Origin: Candidatus Woesearchaeota archaeon
Lineage (GTDB): Archaea > Nanobdellota > Nanobdellia > Woesearchaeales > GW2011-AR4
Direction: 5' to 3'
Assembly: GCA_018303625.1 (NCBI GenBank)
Contig: JAGVXV010000015.1
Span: forward strand, 1 to 44,549
Length of the DNA: 44,549 nt
The notes under the pieces are model-generated. The model was given only the letters and a program-made list of their open reading frames with translations. It did not search any database and was not told where the DNA came from. The translations under genes were made by a program, and so were the position numbers. Of the stretch, positions 1 through 44,549 are shown piece after piece (position 1 is the first letter of the stretch; every line of letters begins with the position of its first letter).

Positions 1-1179
1 GCAAAAATAGCTTCAATCTTATTTGCTGCAATTTGTTTTACAGTTTTTTATTTCTTTTTATTAAAGAATGATATCAAATATGCATTTTTTTGGGCTTTGC
101 TTTATCTGTTTTCTTCTGCAAATTTAATGTATAGGTTTATGGAAACGAGGCAGCTCCCATTGGCAATTGCGTTAATAATCCTTACAATTCATTTTCTCCA
201 GAATAGAAAATACCTGTTTTTGGGCATAATCTCTTTTGCTTTTGTCTGGCTTTACAGCGGATTTATAATCCAATTATTTATTGTTTTAGTTTACATAATA
301 ATTGAGAGAATCTTTTCGAGAAAATTTGATTATAAGATTATATTGTATTCTTTTTTAGGGGCCCTGCTGGGGCTGGTTATAAACCCCTATTTTCCGGGAA
401 ATATCCCATTCTTATACGCCCAGGTATTCAAAGTGAATTTATTGTCTAATCTGTACAATGTTGAATGGAAGCCCTGGACTTTTATTGAATTTGTAAAAAA
501 CAATATTTTGATTTTGTTTTATTTGATTGCCTCATTATTTATTTTAATTAAAAATAAGAAAATTGACAGAAATAAGGCATTTTATCTTTTCCTGGCTTTG
601 TTCTTTTTAATTTACACGATAAAAACAAGAAGGATGCACGAGTACCTTATTCCATTTGCAATTTTGTCACTAGCTTTCTTTTTTAAGGATTATTCAGGAA
701 ATATTGATGTAAAATACCTTGATTTAATGAAAAAGGCTGCTTTGGCGTCATTAATCATCATTATATCAGTTAATTTCATTCTTGCAAGGGAAGAGATTGC
801 CAATAACACTTTTTTATATGATTATGAAAAATGCGCGGAATGGATGATGCACAATGTCTCAAAAAATTCCTTGGTTTTCAATAATGCATACACTTTCACT
901 TACCTTTTTTTCAAAAATTCTGATTTAAGGTACACCCACGGCCTAGATTTGACATACTCTTATCTTTACGATGCAGAAGAATTTGAGAGGTACATAGGAA
1001 TTCTGCAGGGCACTTTAAAAAGCGATGCTGATTATATCATTGAAGATTATAATCCGGATTATTTGATTTCCGGAAAATTAAAGCAGGATGTGCAGCTTTT
1101 CAATTATATTGTGAAAAACAGGAAAAACTACAAGGCTGTTTACGAGGATGAATGGTGCGCTGTGCTTGAGGTTAAGTAA
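1..1179 (+). CDS. Polytopic membrane protein, glycosyltransferase-like, 5' end missing
   Basis: The reading frame is open from base 1, so the start lies upstream of the window and 392 codons are visible. Roughly the first 250 residues are hydrophobic helices separated by short basic loops. A conserved-looking NPYFPGN motif sits in a loop near residue 130. The last 120 residues form a soluble, presumably extracytoplasmic tail beginning WMMHNVSKNS. This layout, with multiple TM helices followed by a C-terminal soluble domain, is seen in archaeal GT39/oligosaccharyltransferase-like surface-glycan enzymes. I see no diagnostic catalytic motif because the N-terminus is missing. Function is inferred only. 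Confidence 0.6.
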   Translation, partial: AKIASILFAAICFTVFYFFLLKNDIKYAFFWALLYLFSSANLMYRFMETRQLPLAIALIILTIHFLQNRKYLFLGIISFAFVWLYSGFIIQLFIVLVYIIIERIFSRKFDYKIILYSFLGALLGLVINPYFPGNIPFLYAQVFKVNLLSNLYNVEWKPWTFIEFVKNNILILFYLIASLFILIKNKKIDRNKAFYLFLALFFLIYTIKTRRMHEYLIPFAILSLAFFFKDYSGNIDVKYLDLMKKAALASLIIIISVNFILAREEIANNTFLYDYEKCAEWMMHNVSKNSLVFNNAYTFTYLFFKNSDLRYTHGLDLTYSYLYDAEEFERYIGILQGTLKSDADYIIEDYNPDYLISGKLKQDVQLFNYIVKNRKNYKAVYEDEWCAVLEVK

Positions 1180-1212
1180 AAGTTTATAAATTAATTCTTT
1201 TCTCTGCAAAAA

Positions 1213-2556
1213 ATGATTGAAATCTGCGCTGTTGGAGGCTATAACGAGGTTGGAAAGAACTGCACAGCCGTTAAGGTCGATAACGAGGTTATAATTCTTG
1301 ATTTGGGCCTGCACCTTGAGAATTACATTAAGTTCACGCAGGATGAGGATATTGTCAATCTAAGCGGAAAGCAGCTGATGAAAGCTCATGCAGCCCCGGA
1401 CATAGAGTCCATAAAAGACTGGAAAGACAATGTCAAAGCGATAATCATAGGGCATGCTCATCTTGACCATGTTGGCGCCGTGCCTTATCTAGCCAGTTAT
1501 TTCAAGGCGCAGGTCATAGGGACGCCCTATACAGTCTCTGTCATAAATGAGATATTAAAAGAGGAAAAGATTAAGATAAAAAACAGGATAAGGGTGCTGA
1601 ACTCAAATTCCTCTTATAAGCTGTCGGATAAGATAAAAATTGAGTTTATACATGTAACCCATTCGATACCGCAGACAGTCATTGTTGCATTGCATACAAA
1701 ATACGGAATCCTGGTTTACGCAAATGACTTTAAATTTGACCTGCACCCGGTATTGGGGAAAAAGCCGAATTTCAAAAGGCTTAAAGAATTGGGCAAGGAA
1801 AATGTCCTGGCTTTGATTGTTGAATCCACTTACGCTGATGACGCGAGAAAAACGCCTTCTGAGATGGTTGCAAGGGAGATGCTGAAAGACATTTTATTGG
1901 GCGTTGACTCCAAGAATAATGCAATTATTGTAACTACATTTTCATCGCATTTGGCAAGGCTGAAGTCAATAATAGATTTCGGGAAAAAACTGAACAGGAA
2001 AATGCTTTTCCTTGGAAGGTCGCTGTCAAAATACGTCAAGGCAGGCGAAAACATCGGCATTATCAGCTTTACAAAAGATGTTGAGCTTGTAAAGTACAGC
2101 AGGCAGATAAAAAGAAAATTGAGTAAGATAAGCAATGAGATGGAAAAATACCTGATTGTTGCGACAGGCCATCAGGGCGAGCCAAAAGCTGTTTTGGCGA
2201 AAATAGCAAACAGGGAGTTTCCTTTTGCCCTGCGAGAAAACGACCATGTCATATTTTCCTGCAAAGTAATACCAACACCTACAAACATAGAAAACAGGAA
2301 AAACCTTGAGGAAAATCTGAAAAGCCTTCACATCAGGATCTTTAAGGATATACATGAGTCAGGGCATGCCGCCAGGGAGGATTTGAGGGAAATGATAGGG
2401 ATGCTGAAGCCAAGGAACATAATACCTGCGCATGGAAATGCTGAGATGAAGAAAGCCCTAGCCTCGCTTGCTATGGAAATGGGCTATGAAACCGGCAAAA
2501 GCGTGTTTATTATAAGAGATTCACAGCGCCTCTCAATAAAAACACAAAAAATATAA
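1213..2556 (+). CDS. rnj: Archaeal RNase J-type beta-CASP ribonuclease
   Basis: This is a 447-residue metallo-beta-lactamase/beta-CASP RNase. The zinc motif HAHLDH is at residues 81-86, and the N-terminal signature GGYNEVGKN is at 8-16. Downstream are further metal-binding and beta-CASP elements: a VESTYAD motif, a TGHQGEP segment, and a C-terminal PAHGNAEM histidine motif. Archaeal RNase J degrades or trims RNA from the 5' end in the cytoplasm. The length fits the family. The start is supported by a TATA-like TTTATAAAT centred about 26 nt upstream, implying a leaderless mRNA. It lies directly upstream of PCNA on the same strand. Confidence 0.93.
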   Translation: MIEICAVGGYNEVGKNCTAVKVDNEVIILDLGLHLENYIKFTQDEDIVNLSGKQLMKAHAAPDIESIKDWKDNVKAIIIGHAHLDHVGAVPYLASYFKAQVIGTPYTVSVINEILKEEKIKIKNRIRVLNSNSSYKLSDKIKIEFIHVTHSIPQTVIVALHTKYGILVYANDFKFDLHPVLGKKPNFKRLKELGKENVLALIVESTYADDARKTPSEMVAREMLKDILLGVDSKNNAIIVTTFSSHLARLKSIIDFGKKLNRKMLFLGRSLSKYVKAGENIGIISFTKDVELVKYSRQIKRKLSKISNEMEKYLIVATGHQGEPKAVLAKIANREFPFALRENDHVIFSCKVIPTPTNIENRKNLEENLKSLHIRIFKDIHESGHAAREDLREMIGMLKPRNIIPAHGNAEMKKALASLAMEMGYETGKSVFIIRDSQRLSIKTQKI

Positions 2557-2589
2557 ATATAGCGCATTTTCTCAGTTTGGGGGGTAATT

Positions 2590-3336
2590 ATGAAACTTAC
2601 TTTGGCCGAGCCAAAATATCTAAAGGAAAGCATAACCATAATTTCTGATCTGGTTAATGAAGCCAGGTTCAAGATTACTAAGGACGCCATAGAGCTGGTT
2701 GCCATGGACCCTGCGAATGTTGCCATGGTTCTTTTCAAGCTTTTAAGCAGCACTTTTACAGAATATGATGTCAAGAACGATGCCCAGATAGCAATAAACC
2801 TGAGCAACTTGAAGCAGATATTGCGCAGAGCGAACTCTAATGATATGATTACGCTGGAACTTGGCCAGGAAAACAAGCTTAAAATACAGCTGAAAGGCAC
2901 AACAACAAGGACTTTTAACCTGCCGCTGATAGATTTGGAGGAGAAAGAGCAGAAAATTCCTGACTTGAAATTTCCGGTAAGCATAAATATGCCAACAGGC
3001 ATTTTCAATGAGGCCATACAGGATGCGGATGTCGTTGCGGAATCTGTAACATTCCTTGCAGAGCCAAAAAAGTTTACTGTTCATGCTGAAGGTGATTTAA
3101 GCGAAGTAAAAATTGAGATAAAAGAGGATAATGAAACAAAAGTGAATATAGATGGAAATGAAAAGATAAGGGCGAAATACAGCATTGAATACCTGAAAAA
3201 GATGATAAATGGCTCTAAAATTGCCGATGAGATGACAATAAGGTTCAACAAGGATTACCCGCTAAAGCTTGAATACAAGGCGCTTGACAAGGTCATGCTG
3301 AGCTTCATTCTTGCGCCCAGGGTTGAGAATGATTAG
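2590..3336 (+). CDS. pcn: DNA polymerase sliding clamp PCNA
   Basis: The 248-residue protein has the normal archaeal PCNA length and pattern. Its N-terminus is MKLTLAEPKYLKESI, the MDPANVAMV segment is near residue 40, and the C-terminus has KLEYKALDKVMLSFILAPR. It forms the trimeric clamp that tethers replicative polymerase, FEN1 and ligase to DNA. A strong purine run, GGGGGGT, lies 4 nt before the ATG. A TATA-like AAATATAAATAT overlaps the end of the RNase J gene, so it may be both co-transcribed and separately promoted. Its stop is within 4 nt of the convergent Lrp gene stop. Confidence 0.96.
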   Translation: MKLTLAEPKYLKESITIISDLVNEARFKITKDAIELVAMDPANVAMVLFKLLSSTFTEYDVKNDAQIAINLSNLKQILRRANSNDMITLELGQENKLKIQLKGTTTRTFNLPLIDLEEKEQKIPDLKFPVSINMPTGIFNEAIQDADVVAESVTFLAEPKKFTVHAEGDLSEVKIEIKEDNETKVNIDGNEKIRAKYSIEYLKKMINGSKIADEMTIRFNKDYPLKLEYKALDKVMLSFILAPRVEND

Positions 3337-3782
3337 TAAGCAACAAATTCTGATTTGATTTGTTTTAATGATGTTAGTGTTGTTGTTTTCCCTATGCCCT
3401 CTCTGGAAAGAACGTTCTTTATGAAATGATAATAGGCATCCTGATCTTTTACTCTAACTTTAAGTATTAACTCCCAATCACCGGTTATAATGTCAACACT
3501 TTCAACTTCGTCATATTTTGCCAGTTGCATACTAATTTTTTCAGGATCTTTATATTCGCTTGGTAAAAGTTTCAGCAAAACAAAAGCGCAAAAACCCTCA
3601 TCAATTTTTCTATAATCAAATACTGCTTTGTATGCTTTGATTTTGCCTTCTTTCTCGAGCTTTTTCAGGTTGAAATGTATGGTAGTTGAAGGCTCCTTAA
3701 GCTTTTGCGCAATACTTGCTATCTTCGGGGCACAATAGCCATTTTTCAACAAAGGAATTAACTTTTGGTCTATATGCTTCAT
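3333..3782 (-). CDS. Lrp/AsnC family transcriptional regulator
   Basis: This 149-residue protein has an N-terminal winged-helix DNA-binding region, about residues 1-60, with the pattern IASIAQKLKEPSTTIHFNLK. An Lrp-type RAM/effector domain follows, containing VDIITGDWELILKVRVKD. Proteins of this family bind amino acids and regulate amino-acid metabolism genes. The gene is divergent from an Asp/Glu racemase and TyrA-like pair, which are plausible targets. TTTATAAAT lies about 26 nt upstream of the ATG, suggesting a leaderless mRNA. Its 3' end overlaps the PCNA gene by 4 bp, tail to tail. Confidence 0.88.
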   Translation of the reverse strand: MKHIDQKLIPLLKNGYCAPKIASIAQKLKEPSTTIHFNLKKLEKEGKIKAYKAVFDYRKIDEGFCAFVLLKLLPSEYKDPEKISMQLAKYDEVESVDIITGDWELILKVRVKDQDAYYHFIKNVLSREGIGKTTTLTSLKQIKSEFVAY

Positions 3783-3795
3783 ATTATTGTATAAT

Positions 3796-3833
3796 ATTCA
3801 ATTATTTATAAATTTTTTGGTTATTATTTGAAT
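3796..3833. promoter_or_regulatory. Candidate Lrp operator between divergent genes
   Basis: ATTCAA at 3796-3801 and TTGAAT at 3828-3833 are inverted copies with centres about 32 bp apart, close to three helical turns. They flank the Lrp-side TATA box in the 94-bp divergent spacer. Autoregulation by the adjacent Lrp protein is inferred. The arms are short and AT-rich, so chance is possible. Confidence 0.35.
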
Positions 3834-3876
3834 TTTATTCAGTAATATATATTAACGTTATAAAGTTTCTAATTGC

Positions 3877-4587
3877 ATGGTATCTGAAGCAATCTCAAGA
3901 AGAGCTGGAATTATTGGAGGTCTAGGTCCTGAGATTAGTTCCAGGTTTTGCTTAAATGTAAATGAGAAGTTTAAGGATATTGCCAATATGCAGCCAGATT
4001 TAGTGATGGAAAATATTCCCGTCTCTCCTGATGTTGAAAAAGAATTAATTGAGGGGGGAAATCCCAAAAAGATCCTGGACTTGCTGAGAAATGCTGTTAT
4101 TAGGCTGAATAAGTCGGAAGTTGATTTTATTGTTATTCCATGCAATACTGTCCACTTCTTTCTGGATGATCTAAGGAAGATATCCAAGAAACCTATATTG
4201 AGTATAATAGAAGAGTGTGTTAATGAGTGTAAAGAAAAAAAATTTAGGAAAATAGGTTTGATAGCAACATCAAAAACTATCCAGGAAAAGTTGTTTGAAA
4301 ATGGGCTTAGTGGCACCGGTATTGACTTATTATTGCCGACAAAAACAGATCAAGTTAGAATAAATAAGGTGATTCTAAATATTCTTAATAAGAATAAAAA
4401 TCCAGGTGATAAAAAAATTGTTATGGAAATTGTTAAAAAATTAAAAAATAGGGGCTCTGAAGCTGTAATTTTAGGCTGCACAGATATATCTTTGCTAATA
4501 TCAAGTGAAAATTGCAAGATTCCTGTATTAGAAACTGTCACAATTCTCGAGAATTCTTTGGTTAAGAACTTGATTTATAATCGTTAA
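3877..4587 (+). CDS. Aspartate/glutamate racemase family protein
   Basis: The 236-residue protein belongs to the cofactor-independent Asp/Glu racemase superfamily. It starts with the typical GIIGGLGPE (residues 11-19). Both catalytic cysteines of the two-base mechanism are present, Cys89 in IPCNT and Cys201 in LGCTD. The likely reaction is interconversion of L- and D-amino acids, with aspartate or glutamate the family default. It lies 22 nt upstream of a TyrA-like dehydrogenase and is divergent from an Lrp regulator. An amino-acid-related pathway is inferred, but the substrate is unknown. A hydantoin racemase or maleate isomerase relative is less likely. Confidence 0.85.
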   Translation: MVSEAISRRAGIIGGLGPEISSRFCLNVNEKFKDIANMQPDLVMENIPVSPDVEKELIEGGNPKKILDLLRNAVIRLNKSEVDFIVIPCNTVHFFLDDLRKISKKPILSIIEECVNECKEKKFRKIGLIATSKTIQEKLFENGLSGTGIDLLLPTKTDQVRINKVILNILNKNKNPGDKKIVMEIVKKLKNRGSEAVILGCTDISLLISSENCKIPVLETVTILENSLVKNLIYNR

Positions 4588-4609
4588 TTGATGGGGCAAT
4601 TCTAACAAA

Positions 4610-5947
4610 ATGACACGACTGGCAATTATTGGAGGAGGAATTATGGGCAGTTACATTGCTAAAGCCCTTGCTCCTAAAATAGAGATAGTAAGTATTTATG
4701 ATAAGAAGTTAGCTAGTGGCATGGATTTTAGGAAAGAATTGGAGGAATCTCTAAGAGGAGTGCCTTATGAAATAGCTTGCACACCCCAATGGGCTGTAAA
4801 AAATGCGGATTTTGTTGGTTTTTGTGTACCGACAGAGGTTGTTTATGAGGTAATGCTGCAAACATTGCCATTCTGTAAGAAGGGTGCTATAATTTTTGGA
4901 CAAACAAGCAGAAAAACTCCTGAAGCAGAAGCTTTTGACAGATATGTTGCAAGAAACAGGAATTCTGGATTGGAATTAGTAACTATTCATACGCCCTGCA
5001 ATCCTAGTATATCCGATCCTAGAAAAACTTATTTAGCAGTAGTAAGGCATAATCCACAAAATAATCCAGCCTATGAAAGTAAATTTGGGCGGGCTTTACA
5101 GTTTTTTGAAGGCATGCCAGACCATTTTAATATTTTTGAGAGTGTTGAAGAGCATGACGTAAAATTCGCAAATACACAGATTGTAGTCTCCTGGTTAAAT
5201 TCATCTATTGCAAGCTCTATTGCTGAAACAGGGCATTATCCTTGGATTAATGAAAATTATGGCAGCGGTTTTGATGTAATGAAGTTTTCTTATGCTATGA
5301 GAGCTGCACGTCAAAAAGCAGAGTTATATAGGGATATGTGGATTGGAAGTGAACATGGAAAGATATTAGTCTCTCAAGCTGTTGCTGTTGAGGAGGAGCT
5401 TTACAAAATGGCTGTTGGAAATCGAAGAAAAGAATATAGAGATAGAGGATTGGCTGCTAAAAAGTCTCTATTTGGCGAAAAAAAATTAGAACCAATATTA
5501 AGTGAAGAATCCGTGAAAGTATTTCTAAGAAATAGTAAAATAAGACCAAACTCACATTTTCCTCAATACTTATGGGCAGTAGCTTCTGCAGATAGAGGAG
5601 TAGACCTTTTTGCAGACCTCAAAGCAACTACTCCTAATCATACTTCTATGCTGTGTTTAGTGGATTACTTGTTTAATGCAGAAGGAGTGCTAGAAGAAGC
5701 TATGGCAGCTCCCTTCGAGGATCCAGGAATTAGGGCTGATGATCTTGTTTTTCATGATCAACTGCACGGATGGGCTAACCCAATACTATTTAATAACAGA
5801 GCAATGTATGATAGTAAACATGCAAGAATGAGAGGAAAACTTGATGATAGGGTCATACAGGAAGGAGTAGAAATTAGTAAAAAAGCAGAACCGATTTTCA
5901 GTGAAAGTATGAAAAAAGCGATAGATTCTGGAAGATTTAAAAGATAA
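4610..5947 (+). CDS. TyrA/prephenate-dehydrogenase-like NAD(P)-dependent enzyme with long C-terminal domain
   Basis: The N-terminal Rossmann fold has GGGIMGS at residues 8-14. Further TyrA features follow: FCVPTEVVYE, GQTSRKTPE, His127 in IHTPCNP (the slot of the catalytic His in HPMFGP of TyrA) and EEHDVKFA. Classical TyrA proteins are about 280 residues. This one is 445, with about 200 extra C-terminal residues that I do not recognise. No other shikimate or aromatic pathway gene is nearby, and the partner is an amino-acid racemase. The substrate may therefore not be prephenate. The class is confident; the reaction is inferred. Confidence 0.75.
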   Translation: MTRLAIIGGGIMGSYIAKALAPKIEIVSIYDKKLASGMDFRKELEESLRGVPYEIACTPQWAVKNADFVGFCVPTEVVYEVMLQTLPFCKKGAIIFGQTSRKTPEAEAFDRYVARNRNSGLELVTIHTPCNPSISDPRKTYLAVVRHNPQNNPAYESKFGRALQFFEGMPDHFNIFESVEEHDVKFANTQIVVSWLNSSIASSIAETGHYPWINENYGSGFDVMKFSYAMRAARQKAELYRDMWIGSEHGKILVSQAVAVEEELYKMAVGNRRKEYRDRGLAAKKSLFGEKKLEPILSEESVKVFLRNSKIRPNSHFPQYLWAVASADRGVDLFADLKATTPNHTSMLCLVDYLFNAEGVLEEAMAAPFEDPGIRADDLVFHDQLHGWANPILFNNRAMYDSKHARMRGKLDDRVIQEGVEISKKAEPIFSESMKKAIDSGRFKR

Positions 5948-6019
5948 TGCACTTTCAAATAATCAGCATGTTGAAAGAATTCAGTAAACTATATAAATAA
6001 ATCATCTCAAAATTATTCT

Positions 6020-6484
6020 ATGGATAAGGTTCATTCTTACCTGTTAGACTGGACAACAAACTCCGTTAAGAATAGGGACCTTCTGGCAAAAAAAATCACT
6101 GGCATAGAGAAAGGCAAAGACGGTTTTGATTTAGTTGTTAGGTATAATGACGGAAAAGAAGTTTTCTTTATTATAAAGCCTTTAATCAGCGACATTGACG
6201 GGTTATTAGAAAAGATAGGCAAAGATGCCCATTTTACCATAATAACACTTAATAACAAAAGCAATTTAGATGCCTTGGTAAAAAGCTGGAAAAAGTTAAT
6301 GGGATACAGGCTTTTGGGCATCCATTTCATAAATCCATTTTCAAAACTTGACAAGAAGTGGGTGATATTCCCCTATACACACCACAGGGTATGCGATGAG
6401 AGTTCTCTTGGACTTGGCCTTAAATCGATGTTTGAGATGGTTGAGCAGATAAACGAGGAAGAATTAAAGGCAAGGTTAGGCTAG
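6020..6484 (+). CDS. Conserved-looking hypothetical protein
   Basis: I do not recognise this 154-residue soluble protein. It has no signal peptide or TM helix. The C-terminal half contains basic/aromatic KKWVIFPYTHHRVCDE and a helical tail ending in a Glu/Lys-rich segment. ATATAAATAA lies about 26 nt upstream of the ATG, which fits a leaderless transcript starting at this codon. The stop overlaps the end of the convergent dolichol-kinase-like gene by 9 bp. Codon pattern and promoter support it as a real gene. Confidence 0.7.
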   Translation: MDKVHSYLLDWTTNSVKNRDLLAKKITGIEKGKDGFDLVVRYNDGKEVFFIIKPLISDIDGLLEKIGKDAHFTIITLNNKSNLDALVKSWKKLMGYRLLGIHFINPFSKLDKKWVIFPYTHHRVCDESSLGLGLKSMFEMVEQINEEELKARLG

Positions 6485-7069
6485 CAAGGCTATTGCCTGG
6501 CCGACAAAGCCCGCGCATATTGGCACAATAAGGTTGTCGTCCAGCTCGTCCAGGGATGTCTCGACTATTGTTGCCGTAAATGCCATCAGGATTGGAGCGT
6601 AAATATTTATTGAGAAGAAAAGCCCTATAATAACCCCTACAATCATGTTGGTAAAAAGCTCTGCTATAAGCCCTGCCAAGGTCTTGTTTCTGAAAATAAG
6701 CGTTGTCCCGTATTTTTTCCCAACTAAAGCTGCTGCCATGTCTCCAAAAGTCGTCATCAGCAAAGCAGCCAGCGCAATCGGGAAATCAAATACTGCAAGG
6801 CATATAATTGTTGCTGACAAAAAGAATATAACGCCGTACATCCTGTGCTGCTCTTTAGGCCTTATAAAAGCCAAAAAAACAGGAATTTTCCAGTTTAATT
6901 CCAGCCTGAAATATTCAAGGACAAAGAAAAAAATAAGCAAAGCGACAAGAACAAGCAGAGCTGCCTGCTCGCCATAGGTTTTGCTAAGGACGGCGTATAT
7001 TAATAAAATTACAAGGATGGTTATATGTATCAGTTTTCTCCCGACTTCATTAAAAAAACCCCACGCCAT
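6476..7069 (-). CDS. Dolichol kinase/phosphatidate cytidylyltransferase-like membrane protein (SEC59/DGK1/VTE5 family)
   Basis: This multi-spanning membrane protein has the family pattern: NEVGRKLIHI near the start, and GDMAAALVGKKYG followed by NKTLAG in the middle. Relatives use CTP to phosphorylate polyprenols or lipids at the membrane, and polyprenyl carriers are needed for archaeal surface glycans. I start it at the ATG giving MAWGFFNEV (197 residues). A TATA box, CTATATAAAT at 7091-7100, lies inside the longer frame that begins at 7120. It is centred 26 nt upstream of the ATG at 7069, arguing for the shorter leaderless form. Confidence 0.8.
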   Translation of the reverse strand: MAWGFFNEVGRKLIHITILVILLIYAVLSKTYGEQAALLVLVALLIFFFVLEYFRLELNWKIPVFLAFIRPKEQHRMYGVIFFLSATIICLAVFDFPIALAALLMTTFGDMAAALVGKKYGTTLIFRNKTLAGLIAELFTNMIVGVIIGLFFSINIYAPILMAFTATIVETSLDELDDNLIVPICAGFVGQAIALLA

Positions 7070-7151
7070 AAACGCCGAATAAGCAGCCCGATTTATATAG
7101 TTTTCTGAAGAAAACACCATAAGCTTAAGGCAGACCTTGATAGAGATGCTA

Positions 7152-7268
7152 TACGGCTGCCGGGATTCGAACCCGGATAGCAGGCTTTTTCTGCGGATTT
7201 AAGAAAAGCCGCATCCAACTGTGCAAGTTGCTGGGAAGCCCGAATCATAGCCATTAGATCACAGCCGT
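7152..7268 (-). tRNA. tRNA-Gly(CCC) with 45-nt intron
   Basis: The gene is read on the minus strand. The acceptor stem is ACGGCTG/CAGCCGT with A73, and the T-arm is CCGGG-TTCGAAT-CCCGG. The anticodon stem CGGGC/GCCTG carries one G-U pair. The anticodon loop is TTCCCA plus A after removal of an intron at canonical position 37/38. The exons (7232-7268 and 7152-7186) sum to 72 nt. The intron (about 7187-7231) folds into two hairpins, CAACT/AGTTG and TGCGG/CCGCA. Exact splice sites were not verified against a full bulge-helix-bulge fold. Position 1 is A paired with U72, not the usual G-C. Confidence 0.88.
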
Positions 7269-7392
7269 GCAATACTCAGGTGTTTTCCAGATTATATTAA
7301 ATTTTTTATTGTTTATGCCAGAAAATTAAAATTCATAATATTTAAATAGTGGCGCCATAAAAAGCCTGACTGTAAAATAAAAAGGTGGAAGC

Positions 7393-7755
7393 ATCGAAAG
7401 AAGCAATGATGTAAAGATAAAGTGCTACAAGTGCGGCAGCCAGTACGCTGTCGATATGATGCGCATGGATCCAAACAGCAATAGGTTTGTATGCAGAAGC
7501 TGCCTTGAAAGAAAGCCGGCTCAAAAGCAGGAGCAGCCAAAGAACGTTGCTGAGGCAAAAACACAAAAAAATGAGCCTTACAAGGAATACTTCTGCAAGC
7601 AATGCAAGTATAACTTCAAAAGAGCCAGCAATATTGACATAGGGGCATGCCCTTACTGCGGCGCCTCGAATTCTTTAATGGTGAAGGGAAGCGCAGCCAG
7701 GATAATAGCGGATGCCGCTAAAATGAAGGATGACTTTGAGTTCAAGCGAAAATGA
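7393..7755 (+). CDS. Small protein with two zinc ribbons; start codon unusual
   Basis: Cys pairs CYKC, CRSC, CKQC and CPYC suggest two four-cysteine zinc-binding units. The first ATG in frame, at 7456, would delete the first CxxC knuckle. The frame is open back to a stop at 7378. A TATA box (ATATTTAAATAG, about 7337-7348) and a ribosome-binding-like AAAGGTGG at 7381-7388 point to initiation near 7393, where the in-frame codon is ATC. I annotate from there with low certainty; the alternative is 7456. It overlaps the next zinc-ribbon gene by ATGA. Role unknown; nucleic-acid binding is plausible. Confidence 0.6.
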   Translation: MERSNDVKIKCYKCGSQYAVDMMRMDPNSNRFVCRSCLERKPAQKQEQPKNVAEAKTQKNEPYKEYFCKQCKYNFKRASNIDIGACPYCGASNSLMVKGSAARIIADAAKMKDDFEFKRK

Positions 7756-8051
7756 AAGATATTATGGTTGCGTGCAAGAAATGCGGCAATAAGGCGCCTG
7801 CGTCATCAATGAAGCTTGATTTTGATGAAAAGCTGATGATATGCCCTGACTGCGTTAAAAACAAGAATATACATAAGGAAATAGGGGAAAAGGTTTTGAA
7901 GAAGGGCAAAGAGATTGTTGAGGAAAGTGAAGAAAGACCGAGCAGAATGACGCATAAATGTGCTTCCTGCGGGTATACCTTCAGGATAAACCTGGAAACA
8001 AAAACCCCAAAGAACTGCCCTTACTGCGATAAAAAGATTTTAGGGTTTTAG
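7752..8051 (+). CDS. Small protein with two zinc ribbons
   Basis: This 99-residue protein has CKKCG and CPDC forming an N-terminal knuckle pair, and CASCG and CPYC forming a C-terminal one. A charged Lys/Glu helix of about 40 residues separates them. It resembles the preceding gene in architecture and is translationally coupled to it through an ATGA overlap, so the two probably arose by duplication. Such proteins often act in RNA or transcription complexes, but no specific family is recognisable. It ends 4 bp inside the end of the convergent PRC-barrel gene. Confidence 0.75.
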   Translation: MKDIMVACKKCGNKAPASSMKLDFDEKLMICPDCVKNKNIHKEIGEKVLKKGKEIVEESEERPSRMTHKCASCGYTFRINLETKTPKNCPYCDKKILGF

Positions 8052-8320
8052 GATTCTTTTTCTTCTTCAGGGTAGGATGGCACTGCAGCCTTGCTTATTA
8101 TCATGACATCTCCTACGCTTTTTACAAGCTGATGCGGCACGATAACGCCTTTTGCGCTTCCCAATACCTTGTTCAGGAAAGAATTCTTTGTTGCCCTGAC
8201 ACGCCATCCGAAAACCTTATTCTGGGTCACGATGCACTCTTCCACATCTCCAAAATACTCGCCGGAGTCAGTAAAGACCCTCATATCATATGTTTCCGAA
8301 ACCCTTTTCATCTTAAGCAT
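8048..8320 (-). CDS. PRC-barrel domain protein
   Basis: The 90-residue protein begins MLKMKRVSETYDMRVFTDSG and contains GEYFGDVEECIV, then VIVPHQLVKSVGDVMII. This is the beta-barrel pattern of archaeal PRC-barrel proteins. Stand-alone PRC-barrels are common in archaea, and roles in RNA metabolism or cell division have been reported for some. A GTG nine bases upstream is also in frame. GGTGAT followed by ATTT and then ATG makes the ATG at 8320 the better start. Confidence 0.82.
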   Translation of the reverse strand: MLKMKRVSETYDMRVFTDSGEYFGDVEECIVTQNKVFGWRVRATKNSFLNKVLGSAKGVIVPHQLVKSVGDVMIISKAAVPSYPEEEKES

Positions 8321-8329
8321 AAATATCAC

Positions 8330-8637
8330 CTTGTTTTTTACTACCGAAATAGTTTAAGTATTTAAAATTTTGTATTTTACCATTTTTGAGTTTATAATTC
8401 TAGATTCAGAGGGTATAATTATTAGAGAAAGGAGTTCAATAATGATTTTATTCATTAACTTATCAAGAAACCCATTGTTTTTGTGCTGGCAGTAGGCTTT
8501 TATGCGTAAAAGTTGATGATTTTTGATAAATTGCGCCATTAACGATTAAAAAATAAAAATCGTCCTCCAGCCCTGCCGTCCATACACACCGCCTTTAATC
8601 AAAAGTTTTTTATAAAAGCAAAAGTTAAACAATAAAT
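8330..8637. other. Intergenic region with GC-rich island and promoters
   Basis: No convincing protein gene is present; a 61-codon minus-strand frame here has no domain, repeat or promoter support. The stretch holds the minus-strand TATA-like TTTAAATA (about 8362-8369) for the PRC-barrel gene. A 33-nt island at 8561-8593 is about 70 percent G+C in otherwise AT-rich DNA. The TATA box TTTTATAAAAG at 8608-8618 serves the downstream basic-protein gene. Confidence 0.55.
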
Positions 8638-8766
8638 ATGCCGTCGTTTTTAGCGAGACCGAAAAGAACCAAAACCAAGAGACCTGTAAGTTTTAAATCT
8701 TCGAGCGGTAGGGTAAGCTTTAAGGCAAGAAGAAGACCGCTTAGAAGAAAAAGAGTTTCTTGGTAA
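8638..8766 (+). CDS. 42-residue highly basic protein
   Basis: The tiny frame encodes 42 residues with at least 15 Arg/Lys and almost no acidic residues. It contains an internal near-repeat, PVSFK, RVSFK and RVSW. A TATA box about 25 nt upstream of the ATG predicts a leaderless mRNA starting exactly here. The composition suggests a nucleic-acid-binding or ribosome-associated peptide, but I do not recognise a family. Its stop abuts the stop of the convergent HNH gene with no spacer. The promoter and residue bias make it a likely real gene. Confidence 0.6.
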   Translation: MPSFLARPKRTKTKRPVSFKSSSGRVSFKARRRPLRRKRVSW

Positions 8767-9198
8767 TTAAATCCCAATTTTGGGGAATTTGATAGGTTGA
8801 ATACCCCACGGGCTAGTTGGTTTTCTCGGACTTCTTCTAGTTTTAGGTTTTTTAGTGTGTTTTTTCTTTCCACCTTTTGAAAAATGTACTTTTCTATACC
8901 GTTCTATAGATTTTGTACCCATACCCCTATTACATGGTCCACAAATAGGTCTTAAATTAGAAATATTATTTTTTCCACCTTTAGCAACAGATTTATTGTG
9001 GCCTACTTGAAAGTCAGTGATATGGATTGGTCTGATTCTGCAACAATAGCATTTTCCCTGTGCTTTGTTACCCATATATTTCAACCATACTTGGTCACGT
9101 AATGGTTTGCCAATAGATTTTCTACCTCCACCCATAGGTTTAGAAGTCCCTCCAAAAAGGGTATCTATTCTTTTTGGATTTCCGAGTATATCACGCAT
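8767..9198 (-). CDS. HNH endonuclease with basic C-terminal tail
   Basis: The 143-residue protein has a zinc-braced HNH fold: Cys50/Cys53 in a CYCC cluster, the catalytic His in QVGHNKS (residues 64-70), NNISNLRPIC with Asn79/81, and the closing CGPCN at 86-90. The last 40 residues are Lys/Arg/Pro-rich and probably grip DNA. No recombinase or integrase is adjacent, so it may be a stand-alone homing-type or defence nuclease. A TATA-like TATTTATAC about 26 nt upstream supports the start. It heads a minus-strand accessory patch with the RelBE-like pair. Confidence 0.83.
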   Translation of the reverse strand: MRDILGNPKRIDTLFGGTSKPMGGGRKSIGKPLRDQVWLKYMGNKAQGKCYCCRIRPIHITDFQVGHNKSVAKGGKNNISNLRPICGPCNRGMGTKSIERYRKVHFSKGGKKKHTKKPKTRRSPRKPTSPWGIQPIKFPKIGI

Positions 9199-9261
9199 AA
9201 TGTTTAAAAGATTTAGCTTGTATAAATAGTTTTCTTTTGTACTTTTTTCGTCCTAAAATGC

Positions 9262-9522
9262 CTAATAAACCCTGTTTCTCTTGTCAATCTTCTCAATATA
9301 AACCTTTGAAGAAGGATAATCCACAAAATAGAGTATTCTGTAATCTCCAACTCTTACCCTAAAAACCTTAATATCTTTATAGCCCTCAACCCTTTCAATA
9401 TCCTGCGGAAAAGGATTCTTTTCAAGCTCATCAATCTTGTCAGATAGTCGTTTCACAAGTGATTTGTCCTTGATAGATTTGAGAAATTTAAGTGCTGGCT
9501 TCTTTAATTCAGCCGAGAACAT
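9262..9522 (-). CDS. RelE/ParE-family toxin
   Basis: The 86-residue protein fits the RelE fold. The N-terminus is a helix hairpin (KKPALKFLKSIKDKSLVKRL), followed by strands with VEGYKDIKVFRVRVGDYRI and a C-terminal VYIEKIDKRNRVY. R-x-G-x-YRI and the terminal basic/aromatic tail are typical of mRNA-interfering RelE toxins. It starts one base after the stop of the antitoxin gene, so the two are translated as a pair. The biological target was not tested. Confidence 0.85.
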   Translation of the reverse strand: MFSAELKKPALKFLKSIKDKSLVKRLSDKIDELEKNPFPQDIERVEGYKDIKVFRVRVGDYRILYFVDYPSSKVYIEKIDKRNRVY

Positions 9523-9523
9523 T

Positions 9524-9748
9524 TTACATTCCTAATTCCTTTTTTGCTGTTTTCCAAGAGACAAAATCAGAAGTATCGCCTGATTTTATTTTTGAGATGC
9601 TTTCATCTAATTGTCTTCTCTCTTTATCTGTAAGTTTTGTATCCTCTATATATTCTGTTAGGTAATTTACATCCTTTCTTAATGTTTCTATGCTGCTTTT
9701 CATCTCTTCAAGAGTGCCTAAAACCTGTTTCTGAAAGTCTTGTGTCAT
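9524..9748 (-). CDS. RelB-like antitoxin
   Basis: This 74-residue mostly helical acidic protein sits immediately upstream of the RelE-like toxin. The N-terminal helix (EEMKSSIETLRKDVNYL) could form a coiled coil. The C-terminus FVSWKTAKKELGM resembles RelB/PHD tails that wrap the toxin. I chose the ATG at 9748 over a TTG at 9760 because TATATA at 9772-9780 is about 26 nt upstream, predicting a leaderless mRNA. Two direct ACTATCG repeats about 30 bp apart (from 9781 and 9811) lie upstream and could be operator half-sites. Confidence 0.78.
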   Translation of the reverse strand: MTQDFQKQVLGTLEEMKSSIETLRKDVNYLTEYIEDTKLTDKERRQLDESISKIKSGDTSDFVSWKTAKKELGM

Positions 9749-9869
9749 AATAAGTTTCAAAGCAAAGGATATATAAAAAACTATCGTTCGCCTGATGCCC
9801 TACGAAATTCTACTATCGAACCCCTTTCTCTTCTTTGAACTTTTGTAAAACCGAAACATTTTTATACTT

Positions 9870-9884
9870 GTAGGATTTTCCTAC
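9870..9884. promoter_or_regulatory. Perfect 15-bp palindrome, putative AbrB operator
   Basis: GTAGGA-TTT-TCCTAC lies between the TATA box (TTTATA, about 9861) and the ATG at 9889, where a bound repressor would block RNA polymerase. The adjacent gene encodes an AbrB/MazE-type DNA-binding protein, so autoregulation is the natural reading. Confidence 0.6.
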
Positions 9885-9888
9885 TAGT

Positions 9889-10122
9889 ATGACTGAACTT
9901 ATAACAGTAGGGAAAAAAGGGCAGATTGTAATACCAAAGAAGATGAGGGATGATTTAAAGATAGACAAAGGCACGAAGCTCCTGATAAGCGAGGGCAAGG
10001 ACAAAATAACAATCAAGCCGGTAAAAATGAGTGAAAAGCATCTTCTTATGCTGCTCAGCGAGACTTCTTTGAAGAAAACATGGCAAAATCCTTATGATGA
10101 GCGGTGGGATGATGTACTCTAA
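9889..10122 (+). CDS. AbrB/MazE-family DNA-binding antitoxin
   Basis: The 77-residue protein has an N-terminal SpoVT/AbrB swapped-hairpin domain, VGKKGQIVIPKKMRDDLKIDKGTKL written in part as the consensus for this fold, at about residues 6-45. A C-terminal segment ending PYDERWDDVL would be the toxin-binding tail. The mRNA is probably leaderless, with TTTATAC centred about 26 nt upstream. The next gene, 59 nt downstream, is a PemK/MazF-like toxin, so they are best read as one module even though the spacer is longer than usual. Confidence 0.85.
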   Translation: MTELITVGKKGQIVIPKKMRDDLKIDKGTKLLISEGKDKITIKPVKMSEKHLLMLLSETSLKKTWQNPYDERWDDVL

Positions 10123-10155
10123 AGAAAATTTTAAATTTTATTATTATTGCCAAAA

Positions 10156-10214
10156 TTCTCTAAGAGAACTTTGAATGAAAAATGTCAGAAAAAAATTATG
10201 ATTCAAAGTTCTCT
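10156..10214. promoter_or_regulatory. Inverted repeats bracketing the MazF start codon
   Basis: AGAGAACTTTGAAT (10163-10176) and ATTCAAAGTTCTCT (10201-10214) form a perfect 14-bp inverted repeat with the ATG at 10182 in the loop. The left arm also belongs to a second palindrome, TTCTCT-A-AGAGAA (10156-10168). These could be operator sites, or an RNA hairpin controlling toxin translation. Confidence 0.6.
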
Positions 10215-10514
10215 AAAGGAGACATTGTCGTGATAAATTTCCCTTTTTCTGATTTGATTAATGCAAAAAAGCGCCCTATGGTGGTGCTTGCTGAAAAAGG
10301 AGAGGATATTATTGGATGTGCTATTACAAGCAGCCCCCACAGCGAAGGTGTCCCAATCGAAGGATTCGAAGAAGGAAGCTTGCCATTCAAAAGCAAAATA
10401 AAATACTGGCAGATACATACTTTCTTGAAAGATTTGGCTATAAGGAAAGTTGCAAGAATATCAAAAAATACTCATAAAGAACTGCTTAGGCATATAAATA
10501 AACTCTTTGAATAA
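10182..10514 (+). CDS. PemK/MazF-like toxin
   Basis: This 110-residue SH3-like barrel protein contains KGDIVVINFPFSDL, then KKRPMVVLAEKG, TSSPHSEGVPI and a helical C-terminus. These match the PemK/MazF pattern of sequence-specific mRNA endoribonucleases. It follows an AbrB-type antitoxin gene. The start codon lies in the loop of a long inverted repeat, an unusual layout for a toxin gene. An out-of-frame ATG at 10176 could encode only a short peptide. Confidence 0.83.
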   Translation: MSEKNYDSKFSKGDIVVINFPFSDLINAKKRPMVVLAEKGEDIIGCAITSSPHSEGVPIEGFEEGSLPFKSKIKYWQIHTFLKDLAIRKVARISKNTHKELLRHINKLFE

Positions 10515-10597
10515 TAAGTACTCTTCAGCGTTTTTTGCACAGAGAAAGTCTTAATTTTTGCAAAGATTTTAAAAATATTGAGAAACCTCTTTCCCAT

Positions 10598-11290
10598 ATG
10601 AACTATAGGAATTTAACCCTGATTGGCACATCGCATATAGCAAGGCAAAGCCTGAAAGAGGTTGAGGAGGCATTTGACAGTGAAAAGCCCGATATAATTG
10701 CCCTGGAGATTGACAAAAAGAGGCTTTACAGCCTGATGCACAAGCCTAAAGGAAGGTTGAGCATTTACAGCATAAGGAAAATTGGGCTTAAAGGATTCAT
10801 TTTTTCCCTGATTGGGGCCTGGGCTGAAAAAAAGCTTGGGGAGATTGTTGGCGTTGCTCCTGGCTCTGAGATGAAAAAGGCTGTAATGCTCGCAAGAAAA
10901 AACGGCAAAAAAATTGCTTTTATAGACCAAGACATTGAAATCACCTTAAGAAGGTTCTCAAAAGCCCTCACATGGAGGGAAAAATGGCGTTTTTTTATTG
11001 ATATTTTAAAGGCGGTTTTTTCAAGGAAAAAAGAGATTGACTTTGACCTAAGCAAGGTTCCAAGCAAGGACATCATAAAAAAATTGATTGACAGGGTGAA
11101 AAGCCGCTATCCTAATGTGTATAAGGTTTTAATAGAGGAGAGAAACATTGTTATGGCAGAAAATCTTTCAGCCCTGATGGAAAAGAACGAGGATAAGAAA
11201 ATTCTTGCAATTGTAGGGGCAGGCCATGAGGACGAGATTTTAAGGCTTATTAAGAAGCCTTCTGTCAGATATTCTTTCAGTGTCGGCTAA
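10598..11290 (+). CDS. TraB/PrgY-family protein, single domain
   Basis: The 230-residue protein begins MNYRNLTLIGTSHIARQS. The GTSH motif and the later ALEIDKKRL are hallmarks of the TraB/PrgY/GumN (Tiki-like) family, thought to be metal-dependent peptidases. VGAGHEDEI near the C-terminus supplies the last conserved motif. Most archaeal TraB homologues are about 400 residues with C-terminal TM helices, so this is the catalytic part alone. The upstream TTG at 10535 would add 21 unrelated residues; a TTTTAAAAATA about 26 nt before the ATG supports 10598. Confidence 0.82.
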   Translation: MNYRNLTLIGTSHIARQSLKEVEEAFDSEKPDIIALEIDKKRLYSLMHKPKGRLSIYSIRKIGLKGFIFSLIGAWAEKKLGEIVGVAPGSEMKKAVMLARKNGKKIAFIDQDIEITLRRFSKALTWREKWRFFIDILKAVFSRKKEIDFDLSKVPSKDIIKKLIDRVKSRYPNVYKVLIEERNIVMAENLSALMEKNEDKKILAIVGAGHEDEILRLIKKPSVRYSFSVG

Positions 11291-11295
11291 AACCA

Positions 11296-11312
11296 ATAAA
11301 TTCTTACTTTTT
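11296..11312. repeat. Left inverted repeat flanking the unknown gene
   Basis: AATAAATTCTTACTTTT is the inverted copy, with one base of length difference, of the right repeat at 12853-12870. The pair brackets the unknown zinc-finger gene plus its spacers. No target-site duplication or transposase was found. Confidence 0.4.
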
Positions 11313-11407
11313 AGAATGAAAGTTAGTTTCCTAGATGGGTAAGGGGTAAATCTCAGAACTGGCAATTCACAAAATTTATATTATACCCAGTCCATACTTC
11401 TTCATAA

Positions 11408-12754
11408 ATGGTAAATTGTAATTTGTGTAATAAAAGAATGTTGTTTTTTCAAAAAAATTACTTTGAGGATGATAAAACTAAGGTTTACTGCAAGGAATGT
11501 AAAGAGAAAATTGAACAAAAATTACTTGAGAAAGAAGAAAAGAAAAATAAAACGGAGTTAGAAAAAAATACTAAATTATTGATAAAACAAGGTTATAAAA
11601 AAGTAAATGGTGCTATCTTATGGACAGATAATTCAAAATTTTTTGAAACAAAATTTTTAGCTAAGCTCAAAGATAAACTCATTAATTTACCTATTGAAAA
11701 AGGCAGTTTTTCAAAATTGAAAATAGATGATTATAAAATTGAATTAGAATATCCTAATTCATTTAACCCATTTATGGAATCTATCCCACAAACTGATATA
11801 AAGTTTAGAGGGTATTTACGGGTAATTTATATAAAACCTGTTTTCAATAAAATATTTTTTTCTGCTGACACTAAAATTGAATTTAATAAAGAATTTCCAT
11901 ATCGAAATCTTAAAGATGCTTGGGAATCAGTTCTTAAATCAAGAAATTCTCTTATCCCTTATGATACTGGTGATTCATTTGATTGGGAGTTTATTAATAA
12001 ATTTGTAAGCATAAACAAAATAGAGAAATTACAAGATTTAAGGAATAAAAAATATGTAGTAGATCCAACAAAAATTAATGGTAAAGTCTCTTTATACATT
12101 AAGAATTATGGTTGTGATACTATTGTAACAACAAGAGATCCTGATACTGGAGAATTTAAAAGACAACATAATATCTTGGATTATTTTTTTATATTGAATA
12201 ACTGCTATTTAATAATTAGAGAAATTTGGGTTGCTCATAGACATATAAAATTTGTTCTGCCAAAATTTGATAAAATAGTTGAAGAGAGTGTAATAGAAAT
12301 CAAAGATAAGAATATTAGTTCAAGTATTTTAGACCAACTGTTTGGATTTCTAAAGAACATCCCTATTGAAGAAAAGGAAATGGTCTTGGATAGGGGTAGT
12401 TCCTATATTCCAGAAAAAATAAAATTTGAGATTAAGAAGAAATATCCTTTGAATTCAAAAAATATAAATGAGAATACATTAATCAAGTATTACGTACCTG
12501 ATTTAGGTATTACTAATATCTTTGTTAATAACACTAACATTTCTGTGCCGTATCTCTGTTGTGATATAAATGAAGTTAAATCTAAACCAGTTTTAAGAAA
12601 ACAAAGAGCAATTGGAGATTTTGAAAGATTAAAATCTGTTGTTGATTTGATTGGTAAAGTATCTTATTATGAAGATAAAGATGAAATAATCTATTTTAAT
12701 GAAGAATTTTATTTTATACTTGATAAAAAGACCTCAAAACCTAAGTTCAAATAA
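11408..12754 (+). CDS. Unknown protein with N-terminal zinc finger
   Basis: I do not recognise this 448-residue protein. Residues 4-31 hold two CxxC pairs (CNLC and CKEC, 20 residues apart), likely a zinc ribbon. A Lys/Glu-rich helical linker follows, then a long body rich in beta-type sequence, Asn and aromatic residues. There is no TM helix. The gene is markedly more AT-rich than its neighbours, and a pair of inverted repeats lies outside it, suggesting a recent acquisition. A TATA-like TTTATATTATA about 27 nt upstream supports a leaderless start. DNA or RNA binding is only a guess. Confidence 0.7.
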   Translation: MVNCNLCNKRMLFFQKNYFEDDKTKVYCKECKEKIEQKLLEKEEKKNKTELEKNTKLLIKQGYKKVNGAILWTDNSKFFETKFLAKLKDKLINLPIEKGSFSKLKIDDYKIELEYPNSFNPFMESIPQTDIKFRGYLRVIYIKPVFNKIFFSADTKIEFNKEFPYRNLKDAWESVLKSRNSLIPYDTGDSFDWEFINKFVSINKIEKLQDLRNKKYVVDPTKINGKVSLYIKNYGCDTIVTTRDPDTGEFKRQHNILDYFFILNNCYLIIREIWVAHRHIKFVLPKFDKIVEESVIEIKDKNISSSILDQLFGFLKNIPIEEKEMVLDRGSSYIPEKIKFEIKKKYPLNSKNINENTLIKYYVPDLGITNIFVNNTNISVPYLCCDINEVKSKPVLRKQRAIGDFERLKSVVDLIGKVSYYEDKDEIIYFNEEFYFILDKKTSKPKFK

Positions 12755-12852
12755 AAGGATATTTTTCCCATGAATTCTTTGTATTTATGACTCTACTAGT
12801 TTGATAGACAGAAACTACCTAAAGTATAGTCTGCTACCTTAGGAATTGATTG

Positions 12853-12870
12853 AAAAGTAAGAATTTTATT
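12853..12870. repeat. Right inverted repeat flanking the unknown gene
   Basis: AAAAGTAAGAATTTTATT is the partner of the left copy at 11296-11312. The 222-nt spacer around it has no gene. It carries the TATA-like TATTTAAATATA (about 12944-12955) for the next gene. Confidence 0.4.
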
Positions 12871-12975
12871 TTGCTGTCGCAACTTTTGAGAAGTTAGTAA
12901 CTCAAAAGGCTTTTAACAAGCAATACATATGTCAAAACCAATATATTTAAATATAATATTCATCAAAATTTGTTT

Positions 12976-13731
12976 ATGGGAGAAATAGTTGATTTAGCAG
13001 ACAAGATAAAGAGGTACTATAAATTTACTCCCTCTGAGCTTAAAGGCCTTATTATTGCAATACTGGTTACCTCTTTTGTGATTTCCTTTAAGGAGTGGGG
13101 TGTTGGCAGTGTTTTTGACTTCAAAGCAGGCTTGTTTAACTTTTTCAATGCAATCCTTATTGTAGCATTATCCTTCCTTGTTCATCTGTCAGCGCAAAGG
13201 GTTTGGGCATTGGCAACCGGCTACAGGCATGAATTCCAGATGTGGGGAATCGGCTTGGGAATTGCCCTGATCCTGGCTTTTGTAACAAATGGAAGGGCAT
13301 GGCTTATTATACCAGGAGGCTTTATAGTGCACCATTTGGCCGGCCATCGCCTAGGATGGTTCAGGTATGGAATAAACTACTGGGCTTTAGGCTTAATAGC
13401 TTTTGCCGGGCCGCTTGCAAATATTTTGCTTGCAATTGTATTTAAGTCTTTAAGCGGCTTTGTTTCAAATGCCCTGATACAAAAGGTTATAATTTTCAAT
13501 ATAATGTATGCCGTATTTTCAATGGTGCCAATACCTCCTCTTGATGGAAGCAAGGTGTATTTCGGCGCAAGGATGCTTTACGCATTTGGCGCATCCGGCA
13601 TCGTGGCTGCCGCAGTTTTGCTTTATGCCGACATAGCGGTATGGGTTGCTGTCTTGGCATCTTTCATTATCGCGGTTATTTTATGGCTGCTATACTACAT
13701 ATTTTTTGAAAGCGGCTATTGGAGCACATAA
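12976..13731 (+). CDS. Site-2-protease-like (M50) membrane protein with degenerate active site
   Basis: The 251-residue protein has about six TM helices and the S2P layout. The position of the zinc motif is FLVHLSAQRVWA: His70 remains, but the HExxH Glu (71) is Leu and the second His (74) is Gln. The distal motif NPDG-like PIPPLDGSK is kept. With the general base and one ligand missing, proteolysis by the standard mechanism is unlikely, so a pseudoprotease with chaperone or scaffold function is inferred. The ATG at 12976 is supported by a TATA box 26 nt upstream. The next membrane gene follows after 2 nt. Confidence 0.8.
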   Translation: MGEIVDLADKIKRYYKFTPSELKGLIIAILVTSFVISFKEWGVGSVFDFKAGLFNFFNAILIVALSFLVHLSAQRVWALATGYRHEFQMWGIGLGIALILAFVTNGRAWLIIPGGFIVHHLAGHRLGWFRYGINYWALGLIAFAGPLANILLAIVFKSLSGFVSNALIQKVIIFNIMYAVFSMVPIPPLDGSKVYFGARMLYAFGASGIVAAAVLLYADIAVWVAVLASFIIAVILWLLYYIFFESGYWST

Positions 13732-13733
13732 AA

Positions 13734-14063
13734 ATGGTGGCTGAATTTCTTTTCAGGAGCTGGGCTGAATTCTTCTTCTTTGCAGTTATGGTTGTAGGCA
13801 TTGTTGTTTCTTTGTCCGCTCCAAGCGCAGTTATAAGCTACATTGTCATCTTCGTAAGCGGCATGATGGCCGGAAGATTGATGTACTGGAGAAAGCATAA
13901 CATGCACTTCGCATATTACCTCATCATTGTGGGCTTTCTCATAGGATACCTTTTAGGGGCTTATTATGGCAACAGGAATGTAATTGTAATTTTGTTCATA
14001 TTAGGGGCGTTTTTCGGCTATTACCTTTACGAAAAGAAGATTTTAAGGGACACTTTGTTCTGA
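13734..14063 (+). CDS. Small membrane protein, probably four helices
   Basis: This 109-residue integral membrane protein starts MVAEFLFRSWAEFFF. It has four hydrophobic segments separated by short loops, one containing RLMYWRKHNMH. It begins 2 nt after the S2P-like gene and ends 1 nt before the Hef frame, so all three are co-transcribed. A TTG at 13719 in the same frame overlaps the upstream gene and looks less likely. Function is unknown; partnership with the S2P-like protein is inferred from coupling. Confidence 0.72.
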   Translation: MVAEFLFRSWAEFFFFAVMVVGIVVSLSAPSAVISYIVIFVSGMMAGRLMYWRKHNMHFAYYLIIVGFLIGYLLGAYYGNRNVIVILFILGAFFGYYLYEKKILRDTLF

Positions 14064-14064
14064 T

Positions 14065-16320
14065 TTGGCAAATTATTTAAATCGAAAAATATCCCTAAGC
14101 CAAGTGGTAGGCATAAAAAACTTTGTTCCAAGGCTTTACCAGGAAACCATAATGGCTTCCTGCGCAAGAGGCAACTGCCTGGTGATATTGCCAACCGGGT
14201 TGGGAAAGACAAAAACTGCAATACTTGCAGCTGCGCAAAGGCTCAATTCCTACCCCCATTCAAAAATATTGTTTCTTACTGTAACAAAGCCTCTTGCAGA
14301 GCAGATTTACAATGAAGTCAGGGAATGCATCGATATAGAGGAGAACAGCATTGCATTGTTTACCGGCTCTATAGCACCAAAAAAAAGAGAGGAGATGTGG
14401 AAAAATGCAGTTATAACTGTCTCAACGCCGCAATGCATTGAAAATGATGTTATTAACGGCAGGATTTTATTGGAAGATGTTTCTTTGCTTATTGCTGATG
14501 AGGCGCATAATGCAGTTAAAGACTATTCATACACATGGCTTGTCAAGCAGTACAATAAAAAATCAAAGTACCCGAGGATTATTGGATTGACAGCTTCCCC
14601 AGGCTCGGATCTTGAAAGAATCCAGGAAGTCTGCAAAAACCTGTTTATAGAGGAAATAGAGATAAGGACTGATAAGGACCCTGATGTAAAGCCTTACATA
14701 CATGAAATAGACATTGAATGGGTAAAAGTTGATTTGCCGCCAATATTCCTTGATGTGCAGAAATTCCTGCAGGGCTTTTTGAAGGAAAGGATTGAAAAGC
14801 TGAAAAATTGGGGCATTCTGCACAGAAGCGACTTAAGGTATGTGAATAAAACGGATTTGCTGGAATTGCAGGCGCAATTGAGGGGCAGGGCTGCATCAGG
14901 GGAAAAGGATTTTGTCTTATGGAATGCAATTTCCATGCTTGCCGAGATAATGAAAGTTTATCATGGCTTGGAGCTGCTGGAAACGCAAGGCATAGTCCCT
15001 TTATTCAAGTACATGGAAAAGATGCAGCAGGAATCCCTGAATACAAAAGTAAAGGCGGTAAAAAATGTTGTCAAGGACTTGAATTTCAGGTCTGCGTTGA
15101 TAAAAGTCCAAAGGCTGCATGAAGAAAAGGTAGAGCATCCCAAGCTGATTGAATTGCAGAAGATTATTGAAAAGGAGATTAAAGAAGGTAAAGATACAAA
15201 AATTATTGTCTTTAACCAGTACCGCGATAATGCACTGGACATTGTCCAGAAATTGAATTCCATTGAAAATGTCAATGCAAAGATTTTTGTAGGGCAATTA
15301 AAGAAAGGGGAGACTGGCTTGAGCCAGAAAGAGCAGAAAAAAATACTTGATGACTTCAGGCAGGGCTTGTTTAATGTTCTTGTTGCAACTTCAATCGGCG
15401 AGCAGGGATTGGACATTCCCCAGGTAAATGCAGTTATTTTCTACGAGCCTATACCATCTGCAATAAGGCATATTCAAAGAAGGGGAAGGACTGGAAGGCA
15501 TGAAAAAGGCAATGTTATAATTTTAATGACAAAAAACACAAGGGACGAGGCCTATAGGTGGGCAGCTTTCCATAACGAGAAAAAGATGTACAATAATCTT
15601 GAGAATTTAAAGAAGAAGATAAAATTTGATTTTGAGAAGAAAGAAGAAAAAATTGCGCCTTTCCTGAATGAAAAAAAGATTAAGATTTTTGCCGATTATC
15701 GCGAAAAAGGCTCAGGAATAATTAAGGAGCTTGCCGATTCTGAAATTGACCTGAAGCTTGAAAGCCTGAATGCTGATTATTTATTAAGCTCGAGGGTCGG
15801 GGTTGAATTCAAGACAGTGCAGGATTTTGTTGACAGCCTCATTGATGGAAGATTGCTTGAGCAGGTAAAAAACTTAAAGAATAATTTTGAAAGGCCTTTG
15901 GTTATAGTCGAGGGAACTGAGGACATTTATTCTGTAAGGAATGTGCATCCAAATGCTATTCGCGGCATGCTTGCGACAATCGCTGTAAGCTACGGCATTC
16001 CAGTATTGTTTACAAAAAACTCCAAGGACACTGCTGCTTTATTGCAATTAATAGCAAAGAGGGAGCAGGAGGAAACTGGAAGCTTTTCCGTACATGGCAG
16101 CAGCAAGCCAATGTCCATTAAGGAATTGCAGGAATATATTGTAAGCGCTTTGCCTGGTGTTGGAGTTGCCTTGGCAAGGCCTTTGCTGAAAGAGTTTAAG
16201 ACAATAAAAAACCTTGTCAATGCTGATGCAAAAGAGCTTGAAAAGGTCGAGAAAATAGGCCCTAAAAAGTCAAAGCAGATTAATGACATAGTTAATAAAG
16301 AGTATCAGACGTTGGAGTAA
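14065..16320 (+). CDS. hef: Hef: fork-structure helicase/nuclease
   Basis: The 751-residue protein has the full Hef architecture. It has an SF2 helicase with VPRLYQ, Walker A PTGLGKTKTA, Walker B ADEAH, motif III TASPG and QRRGRTGR in motif VI. An XPF-type nuclease domain follows from about residue 540, and tandem HhH repeats (LPGVGVALARPLL, VEKIGPKKSKQI) close it. Hef acts on stalled forks and binds PCNA. In the nuclease, the family GD-x-ERK-x3-D reads AD-x-EFK-x3-D; the acidic residues and Lys stay, but Arg is Phe. It starts with TTG; the first ATG (14151) would remove the Q-motif. Confidence 0.92.
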   Translation: MANYLNRKISLSQVVGIKNFVPRLYQETIMASCARGNCLVILPTGLGKTKTAILAAAQRLNSYPHSKILFLTVTKPLAEQIYNEVRECIDIEENSIALFTGSIAPKKREEMWKNAVITVSTPQCIENDVINGRILLEDVSLLIADEAHNAVKDYSYTWLVKQYNKKSKYPRIIGLTASPGSDLERIQEVCKNLFIEEIEIRTDKDPDVKPYIHEIDIEWVKVDLPPIFLDVQKFLQGFLKERIEKLKNWGILHRSDLRYVNKTDLLELQAQLRGRAASGEKDFVLWNAISMLAEIMKVYHGLELLETQGIVPLFKYMEKMQQESLNTKVKAVKNVVKDLNFRSALIKVQRLHEEKVEHPKLIELQKIIEKEIKEGKDTKIIVFNQYRDNALDIVQKLNSIENVNAKIFVGQLKKGETGLSQKEQKKILDDFRQGLFNVLVATSIGEQGLDIPQVNAVIFYEPIPSAIRHIQRRGRTGRHEKGNVIILMTKNTRDEAYRWAAFHNEKKMYNNLENLKKKIKFDFEKKEEKIAPFLNEKKIKIFADYREKGSGIIKELADSEIDLKLESLNADYLLSSRVGVEFKTVQDFVDSLIDGRLLEQVKNLKNNFERPLVIVEGTEDIYSVRNVHPNAIRGMLATIAVSYGIPVLFTKNSKDTAALLQLIAKREQEETGSFSVHGSSKPMSIKELQEYIVSALPGVGVALARPLLKEFKTIKNLVNADAKELEKVEKIGPKKSKQINDIVNKEYQTLE

Positions 16321-16321
16321 A

Positions 16322-17047
16322 ATGAAGGTTGCAGCAGCTCAGATTAAAGTAACAAACAACATTGATAATAATCTAAAAAAAATAATTTCCTATATAAAAA
16401 AAGCTTCATTGAAAAAAGCCAGAATTGTCTGCTTTCCGGAAACATCCTTGATTCACAATAAAAATAAAGGAACATTGAAAAAAATAAATTTTAATAATTA
16501 TCTTAATAAAGTAGAAAAACAATGCAAGGAAAATAAGATTTATTGTATTTTCGGCACGAATTTATTGGAAAAAAATAAAATCTATAATTCTGCTTTTTTA
16601 ATAAGCAGTAAAGGGAAATTATTGTATAGATACAATAAAGTAAATTTATTTAAAAAAGAAGAGAATAAAGTTGCAGCAGGAAAAACCAACAAAATAATAA
16701 ACACAGAATTCGGAAAAATTGGGATAATAATCTGCTGGGATATTGCTTATCCTGAGTTTGTAAAAAATTTATCAAAAAAAGGCGTATGGCTCATTTTCTG
16801 CCCATCCTATATTAAAAACTATGGGAGGGAGCTTGAAAGCTATCTTCAAATACCTTACGTAAGGGCTTTTGAGAATTCGTGCTATTTTGTTTCTGTTGAT
16901 TCTGCCAATAAGGAATGCGCGCAATACAGTGTAATTTGCAGCCCGTCAAAAATAATCAGGAAAATAAAAAATAAAGGGGGCTTAATAGTAGCTGATTTGG
17001 ACAGAAGGAAGATTGTTGGGTTGAGAAGATATTATAATTTGGTTTAG
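16322..17047 (+). CDS. Nitrilase-superfamily carbon-nitrogen hydrolase
   Basis: This 241-residue cytosolic amidohydrolase keeps the catalytic triad: Glu40 in CFPET, Lys106 in RYNKVNLF and Cys138 in IICWD. Family members hydrolyse small amides or nitriles; omega-amidase-like or carbamoylase-like activity is typical, but the substrate cannot be read from the sequence. It starts one base after the Hef stop and is probably co-transcribed. Its codons are more A-rich than those of Hef. It is slightly short for the family (about 260-280 residues), with no missing core motif. Confidence 0.87.
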   Translation: MKVAAAQIKVTNNIDNNLKKIISYIKKASLKKARIVCFPETSLIHNKNKGTLKKINFNNYLNKVEKQCKENKIYCIFGTNLLEKNKIYNSAFLISSKGKLLYRYNKVNLFKKEENKVAAGKTNKIINTEFGKIGIIICWDIAYPEFVKNLSKKGVWLIFCPSYIKNYGRELESYLQIPYVRAFENSCYFVSVDSANKECAQYSVICSPSKIIRKIKNKGGLIVADLDRRKIVGLRRYYNLV

Positions 17048-17110
17048 AATTTCTATTGTGCGGTAGTATCATTAACAAAGTTTATAAATTGTCAAGGTAA
17101 ACTTGTGCTT

Positions 17111-18016
17111 ATGCTGTCACCTACAGACCCAAAAGGATTAGCGGAGTGTATATACTGGATTACTCAGGAATCTGAAAGAAACAGGCAAAATGATGCCCAG
17201 TGGTGGATTGGCAGAAGCCGCAGTGCGGAATACCAAGCAGCCTATGACAATATTCTGAAAGGCCTGCCATTAACCAAAAAATCAGTTGTCGGCGAATTTT
17301 GTTGTGGTCCGGGTGAAATGCTACTTAGGATCCATAGGGCAGGTGTAAAAAAGGTTATCGGCATTGATGGAAGCGTTGAAATGCTGCGATACGCTCAACA
17401 TAATCTCAGAGAAAATGGCATAGATGCTAGGATATATGAAAACCCGCCTGGCAAGAATCGATTTAAGGATCTTCTGCGTGAGAGTGAAAAAATAGAGCTG
17501 TTTGTAGATGACGCAGTTCAGACAAGATTTTTGTCAGGGCATTACGTCGAAAAGCCTTACTTCGACAATATTCTGCATACTTTCCCGCAGGTGCAATTGA
17601 ATCGGGATCAAATTGCATTTATCCTGAATGTGATTTCAGCATCCAAAGGATTGCCGGATTCTTGGGAGGAGCTGAAAGAGGTGTTTCATTCCGCAACCAA
17701 CCAGAAATTGGATTTTAATGCTAGCATGATGCTAAAGGTCGGCGGCTATTACACAAATGTTTTTTATGACTATGGCAAAGATGATGAATTTTCCGAGGAA
17801 CAACAGCTTCAAGTGATTTATGCTGTAGCGAGGATGTTTTTCAGGCCAGCCGGATTGAGGTTTGTTCCAGAACCGGGGTTTGAGCAGGACTTGAAAAGTT
17901 TTAATCCTGATTTAAACCCAGAAGAACAGCTTAAGATAAACGGCGAGTCAATGGGTTATGGTTACATGGTCAGGACATGGAGAAAAACAGGAGGTCACAA
18001 GAAAACCAATCTGTAA
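17111..18016 (+). CDS. Class I SAM-dependent methyltransferase
   Basis: The 301-residue protein has SAM-binding motif I VGEFCCGPGEML (residues 60-71) and the acidic motif II in VIGIDGSVEML. The C-terminal third, including KVGGYYTNVFYDYG and a Pro/Asp-rich segment, is not diagnostic. The target may be a small molecule, protein or RNA. A GTG at 17105 is in frame, but TTTATAAATT at 17081 is centred 26 nt before the ATG at 17111, so I use the ATG. No functional link to the neighbours is visible. Confidence 0.8.
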   Translation: MLSPTDPKGLAECIYWITQESERNRQNDAQWWIGRSRSAEYQAAYDNILKGLPLTKKSVVGEFCCGPGEMLLRIHRAGVKKVIGIDGSVEMLRYAQHNLRENGIDARIYENPPGKNRFKDLLRESEKIELFVDDAVQTRFLSGHYVEKPYFDNILHTFPQVQLNRDQIAFILNVISASKGLPDSWEELKEVFHSATNQKLDFNASMMLKVGGYYTNVFYDYGKDDEFSEEQQLQVIYAVARMFFRPAGLRFVPEPGFEQDLKSFNPDLNPEEQLKINGESMGYGYMVRTWRKTGGHKKTNL

Positions 18017-18047
18017 GTTTTCCACAACGCCTAGATTATATGGGCTA

Positions 18048-18070
18048 ATTTTTATTTTTTTATTTTAAAT
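18048..18070 (+). terminator. T-rich terminator in convergent spacer
   Basis: A run of T tracts, with T5 then T7 then T4, lies 32 nt after the methyltransferase stop in the spacer before a convergent gene. Archaeal RNA polymerase terminates at such non-template T tracts without a hairpin. Confidence 0.5.
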
Positions 18071-18081
18071 TACTCACACAA

Positions 18082-18402
18082 TCAATTCCCTATCCCAACC
18101 ACAAGATGCTTTTTATCTGGGACAGAAACATAAACTTCCTCTCCGCCTTTAAGATTTAAGCTTCTTGCCACATCCCTGTTTATGTACATACCAAGCCTGC
18201 CATGGGAAAGCTTTATTATCTTTTGCTTTATTTTTAAGGCTGATTCTTTTGCCTTAATCTCGTTAATGGCCTTATTTATTGACTTTTCCTCAAAATCAAA
18301 ATAACCGCATTTTCCGCACTGGTAGCTAGTAGCGAGTGTTTCTGCACCCTGAATCTTTACTTTAACTTCTCTCATCCTGGCATTGCATTTTGGGCATTGC
18401 AT
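18082..18402 (-). CDS. Zinc-ribbon plus AbrB-like protein, putative antitoxin
   Basis: The 106-residue protein has an N-terminal zinc ribbon (CPKC and CGKCG, spaced like YgiT/MqsA-type antitoxin fingers). A charged helix follows, then a C-terminal AbrB/SpoVT-like domain containing GRLGMYINRDVARSL. It lies 11 nt downstream of a small DUF4258-like gene. Pairs of a DUF4258-type toxin followed by a YgiT-type zinc-finger antitoxin are a known toxin-first arrangement. The AbrB half could bind the palindrome upstream of the operon. Assignment as antitoxin is by context. Confidence 0.72.
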   Translation of the reverse strand: MQCPKCNARMREVKVKIQGAETLATSYQCGKCGYFDFEEKSINKAINEIKAKESALKIKQKIIKLSHGRLGMYINRDVARSLNLKGGEEVYVSVPDKKHLVVGIGN

Positions 18403-18413
18403 TTTGAATTCTC

Positions 18414-18620
18414 TTATTTAGTCTTAACGTTTATAACATATAAAATTTTGCCTTTAAGTTCACATAAAATATAAAACCTGCTGTCTTCTATCTCAATTTT
18501 ATTTCCTTTTTTCCTCTTGTTTTTTATAATGTGAATAAGCCTTACAACATCGCTCCATGCTAAGGCTCCTCTATGATAATTCTCAAAATGCCTGCTTTTC
18601 CTTATTTCTCTCCAATACAT
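18414..18620 (-). CDS. DUF4258-like putative toxin
   Basis: The 68-residue protein pattern S-R-H-F-x2-Y-H-R, then WSDVVRLIHII, then FYILCELKGKILYVINVKT resembles DUF4258 and RelE-related small toxins. In these a basic helix hairpin packs on a beta sheet. The start has AGAGG 5 nt upstream. It is the first gene of a two-gene minus-strand operon with the zinc-ribbon/AbrB-like protein. Toxicity is not shown; the family match is from pattern only. Confidence 0.6.
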   Translation of the reverse strand: MYWREIRKSRHFENYHRGALAWSDVVRLIHIIKNKRKKGNKIEIEDSRFYILCELKGKILYVINVKTK

Positions 18621-18637
18621 TATGTCCTCTCGTCAGT

Positions 18638-18659
18638 AGGACTATTAATTAATAGTTCT
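18638..18659. promoter_or_regulatory. 22-bp palindrome upstream of the putative toxin operon
   Basis: A perfect ACTATTAATTAATAGT (18641-18656) is extended to 22 bp with one mismatched pair. It lies between the minus-strand TATA-like CTTATATAG (about 18664-18672) and the ATG at 18620, over the expected transcription start, as an autorepressor site would. Confidence 0.55.
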
Positions 18660-18753
18660 AAAGACTATATAAGCTTTTCGATTTTATAATGCTAATACGC
18701 TATATTTTCATAATCAGTGGATTAACTGGTTTATATATCTCACGCAGGCAAAT

Positions 18754-18778
18754 GTCCAGTGGTTGTGCGTCCAGTGGT
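18754..18778. repeat. Tandem direct repeat GTCCAGTGGT
   Basis: Two identical 10-mers occur with a 15-bp period (18754-18763 and 18769-18778), just beyond the htpX stop. They resemble a tRNA D-arm superficially, but no T-arm or acceptor follows. No function is assigned. Confidence 0.4.
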
Positions 18779-18787
18779 AGAAAAAGC

Positions 18788-19639
18788 CTATATCTTCATA
18801 TTTTTAAGTCTTTTAATTCTAGAAGCCATGTCAGGGTGGGTTTGAAACAACTTAATAAAACCTCCGCTCCTAAAAGGATTTGTTATAAACAAATGTGCTG
18901 TGCTTGTATTACCAAACCTCATCGGATGCTTTTTTGCATCGCTTTCGAGCTTTTCCAAAGCACTTGCCAAGCCATACGGGCTTCTGATTATTCTTGCCCC
19001 AGTTTCATCTGCAAGATACTCGCGGCTTCTTGAGATTGCAAGCTGTATCAAAGTTGCTACAATAGGGGTTACAATGGCAAGAAGCAATAAGCTGATTATA
19101 TTTCCTCCCCGGTCATCATCCCTGCTTCCCCCAAAGATAGCTGCCCATCTTGCCATAAAGGCAACATAGGAAATGACTCCCGCTATTGTTCCTGCGATTG
19201 TTGAGATTAAAATATCCTTATTTTGGATATGGGCAACTTCATGCGCAATAACTCCTTTCAATTCGTCTTCCTTCAATAAATTTAAAATTCCCTGGGTGCA
19301 TGCAACAGCAGCATGGTTCTTGCTTCTTCCTGTTGCAAACGCATTTGCATTTTCAGAAGGTATAATATAAACCTTAGGCATAGGAGTATTTGCTTTATGA
19401 GTAACATCCCTTACAATCTTAAAAAGGATTGGCTGGTCTTTTTCAGTAACTTCCTTTGCACGGTACATCATCAATACAATCTTATCAGAGAACCAAAAAG
19501 CGCCAAAATTCATCAAAACTGCAAAAAAGCCGGCAAAAACAAGACCTGAATAGCCTCCAATAAGCTGGCCTACCCAGAGCAATAGGGCTGTTAATAGTGC
19601 AAGCAAAATCGCTGTTTTTAATTGATTTTTCATTGACAT
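18788..19639 (-). CDS. htpX: HtpX-family membrane metalloprotease
   Basis: The 283-residue protein has two N-terminal TM helices, the M48 zinc motif HEVAH (residues 133-137), then a further TM pair and SRSREYLADE, supplying the third zinc ligand. HtpX degrades misfolded membrane proteins from the cytoplasmic side. The pattern NANAFATGRSKNHAAVACTQG upstream of the active site is typical. AGGTGG lies 4 nt before the ATG, so unlike many neighbours this gene has a Shine-Dalgarno start. The active site looks intact. Confidence 0.95.
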   Translation of the reverse strand: MSMKNQLKTAILLALLTALLLWVGQLIGGYSGLVFAGFFAVLMNFGAFWFSDKIVLMMYRAKEVTEKDQPILFKIVRDVTHKANTPMPKVYIIPSENANAFATGRSKNHAAVACTQGILNLLKEDELKGVIAHEVAHIQNKDILISTIAGTIAGVISYVAFMARWAAIFGGSRDDDRGGNIISLLLLAIVTPIVATLIQLAISRSREYLADETGARIIRSPYGLASALEKLESDAKKHPMRFGNTSTAHLFITNPFRSGGFIKLFQTHPDMASRIKRLKNMKI

Positions 19640-19835
19640 AAAACCACCTAAAATTAGTATATTTTTCTTATTTAAAAAGTTAATGTTTTTGGAATGTGTG
19701 TTAAACTCTCTAATTTCTTAATATATGAGGTATATCCCAATAAAACAATCAAGGTTTGGTGATTTACGATTAATATAAACTATTAGGTAGTAACAATTAA
19801 TAAAATTTATAAATAGATTATGATTCCTTTTCTAT

Positions 19836-20360
19836 ATGGTATTTATACTTGAAGACATAGCAAAAATTGAAGCGGATAGAATGACAGAGGGTATGGTAGT
19901 GGAAAATTTCACCCATATTCAAAGGTCCAATGATGTATTTGGTGACCCAAGAACAGTTCGAGAAATTAATAGGATTATGGAATGGTATGTTCAAGCAGCT
20001 CAATATTATGTTTGGAATTCTGATATTCATGATGTATTGGGAGTATTTGCTGATGCATTTTTAAATGCTGGTTTGTGGGGAAATAAAAATGTTCCTGAAA
20101 AAAGAATTGAAGTTTGCATCAAATATGGACTATTAGGAAGTGTCATTTATCTTGAAGATGAAGGAAAAGGATTTGACTATAAAACTCAAGTCGAAAAATT
20201 GCAGAGAGGGGAAAAACATAATTTTTCTCGTAATGGTGGAGGATTAAGAAAGTTTCATAGAAGTCATTTACATGTGTCTTTTCATGATTGTGGAAATAAA
20301 ATCTCTATTGCAACAAGAATCTCTTCAGAAGAAGAACTTGATAGATTTTCAATGAGATAA
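19836..20360 (+). CDS. Single-domain GHKL (HATPase_c) protein
   Basis: This 174-residue soluble protein has the ATP-binding boxes of GHKL kinases: N-box FADAFLNAG (residues 71-79), G1 EDEGKGFD (107-114) and G2 NGGGLRKF (133-140). There is no dimerisation/phospho-acceptor domain, sensor or TM segment, which recalls RsbW-like anti-sigma kinases. Archaea lack sigma factors, so the partner is unknown. No receiver-domain gene is nearby. A TTTATAAAT box centred 26 nt upstream supports a leaderless start. The gene is AT-rich. Confidence 0.78.
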   Translation: MVFILEDIAKIEADRMTEGMVVENFTHIQRSNDVFGDPRTVREINRIMEWYVQAAQYYVWNSDIHDVLGVFADAFLNAGLWGNKNVPEKRIEVCIKYGLLGSVIYLEDEGKGFDYKTQVEKLQRGEKHNFSRNGGGLRKFHRSHLHVSFHDCGNKISIATRISSEEELDRFSMR

Positions 20361-20424
20361 CTACTACGCTAAAGCCCGAAACATAGTCAATTGATTAGCC
20401 ATTTTCTCTTTCGCTAAATAAATT

Positions 20425-20979
20425 TTACTCTCTCCACTTTATAGAACAACCCTGCGAAGGCCTGAATGTGAAATCCATTTTCTTTCCTTCAAGAAATGCT
20501 GCAATTATCTCGTCCATCTCTTTTTTTGCTGCAACAGCATCAGGGTTTAAAGCATCATCCAATCTTCCATGATAAGCTAATTTCATTTTTGAGTCAAATA
20601 AAAAAGGGTCTGGAGTGCAGACAGCGCCATAGGCCTTTGCTATTTGCTGGCTTTCATCATGAAGATAATAAAAATTAAAGCTTTTTTCCTTTGCAGTCTT
20701 TACCATATTCTCAAAACTATCATCAGGGTAATTTACAGAATCATTGGAGTTAATGCCGACAATAACAAGGCCTTTGCTTTTATATTTTGCCTGCAATCTT
20801 TTGATTTCTTCTATTTTAACCTTTACATAAGGGCAGTGGTTGCACATGAAAATTACCAAAAGAGCTTTTGCATCCATGAAGCTGCCTAAATTATAAGTTT
20901 TTCCGTCAATGCCCTTTAATTTGAAATCTGGCGCTTTATCGCCCAACTGCAAGGTTTCTTCTGATGCCATTAATGCCAT
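20425..20979 (-). CDS. Thioredoxin-like AhpC/TSA-family protein
   Basis: The 184-residue redoxin begins near LGDKAPDFKLKGIDGK and has the redox pair in FMCNHCPYVK (Cys46 and Cys49). It continues with GRLDDALNP and a C-terminal RPSQGCSIKW. The CNHCPYV pattern marks a clade of thioredoxin-family proteins with a thioredoxin-like CxxC and peroxiredoxin-like fold. Role in disulfide or peroxide reduction is inferred. A second ATG 9 nt inside (MASEETL) could be the true start. It is convergent with the GHKL gene. Confidence 0.87.
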   Translation of the reverse strand: MALMASEETLQLGDKAPDFKLKGIDGKTYNLGSFMDAKALLVIFMCNHCPYVKVKIEEIKRLQAKYKSKGLVIVGINSNDSVNYPDDSFENMVKTAKEKSFNFYYLHDESQQIAKAYGAVCTPDPFLFDSKMKLAYHGRLDDALNPDAVAAKKEMDEIIAAFLEGKKMDFTFRPSQGCSIKWRE

Positions 20980-21181
20980 TTTAGCTTGGAATTATTTTAT
21001 TATTAATATATTTTTGGTTTTTTGATTGTTTTTTATTTTTAATTTATTAAGAAATATTGAAGTTATATTGATTAAAATAAAAAATACTCACTGTTTTTAT
21101 TGTTTCTTTTCCTTAATTGCAACTATTCTAGTCTGCCCACATTGGCAGTTATTTATATTGCCGTCATTGCTTTATTGGGCA

Positions 21182-21538
21182 TTATTCATTATTATTTATA
21201 TAGCTAACAATCCCCTCAATCTGCCTCAGCTTGGTGTTTTTATAAAGAAAATTCCTGAAGCTGTTATCCACTTTTACCCCGAATCTCTGCAGGCCCGCAT
21301 TCAATTTGCCGTAAAGCTCCTTTCCCTTCTTGTCCATATCAGTAAGGATTATACATTCTTTCCCATTGCTTGCGACTTCCTCAACAACATGGAATAAGGG
21401 TTTTTTGCCCAGGTCTATTATATTCTTAATGCCGAGCTTTTTCAATGCAGCTTTGTCTTTTTTGCCCTCAACAATTATTATTTTATCGGATTCCACAAGC
21501 TTTTTTAAGTGAGTTTCCATATCTGTTTTTATGTCCAT
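21182..21538 (-). CDS. Small Toprim-domain protein
   Basis: The 118-residue protein is essentially a Toprim fold: Glu24 in IIVEGKKDKAAL and the DxD pair Asp67/Asp69 in ILTDMDKKG. Toprim domains of this small archaeal/bacterial type occur in RNase M5-like nucleases and DnaG-related proteins. It is divergent from the primase gene with only 42 bp between, so the two share a promoter region. A role with nucleic-acid processing at replication is inferred from that. All three metal-binding residues are present. Confidence 0.82.
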   Translation of the reverse strand: MDIKTDMETHLKKLVESDKIIIVEGKKDKAALKKLGIKNIIDLGKKPLFHVVEEVASNGKECIILTDMDKKGKELYGKLNAGLQRFGVKVDNSFRNFLYKNTKLRQIEGIVSYINNNE

Positions 21539-21580
21539 TATTAATCGCTCTTTTTCATGATTATTTAAAATTTTTCACTA

Positions 21581-22999
21581 TTGAAAATAAAAATCATTAA
21601 AAATCGAAAAGGTTTACTCGATGCAATGATACCGCTGCATACCACCCTGAATCACTACAAGAGAAGCGATATACGGGAAGAGATTATTTACAATTCAAGA
21701 AACAGGGAAGTCGTGGCCAGGTTCAATGATGATTTTGGCGGCAGGCCTGACACGCTGAATTATCCAAAAGATATTCTGGAGCTGGCAAAAAAAGGCGCAA
21801 CATCTTTCCATGCATCGGAGGAATTATGGCAAAACCCGCTGTCATTAAGCACAAATCTAAAAAAATCAGAGCTTGACAGCCTCAGGATTGGCTGGGACCT
21901 GGTTCTTGACATTGACTGCGGCTTTTTTGAATATTCAAAGATTGCAGCTGACCTGACAATAAAAGCGCTGAAATACCACAGCATAAAGTCAATCAGCTGC
22001 AAATTTTCCGGAAATAAAGGATTTCATATAGCAGTGCCTTTTGAGGCGTTTCCTAAAAAAATAGCGAATAAGGAAACAAGGGAGATGTTCCCTGATGCGC
22101 CGAGAAGGATTGCACTCTATATAAAGGAGCTGATAAAGAGGCAATTGGGTGAAAGGATAATGCAGTTCGAGGGAAATGATTTCTCAAAAATAATAAAAAA
22201 AACAAATAAAAGCGAGAATGAGATAAGGTATTTCGAGAAAAACGAGTTTGGCGACAAGATTGGCCTATTAAATGTCGAGCCGTTCCTGAACATAGACACT
22301 GTTTTAATCTCTCCAAGGCATTTGTACAGGATGCCCTACTCACTTCATGAAAAATCATCACTTGTTTCTCTTCCAATAAGCCCTGAAAATGTTTTAGACT
22401 TCAAAAAAGAGTATGCAGATCCCAAAAATGCCAAAATATCGAAATTCAGGTTTTTAGACAGGGAGAATGTTGCTGCAGGAGAAGCAAAACAGCTGATAAT
22501 GCAGGCTTTTGACTTCGCCTTAAGCAGGGAAGATGAAGTAAAGACAGAAAGAAAAAAAGAATACGAAATTCCGGAAACGGCGCTGAAAGAGGATTTTTTC
22601 CCGCCGTGCATCAAGCTGATTTTGAATGGCATGGAAGACGGAAAAAAAAGGGCTGTTTTCATCCTGCTGAATTTTCTTACATCTGCAGGCTGGCAATATG
22701 ATACAATAGAAAATCTCTTAGGGGAATGGAACAAAAAGAATAGGGAGCCTTTAAGGGAGGTATACATTGTGGGCCAGCTAAGGTACCACAAGCAGAACAA
22801 AAAGAAAATATTGCCGCCAAACTGCCCAAAGAGGGAAAGCAACGTGCCGATAGCAAGCCAGCAGAATTACTATACCGAGCTGGGAATATGCAGGCCTGAC
22901 AATTTATGCTCCAGGATAAAAAACCCGGTGAATTATGCTGCAAGAAAGGGCTTCTTCACAAAAAAGGAGGATGCCAAAGCAAAGGAAAATGAGATATAA
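21581..22999 (+). CDS. Single-chain archaeal primase, PriS fused to PriL C-terminal Fe-S domain
   Basis: The 472-residue protein has the PriS catalytic parts: DIDCG with Asp110/Asp112, SGNKGFHI (143-150), Asp239, and RHLYRMPYSLH. A domain with four cysteines follows (343, 415, 437 and 443; PPCIK, NCPKR, GICRP, NLC). This is the arrangement of the PriL C-terminal iron-sulfur domain. It makes RNA/DNA primers. A comparable fused primase is known from Nanoarchaeum. The start is TTG; ATG at 21626 would trim 15 residues. No separate priL is visible here. Confidence 0.86.
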   Translation: MKIKIIKNRKGLLDAMIPLHTTLNHYKRSDIREEIIYNSRNREVVARFNDDFGGRPDTLNYPKDILELAKKGATSFHASEELWQNPLSLSTNLKKSELDSLRIGWDLVLDIDCGFFEYSKIAADLTIKALKYHSIKSISCKFSGNKGFHIAVPFEAFPKKIANKETREMFPDAPRRIALYIKELIKRQLGERIMQFEGNDFSKIIKKTNKSENEIRYFEKNEFGDKIGLLNVEPFLNIDTVLISPRHLYRMPYSLHEKSSLVSLPISPENVLDFKKEYADPKNAKISKFRFLDRENVAAGEAKQLIMQAFDFALSREDEVKTERKKEYEIPETALKEDFFPPCIKLILNGMEDGKKRAVFILLNFLTSAGWQYDTIENLLGEWNKKNREPLREVYIVGQLRYHKQNKKKILPPNCPKRESNVPIASQQNYYTELGICRPDNLCSRIKNPVNYAARKGFFTKKEDAKAKENEI

Positions 23000-23148
23000 A
23001 GGATGTCAATGGCCTTATCGGGGCAAAAGCAGAGAAAAACAAAGAAATTGTTTTTTATTACCTGCCAGACAGCTTTATCCTAGGCTCTATTATATCTCTA
23101 ATTTCCTTAATATTAGCATTATTTTTCTTTTACAGGTTCAAAAGCTAA
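22993..23148 (+). pseudogene. C-terminal remnant of a YfhO-like membrane protein
   Basis: A 51-codon open stretch begins right after an in-frame TGA and has no start codon. It encodes GLIGAKAEKNKEIVFYYLP, then DSFILGSIISLISLI, then a hydrophobic helix and a basic RFKS end. This matches the usual last beta strand plus C-terminal TM helix of YfhO-like glycosylation membrane proteins (x-Y-x-P-x-S-F-x-x-G). The rest of the gene is missing, presumably deleted between the primase and the ribosomal cluster. Confidence 0.55.
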
Positions 23149-23158
23149 AATACAGTAA

Positions 23159-23334
23159 GCTTTATAAATACCCCTTTATTCTTAGCAGTAATAGTGTTTA
23201 AATTAATTTTAAACATAAAAACAGCCTGAAAAGGAGTTCTTTTCAGTACGAAGTTTTAATTTCTACAAAAGAACTTCATATAAAAGGCTTTTTGTCAAAG
23301 TTTGTTGAGGTATTGATACTCATCTCGTTGCAAA
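23159..23334 (+). promoter_or_regulatory. Promoter and structured 145-nt leader of the ribosomal gene cluster
   Basis: GCTTTATAAATA (about 23159-23170) predicts transcription from about 23190, leaving a leader of about 145 nt. It contains three hairpins: GTTTAAA/TTTAAAC (23196-23214), CTGAAAAG/CTTTTCAG (23226-23246, 5-nt loop) and GAAGTT/AACTTC (23250-23277). AGCC/GGCT (23223-23226 and 23286-23289) may close the last two. The ATG has no ribosome-binding site nearby; GAGGT is 24 nt away. Confidence 0.6.
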
Positions 23335-24306
23335 ATGTCAACCGTAAGAAGACCAAGAAAGGGAAGTTTGCAGTATTCGCCCAGGAAAAGGTCCAAAAGG
23401 CAATACGGCAGAATTAGGGCCTGGGCTGGAATACAGGAACCTAAGCTGCTTGGCTTTGCCGGCTACAAGGTCGGAATGGCCCACGCGATAATTGCCGATA
23501 ACAAAAAAACATCAATGACAAAGGGCCAGGATATTTTCTGCCCATTGACAATCGTTGAATGCCCTCCCATAAAAACTGCTTCTATACGCTTTTACAAAAA
23601 TACCGAATATGGCTTAAAGCTCGTTTCCGAGGTTTTTGCCGGAAATCTTGACAAGGAGCTCGGGAGAAAGATAACATTGCCTAAGAAGATAAAGAATAAA
23701 ATTGATGACATCAGCGAATTTGATGATATAACTTTGCTTGTTTACACGCAGCCGAAATTAACGCGCATAGGAAAGAAGAAGCCGGAATTGTTTGAAATTG
23801 CTGTTGGTGGAAGCAAAGAGCAGAAGCTGAATTACGCAAAAGAAAAGCTCGGAAATGAAATCAGCGTCAGTGAAGTCTTTGCTGAAGGGCAGCTGCTTGA
23901 TGTGCATGCTGTCACGAAAGGAAAAGGGTTTCAGGGGCCTGTGAAAAGATTTGGGATAGGGCTGAAAGCCCACAAGTCTGAAAAGGGCAGAAGGGCTCCG
24001 GGCAGCCTTGGGGCATGGATGGGGCAGCAGCATTTTATGTGGAAAGTTGCCCATGCAGGCAGGATGGGCTACAACCTGAGAACTGAGCATAACAAATGGC
24101 TGCTCAAGATAGGCGCCAAAGCTGAGGACATAAACACGAATGGCGGCTTTTTGAGCTACGGTGATGTAAAAAGCCATTATGTGCTGATTAAAGGCTCTGT
24201 TCCAGGGCCAAAAAAAAGGCTTATCAGGTTTAATTTTCCGATAAGGCCCGACAGGAGAATCCCGAATGAGGCGCCAACCATACAGTACTTAAGCGTGAGA
24301 GACTAA
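23335..24306 (+). CDS. rpl3: Ribosomal protein uL3
   Basis: The 323-residue protein has the archaeal/eukaryal uL3 length. Its N-terminus RRPRKGSLQYSPRKR and the loop near residues 220-245 with GQQHFMWKVAHAGRMG reach towards the peptidyl-transferase centre. First gene of the long cluster and close to the likely control leader. No ribosome-binding site is obvious directly upstream, which makes it a candidate for regulated translation. Confidence 0.97.
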   Translation: MSTVRRPRKGSLQYSPRKRSKRQYGRIRAWAGIQEPKLLGFAGYKVGMAHAIIADNKKTSMTKGQDIFCPLTIVECPPIKTASIRFYKNTEYGLKLVSEVFAGNLDKELGRKITLPKKIKNKIDDISEFDDITLLVYTQPKLTRIGKKKPELFEIAVGGSKEQKLNYAKEKLGNEISVSEVFAEGQLLDVHAVTKGKGFQGPVKRFGIGLKAHKSEKGRRAPGSLGAWMGQQHFMWKVAHAGRMGYNLRTEHNKWLLKIGAKAEDINTNGGFLSYGDVKSHYVLIKGSVPGPKKRLIRFNFPIRPDRRIPNEAPTIQYLSVRD

Positions 24307-24307
24307 A

Positions 24308-25114
24308 ATGAAAGTTAATGTTGTGGATATTTCAAAAAACAAGGTTAAGGAGATGGAATTGCCCAGTCATTTTAATGAAATCCTTAGGCCGGACTTGATA
24401 AAAAGGTCTGTGTTAAGCATGCAGAGCAAAAAAAGGCAGCCTTATGGCGCAATGCCTGAAGCGGGAAAAAGGTCCTCTGCAAAATTATCCAGGAGAAGAA
24501 GGGACTTCAAGGGAAGCTATGGCTTCGGGATTTCAAGAGTGCCAAGGAAAATACTGTCCGGAAAAGGAAGCAGGTGGAACTGGGTTGGCGCTTTTGCCCC
24601 GGGCACAGTCGGAGGAAGAAGGGCGCATCCCCCTAAAGCAGACAAAAAGTTTGAAAAAAAAATAAACAAAAAAGAGGGCAAAAAAGCGATGAGAAGCGCG
24701 ATTGCAGCAACAATGAATAAAGAGGCAGTAAAACAGAGGGGGCATCTGATTCCTGAGGACTACCCGTTTATTTTAGACGGAAAATTTGAGAGCCTGGACA
24801 AAACAAAGGCCGTAAAGGAAATTTTGGGCAAGCTTGGCTTTGAAGCCGAGTTAAAAAGAGTTGAAGTAAAGAAGATAAGGGCTGGAAAGGGCAAATTAAG
24901 GGGAAGGAAGTATAAGACAAAAAAAGGGCCTTTGATAATAGTTTCAAGTGAAAGCAGCATAATAAAATCTGCGAAAAACATTCCAGGCGTGGACGTAATA
25001 GAAGTCAAAAAATTGAATATAGAGGCGCTGGCTCCAGGAACAGTTCCTGGAAGAGCCTCTCTATGGACAAAAGAAGCCATTGAAAAACTAGGCAAAGAAA
25101 ACCTTTTCATGTAA
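24308..25114 (+). CDS. rpl4: Ribosomal protein uL4
   Basis: The 268-residue archaeal/eukaryal uL4 has SMQSKKRQPYG near residue 40 and the exit-tunnel extension with GTVGGRRAHPPK near residue 98. Its start follows the uL3 stop by one base. In bacteria the equivalent protein represses its own operon; whether that applies to the leader here is unknown. Confidence 0.96.
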   Translation: MKVNVVDISKNKVKEMELPSHFNEILRPDLIKRSVLSMQSKKRQPYGAMPEAGKRSSAKLSRRRRDFKGSYGFGISRVPRKILSGKGSRWNWVGAFAPGTVGGRRAHPPKADKKFEKKINKKEGKKAMRSAIAATMNKEAVKQRGHLIPEDYPFILDGKFESLDKTKAVKEILGKLGFEAELKRVEVKKIRAGKGKLRGRKYKTKKGPLIIVSSESSIIKSAKNIPGVDVIEVKKLNIEALAPGTVPGRASLWTKEAIEKLGKENLFM

Positions 25115-25115
25115 A

Positions 25116-25376
25116 ATGGACCAATACGAAGTTATCAAGTACCCCTTGTCAACTGAAAAGTCGATAAGGCTGATGGAGTCTGACAACAAACTGGTTTTTG
25201 TTGTGAGCAAAAAGGCAAGCAAAGCGCAGATAAAGAAAGCTATAGAGGAGATGTTTAATGTGAGCGTAGACTATGTTAAGACATTTAACTCGGCAAAAGG
25301 CGAGAAAAAGGCGTATGTAAGATTTTCGGACAAAAATCCTGCCATTGATATTGCTACGCAATTGGGTTTGATATGA
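25116..25376 (+). CDS. rpl23: Ribosomal protein uL23
   Basis: At 86 residues it has the family start EVIKYPLSTEKSIRLME and the C-terminal KAYVRFS strand. It sits at the tunnel exit and is a docking site for SRP and the translocon. It begins one base after uL4. Confidence 0.95.
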   Translation: MDQYEVIKYPLSTEKSIRLMESDNKLVFVVSKKASKAQIKKAIEEMFNVSVDYVKTFNSAKGEKKAYVRFSDKNPAIDIATQLGLI

Positions 25377-25394
25377 CTTAAGAGGCTGATAAAA

Positions 25395-26111
25395 ATGGGC
25401 AAGAATCTTATACAACAGGCGAGAGGAAAGGGCAGCCCGAGATACAGGGCTCCCAGCTTCAGGTTTAAGGGGGAAGCCAAATTTGCAAGGCAGGACAAGG
25501 AGATCAAAGCAGGGAAAGTCATTGAACTTGTCCATTGCGCGGGCCACAGCAGCCCATTGGCCCAGATAGAATATGATAATGGCGAAGTTATCTATCTTCA
25601 GGCTCCGGAAGGGATAAGGGTAGGCGATATCATAAAAGCCGGCACTGACGCTGACGTGAATATCGGAAATGTACTGCCCCTGAGGAATATACCGGAAGGA
25701 ACCCAGATTTATAACATTGAGTCGAGCCCTGGCGACGGCGGGAAATTTGTGAGGTCATCCGGAACATTTGCAAAAATAGTCACCAAGATGGAAGATAAGA
25801 TAGTTGTGCTGCTGCCTTCAAGCAAAACAAGGGATTTTAAGCCTGACTGCAGGGCAATGATTGGAATGATAGCGGGCTCTGGAAGGAAGGAAAAGCCTTT
25901 CCTCAAGGCCGGAAGAAGGTATTACGCGATGAAGGCGAAAAATAAATTGTGGCCTCAGGTTTCAGGCACATCTATGAATGCTGTCGACCATCCTTTTGGA
26001 GGATCAAGCTCCACACATAAGGGAAGGCCGACACAATCATCAAGAAACGATCCACCTGGAAGAAAGGTAGGAAAAATCGCTCCAAAAAGGACAGGAAGAA
26101 CCAAGAGATGA
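25395..26111 (+). CDS. rpl2: Ribosomal protein uL2
   Basis: The 238-residue protein contains the SH3 and OB parts and the conserved C-terminal DHPFGGSSSTHKGRP loop that lies near the peptidyl-transferase centre. The tail PKRTGRTKR is strongly basic. GGCTGATAAAA before the ATG is a weak ribosome-binding region. The family usually reads HPHGGG or HPFGGG; here the last Gly is Ser. Confidence 0.96.
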   Translation: MGKNLIQQARGKGSPRYRAPSFRFKGEAKFARQDKEIKAGKVIELVHCAGHSSPLAQIEYDNGEVIYLQAPEGIRVGDIIKAGTDADVNIGNVLPLRNIPEGTQIYNIESSPGDGGKFVRSSGTFAKIVTKMEDKIVVLLPSSKTRDFKPDCRAMIGMIAGSGRKEKPFLKAGRRYYAMKAKNKLWPQVSGTSMNAVDHPFGGSSSTHKGRPTQSSRNDPPGRKVGKIAPKRTGRTKR

Positions 26112-26116
26112 TTTGA

Positions 26117-26500
26117 ATGGCAAAGAAAGAATTCAGCTTCAGGGGAAAAACAGTCGGGGAATTGAAGGGCATAAGCATAGGTGAATTTGCCAGCCTGCTG
26201 CCTGCAAGGCAGAGAAGAAGCCTGAAAAGGGGGCTTACCGAGCAGCAAAAGATTTTGCTGAAAAAAATAAGAAACAAGGAAAACGACATAAAAACGCATT
26301 GCAGGGATATGATAATCCTGCCTGAGATGATAGGCATTACAATCAAGGTGCATAAAGGGAAGGAATTTGTACAGGTACCGATTGTAGAGGACATGATCGG
26401 GCATTGCCTGGGGGAATTTGCCCCAACAAGAAGCAAAGTGCAGCACTCAGCTCCGGGAATCGGGGCGACAAAGTCGAGTGCAAGTTTATCGGTGAAGTAA
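26117..26500 (+). CDS. rps19: Ribosomal protein uS19
   Basis: At 127 residues it contains the archaeal uS19 core: [19 protein letters not shown], then [11 protein letters not shown] near the C-terminus. It is a head protein of the 30S subunit near A-site tRNA. The next gene starts at the base after its stop. Confidence 0.96.
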
Positions 26501-26965
26501 ATGGATGCTGAAAACTATAATCCAGAGCGTATGGCAAAGACAACAGGAAAGTCTCTGCCGGTATCATTCAAGCAGTCGGTTGAGATCTGCAACTTCATCA
26601 GGAACAAGAATGTAAATGACGCAAAAAATATTTTGGCCGGGGTCATAAATAAAAAAAGGGCAATACCTTTCACAAGGTTTAACCGCGATTTAGGCCATAA
26701 AAAGAAGATAGGCCCTGGAAGGTACCCTATTAAAGCCTCGAAAGAGATAGTCAGGCTGCTTGAGTCAGTAGAGGCGAATGCCCAATTCAAGGGGCTTAAT
26801 ACAGCAAATTTAGTGATTAGCGGCATTTCGGCAAACAAAGCTTCAAAAGCGTGGCATTTCGGCAGAAAACGAAGGAGAAAGGCAAAAAGGACAAACATAG
26901 AAATCATAGTCGAGGAAAAGTCAAAAGTAAAAGAATCAAAAACGCCGGCGAAAGAGGAAAAATGA
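26501..26965 (+). CDS. rpl22: Ribosomal protein uL22
   Basis: The 154-residue protein shows GKSLPVSFKQSVEICNFIR at the start, the long beta hairpin with NRDLGHKKKIGPGRYP and a Lys/Glu-rich tail. It lines the exit tunnel. The last four bases, ATGA, are shared with the uS3 start. Confidence 0.95.
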   Translation: MDAENYNPERMAKTTGKSLPVSFKQSVEICNFIRNKNVNDAKNILAGVINKKRAIPFTRFNRDLGHKKKIGPGRYPIKASKEIVRLLESVEANAQFKGLNTANLVISGISANKASKAWHFGRKRRRKAKRTNIEIIVEEKSKVKESKTPAKEEK

Positions 26966-27684
26966 TAGAAAGGAAATTTGTTGCGCAGAGAATAAAGGAA
27001 TTTGAGATACAGGAATATATTGCGGAAAACCTGAAAAAAGTCGGGCATAGCCATACAAAGATGCAGAAGACTCCATTGGGCGAGAAGATTGTTATCTATG
27101 CCTCCAGGCCGGGCCTTATTGTAGGGAGGAAGGGGCAGAATATAAAGCAGCTTACAAAAACACTGAAGAAGACATTTTCCCTTGAAAATCCGCAGATAGA
27201 GATAAGCGAGATTGAAAGTATAAACTTAGACGCTAACATAGTAGCAGAGACAATAGTTGATTTGCTCGAAAGGTTCGGCTCTGAAAAATTCAAGGCAATC
27301 GGCCATAAGATCATGGGCGAGGTCATGAATGCAGGCGCTTTAGGGATAGAGATAGCAATCAGCGGAAAGATACCAAGCAGCCGTGCAAAGTCCTGGCGCT
27401 TTTATTCAGGCTATCTGAAAAAATGCGGCGATATAGCCATAACCGGCGTTGACAGGGCCAATGCCCAGGCCAAGCTTAAGTCCGGGGTTATAGGCATCAA
27501 AGTAAGCATAATGCCTCCAACTACCAAGCTTCCGGATCATATAGAGATTATGGACAGGAAAGAAGTGAAAGTTCAGGAGATAGTGGAAAAAGAAAAAGGC
27601 GCGGAAAAAGCCCCAAGGAAAGAAAAGAAGGAAGGCAAGGACAAAGAAAAGAAAGAAGCGGAAGAAGAGCCGGTGAAAGAATGA
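26962..27684 (+). CDS. rps3: Ribosomal protein uS3
   Basis: At 240 residues it carries a type-II KH domain with GLIVGRKGQNIKQL near residue 50, followed by the C-terminal domain. The last 35 residues are an acidic/basic Lys-Glu tail. I start at the ATG overlapping uL22 by four bases, not the in-frame ATG at 26851, because the family begins MIERKFVAQ-like. uL29 overlaps its stop by ATGA. Confidence 0.95.
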   Translation: MIERKFVAQRIKEFEIQEYIAENLKKVGHSHTKMQKTPLGEKIVIYASRPGLIVGRKGQNIKQLTKTLKKTFSLENPQIEISEIESINLDANIVAETIVDLLERFGSEKFKAIGHKIMGEVMNAGALGIEIAISGKIPSSRAKSWRFYSGYLKKCGDIAITGVDRANAQAKLKSGVIGIKVSIMPPTTKLPDHIEIMDRKEVKVQEIVEKEKGAEKAPRKEKKEGKDKEKKEAEEEPVKE

Positions 27685-27932
27685 AAATAAAGGAAATCAG
27701 AGGCCTGGATGATGTGATGCTGAGCGAGAAGCTGTCCGAGCTGAGAAAAGAGCTGATTAAGATCAATGCGCAGATTGCAATAGGCACTGCCCAGAAAAAC
27801 ACGGGGCAGGTGAAAAAAATAAAGAAGACGATTGCCCGGATAATGGGCATAAAAAAAGGCACTCCAAATGATAATGATCATAAAAAGTCGGAGGCAGCAA
27901 GACCTCTGGAGGTAAAGAAAAAGCATGAGTGA
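27681..27932 (+). CDS. rpl29: Ribosomal protein uL29
   Basis: The 83-residue two-helix protein has [21 protein letters not shown] written in the usual uL29 pattern and the second helix with RIMGIKK. It is slightly longer than typical (about 65-70 residues) owing to a Lys/His-rich tail. It overlaps both neighbours by a few bases (ATGA, then 8 bp with the aIF1 gene). Confidence 0.92.
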
Positions 27933-28233
27933 GATTTGTGCTAAATGCGGCCTTGTAAAAGAGCTTTGCGTTTGTGAGACCATAGCCAAGGAAAGCCAGA
28001 AGATAAATGTGTTCGTGGAGAAAAAGGCTTTTGGGAAGGTCTATACAGTAATAGACGGCATAGACAAAAGGGAGATAGACCTTAAGGATCTTGCAAAGAG
28101 GCTGAAAAGCGAGCTTGCATGCGGCGGAACTGCAAAAGACGGGAAAATTGAGCTGCAGGGCGACCACAAAAACAAGGCAAAAGGCATTTTGATCAGGGCC
28201 GGGTTTTCCCCTGATGCAATAAACATAAGGTAA
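27925..28233 (+). CDS. Translation initiation factor aIF1 (SUI1)
   Basis: The 102-residue factor has the archaeal N-terminal zinc-like region [14 protein letters not shown] and the SUI1 core, including [17 protein letters not shown]. It helps select the start codon on the 30S subunit. Placement between uL29 and Rpp29 is the standard archaeal order. Confidence 0.95.
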
Positions 28234-28242
28234 GGGAAGAAA

Positions 28243-28473
28243 ATGGTGACAATAAGAAAAGAACTGATAGGCAGCGAAGTAAAATTGCCGTATAGAGCCA
28301 TTTCGGGAAAGATTCTCGATGAAACAAGAGATACATTTACGATAAAAGTGCCTGGCATGAGAAAGAAAGTTTTGAAGAGAGGCAACACTTTTGAATTTAT
28401 TTTGGATGAAAAAAGCGTAACGGCAGAGGGCCATGAATTGGCAGCAAGGCCTGAGGATAGAATCAAGCTTTAG
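28243..28473 (+). CDS. rnp1: RNase P protein component 1 (Rpp29/Pop4)
   Basis: The 76-residue Sm-like barrel has ELIGSEVKL, GKILDETRDTF and a RGNTFEF segment. It is an RNase P subunit acting in tRNA 5' maturation. At 76 residues it is shorter than most homologues (about 90-130), with the flexible N-terminus missing. It is co-transcribed in the cluster, as in most archaea. Confidence 0.93.
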   Translation: MVTIRKELIGSEVKLPYRAISGKILDETRDTFTIKVPGMRKKVLKRGNTFEFILDEKSVTAEGHELAARPEDRIKL

Positions 28474-28478
28474 GTGAT

Positions 28479-28898
28479 ATGATGAAAGGCAAAAATATTG
28501 GCATTGACGTGAAGGCTCCGGCGCAGAAATGCGATGATGAAAATTGCCCGTTTCACGGCAATTTGAGAGCAAGGGGAAGGATTTTCAAAGGCACTGTTGT
28601 GTCGGATAAAATGCACAAGACAGTCGTGGTAGAATGGACCGTGAGGCATTACCTGAGGAAATATGAGCGTTATGAAAAAAGAAGGACAAAGCTGAAAGTG
28701 CATAATCCCCCATGCATGAATGCGAAAGAAGGGGACATTGTGAGGATAATTGAATGCAGGCCTTTAAGCAAGACCAAAACCTTTGTCGTTATAGAAAATT
28801 TAGGGAAGGAAAGGGGGTTTGCCGAGAGGTCAGAAGCCCTGCAGGAGGCAAAATTCCAGCATAAAGAAGTAAAAGAAGAGGCTAAGGTAGAGGTTTAA
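28479..28898 (+). CDS. rps17: Ribosomal protein uS17
   Basis: The 139-residue protein has the archaeal N-terminal NCPFHGNLRARG and the OB core with KTVVVEWTVRHYLRKYERYEK. A C-terminal Lys/Glu extension of about 30 residues is longer than usual. AGGTGAT directly precedes two successive ATG codons (28479 and 28482); the second gives more normal spacing. Confidence 0.95.
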   Translation: MMKGKNIGIDVKAPAQKCDDENCPFHGNLRARGRIFKGTVVSDKMHKTVVVEWTVRHYLRKYERYEKRRTKLKVHNPPCMNAKEGDIVRIIECRPLSKTKTFVVIENLGKERGFAERSEALQEAKFQHKEVKEEAKVEV

Positions 28899-28899
28899 A

Positions 28900-29301
28900 A
28901 TGCAGGCTATAAAGGCTAAAATAACAAAGGGGCTATTGGCAGGAAGCGAGATTGAAACCTGCGATAACTCAGGAGCCAAGACAATCAGGTTATTCACTGT
29001 CATGGGGCTTAAAACCGTCAAGGGAAGGATGGCATCTGCCGGTGTTGGCGACCTTATTATGGCTTCTGTAAGAAGAGGGCGCCCTGATATGAGAAAACAG
29101 GTAGTTTATGCTGTTATTGTAAGGCAGAAGAAGGAGTACCGCAGGCCTGACGGCATGAGAATAAAATTTGAGGATAACGCAGCTGTGGTTTTGAAAGATG
29201 ACAAGGGAAACCCCAAGGGCACTATATTCAAGGGGGCTATCGCAAAAGAAGCCTGTGACAGGTGGCCGGGCATCGCAAAAATCGCAAGCATAGTTGTTTG
29301 A
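28900..29301 (+). CDS. rpl14: Ribosomal protein uL14
   Basis: At 133 residues it matches uL14 throughout: ETCDNSGAKTIRLFTV, GDLIMASVRRGRP and GTIFKGAIAKEAC. It is a 50S interface protein. It starts two bases after uS17. Confidence 0.97.
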   Translation: MQAIKAKITKGLLAGSEIETCDNSGAKTIRLFTVMGLKTVKGRMASAGVGDLIMASVRRGRPDMRKQVVYAVIVRQKKEYRRPDGMRIKFEDNAAVVLKDDKGNPKGTIFKGAIAKEACDRWPGIAKIASIVV

Positions 29302-29309
29302 TTTTTAAA

Positions 29310-29705
29310 ATGAAGGCAAAATTTTCAGCTTCGTGGAAAAGCAGCAAACAGCCCAGAAGGCAGAGGCTATACAGGTACAATGCCCCATTGCACATCAAGC
29401 GCAAGTTCATCAGCGCACATCTCACAAAAGATCTGAGATTGAAGCACAAAAAAAGAAGCTTAGGGTTGAAGAAAGGAGATAAAGTAAAAATTATGAGGGG
29501 CCAGTTTAAGAAGCACGAGGGCAAAATTGAAAGAATTGACACCAAGAGGGAGAGGCTGTACATAAACGGTGTTGAGATGGTTAAAAAAGACGGCACTAAG
29601 ACAAATTATCCGATCCGCCCGAGCAACGTCATTATCATTGAATTGAATCTTGACGACAAAATGAGGCAAAAGGCACTTGAGAAAGGGAGCGTTAGAAAGG
29701 GTTAA
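29310..29705 (+). CDS. rpl24: Ribosomal protein uL24
   Basis: The 131-residue protein has the archaeal start MKAKFSASWKSSKQPRRQR and a KOW motif GDKVKIMRGQFKKHEGKI near residue 58. An in-frame start at 29262 would overlap uL14 and add residues absent from the family, so I use 29310. Confidence 0.95.
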   Translation: MKAKFSASWKSSKQPRRQRLYRYNAPLHIKRKFISAHLTKDLRLKHKKRSLGLKKGDKVKIMRGQFKKHEGKIERIDTKRERLYINGVEMVKKDGTKTNYPIRPSNVIIIELNLDDKMRQKALEKGSVRKG

Positions 29706-29710
29706 AGAAA

Positions 29711-30406
29711 ATGGCAAAAAACAGTCTAAAAAGGTATAATGCGCCGAAAACATGGAAGATAAAGAGAAAGGGAGTAACTTTTGCCACTAGGCAGAATCCG
29801 GGACCGCATTCGAAGGGTATGGGCCTGCCGCTCAATATACTCTTGAGGGATATGCTGCATTATTCAAGCACAACAAGAGAGTCGAAGTACATATTAACTA
29901 AGAAGAATGTCATTGTTGACGGCAAAAAGAGAAACAGCCACAAATTCCCTGTTGGGCTTTTTGATGTGATAGATGTAGGGGATGTAAACAAAAGCTATAG
30001 GATCCTGCTTGACAAAAGGGGCAATCTTACATTTGCAGAGATAGGCAAAAGCGAGTCGAATATAAAGCCTTGCAAGATAATCAGAAAGACTGTTGTAGGT
30101 GGAAAAATCCAGGTGAATTTATACGACGGGAAGAACATACTTGTTGGCAAGGATGGCTATAAAACAGGCGACACTCTGTTTTTAGAGCTGCCGGCTCTCA
30201 ATGTCAGGAAGCATGTGCCTCTGCAGAAAAATGTCCTGATTTACCTTACAGGCGGAAAGCATATTGGAGAGGTTGGGAAAGTAAAGGACATCGTTGGCAA
30301 CAGGATTATGTATATAATGGAAAATGGGGATGTCGCTGAGACTTTAAAAAAATACGCTTTTGTTGTCGGTGAGGATAAGCCAGTTATCACCATCAAGAAA
30401 GATTAA
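29711..30406 (+). CDS. rps4e: Ribosomal protein eS4
   Basis: The 231-residue archaeal/eukaryal protein has the LKRYNAPKTW start, the S4-like domain with SKYILTKKNVIVDGKKR, and a KOW-like end with GGKHIGEVGKVKDI. It has no bacterial homologue in this position, supporting archaeal origin. Confidence 0.96.
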   Translation: MAKNSLKRYNAPKTWKIKRKGVTFATRQNPGPHSKGMGLPLNILLRDMLHYSSTTRESKYILTKKNVIVDGKKRNSHKFPVGLFDVIDVGDVNKSYRILLDKRGNLTFAEIGKSESNIKPCKIIRKTVVGGKIQVNLYDGKNILVGKDGYKTGDTLFLELPALNVRKHVPLQKNVLIYLTGGKHIGEVGKVKDIVGNRIMYIMENGDVAETLKKYAFVVGEDKPVITIKKD

Positions 30407-30407
30407 G

Positions 30408-30923
30408 ATGAATCCGATGAGAGAAATAAGAATAGAGAAGGTAACGCTGAACATCGGCGCAGGGAAAGACCAGTCGAAGCTAGATAAAGCTGTGCTGCTG
30501 CTCAAAAGCATATGCGGCAGAAGCCCTGTCAAGACCATCACGAGCAAAAGGATACAGGAGTGGGGGTTAAGGCCCGGCCTGCCGATAGGGTGCAAATTAA
30601 CACTGAGGAAAAATGAGGCTAGGCAGATGCTGATGAGGCTTTTGGAGGCAAAGGACAGGAGGCTGAATGAAACGCAATTTGATGATGAGGGCAATATTTC
30701 CTTTGGCATCGGCGAGTACATAGACGTGCCGGGCGTTAAATACGACCCAGGCATAGGGATTATGGGGTTCCAAGTCTGCATCACCCTGGAAAGGCCCGGA
30801 TTCAGGATAAAAAGGAGGGATTTGCTGAGGAAAAAAATATCCCAAAGGCACAAAATAAAAAGGGACGAAGCGGTTAATTTCATGAAAAAAAATTTTGATG
30901 TTAGGGTAGGTGATGCCGAATGA
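30408..30923 (+). CDS. rpl5: Ribosomal protein uL5
   Basis: The 171-residue protein starts [19 protein letters not shown] and includes [21 protein letters not shown]. It binds 5S rRNA with uL18. A longer frame from 30360 overlaps eS4 and is not used. The stop is shared with the uS14 start (ATGA). Confidence 0.96.
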
Positions 30924-31150
30924 CTTATAGCGACTATAAAAAAGCTTTCAAGCAGCTCAGATCAAAGCCCGTGAAGATGAAAAAATTTTTGAAATTCAAT
31001 AAGCCTAAAGAAAGGAAATTCGGCCTGAGCACAAAGAGGTGCAGAAGGTGCGGCAATGTAAGGGCGCATATAAGCAGCTACGGGCTGCACCTGTGCAGGC
31101 GCTGCTTCAGGGAAGTCGCCGTAGAACTGGGATTCAAAAAGTACTCTTAG
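30920..31150 (+). CDS. rps14: Ribosomal protein uS14
   Basis: The zinc-type uS14 has CRRCG and CRRC pairs ([23 protein letters not shown]). At 76 residues it is longer than the usual archaeal 50-57, because about 20 extra N-terminal residues precede the conserved core. Confidence 0.95.
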
Positions 31151-31159
31151 TGGTGAAAA

Positions 31160-31549
31160 ATGCTAAACGACCCATTATCAAACGCTTTATCAAAAATACT
31201 GAATGATGAGAGGATAGGCAGGAATCTGAGCACTGTAAAGCCTGTTTCAAAGCTTATAAAAAAAGTGCTTGATGTGATGAAAGACAACGGCTATGTCGGA
31301 GAGTTTAAGAAAATTGAGGATGGAAGAGGGAATATGCTGCAGGTGAATCTTCTCGGGAGTATAAACAAGTGCGGCGTTATAAAGCCTAGATTCAGCGTCA
31401 AGAAAGGCAACTATGAAAAATTCGAGAAGAGGTATTTGCCTGCCAAAGACGTCGGGATAGTGATAGTATCAACGCCTTACGGAATTTTAACCCACTACGA
31501 TGCCAAGAAAAAGAATACGGGGGGCAGGCTGCTCGCTTATTGCTACTAA
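31160..31549 (+). CDS. rps8: Ribosomal protein uS8
   Basis: The 129-residue protein starts [18 protein letters not shown] and ends with [20 protein letters not shown], both typical of archaeal uS8. It binds helix 21 of 16S rRNA. Confidence 0.97.
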
Positions 31550-31550
31550 A

Positions 31551-32120
31551 ATGCCAGATAAAAAATCCAAGGAAGTGGGGAATAAGCTCAAGACGAAGGA
31601 GATAGAATTTGATAAGGGCATTACTGCCAGCTATGATAACGGGATTTTATCTGTTAAGGGGAAGAAAGGCAGTGTGGAAAAAAGATTATTGAGCAAAAAT
31701 GTGAAAATAGCAGTCAAAGACGGCAAGGTTGTGATGAATGCAAGCAAATCAACAAAAAGGGAAAAAAAAATTCTGGCTTCGTTTGAGGCACATATAAAAA
31801 ATATGATAAATGGCGCTTTGGATGGCTACAGGTATGTCTTGAAGATCTGTTCGGGCCATTTTCCCATGAATGTCTCTGTCAGCAATAAGGAGCTGATAAT
31901 CAAGAATTTTCTTGGGGAGAAGGTGCCGAGAAAATTAAGGATAAAAGAGGGGGCTAATGTCAAAGTTGAAGGGGAGCTTGTGGTCGTAGAAAGTGCAAAC
32001 AAGGAAACAGCTGGCCAGGTCAGCGCAGACATCGAGAATCTGACAAGAAGGCCCGGCTATGACACCCGGGTTTTTCAGGATGGAATATACATAATATCCA
32101 AGGGGAATGAAGCAAAATGA
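31551..32120 (+). CDS. rpl6: Ribosomal protein uL6
   Basis: At 189 residues it has the two-repeat uL6 fold with ITASYDNGILSVKGKKG and LTRRPGYDTRVFQDGIY near the end. An N-terminal Lys-rich extension precedes the first repeat. I start at the ATG one base after uS8. Confidence 0.95.
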   Translation: MPDKKSKEVGNKLKTKEIEFDKGITASYDNGILSVKGKKGSVEKRLLSKNVKIAVKDGKVVMNASKSTKREKKILASFEAHIKNMINGALDGYRYVLKICSGHFPMNVSVSNKELIIKNFLGEKVPRKLRIKEGANVKVEGELVVVESANKETAGQVSADIENLTRRPGYDTRVFQDGIYIISKGNEAK

Positions 32121-32686
32121 GCGATATTAAAGCCTTATTGGAGATTAGAAGGAGGATAAAAAAGAAAAATCCCCATTTCATAAGGCAAAACGCTACCAAC
32201 ATAAAGAAATTGGGAGATAAATGGAGGAAGCCGAAAGGCATGCATTCAAAGGTAAGGCAAAAGATCATAGGCCATGAAAAATTGGTATCCAAGGGGTATG
32301 GCGGCCCCAAAGCTGTAAGAAACCTGCATAAATCCGGCTTAAGGAGGAAGATTGCGAATGCTCTGAAGGATATTGAAAATGCAAGAAAAGACAATGAGGG
32401 CATTATAATAGCAAAAAGTGTCGGCAGGAAAAAGAGAATTGAAATGCTGAAAAAGGCAAAGGAGCTTGGGATTGAGGTATTGAATATAAGAAATATAGAT
32501 GATTACCTGAAAAATGCGGAAAAAGCCATGGAAGAGAAAAAGGCAAGCAGGGAAAAATCCGTGGAGAAAGGGAAAAAAGCAGGGAAAAACAAGGATGAAA
32601 AATTAGTTGAGAAGCTGCAAAGCGAAAAAGGGAAAAAAGAAGAGGAGAAAAAGGAAAAGGACAAGTTATTGACGAAGAGAGCTTGA
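32117..32686 (+). CDS. rpl32e: Ribosomal protein eL32 with long charged tail
   Basis: The core, residues about 1-130, has FIRQNATNIKKLGDKWRKP and GYGGPKAVRNLHKSG. The last 55-60 residues are Lys/Glu repeats, KKASREKSVEKGKKAGKNK then EEEKKEKDKLL. Archaeal eL32 usually ends near 130-140 residues. Confidence 0.94.
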   Translation: MSDIKALLEIRRRIKKKNPHFIRQNATNIKKLGDKWRKPKGMHSKVRQKIIGHEKLVSKGYGGPKAVRNLHKSGLRRKIANALKDIENARKDNEGIIIAKSVGRKKRIEMLKKAKELGIEVLNIRNIDDYLKNAEKAMEEKKASREKSVEKGKKAGKNKDEKLVEKLQSEKGKKEEEKKEKDKLLTKRA

Positions 32687-32690
32687 GAAA

Positions 32691-33140
32691 ATGCAACTAA
32701 GGATACAAAAAAGATTGGCTGCCAGGATTTTGAAGTGCAGCAAGAATGATGTCTGGCTTGATTCAGGCAGGCTTGATGAGATAAAGGAAGCCATAACAAA
32801 AGTGGATGTCAGGAATTTGATTAATCAGGATGCCATAAAAAGAAAGCCTTCCCAAGGAACATCAAAATCAAGGTCAAGGGAAAAAAAGCTGCAGAAAAGA
32901 AAAGGCAGGCAAAAGGGCCCTGGCTCAAGAAAGGGCGGCAAAAATTCCAGGCTGACAAAAAAGGATAAATGGGTGAGCAGGATAAGGGTGCAGAGGAAAT
33001 TCCTGAGAAATCTGAGGGCTAAGGGAGTCATAGGCAAGAGCACTTACCAGAACATATACCTCAAAAGCAAAGGAGGGTTTTTCAGAAGCAAGAAGCACAT
33101 CAAGGTTTATATTGAAGAGCGTGGTTTGGGCAAAAAATGA
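32691..33140 (+). CDS. rpl19e: Ribosomal protein eL19
   Basis: The 149-residue helical basic protein has RIQKRLAARILKCSKNDVW at the start and GSRKGGKNSRLTKKDKWVSR in the middle. It contacts the 30S subunit. Overlaps uL18 by ATGA. Confidence 0.96.
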   Translation: MQLRIQKRLAARILKCSKNDVWLDSGRLDEIKEAITKVDVRNLINQDAIKRKPSQGTSKSRSREKKLQKRKGRQKGPGSRKGGKNSRLTKKDKWVSRIRVQRKFLRNLRAKGVIGKSTYQNIYLKSKGGFFRSKKHIKVYIEERGLGKK

Positions 33141-33712
33141 AGAAGGGCAAAACTTATACTCTGGATTTGAGAAGAAAAAGGGAAGGAAAGACCCACTACA
33201 AGAAAAGGCTGAAGCTGCTGATGTCAGACAAGCACAGGCTTGTGGTAAGAAGATCCATTGGCAACATACAGGCAAATATTGTCGCCTACGATGCCAAAGG
33301 GGATAAGATTGTCCTAAGCGCCCATTCGGCAGAACTGAAAAAATTCGGCTGGAAGCTTAACAAAGGCAATCTGCCAAGCGCCTATCTTGTTGGCGTTTTG
33401 CTTGGCAAAAAGGCAAAAAGCCTCGGCATTAAAAGCGCAGTCTTGGATTTAGGCCTCAACAAATCGGTAAAAGGAAGCAGGTTTTACGCTGTTGTGGCAG
33501 GCGCCTTGGATGCTGGCCTCGAAGTCCCGCACAATCCAGGAATATTGCCAAATAAAGATAGGATTGCCGGTGAACACATAGCAAAATACGCTGCAAAATT
33601 AAAAGATGATGAAGCTGCATTAAAAAAACAGTTTGGCAGCTATCTTAAGAATAACATAGACCCAAAAAAGATTGTTGAATACTTTAATGAAATAAAATCA
33701 AAGGTTAAATAA
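33137..33712 (+). CDS. rpl18: Ribosomal protein uL18
   Basis: At 191 residues it matches archaeal uL18: TYTLDLRRKREGKTHYKKR, then GSRFYAVVAGALDAGLEVPHNP. It binds 5S rRNA with uL5. It is followed after two bases by uS5. Confidence 0.96.
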   Translation: MKKGKTYTLDLRRKREGKTHYKKRLKLLMSDKHRLVVRRSIGNIQANIVAYDAKGDKIVLSAHSAELKKFGWKLNKGNLPSAYLVGVLLGKKAKSLGIKSAVLDLGLNKSVKGSRFYAVVAGALDAGLEVPHNPGILPNKDRIAGEHIAKYAAKLKDDEAALKKQFGSYLKNNIDPKKIVEYFNEIKSKVK

Positions 33713-33714
33713 AA

Positions 33715-34533
33715 ATGGAAGATGAAGCGATAAAGGTGGATGTGGGAAAAATTGAAGGGGAAGAAGTGGCTAAAGAGGTTGTCATAGCACCGGAAGAGGA
33801 AGTAAAGCATGTTAAGGAAGAAAACATAGGCAAGGAAGGATGGAAGCCAAAGACATCTTTGGGCATCAAGGTCAAGAATGGCGAGATAACGACTATAGAT
33901 GAAGTGTTGGACAAAAGATGGAGGATCATGGAGCAGGAAATAGTGGACATCCTTCTTCCGAATTTGCAGACAGACCTGCTTCTTATAGGCCAGGCCAAAG
34001 GAAAATTCGGAGGCGGCCAAAGAAGAGTCTTCAAGCAGACACAGAAAAAAACTTCCGAGGGAAATAAGCCGAAATTCGCCACATCCGCTGTTGTGGGAAA
34101 TGAGAATGGCTATGTTGGCATCGGGTACAGCAAGAGCAAAGAGACTGTGCCCGCAAGGGAAAGAGCAATAAGGAACGCCAAGCTGAACGTGATAAAGATA
34201 AGCAGAGGATGCGGCAGCTGGCAGTGTGGCTGTAAGGAGCCGCATAGCATACCATTCACAGTTGAAGCCAGGTGCGGCTCAATAAGGATAAAGATCATGC
34301 CTGCCCCTAGAGGCACCGGGCTTTGCATCGAGCGTGAATGCCAGAAAATTTTGAAGCTTGCCGGCATTAAGGATGTCTGGTCAAAAACACTGGGCCAGAC
34401 AAGGACGAAGTTAAATATGATTAACGCCTGTTTTGAGGCATTAAAAAAGCTGATTGAGATAAAAGCCCAGCGAGGATATAAAGAAACCACGGGAGTGGTT
34501 GAAGGCCGGCTGGAAACAGCGGCAAAGGAATAA
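33715..34533 (+). CDS. rps5: Ribosomal protein uS5
   Basis: The 272-residue protein has the double-stranded RNA-binding core with GNENGYVGIGYSKSKE and the C-terminal domain with RGTGLCIERECQKILKLAGI. The N-terminus carries about 50 extra acidic residues (Glu/Lys-rich) not usual in archaeal uS5. Confidence 0.95.
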   Translation: MEDEAIKVDVGKIEGEEVAKEVVIAPEEEVKHVKEENIGKEGWKPKTSLGIKVKNGEITTIDEVLDKRWRIMEQEIVDILLPNLQTDLLLIGQAKGKFGGGQRRVFKQTQKKTSEGNKPKFATSAVVGNENGYVGIGYSKSKETVPARERAIRNAKLNVIKISRGCGSWQCGCKEPHSIPFTVEARCGSIRIKIMPAPRGTGLCIERECQKILKLAGIKDVWSKTLGQTRTKLNMINACFEALKKLIEIKAQRGYKETTGVVEGRLETAAKE

Positions 34534-34535
34534 AA

Positions 34536-34976
34536 ATGGAAAAAAACGGCAGAAATTTGGCTGTCATCAGGATTAAGGGAACCGTCGGAATAACGAGTGA
34601 GGTAAAGGCTACCCTAAGCATGCTCAGGCTGTACAAAAAAAATTTTTGCACAGTGGTTCCGGATAACGAGAATTATAATGGCATGGTAAAAAAAGTCAAG
34701 GATTTTGTGACGTGGGGGGAAATAAGCAATGAGACCCTAAAAGAGCTTATAGATAAGAGGGGAGAAGAATACGGGGGCAATGAGACTGACAAGAAGGGAA
34801 AAATAAAGTACAATAAATTTTTTGTCAGCAACGGGAAAAAACTGAAGAAATTTTTCAGGCTGAACAATCCGAAAAAAGGCTACGGAAGGAAAGGGATTAA
34901 GGAAGTCTTCAGCAAAGGCGGCGCCTTGGGCTACAGGGGAGAAAAGATAAATGAGCTGATTATGAGGATGGTTTGA
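34536..34976 (+). CDS. rpl30: Ribosomal protein uL30
   Basis: The 146-residue archaeal uL30 shows LAVIRIKGTVGITSEVKATLSM-like start and ends with KEVFSKGGALGYRGEKINE. It follows uS5 after two bases. Confidence 0.93.
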   Translation: MEKNGRNLAVIRIKGTVGITSEVKATLSMLRLYKKNFCTVVPDNENYNGMVKKVKDFVTWGEISNETLKELIDKRGEEYGGNETDKKGKIKYNKFFVSNGKKLKKFFRLNNPKKGYGRKGIKEVFSKGGALGYRGEKINELIMRMV

Positions 34977-35432
34977 ATGACTGTAAACAAAAGAAAAAAG
35001 AACTCAAGGCAGAGGGGATACAAAACTCATGGCTACGGCTCAATGAAAAAGCACAGGGGCTCCGGCCATAGGGGCGGCAAGGGTATGGCAGGAACAGGAA
35101 AAAGGGCTGACTCGAAAAAGCCGTCCATCTGGAAAGAGAGGTATTTTGGAAAGTATGGCTTCAAAAGCAAAAGCCAATTAAAGATAAAGCCTTTTAATCT
35201 GCTGTATATAGAGGACAACTTTGATTCCCTGCTCGGCAGGAAGATTATAGAGAAGGACAATGATTTTTATGACGTTGATGCCGGGAAGCTCGGCTTTAAC
35301 AAGCTATTAAGCAGCGGCAGAGTATCCAAGAAATTCAGAATCAGAGTCATGTACGCTTCAAAGAACGCCATTGAGAAGGTCAAGGCTGCAGGCGGCGAAG
35401 TCACGCTCTTAAGCCAGTCTAAAGAGGCTTAA
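34977..35432 (+). CDS. rpl15: Ribosomal protein uL15
   Basis: At 151 residues it has the Gly/Lys-rich start with GYKTHGYGSMKKHRGSGHRG and a globular C-terminus. It begins at the base after the uL30 stop. Last ribosomal gene before secY. Confidence 0.95.
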   Translation: MTVNKRKKNSRQRGYKTHGYGSMKKHRGSGHRGGKGMAGTGKRADSKKPSIWKERYFGKYGFKSKSQLKIKPFNLLYIEDNFDSLLGRKIIEKDNDFYDVDAGKLGFNKLLSSGRVSKKFRIRVMYASKNAIEKVKAAGGEVTLLSQSKEA

Positions 35433-35456
35433 TGATTTTCGCCTAAATAAGCAAAA

Positions 35457-35488
35457 ACTTTATAATTTTAAAAGGGGAATAAACAAAA
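35457..35488 (+). promoter_or_regulatory. Internal promoter before secY
   Basis: ACTTTATAATTTT is centred about 26 nt before the secY ATG, and AAAGGGGA lies 11 nt before it. SecY and the next gene may thus be made independently of the ribosomal cluster, from a leaderless mRNA, as well as by read-through. Confidence 0.5.
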
Positions 35489-36904
35489 ATGTCCTTGTGG
35501 AAATCCATTATCAATAATCTTCCGGAAGTTGAAGGACCAACCCAAAAATTTCTTTCCTTTAAGGAGAAGCTTAAATGGACTTCTATAGTCCTTATTATTT
35601 ACTTTGTGCTCGGGTTAATGCCGCTGTTCGGCCTGGGGGTAAATGCGCTGCAAAGATTTGAAAGCCTGTCCATTATTTTAGGGGCTGAATTCGGCTCTTT
35701 AATCAGCTTGGGAATAGGCCCTATTGTCACCGCTTCCATAGTTCTACAACTGCTTAACGGCTCAGGAATCCTGAAGTTCGATCTGACAAATTCCGAGGGA
35801 AAGAAAACTTTTCAGGGAGTCCAGAAGCTATTGTCAATTTTTTTCATAATTTTTGAGGCTTTTATTTATGTTTTTTTGGGAGGCTTGGCTCCTCCAACCG
35901 AGTTTGTAGGAACTGGGCTTTATTTGCAGCTGCGGCTGATTCTGGTTTTCCAGCTGTTTTTGGGAGGCTTAATGATATTGTTTATGGACGAGGTTGTAAG
36001 CAAATGGGGCTTCGGCTCTGGAATCAGCCTGTTTATTGCTGCCGGCGTGAGCAAAAGCATTTTTGTGCAGGCGTTTAATTGGCTTCCCGGGCCTACAGGC
36101 TTGGCCGGTATTACTTATTCAATAGGCGCTGTCCCTGCATTATTCCAGAGCCTTGCTGCCGGCGACCCTACAACAGCGGGAATAATGATTGCCGCATTGA
36201 TCTCAACAGTCCTTGTTTTTGTGCTGGCTGTTTATGTGCAGGCAATGAAAGTAGAGATCCCATTGTCATTTGGCAGAGTAAGGGGCCATGGCATAAGATG
36301 GCCGTTGTCATTCATTTATACATCAAACATTCCCGTCATTTTAGTTGCAGCATTGATGGCAAATATGCAGCTTTGGGGCAGGCTGCTGCAAAACTGGGGG
36401 CTTCCATTGCTTGGAAGGTTCAGTGAAGCTACCGGCCAGCCCGTTTCCGGATTTGTCGCCTGGATCCAAGGCTATGATATTGTAAGGCTGATAATACAGC
36501 AGCATACATTTTTTATAGGGTTTTTGCCATATCTGCAGTCGCTCGTATATGTAATCGTGTTCATGCTTGGCAGCATGGTTTTCAGCATTTTCTGGATGCA
36601 GACAGCAGGCATGGATGCAAGAAGCCAGGCAAAGCAGATGATGGCATCAGGACTGCAGATTCCGGGATTTAGAAGGGATGAGAGGGTTTTGGAAAGCCTG
36701 CTTGGCAGATATGTATGGCCCTTAACAATTATGGGCGGCCTTACTGTCGGATTTTTGGCTTCTTTTGCGGATCTTACCGGGGCATTAAGCAGAGGAACCG
36801 GAATACTGCTTGCTGTAATGATAGTCTACAAGCTTTATGAGGAAATTTCAAGGCAGCACATGATGGATATGAATCCTATGATGCGCAGATTTATGGGAGG
36901 GTAA
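35489..36904 (+). CDS. secY: Preprotein translocase subunit SecY
   Basis: The 471-residue protein has about ten TM helices. Characteristic segments include the plug-adjacent ASIVLQLLNGSGILKFDL, the cytosolic loop AMKVEIPLSFGRVRGHGIRW and the C-terminal GTGILLAVMIVYKLYEE. It forms the membrane channel for secreted and membrane proteins. Its stop is directly followed by the EMC3-like gene, which also handles membrane proteins. Confidence 0.97.
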   Translation: MSLWKSIINNLPEVEGPTQKFLSFKEKLKWTSIVLIIYFVLGLMPLFGLGVNALQRFESLSIILGAEFGSLISLGIGPIVTASIVLQLLNGSGILKFDLTNSEGKKTFQGVQKLLSIFFIIFEAFIYVFLGGLAPPTEFVGTGLYLQLRLILVFQLFLGGLMILFMDEVVSKWGFGSGISLFIAAGVSKSIFVQAFNWLPGPTGLAGITYSIGAVPALFQSLAAGDPTTAGIMIAALISTVLVFVLAVYVQAMKVEIPLSFGRVRGHGIRWPLSFIYTSNIPVILVAALMANMQLWGRLLQNWGLPLLGRFSEATGQPVSGFVAWIQGYDIVRLIIQQHTFFIGFLPYLQSLVYVIVFMLGSMVFSIFWMQTAGMDARSQAKQMMASGLQIPGFRRDERVLESLLGRYVWPLTIMGGLTVGFLASFADLTGALSRGTGILLAVMIVYKLYEEISRQHMMDMNPMMRRFMGG

Positions 36905-37651
36905 ATGGTATTTGAAAATCTTTTGAATCCTGTATTTTTTCCCTTATTGAAAATCCCTACTCTTTTTTCCATTATCCTGCTTTCTTTTTTGATTTCCCTG
37001 ATTATAACTTTAGTCTACAAGTACACGACTGACCAGAATTTGATGAAGCAGCTCAAGGAGGAGATAAAAAGATTGCAAAAAGAAATGAAAGAGCTGAAAA
37101 GTAATCCGCAGAAAGCCATGGAGGTGCAGAAAAAGGCTATGCAGACGAATATGAAATATATGTCGCATTCCCTGAAAAGCACTTTATTTACATTTATACC
37201 GCTGATTATAATCTTCAGCTGGATGAATTCCAATCTTGCCTACGATCCCATTTTGCCCGGGCAGGACTTTACAGTCACCGCCGTATTTGAGAAAGGCGCA
37301 AATGGGGAAATAACCTTGAATGCGCCTGAAGGCCTGGAAGTGGACAAGGCTAAAAAAGAAGTCAAAGACAGCGAGGTAAAATGGGCATTGAACGGGAAAG
37401 AAGGAGAGTACCTGCTCTTATTTGAATTCAACAATGAAAAGCATGAAAAGGAACTGTTAATCACAAAAAACCAGGCTTACAAGCCGATAGCAGAAAAAAT
37501 AAAAAACAGCCGATTGGAGCTGATAAGGATTGACAACAACCCGAAAAAGCTGCTTAATATATTCGGGTGGAAAGTCGGATGGCTTTGGGCTTATATAATA
37601 TTCTCAATAATTTTCAGCATGCTTTTAAGGAAGATAATAAAGGTTTATTAG
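36905..37651 (+). CDS. DUF106/EMC3-like membrane insertase (YidC/Oxa1 relative)
   Basis: The 248-residue protein has a first TM helix, then a cytosolic coiled coil with KQLKEEIKRLQKEMKELK. Two further TM segments are separated by about 100 residues of beta-type sequence (LNAPEGLEVDKAKKEVKD), and the third TM is at the C-terminus. Archaeal DUF106 proteins are distant YidC/Oxa1/EMC3 relatives that insert membrane proteins. The extended soluble region between TM2 and TM3 is larger than in most archaeal members. It is translationally coupled to secY, with no gap. Confidence 0.85.
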   Translation: MVFENLLNPVFFPLLKIPTLFSIILLSFLISLIITLVYKYTTDQNLMKQLKEEIKRLQKEMKELKSNPQKAMEVQKKAMQTNMKYMSHSLKSTLFTFIPLIIIFSWMNSNLAYDPILPGQDFTVTAVFEKGANGEITLNAPEGLEVDKAKKEVKDSEVKWALNGKEGEYLLLFEFNNEKHEKELLITKNQAYKPIAEKIKNSRLELIRIDNNPKKLLNIFGWKVGWLWAYIIFSIIFSMLLRKIIKVY

Positions 37652-38133
37652 CAGACATCAATTTTCTCTGCCTTTATTGCATTCTTCGGGCAGATGTCTA
37701 TTGCATCCTGAATTTTTATTTTTGGTATGAACTGCACCTGCTTTATGCCGCCGTAAACATCAAAATCATAAGGAATGCTGTTGTCTTTTATATCCAGCAA
37801 TTCTCCTTTTTTTATCTTTAGGTTATTGAAGTCGTTGAATTTTGTGCCTTTTGTGCCGACAATCCAGATGCCTAACCCTTCGATATTAACAGTTCCGGTA
37901 TTGTCAAGGATAAAATTTATGTGAGCCTTGTCTCCAGAGCCGCCAAAGCAGACTTCATGGTTTGTTTTTCTCACCTTTATCTCAACGCCGGAGCATTTAT
38001 CATCTGGATTGGATAGGTCTATATTCCTGCCCCAGTTCATCACAACAGCCCCCAAAGCTATTGCAAAAGACACCAAAAGCACTGTTGCTATCAGCGGACT
38101 TACTCCTCTTTTTTGGAAAAAATATTTTCTCAT
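37648..38133 (-). CDS. Archaeal type-IV pilin-like protein
   Basis: The 161-residue protein has the class III signal peptide of archaeal pilins, KRGVSPLIATVLLVSFAIALG, in which a prepilin peptidase would cut before GVSPLIA, followed by a hydrophobic helix. The extracellular part has four cysteines (CSG, VCFG, ICPK and a terminal C), which may form disulfides. No pilus ATPase or platform gene is nearby. It is on the strand opposite the ribosomal cluster, overlapping the EMC3-like stop by 4 bp. Confidence 0.85.
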   Translation of the reverse strand: MRKYFFQKRGVSPLIATVLLVSFAIALGAVVMNWGRNIDLSNPDDKCSGVEIKVRKTNHEVCFGGSGDKAHINFILDNTGTVNIEGLGIWIVGTKGTKFNDFNNLKIKKGELLDIKDNSIPYDFDVYGGIKQVQFIPKIKIQDAIDICPKNAIKAEKIDVC

Positions 38134-38162
38134 ATTTTTCAGAATTGCTTTGATTTTTATCC

Positions 38163-38172
38163 ATATATAAAG
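38163..38172 (+). promoter_or_regulatory. TATA box for the candidate RNA gene
   Basis: CATATATAAAG-type sequence is centred about 26 nt upstream of 38193, the first base of the long stem. Read on the other strand (CTTTATATAT), the same box could also serve the divergent pilin gene with an 8-nt leader. Confidence 0.55.
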
Positions 38173-38192
38173 ATTTTGCTTGGGAATATGAT

Positions 38193-38351
38193 ACTGCCAA
38201 GTTAAGGGAGGGTGCCATTATATTTTGCGGAAGCCAAGAACGCTGAAACGAAGCAAGGAACAGTTTTCATTCAATGAAGTTTATTTTCCAGTATCTTAAA
38301 CAATCAAAATCAAGAAAACTGCTGGAGCAAAGGCACCCTTAACTTGGCAGT
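38193..38351 (+). ncRNA. Candidate structured RNA, about 159 nt, class unknown
   Basis: The ends form a near-perfect terminal helix: ACTGCCAAGTTAAGGG (38193-38208) pairs with its complement ending at 38351. After a 3-nt bulge GTGCC (38212-38216) pairs with GGCAC (38332-38336). Nested inside are TTTGC/GCAAA (38224-38228 and 38327-38331), CAGTTTTC/GAAAACTG (38261-38268 and 38314-38321) and GTTTA/TAAAC (38279-38283 and 38297-38301). A 5' internal loop holds GAACGCTGAAACGAAGCA. The TATA box is at the right distance, and the region lacks a reading frame. I could not assign it to SRP, RNase P or box RNAs. Confidence 0.6.
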
Positions 38352-38406
38352 GCCTGAAATATTCCATATAAAAACCTTTATAAATAAAATGCCTTTCCCG
38401 GGTATA

Positions 38407-38673
38407 ATGCCTCAGCCGTATAAAAGGTCAAGAACCCTGAGAAGGGCGAAGAGAAAAGTTCCTGGCGGCAGGACGGTAATGCATTACCTGAAAAGGAAGC
38501 CCAAAGCCGCACATTGCTCTAATTGCAATGCTGTCCTTAAAGGTGCTCCAAGGGAAAGGCCGTTTAAAATGCGCTCAATGCCAAAGACAAAGAAAAGGCC
38601 TGAAAGGCCATACGGCGGGAATCTGTGCAGCAGATGCATGAGAAGGCTGCTCATTGAGAAATCGAGGGCGTAA
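38407..38673 (+). CDS. rpl34e: Ribosomal protein eL34
   Basis: The 88-residue protein has MPQPYKRSRTLRRAKRK at the start, PGGRTVMHYLKRKPK, and two CxxC pairs (HCSNC and CSRC) of a zinc site. An in-frame ATG at 38389 would add six residues. The TATA-like CTTTATAAATA near 38376 is consistent with a leaderless start at 38407. Confidence 0.94.
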   Translation: MPQPYKRSRTLRRAKRKVPGGRTVMHYLKRKPKAAHCSNCNAVLKGAPRERPFKMRSMPKTKKRPERPYGGNLCSRCMRRLLIEKSRA

Positions 38674-38767
38674 TGCTCTTATCAATTTTGGGTATAATCT
38701 AATTAAAAACATTGAAATCTCCTGGGTTTTGGCAACAGGCTCTTTTAATGGGGATTGGAGGGACAAA

Positions 38768-39130
38768 ATGATTGAAGTAGGAAGGTTATGCATTAAGATA
38801 GCCGGCAGGGATGCCGGGAAAAAAGCGGTTGTTGTTGACATTCTAGATGATAAATTTGTCTTGATTGACGGCGAGGCAAGAAGAAGGAAGTGCAATATTC
38901 TTCATATAGAGCCTTTGAAAGAAGTCATAAAAATAAAGAAAAACGCGGGCCATGAGGAAGTAAAGAAGGCATTTGAGGAGCTGGGCCTGAAAGCAAGGGA
39001 AACAAAGCCGAAGGAAAAGAAAACGCAGGCGAAAGGAAAAAAGGCTGAAGAAAAGGAAGTCAAGAAAGAAGAGAAAAAAGCCAAGAAGAAAGAAACAAAG
39101 ACCAAGAAGGCTGTGAAGAAAAAGGAGTAG
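38768..39130 (+). CDS. rpl14e: Ribosomal protein eL14 with Lys-rich tail
   Basis: The 120-residue protein starts MIEVGRLCIKIAGRDAGKK, continues VVDILDDKFVLIDGEARRRKCN, and ends in about 45 residues of Lys/Glu repeats. GGAGGGA lies before the ATG. The usual archaeal neighbours adk and cmk are absent between secY and this gene. Convergent with pheT after 11 nt. Confidence 0.93.
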   Translation: MIEVGRLCIKIAGRDAGKKAVVVDILDDKFVLIDGEARRRKCNILHIEPLKEVIKIKKNAGHEEVKKAFEELGLKARETKPKEKKTQAKGKKAEEKEVKKEEKKAKKKETKTKKAVKKKE

Positions 39131-39141
39131 AAAGATTATTT

Positions 39142-40791
39142 TTATTTTACTGTTTCAAACAACTCGCTTAAATTCAGTTCCAATGCCGTTACTGGCGTCT
39201 CAAGATTCCAGCTTCTTATCACTTTAGGCGAGATTTCACCCAAATATGCCACTTTCTTCCCATTCACAATAACTCTTGCAGCTCTTCCCGGAATAAAAGA
39301 GCTGTGCTCTGCCTCAATTATATCATATTTCAAATCCAGGCTTCTCAACAAATAATCAATTATCTGCCTTGCTTCAGTATAGTCAGTCTTTTCCGAGGCT
39401 ATTGCTATGGCAAGCCTTTCGTTCTCCTCTACATTAGTGTCAAATTTGCCATTTTTCCTGAAAACAGTGCCTATTGTAAAGATTTTTTGTGGGTACTCAT
39501 GGTGCTTGTTATTGCTTAAAATTTCCATCAATGACGGCAAAACCCATACCCTCAGGATGTTGTATTCTGCAGATATTGAATTGGCAAGCTCTATAAAGTC
39601 AATATCAGTGCTCATCTTTTTGCACTGGAATTCCGCATTAGTCACGTTGTAGGCAATGGTTTCTGTCAATCCAAGGCCCACTAATAAATCTGATATCTTG
39701 CTCTTGAATGCCTCAAACTTATCTTCCTGGCCTATTGTTGCGACATTAGGTATTGCGCTTTCAAAATTCTCATATCCATAGGCAATCGCTATGTCCTCGG
39801 CAATATCCACCTGATGTATTATGTCTGCCCTATAGGAAGGCACCATAACCCTGCTGTTTTTATAATCAAAGCCCATCATCTCTATTAATTTTTTAAAAAC
39901 GGGCTCTTTTAATTTTAGCCCAAGCAGTTTGTTTAGGTAACTAATGTCTACTTTCATTTCCTCAGGCTCCAGATTTGGCGTTGTGAATTTCCTGTTTCCG
40001 TAATCCAGCTCCATCGAGTATATTTTCCCGTTCATCTCGGATAAAGCAGTAACGATAATGTTGAGGCATTTTTTCAGTACATTGAAGTCAAAGCCGGAGC
40101 ATTCAATAAAAACATCCTTTGTGTTTTCGCTTATCTTTCCTGTTTTGTGAGAGTTGATTATAGGGGGCATTGAAAGCACTTCATTGTTTGCATCAATAAA
40201 AACAGGGAATTTTTCCCTGCCCTGCAGCAGATGCCCATAGGCTTTGCCTGCGGGATGCTCTTTTAAAATCTGCAGAGCACTCATTTTTTTACTTGATTCA
40301 AGAGGCTGGAATATAATCTCTTCGGGCTTTTTGGCAGTGAAAGTTATAGGAGTCTTGATTTTTTCAAAGGGGTAGATTCCTATTGCAACCTTTTTCCTGT
40401 TTCTGCCATAGGTTATGTGCAGCTTTTCCTGTATGTCAATAACTTCCTTTATTTTTTCGTCGTCAAAATGCAGGTTTTTTACAATTGCGCAGGCTGTATA
40501 AGGCCTTACATCAGCAACTGATTTTTCTATTATGACTTTTTCATTTGACTTCTCAACAGTGTATTTCCTCAGGCCTTTTTTTGCGCCGATAAAAGATGAG
40601 AAGGCCCTTGCAAAGCCCTGCACAGACAGCATATCTGGCCTGTTGGGAAAAACCTCTACAATTATCTCATTTTCAGTTACGCTTTCCAAATCCGTCCCTA
40701 AATAGCTTATCCTGTCCTTCAATTTCTCCAAAGGCAGTTTCCTGCCAACTAATTGCTCAAATACTTTCCTGCTGATGTTTATTGTAGGCAT
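39142..40791 (-). CDS. pheT: Phenylalanyl-tRNA synthetase beta subunit
   Basis: At 549 residues it has the archaeal/eukaryal PheT size, lacking the bacterial extra domains. It starts MPTINISRKVFEQLVGRK and contains EVFPNRPDMLSVQG, the B5 part with KVDISYLNKLLGLKL and MVPSYRADIIHQVDIAEDI. With PheS it charges tRNA-Phe as an alpha2beta2 enzyme. It follows pheS after one base. Confidence 0.96.
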   Translation of the reverse strand: MPTINISRKVFEQLVGRKLPLEKLKDRISYLGTDLESVTENEIIVEVFPNRPDMLSVQGFARAFSSFIGAKKGLRKYTVEKSNEKVIIEKSVADVRPYTACAIVKNLHFDDEKIKEVIDIQEKLHITYGRNRKKVAIGIYPFEKIKTPITFTAKKPEEIIFQPLESSKKMSALQILKEHPAGKAYGHLLQGREKFPVFIDANNEVLSMPPIINSHKTGKISENTKDVFIECSGFDFNVLKKCLNIIVTALSEMNGKIYSMELDYGNRKFTTPNLEPEEMKVDISYLNKLLGLKLKEPVFKKLIEMMGFDYKNSRVMVPSYRADIIHQVDIAEDIAIAYGYENFESAIPNVATIGQEDKFEAFKSKISDLLVGLGLTETIAYNVTNAEFQCKKMSTDIDFIELANSISAEYNILRVWVLPSLMEILSNNKHHEYPQKIFTIGTVFRKNGKFDTNVEENERLAIAIASEKTDYTEARQIIDYLLRSLDLKYDIIEAEHSSFIPGRAARVIVNGKKVAYLGEISPKVIRSWNLETPVTALELNLSELFETVK

Positions 40792-40792
40792 T

Positions 40793-42322
40793 TTACTTCA
40801 TCCATACTTTTGATTCCCTTAGCTGCTTTAAGTCGTTTTTATAGACATCCCTTACGTCCTTGATTGCATAATATTCCATTATTGTCCTTTCCATGCCCAG
40901 GCCCCATGCAAGAACAGGGCATTCAAAGCCCAGCAAGGGCTTTACAACCTCAGGCCTGAAGATTCCGCTTCCACCCAGCTCAACCCACTGCTTTTTTACT
41001 GGATGCAAAACATCCACTTCAGCGCTTGGCTCAGTATACGGGAAATGCGCAGGCCTTATCCTAACATCTTCAAAGCCCATCTTGGCAAAAAATTCTTTCA
41101 GGTAGCCCTTAAGGTGCATGAAATTGGCATTCGGATCAACAACAATTCCTTCTACCTGTATAAACTCGAACAGGGATTTCCATGACAATGTCTCGTTCCT
41201 GTAAACCTTGCCAACTGAGAAAAATTTTGCAGGAAGATTTTCCTTTTTCAGTTTTGAAATTGCCTGCGCTGACAATACAGTTGTATGCGTCCTCAGCAGG
41301 TTTTCTTTTGCAATCTCCTCGCTCCACATATACCTCCATCCTTTGCTCCCAGTTGTCCAGCCGTTTTCATGCACTGCCATTATTTTTTTCATTAATTCCT
41401 TTGGAAGTTTTCCATATTTTGGGTCTTTAATGTAAAAAGTATCCTGCATATCCCTTGCCGGATGGTCCTGGGGAACAAATAATGCATCAAGGTCCCAGAA
41501 TGAAGTCTGCACCATGTTTCCAGTCATTTCCTTGAAACCCAAATCGAGCCATATCCTCTTTATGTAGGATATCGCTTGAGATACAAAATGCCTTTTGCCT
41601 CCGTAAATGCTTGGCACGTTTATCTTTACATCATAGCGCCTGAATGTTTTACCTTCCCACAAATCGCTTTTAAGCATCGAGGCTGTTAATTTGTCTGCTA
41701 TGGCTATGCCTTTTATCCCTTCTTTGACAATCTTTTTTCCAAGTTCTGTAAGGCTTGGTATTTTCTCCTTTACGACATCAACATTCACTATTTTTCTCCT
41801 TTTTTTCAGATTTTCTAGGGCTGATTTTTCCTCTTGGTTAAGATCTTTTACATCTATAGGGAATTTCTTTTTCAGGAGCTCTTCTTCAGGAAATTTCCTT
41901 TCAAGGAGTTTTTTACCTTGCTCGGTTATTTTTATTATGGGCTCTTTCCCTGCTTTTACCTCAATTGCATTTTTCTGCTTCAGCAGCCCTATGCTCATGC
42001 CAATTTCGTCCTTTCCCAAGCCTGTTTTTTCAGGAATACTTGACAATGGAATTTCTGTTTCCAGGATACTGAGAAATTTCTTTTCCGGCAATCCTTTTTC
42101 CCGGTATTTTATGCCATTTTCATCTAAGCTGATTATTTCCTTCAACTCCTGCCTTAAGGAGATGATTTTTTTGTTCTGAAGCCACTGCAAGGCTCTCATT
42201 ACCTCGACTTTCTGCAATTTCGCTTGTTTTGCAATCTCATCAAAAGAATTTGTTTTTTCAAGTATTGGCAGCACTTTCCTCTCAAGCGGGTGCAAAGTCT
42301 GTATAAGTTTTGCAATGTCCAT
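40793..42322 (-). CDS. pheS: Phenylalanyl-tRNA synthetase alpha subunit
   Basis: The 509-residue protein carries N-terminal winged-helix modules for tRNA binding and a class II catalytic core with FWDLDALFVPQDHPARDMQD, then LGGSGIFRPEVV and GLGMERTIM. It is the first gene of the pheS-pheT operon. An AT-rich TATA region lies about 26-30 nt upstream of the ATG. The length is typical for archaea. Confidence 0.96.
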   Translation of the reverse strand: MDIAKLIQTLHPLERKVLPILEKTNSFDEIAKQAKLQKVEVMRALQWLQNKKIISLRQELKEIISLDENGIKYREKGLPEKKFLSILETEIPLSSIPEKTGLGKDEIGMSIGLLKQKNAIEVKAGKEPIIKITEQGKKLLERKFPEEELLKKKFPIDVKDLNQEEKSALENLKKRRKIVNVDVVKEKIPSLTELGKKIVKEGIKGIAIADKLTASMLKSDLWEGKTFRRYDVKINVPSIYGGKRHFVSQAISYIKRIWLDLGFKEMTGNMVQTSFWDLDALFVPQDHPARDMQDTFYIKDPKYGKLPKELMKKIMAVHENGWTTGSKGWRYMWSEEIAKENLLRTHTTVLSAQAISKLKKENLPAKFFSVGKVYRNETLSWKSLFEFIQVEGIVVDPNANFMHLKGYLKEFFAKMGFEDVRIRPAHFPYTEPSAEVDVLHPVKKQWVELGGSGIFRPEVVKPLLGFECPVLAWGLGMERTIMEYYAIKDVRDVYKNDLKQLRESKVWMK

Positions 42323-42423
42323 TTTATTTGAAAAATATGGTTATTGATTTAAAAATATATTGTTTTTAAGATAATGTCAAAATGGGTAAATATTTAAATG
42401 AAAAGTAATCTATTGTTATAAAA

Positions 42424-43443
42424 ATGATATTGAAAAAATACATTTCTTATAATTTATTGTTTTTATTAGTCTTGTCCATTGCTTATGCTGCAGGAGGCGG
42501 CGGAGGCGGAGGAAGCAGCTGCAGCGGATTGTGCTTTTCGCAGTCAAGAACAACAATTCTATTGTATATAAAGGAAAAAGATGACAAGCAGATAAAACTG
42601 GCAAACGGCAATAAATTTGACATAATCCTGAACAAAATCGAGGATAATAAGATAAATATGGGGTTTAAGCAGGTTGCTGAAACATTTGATATCAATGTTG
42701 GAACTAAGGCTTCTGTGGATTTGGACAATGACAATTTTTATGACTTGGAGATAGGGTATGTAAAGAAAGAATTGGGAAATGCCCAGTTAAGGCTGAAGGA
42801 TTTGAGGAATACAATTCCTGTTGAAAGTGAAGAAAAAAATGAGGAGATAAAAAAAGATGTTATCGTAGAAAAAACACAGAAAGAAGAAGAAAGCTCTGGC
42901 CTGAAATGCGGAAATTTTGATGTATTAAGGGAGAGGGTAAGGTGCAGGCTGAATTTAGAAAGTGGAGAAATTGAGAAAGAGCTGGAATTGCAATATTTGC
43001 CGGAAGAATGCAGATCTTTGTCTGGAAATGAAAAGGGAATCTGCATTGCCCGCTATAAGTCAGTGCAATCATGCTGGAAATTTTCAGGAAATGAAAGAAT
43101 TTCCTGCGTCAAAAGGCAGATAAACCTTGGAAGAATACAGGATGAAAAGGAAGCCTGCAACAAAAAAACAGGGCAGGAAAGGGCTGCATGCGTCATAGGG
43201 GCGAAAAACAAAGTTTACAGCCTCATAAAATGGCGCTTTTATGATTTGGAGGAACGCGCTGAAGATTTCATGCAAAGAGGCCTGATTGACAATGAAACTG
43301 CTGCAGATTTTGTCGTAAAAGTCGAGGAAAACAAGAGAAAATTCAACGAGGCAAAGACAAAAGATGAAAGGGAAGGTATTATTTTAGAGGTAAGAAATGA
43401 CTGGAAGGGATTAGTAAATAAAATAAAGGAGAAAAATGGCTAA
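42424..43443 (+). CDS. Secreted protein with C-x10-C repeats
   Basis: This 339-residue protein has a signal peptide (LLFLLVLSIAYAA) followed by seven glycines and SSCSGLC. The next 90 residues are a beta-rich domain. Residues from about 190 contain three modules, CRSLSGNEKGIC, CWKFSGNERISC and CNKKTGQERAAC, each C-x10-C with a shared S/T-G-N/Q-E-K/R core. A C-terminal helical segment ends it. I do not know the family. TATTTAAATG about 30 nt upstream supports the start. It overlaps the lipoprotein gene by 8 bp, so they probably act together at the cell surface. Confidence 0.75.
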   Translation: MILKKYISYNLLFLLVLSIAYAAGGGGGGGSSCSGLCFSQSRTTILLYIKEKDDKQIKLANGNKFDIILNKIEDNKINMGFKQVAETFDINVGTKASVDLDNDNFYDLEIGYVKKELGNAQLRLKDLRNTIPVESEEKNEEIKKDVIVEKTQKEEESSGLKCGNFDVLRERVRCRLNLESGEIEKELELQYLPEECRSLSGNEKGICIARYKSVQSCWKFSGNERISCVKRQINLGRIQDEKEACNKKTGQERAACVIGAKNKVYSLIKWRFYDLEERAEDFMQRGLIDNETAADFVVKVEENKRKFNEAKTKDEREGIILEVRNDWKGLVNKIKEKNG

Positions 43444-43642
43444 AGCGAAAAAATATTTTTTGGTTTTACTGAGTTTGTTTATATTGACGATTTTTTTAAT
43501 TGGCTGCCAGCAAAAAGCAGAGAAAACTGCAGAGCAAAAGCCTATAGGAATAGTCAATGAAACTGCTTCTGAAGAAACTGAGAATTTTGATGATAATCTG
43601 GATGAGGCTTTAAATGAATTGGAGGAAGTTGAGGGGATTTGA
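43436..43642 (+). CDS. Small lipoprotein
   Basis: The 68-residue protein has a basic N-terminus, a hydrophobic stretch LVLLSLFILTIFLIGC with the lipobox-like LIGC, and an acidic Glu-rich tail. The Cys would be lipid-modified and hold it at the outer face of the membrane. It is translationally coupled with the preceding secreted protein (8-bp overlap). Confidence 0.7.
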   Translation: MAKAKKYFLVLLSLFILTIFLIGCQQKAEKTAEQKPIGIVNETASEETENFDDNLDEALNELEEVEGI

Positions 43643-43694
43643 TTATCTCTTTAATTATTTTTGTAACTGATTTTGCCTGCGCCATCGACTCTTT

Positions 43695-43805
43695 GTTGTA
43701 TCATACAACTTAAATGGTTAAATAAAGTCTTTTTGTTATACTGTACAACTTGTTGTCATATACAACAGAAAAGCTTAAATATAAGTTATTTGTTGTATTG
43801 TAAAC
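43695..43805. promoter_or_regulatory. Array of four near-palindromic operators with TATA box
   Basis: Copies are at 43695-43709 (GTTGTATCATACAAC), 43735-43749 (one arm mismatch), 43752-43766 (one arm mismatch) and 43792-43805 (one base short). Start-to-start spacings are 40, 17 and 40 bp. A TATA-like TTAAATATAAG at about 43774-43784 is centred near 26 nt before the ATG at 43806 and lies between sites 3 and 4. Confidence 0.65.
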
Positions 43806-44144
43806 ATGAATGAAAAAGAGAAAATCTTATGGAATAACTTTGAAGAATACTTTGATTTAGGATTGAGAGCGTTCAATGAGTCAAAATATAACAGTGCAAC
43901 AACCCTTTTTTTTAAGGCTCTTGTAGCTCTTTCTGATCTAATAATATTACAAAAAGAGAACAAAATACCTTCGTCGCATTCTGACAGATTTAGAATAATT
44001 GAAGAAAGGTATCCCCAACTTTATTCTATTTTAGATAGGGATTTTCCATTTTATCAGGATTCTTACACTAAAAAAATGGATAAAGAATCGGCGGAATTGC
44101 TTAAAGATGATATTGAAAGAATTAAAAAAATGCTTGAAAAGTGA
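43806..44144 (+). CDS. HEPN-like protein (putative partner of MNT nucleotidyltransferase)
   Basis: The 112-residue all-helical protein has the HEPN-type layout with FNESKYNSATTLFFKALVALSDL and EERYPQLYSIL. No clear R-x4-6-H ribonuclease motif is present, so if it is a HEPN protein the catalytic motif is degenerate. It is followed with a 38-bp overlap by a minimal nucleotidyltransferase, the HepT/MntA arrangement. In known pairs the MNT AMPylates the HEPN toxin. The family match rests on pattern and context. Confidence 0.62.
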   Translation: MNEKEKILWNNFEEYFDLGLRAFNESKYNSATTLFFKALVALSDLIILQKENKIPSSHSDRFRIIEERYPQLYSILDRDFPFYQDSYTKKMDKESAELLKDDIERIKKMLEK

Positions 44145-44549
44145 GAAAAGAGAAAATATCTTTGATATTGTGATATTTGGATCTCTAGTCAAAGGCTCGC
44201 TAGAACCGAGAGATATAGATGTGATGGTGATTTTCTTAGATGGGAGCCTTAAGGAAAGGCTTGACGCGGTGCAAGAAATAAAAAACAGGTTAAAAGGAAA
44301 AATAGACGAAGCCATAGACATAAAGCAATGCCTGCTGAAAGAATTGTTCTCTTCAGAGTTTATGGCAAGGACAGGAATTTTGCTTGAAGGCGTTAGCATT
44401 TTTCATAATAAAAAATTCTGCCAGACTTTAGGATTTGAATCCTATACAATCTTCTGGTACAGACTAAAGAATCTAACGCATACGCAAAAGGTTAAATTCA
44501 ACTATATTCTTGCGGGCAGGAATCAAAAAGGCATTATAGAGCTTTTAAA
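44107..44549 (+). CDS. Minimal nucleotidyltransferase (MNT), 3' end beyond the window
   Basis: The frame from the ATG at 44107 stays open to the last base (147 codons visible). It has the nucleotidyltransferase motif FGSLVKGSLEPRDIDVMV, with GS and DxD separated by nine residues, near residue 25-40. This is the MntA/pol-beta superfamily. In HEPN/MNT modules the enzyme inactivates its HEPN partner by adding AMP to a Tyr. A later TTG at 44134 is an alternative start. The C-terminus is missing, and this part beyond the usual domain hints at a larger protein. Confidence 0.78.
   Translation, partial: MILKELKKCLKSEKRENIFDIVIFGSLVKGSLEPRDIDVMVIFLDGSLKERLDAVQEIKNRLKGKIDEAIDIKQCLLKELFSSEFMARTGILLEGVSIFHNKKFCQTLGFESYTIFWYRLKNLTHTQKVKFNYILAGRNQKGIIELL

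Follow-up and report, generated by a model that had tools for sequence, protein, structure and literature searches.

The window analysed here, a stretch of 44,549 nucleotides of Candidatus Woesearchaeota archaeon DNA (contig JAGVXV010000015.1), carries a pilin gene and a divergent eL34 gene, and between the promoters of the two sits a 165-bp copy of a structured element (38190-38354), which begins and ends with GATACTG...CAGTGCC and is matched over its full length by our models R1 and R2. The locus had been described in an earlier note, made from the sequence alone, as an uncatalogued structured RNA gene with nested stems and no reading frame. The nested stems are present inside the terminal helix and no ORF spans the element. 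Rfam 15, at curated as well as relaxed thresholds, contains no family matching the window copy or the other copies tested, and at the curated score no covariance model matches the element, those of SRP RNA and RNase P RNA included, so that the fold is indeed uncatalogued. Rfam matches the window at one place alone, a tRNA on the - strand (7152-7268), whose spread over 117 bases suggests that it holds an intron. A scan of positions 38100-38450 detected no intrinsic terminator.

The folding energy of the + strand of the window element was reached by one of 200 shuffles (z -3.1). As the - strand folds equally well (z -4.3), single-sequence folding energy assigns no strand to the element and was dropped as strand evidence. 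The terminal helix had been read as 16 bp continued, after a 3-nt bulge, by GTGCC/GGCAC. The 16-bp pairing is perfect and well above chance expectation, ACTGCCAAGTTAAGGG at 38193-38208 being exactly complementary to 38336-38351, but the continuation counted one C twice; comparison of the copies gives P1 an outer helix of 13 bp, a 5' bulge of 4 nt and an inner helix of 6 bp (Table 1).

Table 1. The element copy, its helices and the flanking features in the window.
Feature	Positions	Strand	Basis
Pilin promoter TATA box (gene at 37648-38133), not part of the element	38163-38171	-	conserved in relatives without the element
Putative decayed target duplication, left copy, TGGGAATAT	38181-38189		6/9 match ungapped; weak for the window copy alone
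Whole copy of the probable mobile element	38190-38354	+	full-length R1/R2 match; 11 more copies in the genome
P1a 5' strand, left terminal inverted repeat	38194-38206	+	pairs with 38338-38350
P1 5'-strand bulge, 4 nt	38207-38210	+	comparison of copies
P1b 5' strand, GGTGCC	38211-38216	+	pairs with 38332-38337
P2 5' strand, TTTGC	38224-38228	+	pairs with 38327-38331
Purine internal loop, 5' side, GGA	38229-38231	+	faces GGA at 38324-38326
P4 5' strand, CAGTTTTC	38261-38268	+	pairs with GAAAACTG, 38314-38321
P4 3' strand, GAAAACTG	38314-38321	+	pairing with 38261-38268, covariation
Purine internal loop, 3' side, GGA	38324-38326	+	faces 38229-38231
P2 3' strand, GCAAA	38327-38331	+	pairing with 38224-38228, covariation
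P1b 3' strand, GGCACC	38332-38337	+	pairs with 38211-38216
P1a 3' strand, right terminal inverted repeat	38338-38350	+	pairs with 38194-38206, covariation
Putative decayed target duplication, right copy, TGAAATAT	38355-38362		as left copy
eL34 promoter TATA box (start codon ATG at 38407), not part of the element	38377-38384	+	conserved before eL34 in relatives

The divergent pilin/eL34 gene pair is kept across the family, and in most relatives (L217, L220, L232 and others) the gap between the two genes lacks the window element and holds little beyond two TATA boxes, one facing each gene. The TATA box that had been taken for the promoter of the RNA exists, but it is that of the divergent pilin gene and is found at the same place in relatives without the element (GTATTTAAAGATTTC, GGTATATAAAGATTTC). 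No common upstream promoter was seen when the flanks of other copies were read by eye. In a second genome, Ca. Woesearchaeota archaeon RIFCSPHIGHO2_02_FULL_44_15 (G008), other, rearranged copies of the element occupy the same intergenic region, and unrelated small inserts are found there in L229, L230, L234, L221 and L224; the region resembles a site permissive to insertion.

The window copy is not alone. Its own genome (G000; 1.34 Mb in 58 contigs, 95% complete) holds at least 12 dispersed copies according to a covariance model built from nine of them, and a sequence search of the same genome found, besides the window copy, ten diverged copies of 70-89% identity. The genome of RIFCSPHIGHO2_02_FULL_44_15 carries 54 copies, and with the second model these two were the only carriers among 36 genomes of the family. 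With the first model, G025 and G010 each yielded a single weak copy as well. Nine of 353 genomes of the same order match the element. In a sample of the phylum the third model matched 16 of 371 genomes, all labelled as same order or own, with 1-7 matches per positive genome among the seven candidates scored in each. The element is thus missing from most relatives and its distribution is patchy; the suggestion that it is possibly clade-specific is supported insofar as matches are confined to one archaeal order among the genomes searched. A scan for the core pattern through named genomes and viral contigs gave model matches solely in contigs of RIFCSPHIGHO2_02_FULL_44_15, the remainder being chance hits. 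The weak match in G010 (L083, C1:19371-19534) has a similar core and very different ends (GCGTTTCGCAAAGG), possibly a further type of element ends.

Several copies are flanked by target duplications of 8-9 bp, some of them perfect, as in G195 (GTGGAGTGG), G181 (TCATCAGAA and TTTTCCCCA) and G171 (GGAAAATA and AATTTTTA). Direct repeats of 9 bp matching at eight or more bases flank 7 of 48 copies, compared to 0.085 expected from mispaired flanks. The copies with clean duplications set the position of the duplication in the window copy, where it aligns as TGGGAATAT / TG-AAATAT. The outer GGAATAT/ATATTCC, previously read as an extension of the symmetry of the helix, lies outside the element and other copies are flanked differently, and these bases would be better read as a decayed target duplication. 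The element is short, contains no protein gene, has terminal inverted repeats and a duplication of fixed length, and is multicopy, dispersed and mostly intergenic, as is characteristic of a MITE. A 447-bp stretch of G008 (L287, C55:2516-2962) reads as three mutually nested copies.

With genes called simply as ORFs of 80 codons or more, 49 of 50 copies are intergenic. Sides of the element that face a gene end lie within 25 nt of the stop codon in 28 of 49 cases, whereas sides facing a gene start lie that close in 5 of 46 (p 1.7e-6). This clustering is compatible with selection removing insertions close to promoters and sparing those behind genes, and it would put the fold of the element in the 3' regions of transcripts.

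Side by side, the copies in G000 show a terminal helix that varies in sequence and stays complementary around a common interior core. The three closest copies are 92-94% identical in the interior versus 72-78% in the arms; over all nine own copies there is little difference between them (0.71 and 0.75). In the nine-copy alignment, for which the structure was not used, 98% of cells are paired, both partners have changed in 14 of 32 pairs (7 of 13 in P1a) and none of the shuffles attained the observed values. The 42-copy alignment from two genomes and that including distant families were fitted to the model and hence lean towards structure: in the former 94% of cells are paired, 26 of 35 pairs show changes in both partners, and the covariation score is 0.467 compared to 0.181 in shuffles, none of which reaches it; in the latter the score is 0.704 versus 0.194, and in the outer helix each of the 13 pairs has variants of both partners. 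Sliding either of these alignments by one column made the covariation fall steeply. Comparative folding, proposed in the earlier note, thus brought up many compensatory stem changes in all three sets, as is characteristic of a conserved structured RNA, and we regard conservation of the predicted fold as strongly supported by covariation.

The internal helices P2 and P4 covary as well. Every P2 pair is changed on both sides among the 42 copies, and variants such as TTTTGC/GCAAAA, GAGGC/GCCTC, TTGGAGT/ACTCCAA, GCATCT/AGATGC and CTGCT/AGCAG replace each other. The purine internal loop between P2 and the inner helices, GA facing GA or GGA facing GGA, is kept in nearly all of the 42 copies, and in some distant copies GCGAGCGAGG stands opposite CCGAGCGAGC, an arrangement that fits two consecutive GA/GA steps. 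The 4-nt 5' bulge of the outer helix is regular in G000 and variable in G008. Across families the terminal helix is rewritten and remains complementary, while a small core is retained. In some copies (L024, L026, L082, L074, L075, L077-L079 and L081) a further long hairpin, palindromic in sequence (GCACGCGAGC..GCTCGCAAGC or GATTTGAACGCGAGCC..GGCAAATCTC), adjoins the P2 3' strand, and its position is shared by three genomes.

The mismatches in the helices bear on the strand. Were pairing at the DNA level the sole requirement, G.T mismatches would be expected as often as A.C mismatches. On the strand read, which is the + strand in the window, the 42 copies have 43 G.U and 13 A.C mismatches with the extreme ends excluded, and 27 and 5, respectively, within P1 (binomial p about 1e-4, ignoring the relatedness of the copies). 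The excess lends real but partial support to selection on the + strand RNA, partial because ten distant copies have 7 G.U versus 8 A.C and thus no excess.

A possible mover of the element may be sought through its ends, whose outermost bases in G000 read approximately GRYAYTG. Insertion of IS1 makes target duplications of 8-9 bp, and in G185 alone the ends of an IS1-family element, GGTAGTGTTCT, with a flanking repeat matching at 8 of 10 positions, resemble the GATACTGTTCT end of that genome's structured element. Both G185 and G236 have an IS1 transposase. An IS1-derived MITE should share its genome with an IS1-family transposase, and searches of G000, G008 and G181 found none; IS1595 transposase was likewise not found in G000, G008, G010 and G025. 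Neither G000 nor G008 yielded a transposase partner for the element, and reading by eye revealed no ORF-sized pair of similar ends in either. An inverted-repeat-like pair in G000 (C13:5199/6911) was considered as the mover and rejected, as none of the ORFs between was recognised as a transposase on reading. In G171 the same core lies within different ends (GTACGTATTTAG) with an 8-bp duplication, and as these ends are unrelated, the core has been joined to at least two sets of ends. At C13:12650-12882 of G008 (L286), similar inverted ends, GGTGTTGTCAAGTTAAG / GGCAATTTCAAGTTAAG, surround a different palindromic interior of 233 bp, possibly another non-autonomous element that would use the same transposase.

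Based on these data we consider it very probable that the element is a MITE-like mobile element with a selected fold, and we are highly confident that its movement would depend on a transposase supplied in trans. We propose that such a transposase recognises the terminal inverted repeats and moves the non-autonomous element into intergenic DNA, where insertion would generate the 8-9 bp target duplication; the window copy would have landed in this way between the divergent pilin and eL34 promoters. The inverted repeats would also serve as the closing helix of the conserved fold, which is predicted to proceed from P1a through the 4-nt 5' bulge to P1b, P2 with its purine internal loop, and P4 capped by an A/T-rich loop. 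Selection probably acts on an RNA and not solely on DNA. Most likely, transcripts of neighbouring genes would run through the element and the folded RNA would render the insertion harmless or useful, for which the fold would be selected. That the RNA acts in cis, as a stable intergenic or 3'-end RNA sparing or steadying the neighbouring mRNAs, is our best but tentative guess.

If the element were an ordinary MITE, the inverted repeats would matter solely for transposase binding, the paired changes would arise when template switching corrects the quasipalindrome, one arm being rewritten from the other, and the interior would be passenger DNA. Inverted repeats, target duplications and multiple intergenic copies are all compatible with this, as are the good folding of both strands and the loss of the G.U excess in distant copies. 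However, neither the bulge nor the loop of facing purines should survive correction of the arms, and yet both are kept; close copies preserve their interior better than their arms, the core outlasts replacement of the ends, and G.U exceeds A.C in the 42 copies. This explanation accounts for the ends and not for a covarying interior with conserved mismatches, and we find it improbable. A small RNA gene serving the host, acting in trans from a promoter of its own and happening to have multiplied, is very improbable: a covarying fold conserved across several families of the order is what such a gene would show, but presence is patchy, copy number ranges from 1 to 54, copies carry target duplications, the claimed TATA box is that of the pilin gene and the flanks of other copies share no upstream promoter by eye. 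The reading as a single RNA gene, given in the earlier note, is not supported; the locus holds one copy of a repeated, patchily distributed and very probably mobile element, bounded by terminal inverted repeats and, in several copies, by clean 8-9 bp duplications.

The persistence of the core within changing ends raises another thought, which we hold unlikely: the RNA fold might itself be transposable and survive a succession of transposases, the core with its purine loop being inherited and the ends, which also form the closing helix, rewritten for each transposase. In that case the RNA would be needed for spreading, e.g. through recruitment of a protein of the host, or to keep host transcripts from harm. 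Returning to the MITE-like element with a selected fold, it adds a family of very probably mobile elements, with evolutionary support for their RNA fold, to a group of archaea in which transposons and small RNAs have scarcely been described; among the papers searched, none reported MITEs in DPANN or Woesearchaeota. As its ends change and its RNA core stays constant, the element offers a natural series in which to ask whether the RNA of a MITE is selected. It also calls for caution, since what looks like an isolated structured sequence between genes may, in a draft genome, be one copy of a transposon.

Like archaeal SRP RNA and RNase P RNA, the element would be an intergenic structured RNA of some hundred nucleotides, but unlike them it is multicopy, very probably mobile and without a match in Rfam. 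With the IS1 family (Pfam PF03400) it shares, in G185, similar ends and direct repeats of similar length, from which the lack of a detected IS1 transposase in G000, G008 and G181 and the unrelated ends around the G171 core set it apart. Among bacterial MITEs a transcribed structure is known for CIR of Caulobacter, Correia/NEMIS, ERIC and RUP (PMC2229807, PMC10969869), and a phylogenetically conserved RNA structure was proposed for the CIR elements (PMC2229807). The woesearchaeal element resembles these in being short, intergenic and multicopy, in its inverted ends, target duplications and lack of a transposase, and in transcripts predicted to fold. Unlike the bacterial MITEs reviewed, which mostly end in TA, it has duplications of 8-9 bp; its host group is archaeal, it shares no sequence family with them in Rfam, and the fold of its core persists through wholesale replacement of the ends.
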